In this document: piece by piece, positions 1 through 12,810 of the stretch
How positions within the stretch are numbered: the stretch's first letter is position 1
Layout: every line of letters starts with the position of its first letter
Assembly (NCBI GenBank): GCA_946007445.1
Contig: CAMGAL010000026.1
Location: forward strand, 1 to 12,810
Reading direction: 5' to 3'
Source: an uncultured Mediterranea sp.
GTDB lineage: Bacteria > Bacteroidota > Bacteroidia > Bacteroidales > Bacteroidaceae
Length of the DNA stretch: 12,810 nt
Translations under genes and position numbers: made by a program
Notes under the pieces: generated by a model
Seen by the model: the letters and a program-made list of their open reading frames with translations, nothing else
Told to the model about the DNA's origin: nothing
The model's database searches: none

Positions 1-33
1 CAGGGCCTGCAGCATAACTGTTCTCATTTTCAT
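1..33 (-). CDS. Start of a gene downstream of the susD-like gene (partial)
   Basis: On the minus strand an ATG at 33-31 opens a frame reading MKMRTVMLQAL to the window edge. It lies 30 bases after the susD-like stop codon, in the same direction, with a purine-rich AGAAAAG just upstream. A basic, then hydrophobic N-terminus would suit a signal peptide. In such loci the gene after susD is often a surface glycan-binding lipoprotein or a glycoside hydrolase, but only 11 codons are visible and the product cannot be identified. A second ATG at 27 is an alternative start. Confidence 0.5.
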   Translation of the reverse strand, partial: MKMRTVMLQAL

Positions 34-63
34 CTTTTCTGGTATTGGGGGTTAATGATGGGG

Positions 64-1812
64 TTATTCGTAGCCTTTGTTTTGCTGATAGAGTCCAGGA
101 ATGTAGTAGAGCTGGTTGTAGGGGATGGGGAAGAACTCGTTCTTGCCAGCTGTATAGTGGGCATCCTTGTAGTACTGGGCATAGGGCTTGCCCTCGAAGT
201 TGGCCTGCTGCTCCTGTTGGAAGTAGCGGTTCAGCGTCTGCGAAGCGATGCCCCAGCGACGGAGGTCGAAGTAGCGGCTGCTCTCCATGGCCATCTCCAG
301 ACGGCGTTCCCATTGCAGCGAGCGACGGGCCATCTGCTTGCTGGCGAAGTAGGGAGAGTCTGCCGGATAGAGGGCAATCTCACACTGGTCGGCAGCGTAG
401 GCGATGTGCTTGCTGACTGACTGGGCGGCACGTTGGCGGATGTCGTTGATGATGCTTCGGGCTTCGTCCAGCTGATTCAGTTCGATGAGTGCTTCGGCCC
501 GCATTAGCATCACGTCGGAGTAGCGCAGTACATAGTCGTTCATGGCAAAGGCCTGCCAGGGCTGGTTGAAGGTCTCTCCTTTCGAGCGTTGCGGAACCTC
601 CTTGAGCGACGTGTAGTAGCCGTAGGTGTCAGGGTTGCGGCTGTTGGCCGTGGTCTGGGTATACTCACTCTCATACTTGTAGGGGAAGGTAGGCATACCT
701 ACGGTGTGGAAGAGGCGCGGATCCCACTTCTGGCTGTTGGGCTGTCCGCAGATGGGGTGAGCATTGTAGTCGTTGAACGCATCCTCAAACATAGGCAGAC
801 CATCTTGGGTCTTGAAGGCATCGACCAGATTCTGCGAAGGCTTGTGGAAGTCCCAGCCGCACGACCACATGCCCCAGCAGCCGTTCAGCATGTTAGACCA
901 GTTGGCGCGGCCATACTGGGTGTTGTCGTCCTGATAGTCCGAACACTGCACGGCGAAGATAGACTCGCAGCTGTTCTTGTAGTCGGGCAGGAAGATATCG
1001 CCATAGTCGGCCAGATAACCGTAGGAGGAGGACTTCACTACGTCGGTGTACTCCACTACTTTCTGCAGGAAGGAGCTGTTGAGGTGGCTTTCGCCGTTGG
1101 TGGCCTCATAGCCGTCGCCCCAGGCCAGCTGCAGGTAGCATTTGGCTAGGTAGGCTGCTGCGGCAATCTTGTGGGTACGGCCGGGCTGTTTGGCCTGGGT
1201 GGCTGGCAGTGTTTGGTAGGCCTGCTCGAAGTCGGCAATAATCTTCTCCCACAGCTCTTGGTAGGTGAACTGGTCGTTGCGTGTCTGCTCTACTGTATTC
1301 TTGCTGAACACCTCTTCGTCTATCCAGGGTACTTGACGGAAGACGGTGATCAGCTTGAAATAGAAGTGGGCTCGCAGGAACTTCACTTCTGCCTGACGCT
1401 GGCGGCAGGTCTCGGCACCCAATTTGTCGTCTCCGTATTGCTCCAGCGAGACTAAAGCACGGTTGCAGCGCGAGATGGCACAGTAAAGTCGGTACCAGAG
1501 TTCGTCCATGTGGCCGATGGTAGAGGTCAGGTTGCTCCACACTTCGAAGGGGTGGTAGTCGGTGTCGGTGGTGCCCGATCCGCCCTTCAGACAGTCGTCG
1601 GAGGTGATGTCACCGTAAGGGAAGAGGTTGAAGGGATAGGTGTACCAGCAGTCGCCCAGCATGGCATAGGCGGCAGTCACCATCTCTTCAGGGTTGCTGA
1701 AGGCCTTTTCTTCGTCGATGACGGCCGTGGGAGAATAGTCGAGGAAATCGTTGCAGCTCACCAGACTCAGCGAGAACAGGAGGGCAGTCAGTATCGAATA
1801 TATGGATTTCAT
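64..1812 (-). CDS. SusD/RagB-family outer-membrane glycan-binding lipoprotein
   Basis: The 582-residue product begins with a lipoprotein signal peptide: a basic/hydrophobic stretch ending LVSC, with Cys20 the probable lipidated residue, followed by NDFLDYSPT. That opening is typical of SusD proteins. The family binds oligosaccharides at the cell surface and acts as a lid on its partner SusC transporter. Other family-like features are the helical repeat region (PEEMVTAAYAML; SRCNRALVSLEQ; KFLRAHFYFKLI at about residues 145-160) and the C-terminal segment with MLMRAEALIELNQ, ERRLEMAMESSRYFDLRRWG and a closing FPIPYNQLYY. Length is normal for the family and the frame is intact. It starts 42 bases after the end of the susC-like gene, so the two should be co-transcribed. 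No terminator is visible between them. The glycan cannot be deduced from this sequence. Confidence 0.95.
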   Translation of the reverse strand: MKSIYSILTALLFSLSLVSCNDFLDYSPTAVIDEEKAFSNPEEMVTAAYAMLGDCWYTYPFNLFPYGDITSDDCLKGGSGTTDTDYHPFEVWSNLTSTIGHMDELWYRLYCAISRCNRALVSLEQYGDDKLGAETCRQRQAEVKFLRAHFYFKLITVFRQVPWIDEEVFSKNTVEQTRNDQFTYQELWEKIIADFEQAYQTLPATQAKQPGRTHKIAAAAYLAKCYLQLAWGDGYEATNGESHLNSSFLQKVVEYTDVVKSSSYGYLADYGDIFLPDYKNSCESIFAVQCSDYQDDNTQYGRANWSNMLNGCWGMWSCGWDFHKPSQNLVDAFKTQDGLPMFEDAFNDYNAHPICGQPNSQKWDPRLFHTVGMPTFPYKYESEYTQTTANSRNPDTYGYYTSLKEVPQRSKGETFNQPWQAFAMNDYVLRYSDVMLMRAEALIELNQLDEARSIINDIRQRAAQSVSKHIAYAADQCEIALYPADSPYFASKQMARRSLQWERRLEMAMESSRYFDLRRWGIASQTLNRYFQQEQQANFEGKPYAQYYKDAHYTAGKNEFFPIPYNQLYYIPGLYQQNKGYE

Positions 1813-1854
1813 ATCTTTTCTGTTTGAGATAATAGAATAATAGAGTAAAAATAG

Positions 1855-4800
1855 TTAGAAGCTGAGTTGTACGCCGCAAGTGAAGGACGTGGCAATGGGG
1901 TAGTTCCAGTCAGGGTTCTCCGGATCGGGGCAGGTGAGGCTGCCGCTCTTCAACGTCAGCAGATTCTGGCCGGAGAGGTAGATGCGGGCATTCTGCATTT
2001 TCAGCTTCTGCATCCAAGCTTCGGGCAGGGTGTAGCCCAGCTGCAGGGTACGCAGCTTCAGGTAGGAGCCATTTTCCACGAAGTAGCTGGAACGGCGCCC
2101 CTCGTCAGCTGTGTTGTTAGTGGTCAGAGCGGGTATGGTAGATGTGGTGTTGTCGGTGGTCCAGGCTCCGAGCAGTCGGTTACCCTTGTTGGAACCGGCA
2201 TCGGTCAGACTCCAGAAGTCGGTCTGGAACTTCTGGTTGTTGTAGACATCCTTGTCGGCTACGCCTTGCCAGAACATGGAGAGGTCGAAGTTCTTGTAAT
2301 TGAGAGCGATGTTCAGGCCATAGGTGAAGGCAGGCACGGGGTCGTAAATCCAAGTTTGGTCGTCAGCCGTTATCTTTCCGTCGCCCGTCAGATCGCGATA
2401 CTTCAGTCCGCCTACGCGGGCATTAGCCTGACCGTAGCTATCCACCTCTGCTTGATTCTGGAAGATGCCTTCCACCACATAGCCCACCATGGAACCATAG
2501 GGCTTTCCTGCTTCCACCAGATTCTGGGTGGTGGTGTGCTCGTAGGAACCGGTGGCCGTAGAGGGGAGGTAGGTCACCTTGTTGCGGAACATGTCGACGT
2601 TGGCATTCAGGTCGATACCCAGACCGTTGGACAGTTTGGTGCGGTAGCCCAACTGCAGTTCCAGACCCTGGTTGCGGAGCGAAGGTCCATTGGACCAAGA
2701 GGCTCCGCCCTCACCCAAGGCTCCCAAGTAGGCGGGAGAAATCAGCATGTCCTTCACATTCTTGATGTAAGCATCGAGCGAACCATAGAGGCTGCCACGC
2801 AGCAGGGTGAAGTCTACACCCACGTTGTACTGTTCGGCCGACTCCCACTTAAGGTTGGGATTGGCCAGCTGGGTGGCGCGGTAGCCCGAGGGGAAGGTGC
2901 CGGAGTATTGCAGATAGAGGTCGTAGGCGGTTGACGTGACGCGATCCTGACCATAGTCGGCCACATAGAGGCCAAACTGGGCATTGTTGTCGATGGCTTG
3001 GTTACCAGTCTGTCCCCAGGAGGCGCGTATCTTCAGGTCGTCTATCCACTCCTTGTTCAGCAACTTAGAGAGGCGGAAACCCAGTGTGGCGGCAGGGAAG
3101 GTACCCCAACGGTTGTCGCGACCGAAGCGGGAGGAACCGTCGCGGCGGATGGTGAAGGAAGCCAGAATCAGGTCGTCGTAGTTGTAGTCTACCTTGCCGA
3201 AGAAGGAGGCCAGCCGGTAGCCCACCTGCGCACCGCTGTTCTTGGCCACACCGGTGGAGGCATTGGGCCACATGTAGTCGATGTCTTCCAGGGCATATCC
3301 TTCGGAGTAGGCATTGAACTCAATGAGCGTCTGCTTGTTCAGTTCGGTACCCAGCAGGACTGTGAAGTCGTGGGTGTCGTTCAGGCGGAAGTGGTAGTTG
3401 GCTGTGTTCGACCAGGTCCAGTCGGTCGTATTATTATGGGTGAGTGTGGTTTTGGCTATGTCGTTGTTGACGATGTCCGAGTGGAAGGTGCGAGTCTTGG
3501 CATTGATGAACGACGAGTAGTGGTCTATTCCGAAAGTGGAGCGGAGCGTGAGTCCTTCGATTGGTTTCAGCTCGACGAAAGCGTTACCAAACATGCGCCA
3601 GTAGCCCAGTGTGTTGTCTCGGTTGTACACCAGTTCGCGTAAGGGGTTCTGACGGTCGCTCATACCACCCACCGGACCAGAGAAAGTCTTGCCATCCTCT
3701 TCCTAGATAGGGACGGTGGGGGCCATCTTCAGGGCATTTTCCATGGGGGCGCAGTCTACCTGCTCGCTGTAGGTCAGGGTGAAGTTCTCGCCCACGGTGA
3801 GGTTTTTGTTCAGCTTGTAGCTGGAGTTCATACGGGCTGCGAAGTTCTCGAAGCTGGTGTGCTTCAGGATGCCTTGGTTGTTCTTGTAGCCCAGGGAGAA
3901 CATGGATGACGATTTGTCGCCGGCCTTCGAGATGGAGAGGTCGTAGTTCTGCGAGATGCCGGTCTGTGAGATGGCATCCAGCCAGTCGGTGTCAGACAGG
4001 GCCATGGTCTGCTTGGCATTGATGTATCCGTTGTAGCGGCCACCCACACTATAGGTTTGATAGCTCTGGGTAGCGGGATTCCAGGCTTGGATGGGCATGC
4101 CGCCTTGCGCGTTGAGGTTGAGGCCGTAGTTGGCCGCATAGGTGACGGGATCGATGCCGTCGTTGAGGGCGGCCTGTGCCATGGCGGTGGCATATTCGCG
4201 GGTATTGCAGAGTTTCATCAGCGATTGTGAGGTGTAGGTCTGTGCCGTGAGGCTGGCCGAGAAGTCCACACTCACCTTCTCAGCCTTTTTGCCCTGCTTG
4301 GTGGTGATGATGATGACACCGTTCGAGGCGCGCGAACCGTAGATGGAGGCCGATGCAGCATCCTTCAGCACCTGCATGCTCTCGATGTCGCCGGCATTGA
4401 GCGAGTTGAGCGGACGGGTGGTGGGCACTCCGTCGATGACGAACAGAGGATCTTGGGAGGAGTTGAACGAACCGATACCACGGATGCGGACAGTACCGGT
4501 GCCACTGGGTGAACCCGAAGCGGTGATGGTCATGCCCGGCACCTTGCCCTGAAGGGCACGCATGGGGTCAGCGTCCGATGAGGTTTTGAGTGACTTTGTC
4601 GAGACTACAGCCACTGAGCCGGTCAGGTCGGCCTTGCGTTGCGTGGTGTAGCCCGTCACGACCACTTCACTCAGACTGTTGCTCTCTTCGGCAAGGGTGA
4701 TTTTCATGGTAGGCGTAGCGGCCAACTCTTGCGTCTCATATCCTATATAAGAGACAACGAGCGTGGCTCCCTTTTCGACACTGAGCTGGAAGTTTCCATC

Positions 4801-4974
4801 CAGATCGGTGATGGTACCCCGACCGGTACCTTTCTCTTGGATCGTGGCTCCTATCAGGGCTTCACCCTGTGTGTCGGTTACAGTGCCACTAACCTTCATT
4901 TCTTGTGCGTACACGAGGATGCCACAGAGGAGCATCCAACAGCAGATTGTTAGTTTTTTGATTGATTGTTTCAT
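1855..4974 (-). pseudogene. SusC/RagA-family TonB-dependent transporter, interrupted by one in-frame TAG
   Basis: Read from ATG 4974 to TAA 1855 this is a complete SusC-like transporter of 1039 residues if the internal codon is counted, the usual family length. It has a signal peptide (about 1-23, ending LVYAQ) and a carboxypeptidase-regulatory-like domain (about 27-105, VSGTVTDTQGEALIGATI). A SEVVVTGY segment leads into a plug domain (to about 232, with RIRGIGS, DPLFVIDGVP, SASIYGSRASNGVIIITTKQG), then a 22-strand-type barrel ending in Phe (GVQLSF). Codon 424 (3705-3703) is TAG. The next codons, EEDGKTFSGPVGGMSDRQNP, continue in the same frame, so no indel is involved. Relatives usually have a Tyr at this position (PVY-D/E), so TAC or TAT to TAG is the simplest change. 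A product stopping at 423 would lack most of the barrel and could not transport. Alternatives are a sequencing error or a suppressed stop. Confidence 0.9.
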
Positions 4975-5001
4975 ACTTTACTGGTATTAGAAATTCTGCT
5001 G

Positions 5002-5009
5002 CAAATGTA
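5002..5009 (-). promoter_or_regulatory. Probable -7 element of the susC/susD promoter
   Basis: On the minus strand the sequence TACATTTG matches the Bacteroidetes primary sigma -7 consensus TAnnTTTG exactly. It lies 27 bases before the susC ATG, giving a short leader. At the usual 19-21-base spacing I find no TTTG -33 box, only an AT-rich CTTTTTTATAG slightly further upstream. A good -7 with a poor -33 fits an activator-dependent promoter, and a large dyad lies immediately upstream. Confidence 0.55.
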
Positions 5010-5040
5010 GGGCACAGCGGAACAGAGGGCTATAAAAAAG

Positions 5041-5095
5041 CGTTCATCTACCCCCAAATATGATACTATGTATCAAAATTAGGCGTAAATGAACG
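5041..5095. promoter_or_regulatory. 55-bp dyad, candidate operator of the neighbouring regulator
   Basis: Two perfect inverted pairs share one centre at position 5068. The inner pair is TGATAC-tat-GTATCA (5061-5075) and the outer pair is CGTTCAT (5041-5047) with ATGAACG (5089-5095). The 13-base stretches between them also pair at 8 of 13 positions, giving about 21 of 26 matches per arm. It lies between the regulator gene and the susC-like gene, just upstream of the -33 region of the susC promoter. Half-sites of about 26 bp would suit one AraC-type domain each, as its two helix-turn-helix motifs contact two successive major grooves. Binding by this regulator is inferred from position and symmetry only. 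Confidence 0.6.
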
Positions 5096-5137
5096 ATATT
5101 TCATAGTCGATTCTTCATGTTGGGGGGACGACGGGAG

Positions 5138-6682
5138 TCAGGATTCGTTACGCATTTCTCCCGGACTCTTCCCATATTCGTCCTTGAAGCACTTGGCAAA
5201 GTAGGAGGGGGCACTGAATCCCACCTCGTAGCCTATCTCGCTGATGCTCCTGTCTGTGGTCTGCAGCAAGTGGAGGGCCCGTGTGAGGCGAGCTTTCCGC
5301 AGCAACTCCACGGGAGTCTGTCCGGTCAGCGTCTTCACCTTGCGGTAGAGCTGCACGCGGCTCATGCCTATCTCTTCGCCCATGCGCTCCACGTTGAAGT
5401 CCGGTTCATGCAGGTGGCTCTGCAAGAGGGTGCGGAAGCGGTCGAGGAAAGAGCTCTCGGTTAACTCCGGTTGGAGTGCAGGTGCATGGGGCGGAGTGTC
5501 CGGAGCCGCTTCGCTCTCGGAGGGTTTCGGTTCCTCTTTCGCCACGGTCACACCGGCCAGAATCTCTTTCACCATCTCTTCGTTCAGATGCAGCTTGGCC
5601 GCATAGAAGCGGTAGGCCAGAACCACGAGGGTGATGATGATGACCGTGACAATGATAAAGGCCAGAATGATTTTCCGTTGCTGGTTCAGCTGGAGGAAGT
5701 ACTCGTCAATCTTGCTCTTGGCCCGCTCCAGCTCGTTGCTGACGCGTTGCTGCTCCTGATACTGGGCCAGCAAGATATCTACATTCCGTCGGTTGACGAT
5801 GGTCGATGTCAGGGTGGTGATCCGCTCATAGGGTTTCCCGTCCAGGATGTCCGTGGCGAGCTTCATCAGCTGCAAGCCTCGGGTCGGGTAGATGCAACTG
5901 GCCTCCAGAATGCCCTGCTGCACACATTCCATGCCACCGCCCGCAGTGGGCAGGGCATCCACACCATAATAATGTATATCTGTTTTTCCGGCGGACATCA
6001 ATACTCGCCGTGCCCCGAGGGCCAGGCGGTCGTTGTGTCCGAATACGCAGTCAATCTCCAGCCCGGGTAGCTCATCCAATATCTGCTGCATGGCTATCTC
6101 GCCGCTCTCTTCGGTCCAGTCGCCCAATTCGGAGGAGATGACCCGTATGCCGGGGAATGCCTGCAGGGCATCCATGAATCCCCGGTGACGTTCGATGGCC
6201 GGTGAGGAGCCTTTCAGTCCTGTGATTTCCACCAGAGTGCCAGTCGCCTGCATCTGTTTGGCGATGTAGGCTCCCATCATGCTGCCCAACGCATAGTTGT
6301 CCGCTCCCATAAAGGCGGAGTATTTGTCGCTGTTGGTCTTGCGGTCAAAGAGAACGACCGGCACGCCGCTGTCGTAGGCACTGTCTATCACCTCGCTGAG
6401 GGTAGCCGCCTTGTTGGGAGCCACAATCAGCAAGTCGATGCCTTCATGCAGGAACTGCCTGATTTGCTCTATCTGCCGTTCGTCATTGTCGTCGGCCGAA
6501 AGGATGGAGATGTCGATGCGTGGGTCGGCATATTGGCTCAGTTGCAGTTCGTAGTTCTGCTTGTAGCGCCAGATGTCTTCGCTGCATTGCGAGATGCCGA
6601 TGCGCCATTTCTTTTCGCTTGACTGACAAGACACGCAGAGCAAGGCTGCCAGCAGGAGGAGAGGTATCAGGTGGTTTTTCAT
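5138..6682 (-). CDS. Membrane one-component regulator: periplasmic sugar-binding domain, TM helix, AraC DNA-binding domain
   Basis: From ATG 6682 the product is 514 residues. Residues 1-19 form a hydrophobic signal ending LLCVSC, an imperfect lipobox. Residues about 24-305 are a ribose-binding-like type I periplasmic domain (WRIGISQCS, GIDLLIVAPN, VPVVLFDRKTN, VFGHNDRLALGAR, IHYYGVDAL). A charged, coiled-coil-like segment (about 306-336) leads to one TM helix (about 338-358), then a Pro/Glu/Ala-rich linker (about 380-405). The AraC domain (about 410-510) has two helix-turn-helix motifs (NVERMGEEIGMSRVQLYRKVK; SISEIGYEVGFSAPSYFAKCFK). It should sense a sugar in the periplasm and act on DNA from the membrane. 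Unlike Bacteroides hybrid two-component sensors, no kinase or receiver domain lies between TM and AraC. The frame is open 121 codons further upstream, but that extension lacks a signal and overlaps the promoter, so I place the start at 6682. It probably controls the adjacent susC/susD pair. The ligand is unknown. Confidence 0.9.
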   Translation of the reverse strand: MKNHLIPLLLLAALLCVSCQSSEKKWRIGISQCSEDIWRYKQNYELQLSQYADPRIDISILSADDNDERQIEQIRQFLHEGIDLLIVAPNKAATLSEVIDSAYDSGVPVVLFDRKTNSDKYSAFMGADNYALGSMMGAYIAKQMQATGTLVEITGLKGSSPAIERHRGFMDALQAFPGIRVISSELGDWTEESGEIAMQQILDELPGLEIDCVFGHNDRLALGARRVLMSAGKTDIHYYGVDALPTAGGGMECVQQGILEASCIYPTRGLQLMKLATDILDGKPYERITTLTSTIVNRRNVDILLAQYQEQQRVSNELERAKSKIDEYFLQLNQQRKIILAFIIVTVIIITLVVLAYRFYAAKLHLNEEMVKEILAGVTVAKEEPKPSESEAAPDTPPHAPALQPELTESSFLDRFRTLLQSHLHEPDFNVERMGEEIGMSRVQLYRKVKTLTGQTPVELLRKARLTRALHLLQTTDRSISEIGYEVGFSAPSYFAKCFKDEYGKSPGEMRNES

Positions 6683-6705
6683 ACGTAGAAGGATGATTTT
6701 GCGTA

Positions 6706-6736
6706 CAAAGATACCGATTCTTCGTGAAAAAGCAAG
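6706..6736 (-). promoter_or_regulatory. Probable promoter of the PBP-AraC regulator gene
   Basis: On the minus strand TATCTTTG (6713-6706) matches the Bacteroidetes -7 consensus TAnnTTTG exactly. It is preceded after 19 bases by CTTG (6736-6733), close to the -33 TTTG. It lies 23 bases before the chosen ATG at 6682, which supports that start over the longer open frame. A near-consensus promoter suggests the regulator is made at a basal level without an activator. Confidence 0.7.
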
Positions 6737-6776
6737 TCTCAGCGCCATTATTTTCCGCACGCCTCTGCGCCTGTCC

Positions 6777-6792
6777 CTCACGCGCGCGCGTG
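6777..6792. repeat. Perfect 16-bp palindrome with alternating CG core
   Basis: CTCACGCGCGCGTGAG is a perfect palindrome with an alternating pyrimidine-purine core. It could form a small cruciform or left-handed DNA, or be a protein-binding site. It sits at the outer edge of the inverted-repeat structure that follows. Confidence 0.8.
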
Positions 6793-6895
6793 AGAAGTTG
6801 AAAACATCTGCCATCTGCCACACGAAAACCATCAATGGTGTGAGCCTTAACCATTTATGGTGTGTCCTTGTGTGGCAGATGGTTTCAGCTTTTCT
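6789..6895. repeat. Inverted repeat enclosing two ~22-bp tandem repeats
   Basis: CCATCTGCCACAC (6809-6821) is perfectly inverted as GTGTGGCAGATGG (6868-6880). The match extends imperfectly outward to TGAGAAGTTGAAAA (from 6789) and TTTCAGCTTTTCTCA (to 6895). The interior holds two direct repeats of AACCATnnATGGTGTG followed by a CCTT (6825-6846 and 6847-6867), each with a small CCAT/ATGG dyad of its own. An extra CATCTGCC precedes the left arm. The nested order looks designed rather than random, but I do not recognise the element. Confidence 0.75.
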
Positions 6896-6968
6896 CATTG
6901 TTGACAGAAAAATGGCCCGTTTTTGCAAAAAACGTACCTTTTCATGGGTCAAAACAGCCGCTTTTTGT

Positions 6969-7011
6969 GGCAGATGTGGCAGACCATTCCCCATTTTCTG
7001 CCACATCTGCC
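6969..7011. repeat. Perfect 15-bp inverted repeat of the GGCAGATGTGGCAGA type
   Basis: GGCAGATGTGGCAGA (6969-6983) is exactly inverted as TCTGCCACATCTGCC (6997-7011) around a 13-base loop. It uses the same GGCAGATG word as the structure about 100 bp upstream. It could fold as a stable stem in RNA or DNA. A short T run follows on the plus strand (CCCCTTTTTC), so weak terminator activity in that direction is possible, although no gene reads into it. Confidence 0.8.
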
Positions 7012-7124
7012 CCTTTTTCAGAGCAAATGGGGTGTATTCCCGCAAGGAACTCCGATGTGTCTACGTTGAGTATCGCCACTCTTTCCCCCTTCCCACCGCC
7101 TCTTGCAGCCCCCACCAATGGCTT

Positions 7125-7213
7125 TTGGCACAGATGTTCCCACGCCGTTGGAACAGATGTTTCATGCGCTTGGAACAACTGTTTCAATAGGGTGGAACTA
7201 CTGTTCCAAACGC
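7125..7213. repeat. Array of four ~22-bp repeats, each a TGGAACA/TGTTTCA dyad
   Basis: Repeat units begin at 7125, 7148, 7170 and 7192, a period of 22-23 bp or about two helical turns. The consensus core is TTGGAACAnnTGTTTCA followed by a GC-rich TGCGC-like spacer. Within each unit TGGAACA faces TGTTCCA or TGTTTCA as an inverted repeat. Such an array of phased dyads resembles a multi-site operator or an iteron-like binding array. No replication gene is nearby, and the binding protein is unknown. Confidence 0.75.
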
Positions 7214-7309
7214 CTTTCTTGGTCTGTTACGTGATGACTACAAGAATCTCAACTCCGCTACCAATGACGAGTTGGCAACCGAAATTTGTTTGCATGGAAG
7301 TGTTACTAT

Positions 7310-7335
7310 TCAACTCCCCTCCTCCGGGGAGTTGA
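7310..7335. repeat. Perfect 10-bp stem hairpin
   Basis: TCAACTCCCC (7310-7319) pairs perfectly with GGGGAGTTGA (7326-7335) around the loop TCCTCC. No T run follows in either direction, so it is not a standard intrinsic terminator. Its right arm is part of the 31-bp element found again at 12526-12556. Confidence 0.8.
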
Positions 7336-7356
7336 GATAGACTATTGTATCACTCC
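7326..7356 (-). repeat. 31-bp interspersed element, copy 1 (inverted relative to copy 2)
   Basis: Read on the minus strand this begins GGAGTGATAC and ends TATCTCAACTCCCC. It matches 12526-12556 on the plus strand at 28 of 31 positions without gaps. Copy 1 lies 227 bp upstream of the -24 box before trkH. The pair flanks the trkH-to-response-regulator operon in inverted orientation. Confidence 0.8.
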
Positions 7357-7372
7357 AAATGTCGGATGAGCC

Positions 7373-7441
7373 GAAATCGCGCCAACTGAGGAAACGAAAT
7401 CGCGCCAACAGAGGAAATGAAATCGTGCCAACTGAGGAAAT
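7373..7441. repeat. Three 23-bp tandem direct repeats
   Basis: Units start at 7373, 7396 and 7419 with an exact 23-bp period. The shared core is GAAATCGYGCCAACWGAGG followed by AAAY, and the copies differ by only one to three bases. There are no spacers, so this is not a CRISPR array. The function is unknown. The regular period suggests cooperative protein binding or replication slippage. Confidence 0.85.
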
Positions 7442-7488
7442 TATTGCTCTTCTTCTTAAAACTACATATTATCAAATTGGAAAACCTA

Positions 7489-7505
7489 CCCTTCCAAAAT
7501 GAAAA
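7489..7505 (+). promoter_or_regulatory. Candidate upstream activator site for the trkH promoter
   Basis: CCCTTCCAAAATGAAAA recurs exactly, but inverted, at 12608-12624. In both places its near end is 78 bp upstream of a TGGCAC sigma-54 -24 element. It overlaps a local dyad TTGGAA-n9-TTCCAA (7477-7497). Orientation-independent sites 80-150 bp upstream are typical for sigma-54 activators, and the operon encodes one. Binding by that regulator is inferred. Confidence 0.5.
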
Positions 7506-7537
7506 ACATACATGGGTTGATGAGCTCTTGAAATAAC

Positions 7538-7598
7538 TGTATCTCGCTGATTATCTGATATTCGTTGCTGTATCTGCAGCTGTGGCACTTTCTTTGTA
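7538..7598 (+). promoter_or_regulatory. Candidate sigma-54 promoter of the trkH operon
   Basis: TGGCAC-TTTCT-TTGTA (7583-7598) matches the sigma-54 pattern TGGCAC-N5-TTGCA except for GT instead of GC at -12. The predicted start is near 7609, about 20 bases before the trkH ATG. The block TGTATCTCGCTGAT at 7538-7551 recurs as TGTATCATGCTGAT at the same 45-base distance from the second sigma-54 site (12702). An overlapping primary-sigma reading is also possible (GTTG at 7564, 21-base spacer, TTTCTTTG at 7589), so dual control or the other sigma factor cannot be excluded. Confidence 0.5.
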
Positions 7599-7630
7599 TA
7601 AGATAGATGTAAGTGCAAGAAAAGTTGGAT

Positions 7631-9139
7631 ATGGATATACAACGATATGGGGTTAGTCCCCATTTGGATCAGGTACATTCGGGTGAACTCAGCTATCGGT
7701 TCATTGCCCATCTGATAGGCCAGCTGCTGGCATTTGAATCGATGCTGTTGCTGGTGTGTTGCTGTGTCTCTTTGGCGTATGGCGAAAGCGATTTGATGTC
7801 CTTCATCGGTTCTTTCTCTGTATGTCTGGCGGCCAGTGTCATGCTGTTGGTCTATGGCCGGAAAAAGGAGTCTGCTCCCTCACGCTATGAAGCGTATATC
7901 GTGGTGGCTCTTTCTTGGGTGTTTTTCACGGTTTTCGGAATGTTCCCTTATCTGTGGGGCGGCTTCATCCCCACGGTCACCGACGCTTTCTTTGAGACCA
8001 TGTCGGGCTTCACCACCACGGGAGCCACCATATTGGACCACATCGAGCGTATGCCCCACGGCATCCTGTTCTGGCGAAGCCTGACGCAATGGATAGGCGG
8101 TTTGGGCATTGTCTGCTTCACCATCGTCCTGCTGCCGGGGCTGGGTGTCAGCAGTCAGATGCTTTTTCTTTCTGAGGCCACGGGAGTGACTCACAGCAAG
8201 ATTTGTCCCAAGACCCGTGTCATGGCCCGATATATCTTTATGGTTTATATCTTGTTGACGCTCATCGAGAGTGTGCTCTTGAAGGCGGGCGGCATGAGTC
8301 TGTTTGATGCGGTTTGCCATTCGATGACCACCACAGCTACTGGAGGATTTTCCACCAAGCAGGAGAGCATCGCCTATTGGCATTCCCCCTACATAGAATA
8401 TGTGGTGTCGCTGTTCATGTTGCTTTCAGCCGTCAATTTCTCGCTCTACATCGCTGCGTTCAAGAGTACTTGGAGACAAATACGGCAGAATGTAGAACTG
8501 AAATGGTTTGCCTGCTCCGTGGGCCTGCTCACCCTCATTATTGCAGTGGCACTCATCCAGAACAACGGGTATGGTGTGGAGGAAGCATTCCGCAAGTCGC
8601 TGTTCCAGGTGGCCACCTGCCACACCTCGTGCGGCTTTGCCACCGACGACTACAACCTGTGGCCGCCATTCACGTGGATGCTGCTGATTTTTGCCATGCT
8701 ATCGGGGGGATGTACGGGGTCCACGAGTGGAGGCGTCAAGAACCTCAGGCTTGTCATCATTGCCAGTTGCATCCGCAACCAGTTCCGTCAGATACTGCAT
8801 CCGCGAGCTGTGTTGCCGGTAAGGGCGGGCGGTACGTTTGACAATAAGTTAGTGACCATGGTGCTTGTATTCTTCGCCGCCTATCTGTCGGTAGCCTTTG
8901 TCGGCTGGACCCTGCTGATGGCATTCGGGGTGGGCTTCACGGAAGCCATGAGCACCGTGATTTCGGCCATGGGCAATGTAGGGCCTGGATTGGGCAGTTT
9001 CGGACCGACCTTCTCCTGGGCTGCCCTGCCCGATGCCGCCAAGTGGATACTATCCTCCCTGATGCTCATCGGTCGACTGGAGATATTCGGATTCCTGCTC
9101 ATCTTCTACCGTTCCACCTGGAGGGGCAGTTGGGCATAG
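7631..9139 (+). CDS. trkH: TrkH-family potassium uptake channel subunit
   Basis: From ATG 7631 the product is 502 residues, normal for TrkH. It is a polytopic inner-membrane protein with the four pore-loop/filter segments of the TrkH/KtrB superfamily: SGFTTTGAT (125-133), TTTATGGFS (233-241), TSCGFAT (332-338) and AMGNVGPGLG (446-455). It also has the conserved SGGCTGSTSGGVKNLR (358-373) and IGRLEIF near the C-terminus. The family moves K+ inward, normally gated by a cytoplasmic TrkA/RCK ring. No trkA is in this window, so a partner must be encoded elsewhere. The frame extends six codons upstream to a GTG at 7613, but the ATG is preferred and has purine-rich AGAAAAG upstream. It is first in an operon with a Usp protein, kinase and sigma-54 regulator (34-base gap to the next frame), which implies K+- or turgor-responsive control. 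Confidence 0.93.
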   Translation: MDIQRYGVSPHLDQVHSGELSYRFIAHLIGQLLAFESMLLLVCCCVSLAYGESDLMSFIGSFSVCLAASVMLLVYGRKKESAPSRYEAYIVVALSWVFFTVFGMFPYLWGGFIPTVTDAFFETMSGFTTTGATILDHIERMPHGILFWRSLTQWIGGLGIVCFTIVLLPGLGVSSQMLFLSEATGVTHSKICPKTRVMARYIFMVYILLTLIESVLLKAGGMSLFDAVCHSMTTTATGGFSTKQESIAYWHSPYIEYVVSLFMLLSAVNFSLYIAAFKSTWRQIRQNVELKWFACSVGLLTLIIAVALIQNNGYGVEEAFRKSLFQVATCHTSCGFATDDYNLWPPFTWMLLIFAMLSGGCTGSTSGGVKNLRLVIIASCIRNQFRQILHPRAVLPVRAGGTFDNKLVTMVLVFFAAYLSVAFVGWTLLMAFGVGFTEAMSTVISAMGNVGPGLGSFGPTFSWAALPDAAKWILSSLMLIGRLEIFGFLLIFYRSTWRGSWA

Positions 9140-9173
9140 ACAAATATCATATTCATGACATCATCATAAACAT

Positions 9174-9659
9174 TTGCGTGAACTGGCACTGAAGAAGGTG
9201 GCCTTGCGAGTGGGTAAGAAGGTGGCGGACGAAGTCATGCCAAAGACACGCAGTAAAAGGGGCGTGGCCAAGTTGGTGGTGTGCGTTAGCAGCAATAATG
9301 CCACTCAGCAGCACATCATACGTAAGGCGGCACGAATGGCCGACATTCACGGAGCCGAGCTTGTGGCTTTGTATGTGCAGACATCGGACGAAAACAGTGA
9401 CAGCATACCACTCGACACACAGCGACATCTGATTAGCCATCTTGAATTAGTGGTGGAACTTGGTGGAATAGTAAAAAAGGTTGTGTCGGACAATGTGGCC
9501 CAGACCATTGCTAACTTTTGTCGGGAGCAGCGTGCTACCATGTTATGTATGGGACAGCCTTCTCTCTCTATACCCCGCCTGCTGTTCAGGGTGGGGAGCT
9601 ATCGGAAATTATTGTCGAAATTGAAAGAAATGAGCGTAGATTTGATTATCTTCGCATAA
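9174..9659 (+). CDS. Usp-domain protein equal to the C-terminal part of a Bacteroides-type KdpD
   Basis: Up to 161 residues if started at TTG 9174. The first 21 residues (LRELALKKVALRVGKKVADE region) match, from memory, the linker joining the KdpD domain to the Usp domain in the stand-alone KdpD proteins of Bacteroides kdp operons. The rest is a complete Usp-like fold: LVVCVSSNN, IRKAARMADIHGAELVALYVQT, ELGGIVKKVVSDN, RATMLCMGQPS, VDLIIFA. The N-terminal KdpD domain (about 200 residues with a Walker motif) is absent, because trkH ends only 34 bases upstream. The start is uncertain: there is no ATG before 9237 (which would give 140 residues). An ATG at 9155 is one base out of frame, and its own reading ends after four codons. 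It ends 15 bases before the histidine kinase gene, as KdpD does in kdp loci, so it may be a retained input module for that kinase or a remnant. Confidence 0.75.
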   Translation: MRELALKKVALRVGKKVADEVMPKTRSKRGVAKLVVCVSSNNATQQHIIRKAARMADIHGAELVALYVQTSDENSDSIPLDTQRHLISHLELVVELGGIVKKVVSDNVAQTIANFCREQRATMLCMGQPSLSIPRLLFRVGSYRKLLSKLKEMSVDLIIFA

Positions 9660-9674
9660 TATAATAGGAAGAAT

Positions 9675-11132
9675 ATGAATATCAAGGAGAAACTTACACT
9701 TTCCGTCGGCGTGCTTGTCTCGCTGATTGTCGCCCTGGTGGCCCTGTCGGTCTTCAGTCTGCAGGTATTGACGGCTACCGACCCTGCTTCGCCGATGGCC
9801 GACTATGGCTTGACGCGCGCGCTCGTCTTGCTGCTCGTCTTTGGAGCCTTGAGCATCGCCATCGGTGTGTGGATGCTGGTCAAGCTGCCCCAAACCGTTG
9901 CGCGTCCGTTTCAGGAACTGACCCAAGGCATCAATGAGATAGCCAATCATAACTACGACACCGAGTTGAACCTGTCCGGAAGCCGGGAGCTGGAACAGCT
10001 GTCGGCCAACTTCAACCGCATGGCGCGACGCTTGCGCGACTACCACAACTCATCGCTCTCCCAACTGCGCGTGTCGAAGCAGTACATCGAAACCATCATC
10101 GACTCCATTGACGAGCCCATCATCTGCATTGACCGCAACCTGATGCTCTACTTCATCAATAACGAGGCCCTCGACATCCTCAATCTCCGACGTGAGGAGG
10201 CCGTGGGCAAGTCGGCACAGGACACAGCCATGCGCAACGACCTGCTGCGCCGCTTGCTGGTGGGGATGGACGGACACAAGGAACCAGAGACCGACGAGAA
10301 AAAGACAGAGCCACTGAAAATCTATGCCGACAACAAGGAGAGCTATTTCCAGGTGAAATATCTGCCCGTAAGGATGACTTGCAGCGATGGCAGTATCAAG
10401 GAGAGCGGCACGGTCATCATGCTGAAGAACATCACGGAGTTTCATAAGCTCGATGTGGCAAAGACTACCTTTATCTCCACTATCTACCACGAACTCAAGA
10501 CCCCTATCTCCGCCATCCTGATGAGCCAGCAACTGCTGGCCGACAACCGGGTGGGCGGACTCAACCCCGAACAGAAGGAACTCTCCGACAGCATCCGCGA
10601 GAACGGCGAACGCCTGCTCAGCATCACGGGCGAGTTGCTCAACATGACTCAGGTGGAGAGCGGCGCCCTGCAGCTCAAGCCCCATATCACGAAGCCCATC
10701 GAACTGATCGACTATGCCATCAAGGCCAATCAGGTGCAGGCCGACAAGTTTCACATCAACATCGAGGTGGACTACCCGAAGGAGAAGATCAGCAAGCTTT
10801 ATGTGGATAGCGAGAAGATCGCCTGGGTGCTGACCAATCTGCTAAGCAATGCCATCCGATATTCTTCGGAAAACGACCGGGTGATTATCGGGGCCCTGCA
10901 GCAGGATGAACACCACGTGATGCTCTATGTACAGGATTTCGGACGAGGCATCGACCCCCGCTATCATGAGAGCATCTTCGAGCGATACTTCCGTGTGCCG
11001 GGTACCAAGATACAGGGCAGCGGACTGGGCCTCTCCATCTCGCGCGACTTTGTTGAGGCGCACAATGGCACGCTGACTGTTGAAAGCGAACTGGGCAAGG
11101 GCAGCAGGTTTATTGTCACCCTGCCGGTGTGA
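9675..11132 (+). CDS. Membrane sensor histidine kinase (HAMP-PAS-HisKA-HATPase)
   Basis: 485 residues from ATG 9675, preceded by TAGGAAG. Two TM helices (about 8-32 and 48-70) enclose only about 15 periplasmic residues, so the input is probably intramembrane or cytoplasmic. A HAMP linker (about 71-125) follows, then a PAS domain (about 133-255, IIDSIDEPIICIDRNLMLYFINNEA). The HisKA H-box is FISTIYHELKTP with His272. The ATPase has N-box TNLLSNAIRYS (Asn392), G1 DFGRGI (421-426) and G2 GSGLGLSI (448-455), all intact. It should autophosphorylate at His272 and pass phosphate to the response regulator encoded 19 bases downstream. The preceding Usp/KdpD-like protein may act as a separate input subunit, because in Bacteroides kdp loci KdpD and the kinase are separate proteins. 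Confidence 0.92.
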   Translation: MNIKEKLTLSVGVLVSLIVALVALSVFSLQVLTATDPASPMADYGLTRALVLLLVFGALSIAIGVWMLVKLPQTVARPFQELTQGINEIANHNYDTELNLSGSRELEQLSANFNRMARRLRDYHNSSLSQLRVSKQYIETIIDSIDEPIICIDRNLMLYFINNEALDILNLRREEAVGKSAQDTAMRNDLLRRLLVGMDGHKEPETDEKKTEPLKIYADNKESYFQVKYLPVRMTCSDGSIKESGTVIMLKNITEFHKLDVAKTTFISTIYHELKTPISAILMSQQLLADNRVGGLNPEQKELSDSIRENGERLLSITGELLNMTQVESGALQLKPHITKPIELIDYAIKANQVQADKFHINIEVDYPKEKISKLYVDSEKIAWVLTNLLSNAIRYSSENDRVIIGALQQDEHHVMLYVQDFGRGIDPRYHESIFERYFRVPGTKIQGSGLGLSISRDFVEAHNGTLTVESELGKGSRFIVTLPV

Positions 11133-11151
11133 ATCATTTAAAGACAGAACC

Positions 11152-12489
11152 ATGAACAAGATACTGCTTATCGACGATGAACCCACCCGCCGGCTGCGCC
11201 TCGCACGCCTGCTGGAGCTGGAAGGTTATGAGGTGCTGAAAGCCAAAGACCGTGCCACGGCACTCTATACACTGAATAAGCAGGAGGTGCAGGTGGTGCT
11301 CTGCGATGTGTTCCTGCCCGACGGCAACGGCGTGGATATGGTGCAGGAACTGCAGCAGCTGGCTCCTGCCTCCAAGATTATCCTCCTCACCGCCCACGGC
11401 AACATCCCCGACGGCGTGCAGGCCATCAAGAACGGAGCCTTCGACTATATCGTCAAGGGCGATGACAACCGGAAGATCATCCCCATCGTGAGCCGTGCGA
11501 TGGATGCCATTGCGTCAGAACAGAAGAAAAAGACATCAAGTGCCACCACGGCCAAATCGCCTACGTTTGACACGATTGTCGGAAAATCGGCGGCCATCGC
11601 TGAGGTAATCCGGCAAGCCAGAAAGGTGGCTGCTACAGATGTTTCCGTGCTCATCAATGGCGAAACCGGCACCGGCAAGGAAGTCTTTGCCCAGGCCATC
11701 CACAGTGCCAGCCGCCGGAGCGGCGAGGCCTTCCTCGCCCTCAACTGCTCTGCCTTCAGCCGCGAACTGCTGGAGAGTGAGCTCTTCGGCTATAAGGAAG
11801 GAGCGTTTACGGGAGCCGTCAAGGACAAGCGGGGACTGCTGGAGGAAGCCAATCGCGGCACCCTCTTCCTCGACGAGATTGGCGAGATGGCACTGGAGCT
11901 GCAGGCCAAGCTGCTGCGTGTGCTCGAGACGGGCGAGTTCGTCAAGGTGGGCGACACGAAGACCACCCGTGTGGATGTGCGCATCCTTTCGGCCACCAAC
12001 CGCCAGCTGAAGGAGGAGATAGCCCATGGCCGTTTCCGCGAGGACCTCTACTTCCGCCTCTCCGTGTTCCGCATCGAACTTCCACCATTGCGCCAGCGCA
12101 AGGAGGACATATTGCCGCTTGCCCAGCATTTCATTGAGCGATATGCCAAGCAAATAGGCCGTCCTGCCCCGACGCTCTCTTCCGAAGCAAAGAATCTGTT
12201 CTTGTCTTATCCGTGGCCGGGCAATGTGCGTGAGATGATGAACGCCGTTGAACACGCACTGATTGTCTGCGACAGCGAGGTCACCTGTCATGACCTGCCC
12301 ATCGACATGCTTTCGGGCGATACCTCCACGGCTGCCGATGACTCCCTTGACCTGAAGAGTGTGGAGCGCAACCACATCATCCGCGTTCTCCACCACACGC
12401 ATGGCAACAAGGCAGAAACGGCCCGCCTGCTCAAAATTGGACTCACCACGCTCTATCGCAAGATTGAGGAGTATGGAATAACTGTTTGA
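11152..12489 (+). CDS. Sigma-54-dependent (NtrC-family) response regulator
   Basis: 445 residues from ATG 11152. The frame is open further upstream, but that part overlaps the kinase end and lacks the receiver start KILLIDDE. The receiver domain (1-120) has Asp8-Asp9, phospho-acceptor Asp52 (VVLCDVFLPDG), Thr80 and Lys102. The AAA+ domain (about 138-370) has Walker A GETGTGKE (170-177), the sigma-54-contacting loop GAFTGA (217-222), Walker B GTLFLDEIG (236-244), and the ATNR, FREDLYFRL and PWPGNVRE motifs. A Fis-type helix-turn-helix (about 415-442, GNKAETARLLKIGLTTLYRKIEEYGI) ends the protein. It should remodel sigma-54 RNA polymerase after phosphorylation by the upstream kinase. KdpE of proteobacteria is OmpR-type, so a sigma-54 activator in a K+ locus is a distinct solution. 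Likely targets are the -24/-12 sequences before trkH and before 12769. Confidence 0.95.
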   Translation: MNKILLIDDEPTRRLRLARLLELEGYEVLKAKDRATALYTLNKQEVQVVLCDVFLPDGNGVDMVQELQQLAPASKIILLTAHGNIPDGVQAIKNGAFDYIVKGDDNRKIIPIVSRAMDAIASEQKKKTSSATTAKSPTFDTIVGKSAAIAEVIRQARKVAATDVSVLINGETGTGKEVFAQAIHSASRRSGEAFLALNCSAFSRELLESELFGYKEGAFTGAVKDKRGLLEEANRGTLFLDEIGEMALELQAKLLRVLETGEFVKVGDTKTTRVDVRILSATNRQLKEEIAHGRFREDLYFRLSVFRIELPPLRQRKEDILPLAQHFIERYAKQIGRPAPTLSSEAKNLFLSYPWPGNVREMMNAVEHALIVCDSEVTCHDLPIDMLSGDTSTAADDSLDLKSVERNHIIRVLHHTHGNKAETARLLKIGLTTLYRKIEEYGITV

Positions 12490-12525
12490 ATGCTCCATCT
12501 CTCATTTCTGGCTCATCTGACAGTT

Positions 12526-12556
12526 GGAGTGATACCATAGGTTATCTCAACTCCCC
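12526..12556 (+). repeat. 31-bp interspersed element, copy 2
   Basis: This begins GGAGTGATAC and ends TATCTCAACTCCCC, and matches the minus strand of 7326-7356 at 28 of 31 positions (the three differences lie in the middle). It lies 146 bp upstream of the second sigma-54 -24 element. Unlike copy 1 it does not sit in a perfect hairpin; instead a short CTCTTC/GAAGAG stem follows. Confidence 0.8.
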
Positions 12557-12585
12557 TCTTCCTGTCTGAAGAGCCTCATATCTTC

Positions 12586-12629
12586 CCCTTCCAAAGTGAA
12601 TGTGATATTTTCATTTTGGAAGGGTTTTT
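12586..12629 (+). terminator. Strong intrinsic terminator-like hairpin after the response regulator
   Basis: CCCTTCCAAAGTGAA (12586-12600) pairs with TTCATTTTGGAAGGG (12610-12624), a 15-bp stem with one G-U pair and a 9-base loop, followed by TTTTT. It lies about 97 bases after the operon's last stop codon. Its right arm belongs to the 17-bp block shared with 7489-7505, so the same DNA may also act as an activator site for the next gene. Confidence 0.75.
12608..12624 (-). promoter_or_regulatory. Candidate upstream activator site for the gene at 12769
   Basis: On the minus strand this is identical to the 17-bp block at 7489-7505. It occupies exactly the same 17 positions relative to the -24 box as that block does before trkH (near end 78 bp upstream of TGGCAC). 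It doubles as the right arm of the terminator-like hairpin, so sequence conservation here could serve either role. Confidence 0.5.
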
Positions 12630-12656
12630 ATTGGCCTCAATTCTAATCCTACTCTT

Positions 12657-12717
12657 TGTATCATGCTGATAAATAATGTAATATAGTATTCATGGCCTCC
12701 TTGGCACGTCCATTGCG
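12657..12717 (+). promoter_or_regulatory. Sigma-54 promoter of the gene at 12769
   Basis: TTGGCACG-TCCA-TTGC (12701-12716) is a near-perfect -24/-12 sigma-54 element with the invariant GG and GC ten bases apart. The predicted start is around 12728, giving a leader of about 40 bases. The block TGTATCATGCTGAT (12657-12670) is shared with the trkH promoter at the same distance. Its position directly after a sigma-54 activator gene supports a functional promoter. Confidence 0.75.
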
Positions 12718-12768
12718 ATACATAAAGGTGACAACGATTTATGTATAACTTATAAAAAAAGAAAGAAA

Positions 12769-12810
12769 ATGGATTTGTTTACAATTGGATTTGCAATTTG
12801 CCTGCTGAGC
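12769..12810 (+). CDS. Start of a gene under the sigma-54 promoter (partial)
   Basis: ATG 12769, preceded by an A-rich AAAGAAAGAAA, opens a frame reading MDLFTIGFAICLLS to the window edge. The hydrophobic start suggests a membrane protein or small membrane peptide. I do not recognise it. It does not resemble the KdpF peptides I know. Its upstream sigma-54 element makes it a likely target of the adjacent regulator, so a role in K+ transport or osmotic adaptation is possible but unproven. Confidence 0.55.
   Translation, partial: MDLFTIGFAICLLS

Follow-up and report, generated by a model that had tools for sequence, protein, structure and literature searches.

In the textbook case of Kdp control, E. 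coli KdpE is an OmpR-type regulator that uses sigma-70. Regulons of the NtrC/NifA type are based on sigma-54 promoters with a GG-N10-GC pattern at -24/-12, enhancer sites and IHF, and the KdpD protein of Staphylococcus binds c-di-AMP. As described in the available portions of the sources, sigma-54/NtrC-type control of kdp has a known precedent in Desulfovibrio vulgaris, where the NtrC-type regulator DVU3334, carrying a GAFTGA motif, controls the kdp operon and a KdpD-like sensor with a USP domain is separate from the kinase (PMC3333781, PMC4641369). DVU3334 is encoded inside the operon it controls, two other regulators also target that operon, and the available text names no trkH target for it. 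For E. coli kdp, the accessible part of the source describes a link to sigma-54 that is only indirect, via PTS-Ntr (PMC3162934). Within the same phylum as the locus studied here, the available text on Flavobacterium psychrophilum describes -24/-12 promoters inferred from mapped 5' ends, one operon's promoter having been mutated, and the main text contains neither 'kdp' nor 'potassium' (PMC9723704); kdp proteins are listed in Bacteroides species, in the part available without mention of their control (PMC7600693). The literature searched, which covered few subscription journals and some sources only in part, yielded no description of kdp or trkH being under sigma-54 control in Bacteroidota, and as far as that literature goes sigma-54 regulons are little described in this phylum.

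The window analyzed here (the whole stretch of 12,810 nucleotides from contig CAMGAL010000026.1) resembles the E. coli KdpDE system, as far as the available text describes it (PMC11018627), in the two-component control predicted for the Kdp pump and in the KdpD-type sensor parts found in its relatives, but its regulator is NtrC-type and not OmpR-type, its candidate promoters are of the -24/-12 kind, and PF02702 is missing from it. With NtrC/NifA-type promoters it shares -24/-12 boxes and upstream tandem dyads, with a putative bending site between, whereas the dyad sequence is its own and the putative regulon concerns K+. Compared with D. vulgaris, one type of trkH belongs to the predicted regulon; a dyad, its spacing and an IHF-like element are described here for Bacteroidota, and DVU3334 is likened at the level of published description. 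Judging from sequence, K+ uptake genes in Bacteroides-like gut bacteria appear to be switched on by sigma-54 together with a dedicated activator via a conserved promoter layout, and we put the probability that both regions described below are promoters of one sigma-54/NtrC-type K+ regulon at roughly 0.86. The relevant genes of the window are:

7631..9139, + strand: trkH, K+ uptake channel subunit (Pfam PF02386, E 3.2e-61)
9174..9659, + strand: USP protein, resembling the USP part of KdpD-like sensors
9675..11132, + strand: histidine kinase, HAMP-PAS-HisKA-HATPase by domain search
11152..12489, + strand: NtrC-type response regulator, with receiver, sigma-54 AAA+ domain with GAFTGA loop, and Fis-type HTH
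12769..12810, + strand: start of a small ORF (14 codons), similar to the ORF of about 31 aa that precedes kdpF in relatives

The likely start of trkH is the ATG at 7631, the ORF caller having placed it at the GTG at 7613; the regulator begins with the ATG at 11152, and the protein used in searches began at 11155. The KdpD sensor domain PF02702 gave no match in the window's USP protein or histidine kinase, nor across its own genome (73% complete), and was present in 3/3 relatives' proteins tested. We infer only by homology that kdpFABC lies downstream of the second promoter and is its target in this genome, since the contig ends at 12810, 42 bases into the small ORF; no kdpA was found in the 73%-complete MAG. 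A search of the window against Rfam returned no match at gathering thresholds.

The candidate control elements upstream of trkH and of the small ORF are:

7470..7482: distal dyad of the trkH promoter, centred at -107 relative to the -24 box, TATCA-AAT-TGGAA, score 7/8
7489..7507: proximal dyad of the trkH promoter, CCCTTCCA-AAA-TGAAAAAC, centre at -85
7538..7564, + strand: helper element of the trkH promoter, -45 to -19
7583..7597, + strand: sigma-54 -24/-12 element TGGCAC-TTTCT-TTGT of the trkH operon
12586..12604: distal dyad of the kdp promoter, CCCTTCCA-AAG-TGAATGTG, centre at -107
12606..12624: proximal dyad of the kdp promoter, TATTTTCA-TTT-TGGAAGGG, centre at -87
12657..12683, + strand: helper element of the kdp promoter, -45 to -19, core 12671-12683
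12702..12716, + strand: sigma-54 -24/-12 element TGGCAC-GTCCA-TTGC of the downstream (kdp) operon

As the first-pass annotation had reported, TGTATCnnGCTGAT is common to both regions: it occurs exactly twice on the + strand of the window, with starts at 7538 and 12657, each exactly 45 bp upstream of where TGGCAC begins (at 7583 on the trkH side and at 12702 on the kdp side). The 17-bp block said to end exactly 78 bp upstream in both regions was likewise found, as CCCTTCCAAAATGAAAA at 7489-7505 and TTTTCATTTTGGAAGGG at 12608-12624. These copies are reverse complements, a matter of orientation on which the annotation was silent, and their inversion fits a palindromic site. The motif it proposed, TGGCAC-N5-TTGC, is exact at 12702, and at 7583 the -12 box reads TTGT instead. 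Over the 130 bp upstream, the trkH and kdp regions are identical in register at 44 bases. Among 2000 pairs of dinucleotide shuffles of both regions, 12/14 in-register matches arose once and an inverted match of 17 bp with an identical boundary arose in none (0/2000). The Bacteroides-type primary-sigma promoter element, TAnnTTTG, was absent from the + strand of 7400-7640 and 12500-12790.

The 17-bp block belongs, in relatives, to a dyad of the form CCCTTnCA-N3-TGnAAGGG whose centre lies 86-89 bp upstream of the -24 box, and in those compared a second, weaker tandem dyad lies near -107. By this comparison the block makes up most of one putative palindromic site, and both window promoters carry a tandem pair of such sites. 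The proximal centres lie at 85 (trkH) and 87 (kdp) in the window; the trkH proximal dyad, containing the block at 7489-7505, has a degenerate right arm, and the kdp proximal dyad, containing the second copy at 12608-12624, a degenerate left arm.

The block at -45 is the left part of a longer element, conserved from -45 to -19, that includes an IHF-like core. In the trkH promoter TGTATCnnGCTGAT occupies 7538-7551 and the core 7552-7564, and each window core matches the IHF consensus at -31 at only 6/9 positions. Conservation of this element averages 0.69 bits per column, versus 0.22 in shuffles (shuffle maximum 0.32), and five matches to the IHF/HU family (PF00216) were found in the window's own genome. 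In the upstream regions of orthologous trkH and kdp loci the layout was kept; the exact -45 letters were not kept everywhere, with at least 8/12 in 11/35 of the relatives' promoters and at most 4/12 in 8/35. The earlier proposal of a conserved activator and helper-site layout, with selection acting on spacing, is supported by these regions.

Own-genome searches, which cover a 73%-complete assembly, set the two window sites apart. RpoN is encoded (PF04552, E 2.1e-48), and there are 29 TGGCAC-N5-TTGY sites, 28 of them testable; only the two window sites reach a dyad score of 11/14 at 83-90 bp, the remaining 26 scoring 4-8. The sequence CCCTTCCAAAATGA is restricted to the same two sites. The half-dyad CCYTNYCANNNTGR occurs at 28 sites, among which only that of the window trkH is accompanied, at 80-92 bp, by a TGGC box with G present in the -12 region. 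The window kdp site was missed by this one-sided test, because the strong arm of its proximal dyad is on the other side, and further targets may be missing from the incomplete MAG.

A dyad-only search of 119 genomes of the genus returned 51 places, versus 22 for the backwards control (summed from the table). Nine places were left out and 42 examined; 35 of these are predicted promoters (29 of kdp, 5 of trkH and 1 of a decayed kdp locus), each with TGGCA at 86-89 bp. The other seven match no K+ gene queried, and two of them (L095 and L109) have TGGCA within a loose distance window. The -24 box is TGGCAT in several relatives and TGGCCT in one, and the -12 box varies (TTGT, TGGC, TCGA, TAGT). In 15/19 relatives kdpA comes after the regulator gene, and all 15 have a dyad centred 86-88 bp from the -24 box; it is the best-scoring dyad in 14/15, the exception being L079, where the top dyad sits at 109 and the one at 87 is weak. 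In the four other relatives with the regulator, kdp is elsewhere and the dyad lies at 87 beside kdp. Additionally, kdpA was represented by nine genes in 8/13 genomes checked, all nine with the dyad site; G120 (88% complete) and G144 (96%) have the regulator and gave no kdpA match.

At trkH the pattern is narrower. Among 30 trkH loci obtained through a protein search, seven (the window and six relatives) show the site at 85-87, and among the eight relatives with the closest TrkH it was present in 6/6 with a regulator orthologue and 0/2 without. Six genomes that have the regulator (G017, G022, G031, G039, G055, G100) show no site upstream of their best, less similar TrkH match (50-53%), so that trkH is probably a target in only some of the genomes that encode the regulator. 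The small K+-related regulon foreseen in the first-pass annotation is borne out by the recurrence of dyad and -24 box at kdp and one type of trkH across the genus. Its view that an NtrC-type regulator stands in place of KdpE agrees with the domain search and with the adjacency of regulator gene and kdpA.

For named loci, the best 80 regulator matches were taken, 32 loci were compared with K+ genes, and 19 from Bacteroidota were inspected for the dyad; L168 was left out of this inspection because a contig end cuts its regulator. Among the matches listed, kdpA lies within 3 kb of the regulator gene in 16/20 named Bacteroidota loci, and the dyad lies 84-86 bp from a -24-like box in five named Bacteroidota (three Flavobacterium, one Elizabethkingia, one Mucilaginibacter). 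No clean dyad was seen behind the regulator in 9/19 of the loci inspected among these matches, L162 and L164 included. Four clean dyads have no -24-like box at 84-86 (L152 at 75, L155 at 95, L166 at 107, L186 none), and L154 has one at 95, before kdpA.

These distributions also bear on whether the regulon is real but its dyads are bound by a sigma-54 activator other than the one encoded here. The regulator protein has 15 matches in its own genome, which gives such a reading some footing, but the site tracks the regulator orthologue among the closest-TrkH relatives, kdpA adjoins the regulator gene in the relatives and named loci counted above, and the HTH (LLKIGLTTLYRKIEEY) is identical in 9/10 aligned sequences, the window included. 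We therefore give this explanation a small chance of being correct.

A second explanation, that the hairpin block serves the regulator gene and others purely as an intrinsic terminator, at an incidental distance from the -24 box, draws on the kdp side of the window, where proximal and distal dyads together form a 15-bp hairpin followed by T5 (RNA at 12580-12640, -22.4 kcal/mol, z -4.08) that could terminate the regulator mRNA. The next 10 bases contain on average 5.6 T behind the regulator gene (23 sites), versus 4.4 at eight kdp sites elsewhere and 3.0 at eight trkH sites, and 3/8 of the kdp sites elsewhere retain 6-7 T (L083, L087, L147). However, on both strands the window trkH block folds no better than its shuffled versions (z 0.14, -0.63), and these eight trkH and eight kdp sites, none of which immediately follows the regulator gene, keep the dyad at 85-89 bp. 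In the four genomes where kdp and the regulator gene are apart, the dyad accompanies kdp, so it is not merely the regulator gene's terminator. Termination as the sole function is very improbable, and a dual role as activator site and terminator is likely at the regulator-kdp junction. That the shared blocks stem from a dispersed repeat or a recent duplication, and are not selected sites, is scarcely credible: a dispersed intergenic repeat does lie near both promoters, its two copies inverted (7326-7373 and 12510-12556, 89% identical, 22 genome matches), but it overlaps neither dyads, -45 element nor -24 box, CCCTTCCAAAATGA occurs nowhere else in the genome as assembled (73% complete), the promoters are alike at only 44/130 bases, and the layout is kept in other species.

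Under the reading of one sigma-54/NtrC-type K+ regulon, the USP protein and the kinase would serve to sense low K+, and the kinase would phosphorylate the regulator. The regulator would then bind the two tandem dyads, whose centres lie near -107 and -86 relative to the -24 box; a protein of the IHF/HU type would bend the DNA at the conserved element that separates the dyads from the promoter, and the AAA+ domain with its GAFTGA loop would open sigma-54 RNA polymerase at the -24/-12 element. The second promoter would drive the small ORF and, by homology, kdpFABC. Such a scheme would provide a precise promoter grammar for K+ control (two dyads, IHF-like element, -24/-12) in a dominant gut phylum, place TrkH, a second uptake system, under the switch that also serves Kdp, and give one NtrC-type activator among many a likely signal and targets. 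The Kdp wiring would depart from the sigma-70/OmpR-type textbook case, and the dyad is also seen in Flavobacterium and Elizabethkingia.

The trkH promoter would drive trkH-usp-HK-RR, regulator included, and the autoregulation previously proposed is consistent with this single operon; among the loci compared the arrangement occurs in the window only, and relatives have their KdpD-like protein and kinase encoded behind kdpABC. It is conceivable, though rather unlikely, that the K+ sensor was rebuilt in the window's genome (KdpD domain lost, USP kept, trkH in the operon), with TrkH or the USP protein, perhaps by nucleotide binding (c-di-AMP), signaling K+ to the sigma-54 activator of both uptake systems.

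The window is one entire contig of 12810 bp from a MAG that is 73% complete, and TGGCAC is present at 7583 (trkH promoter) and 12702 (presumed kdp promoter). Both promoters carry TGTATCnnGCTGAT exactly 45 bp upstream of this box, starting at 7538 and 12657, and the + strand of the whole window has no further copy. The first-pass annotation had also described a shared 17-bp block, and both copies end 78 bp upstream of TGGCAC; they are mutually reverse complements, an orientation which it did not mention. In shuffles of the upstream regions, the in-register match was equalled in 1 of 2000 and the inverted 17-bp match with the same boundary in 0 of 2000. The main reading proposed from these elements, a K+ regulon under sigma-54 and an NtrC-type regulator with a conserved promoter layout, was upheld by comparison of the relatives' loci and is, as a reading of sequence, well supported. 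The genes involved are the following:

trkH, first gene of a same-direction series, PF02386 (TrkH)
USP protein, 9174-9659, second in the series
Histidine kinase, HAMP-PAS, third in the series
NtrC-type response regulator, ATG at 11152, GAFTGA loop, fourth in the series
Gene behind the second promoter, start 12769, 14 codons (MDLFTIGFAICLLS), then contig end

Because the first four genes share one direction, with successive gaps of 34, 15 and 19 bp, they were read as a single operon. RpoN is encoded in the window's own genome. The start of the 12769 gene is similar to a small ORF ahead of kdpF and kdpA in relatives (e.g., MEVFSVEFAVCLLS at locus L069); since the gene is cut at the contig end and is known by this likeness, that kdpFABC follows it in the window's genome is something we infer.

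Regulator orthologues (55-63% identity) were found in 19 relatives among 100 genomes searched, the window's own included, and the best match below them was 40% identical; the orthologue of genome G055 is in two pieces. kdpA follows the regulator gene in 15 of the 19, and kdp lies apart from it in four (G001, G012, G021, G047). In 14 of the 15 regulator-kdpA intergenic regions, the match to the putative activator dyad, CCCTTnCA-N3-TGnAAGGG, that scored best had its centre 86-88 bp upstream of the -24 box; at L079, from another family, the best dyad lies at 109 and a weak one at 87, with the box TGGCCT. The four separate kdp promoters have the dyad at 87, and the window distances are 85 (trkH) and 87 (kdp). 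Additionally, 8 of 13 genomes checked bear kdpA, with the site at all nine of their kdpA genes.

Used alone on 119 genomes of the genus, the dyad pattern matched 51 places in 41 genomes, and a backwards control pattern matched 22 places in total. Among the 42 places examined, 29 were at kdp, five at trkH and one at a decayed kdp locus, with TGGCA 86-89 bp from the dyad in all 35. The other seven had no TrkH, USP, kinase, regulator or KdpA match within about 1.5 kb, and TGGCA within a loose distance window was also found at two of them. In the decayed locus, L275 (G144:C100:28000-32418), the sigma-54/dyad promoter is intact, and downstream of it lie a USP fragment and a kinase whose matches are spread over several frames. 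G120 and G144 (96% complete) both have the regulator, but neither gave a kdpA match.

With the window TrkH as protein query, 148 genomes returned 30 loci, and a trkH site was defined by a dyad score of at least 11/14 at 85-87 bp. Seven of the 30 had such a site (the window, G001, G014, G021, G056, G120 and G121), and in the remaining 23 the dyad score at 83-90 bp from any -24-like box never exceeded 8. These six relatives have two TrkH matches each, and all carry the regulator orthologue. Amongst the eight relatives with the top-scoring TrkH, a cut chosen after the list was seen, the site was present in six of six with the regulator and in neither of the two without it, i.e., G036 (with a stop codon inside the trkH match) and G051, where the best regulator match is merely 38-39% identical and no kdpA match was found. 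Regulator-bearing G017, G022, G031, G039, G055 and G100, which have less similar TrkH only, lack the trkH site; thus, trkH is not a target in every genome. At locus L166, from a Bacteroidales MAG, the genes for the regulator and the kinase and trkH are consecutive, and the 21 kb of available sequence gave no kdp match; this locus again ties trkH to a regulator of this kind.

In a non-redundant set of 24 of 37 promoters, columns -45 to -19 held a mean of 0.69 bits versus 0.22 in shuffles (at most 0.32 among 2000) and 0.23 outside this element; the block that the first-pass annotation placed at -45 is its left part. The IHF consensus, WATCAANNNNTTR, averaged 6.46/9 at offset -31, the top of the offsets scanned, with 3.28 (maximum 4.25) at one fixed place in shuffles and 6 for each window promoter. 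A second dyad near -107 scored 5.62/8 against a null maximum of 4.92. It lies exactly at 107 in both window promoters, and at the kdp promoter this distal dyad scores 12/14 and the proximal one 11/14.

Where the regulator gene borders kdp, the dyads also make up a good hairpin accompanied by a T-run, and a dual role is likely there. A terminator as their sole role is unlikely, since the dyads at the window trkH have no such hairpin with T-run and the dyad is kept where kdp or trkH lies apart from the regulator gene, on average with fewer T, with 6-7 T kept at three such kdp sites.

Beyond the genus, the best 80 loci listed from one named-genome scan included 20 from Bacteroidota, with regulators 48-63% identical and kdpA within 3 kb in 16. 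From these 80, 19 Bacteroidota loci were inspected, and a clean dyad lies behind the regulator in ten. A -24-like box is found 84-86 bp from it in five (Flavobacterium psychrophilum, two more Flavobacterium, Elizabethkingia and Mucilaginibacter), F. supellecticarium (L167) being a sixth fit by eye only; L152 (75), L155 (95), L166 (107) and L186 (none) have clean dyads without a fitting box. The clean dyad is missing in nine, seven of which have kdpA 1.3-2.9 kb away. Scanning these seven intervals by a -24/-12 pattern, blind to TGGAAC-type boxes, gave a dyad at 95 in L154, which is clean, and one at 88 in Paraprevotella clara (L151), which is degenerate; the five remaining intervals had no site that fits.

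Control of kdp by an NtrC-type regulator, with a split and USP-bearing sensor, is already published for D. vulgaris (PMC3333781, PMC4641369), and sigma-54 promoters are reported in F. psychrophilum (PMC9723704). New here are a predicted Bacteroidota regulon including trkH, the site grammar, and the window trkH-usp-HK-RR operon without PF02702, the KdpD sensor domain.

The window USP protein aligns with positions 214-341 of NF038185, a KdpD-like non-kinase sensor model, below cut-off, and the PF02702 part is absent from it; PF02702 and a USP match occur in one protein in three relatives, two of them Bacteroides-like and the third a named one. In S. aureus KdpD, the USP domain is reported to bind c-di-AMP (PMC4686210, PMC8214093).

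In 25 of 29 kdp loci (e.g., L081-L103), kdpF is separated from the sigma-54 promoter by a conserved small membrane-like ORF of ~31 aa with WFE near its end; the truncated gene at 12769-12810 in the window resembles its start. One such sequence searched had no NCBIfam match, and the ORF is possibly an extra Kdp small subunit.

Elsewhere in the window, a SusC-type receptor occupies two ORFs at 1855-4974 (-), the plug part at 3703-4974 and the barrel part at 1855-3672, which suggests an assembly error or a broken reading frame. Two inverted copies (89% identical) of a dispersed intergenic repeat, which matches 22 times in the window's own genome, lie at 7326-7373 (+) and 12510-12556 (-), on either side of the trkH-to-regulator operon, and a 22-nt unit, GAAATCGCGCCAACTGAGGAAA, stands in three tandem copies with 23-bp spacing at 7373-7440.
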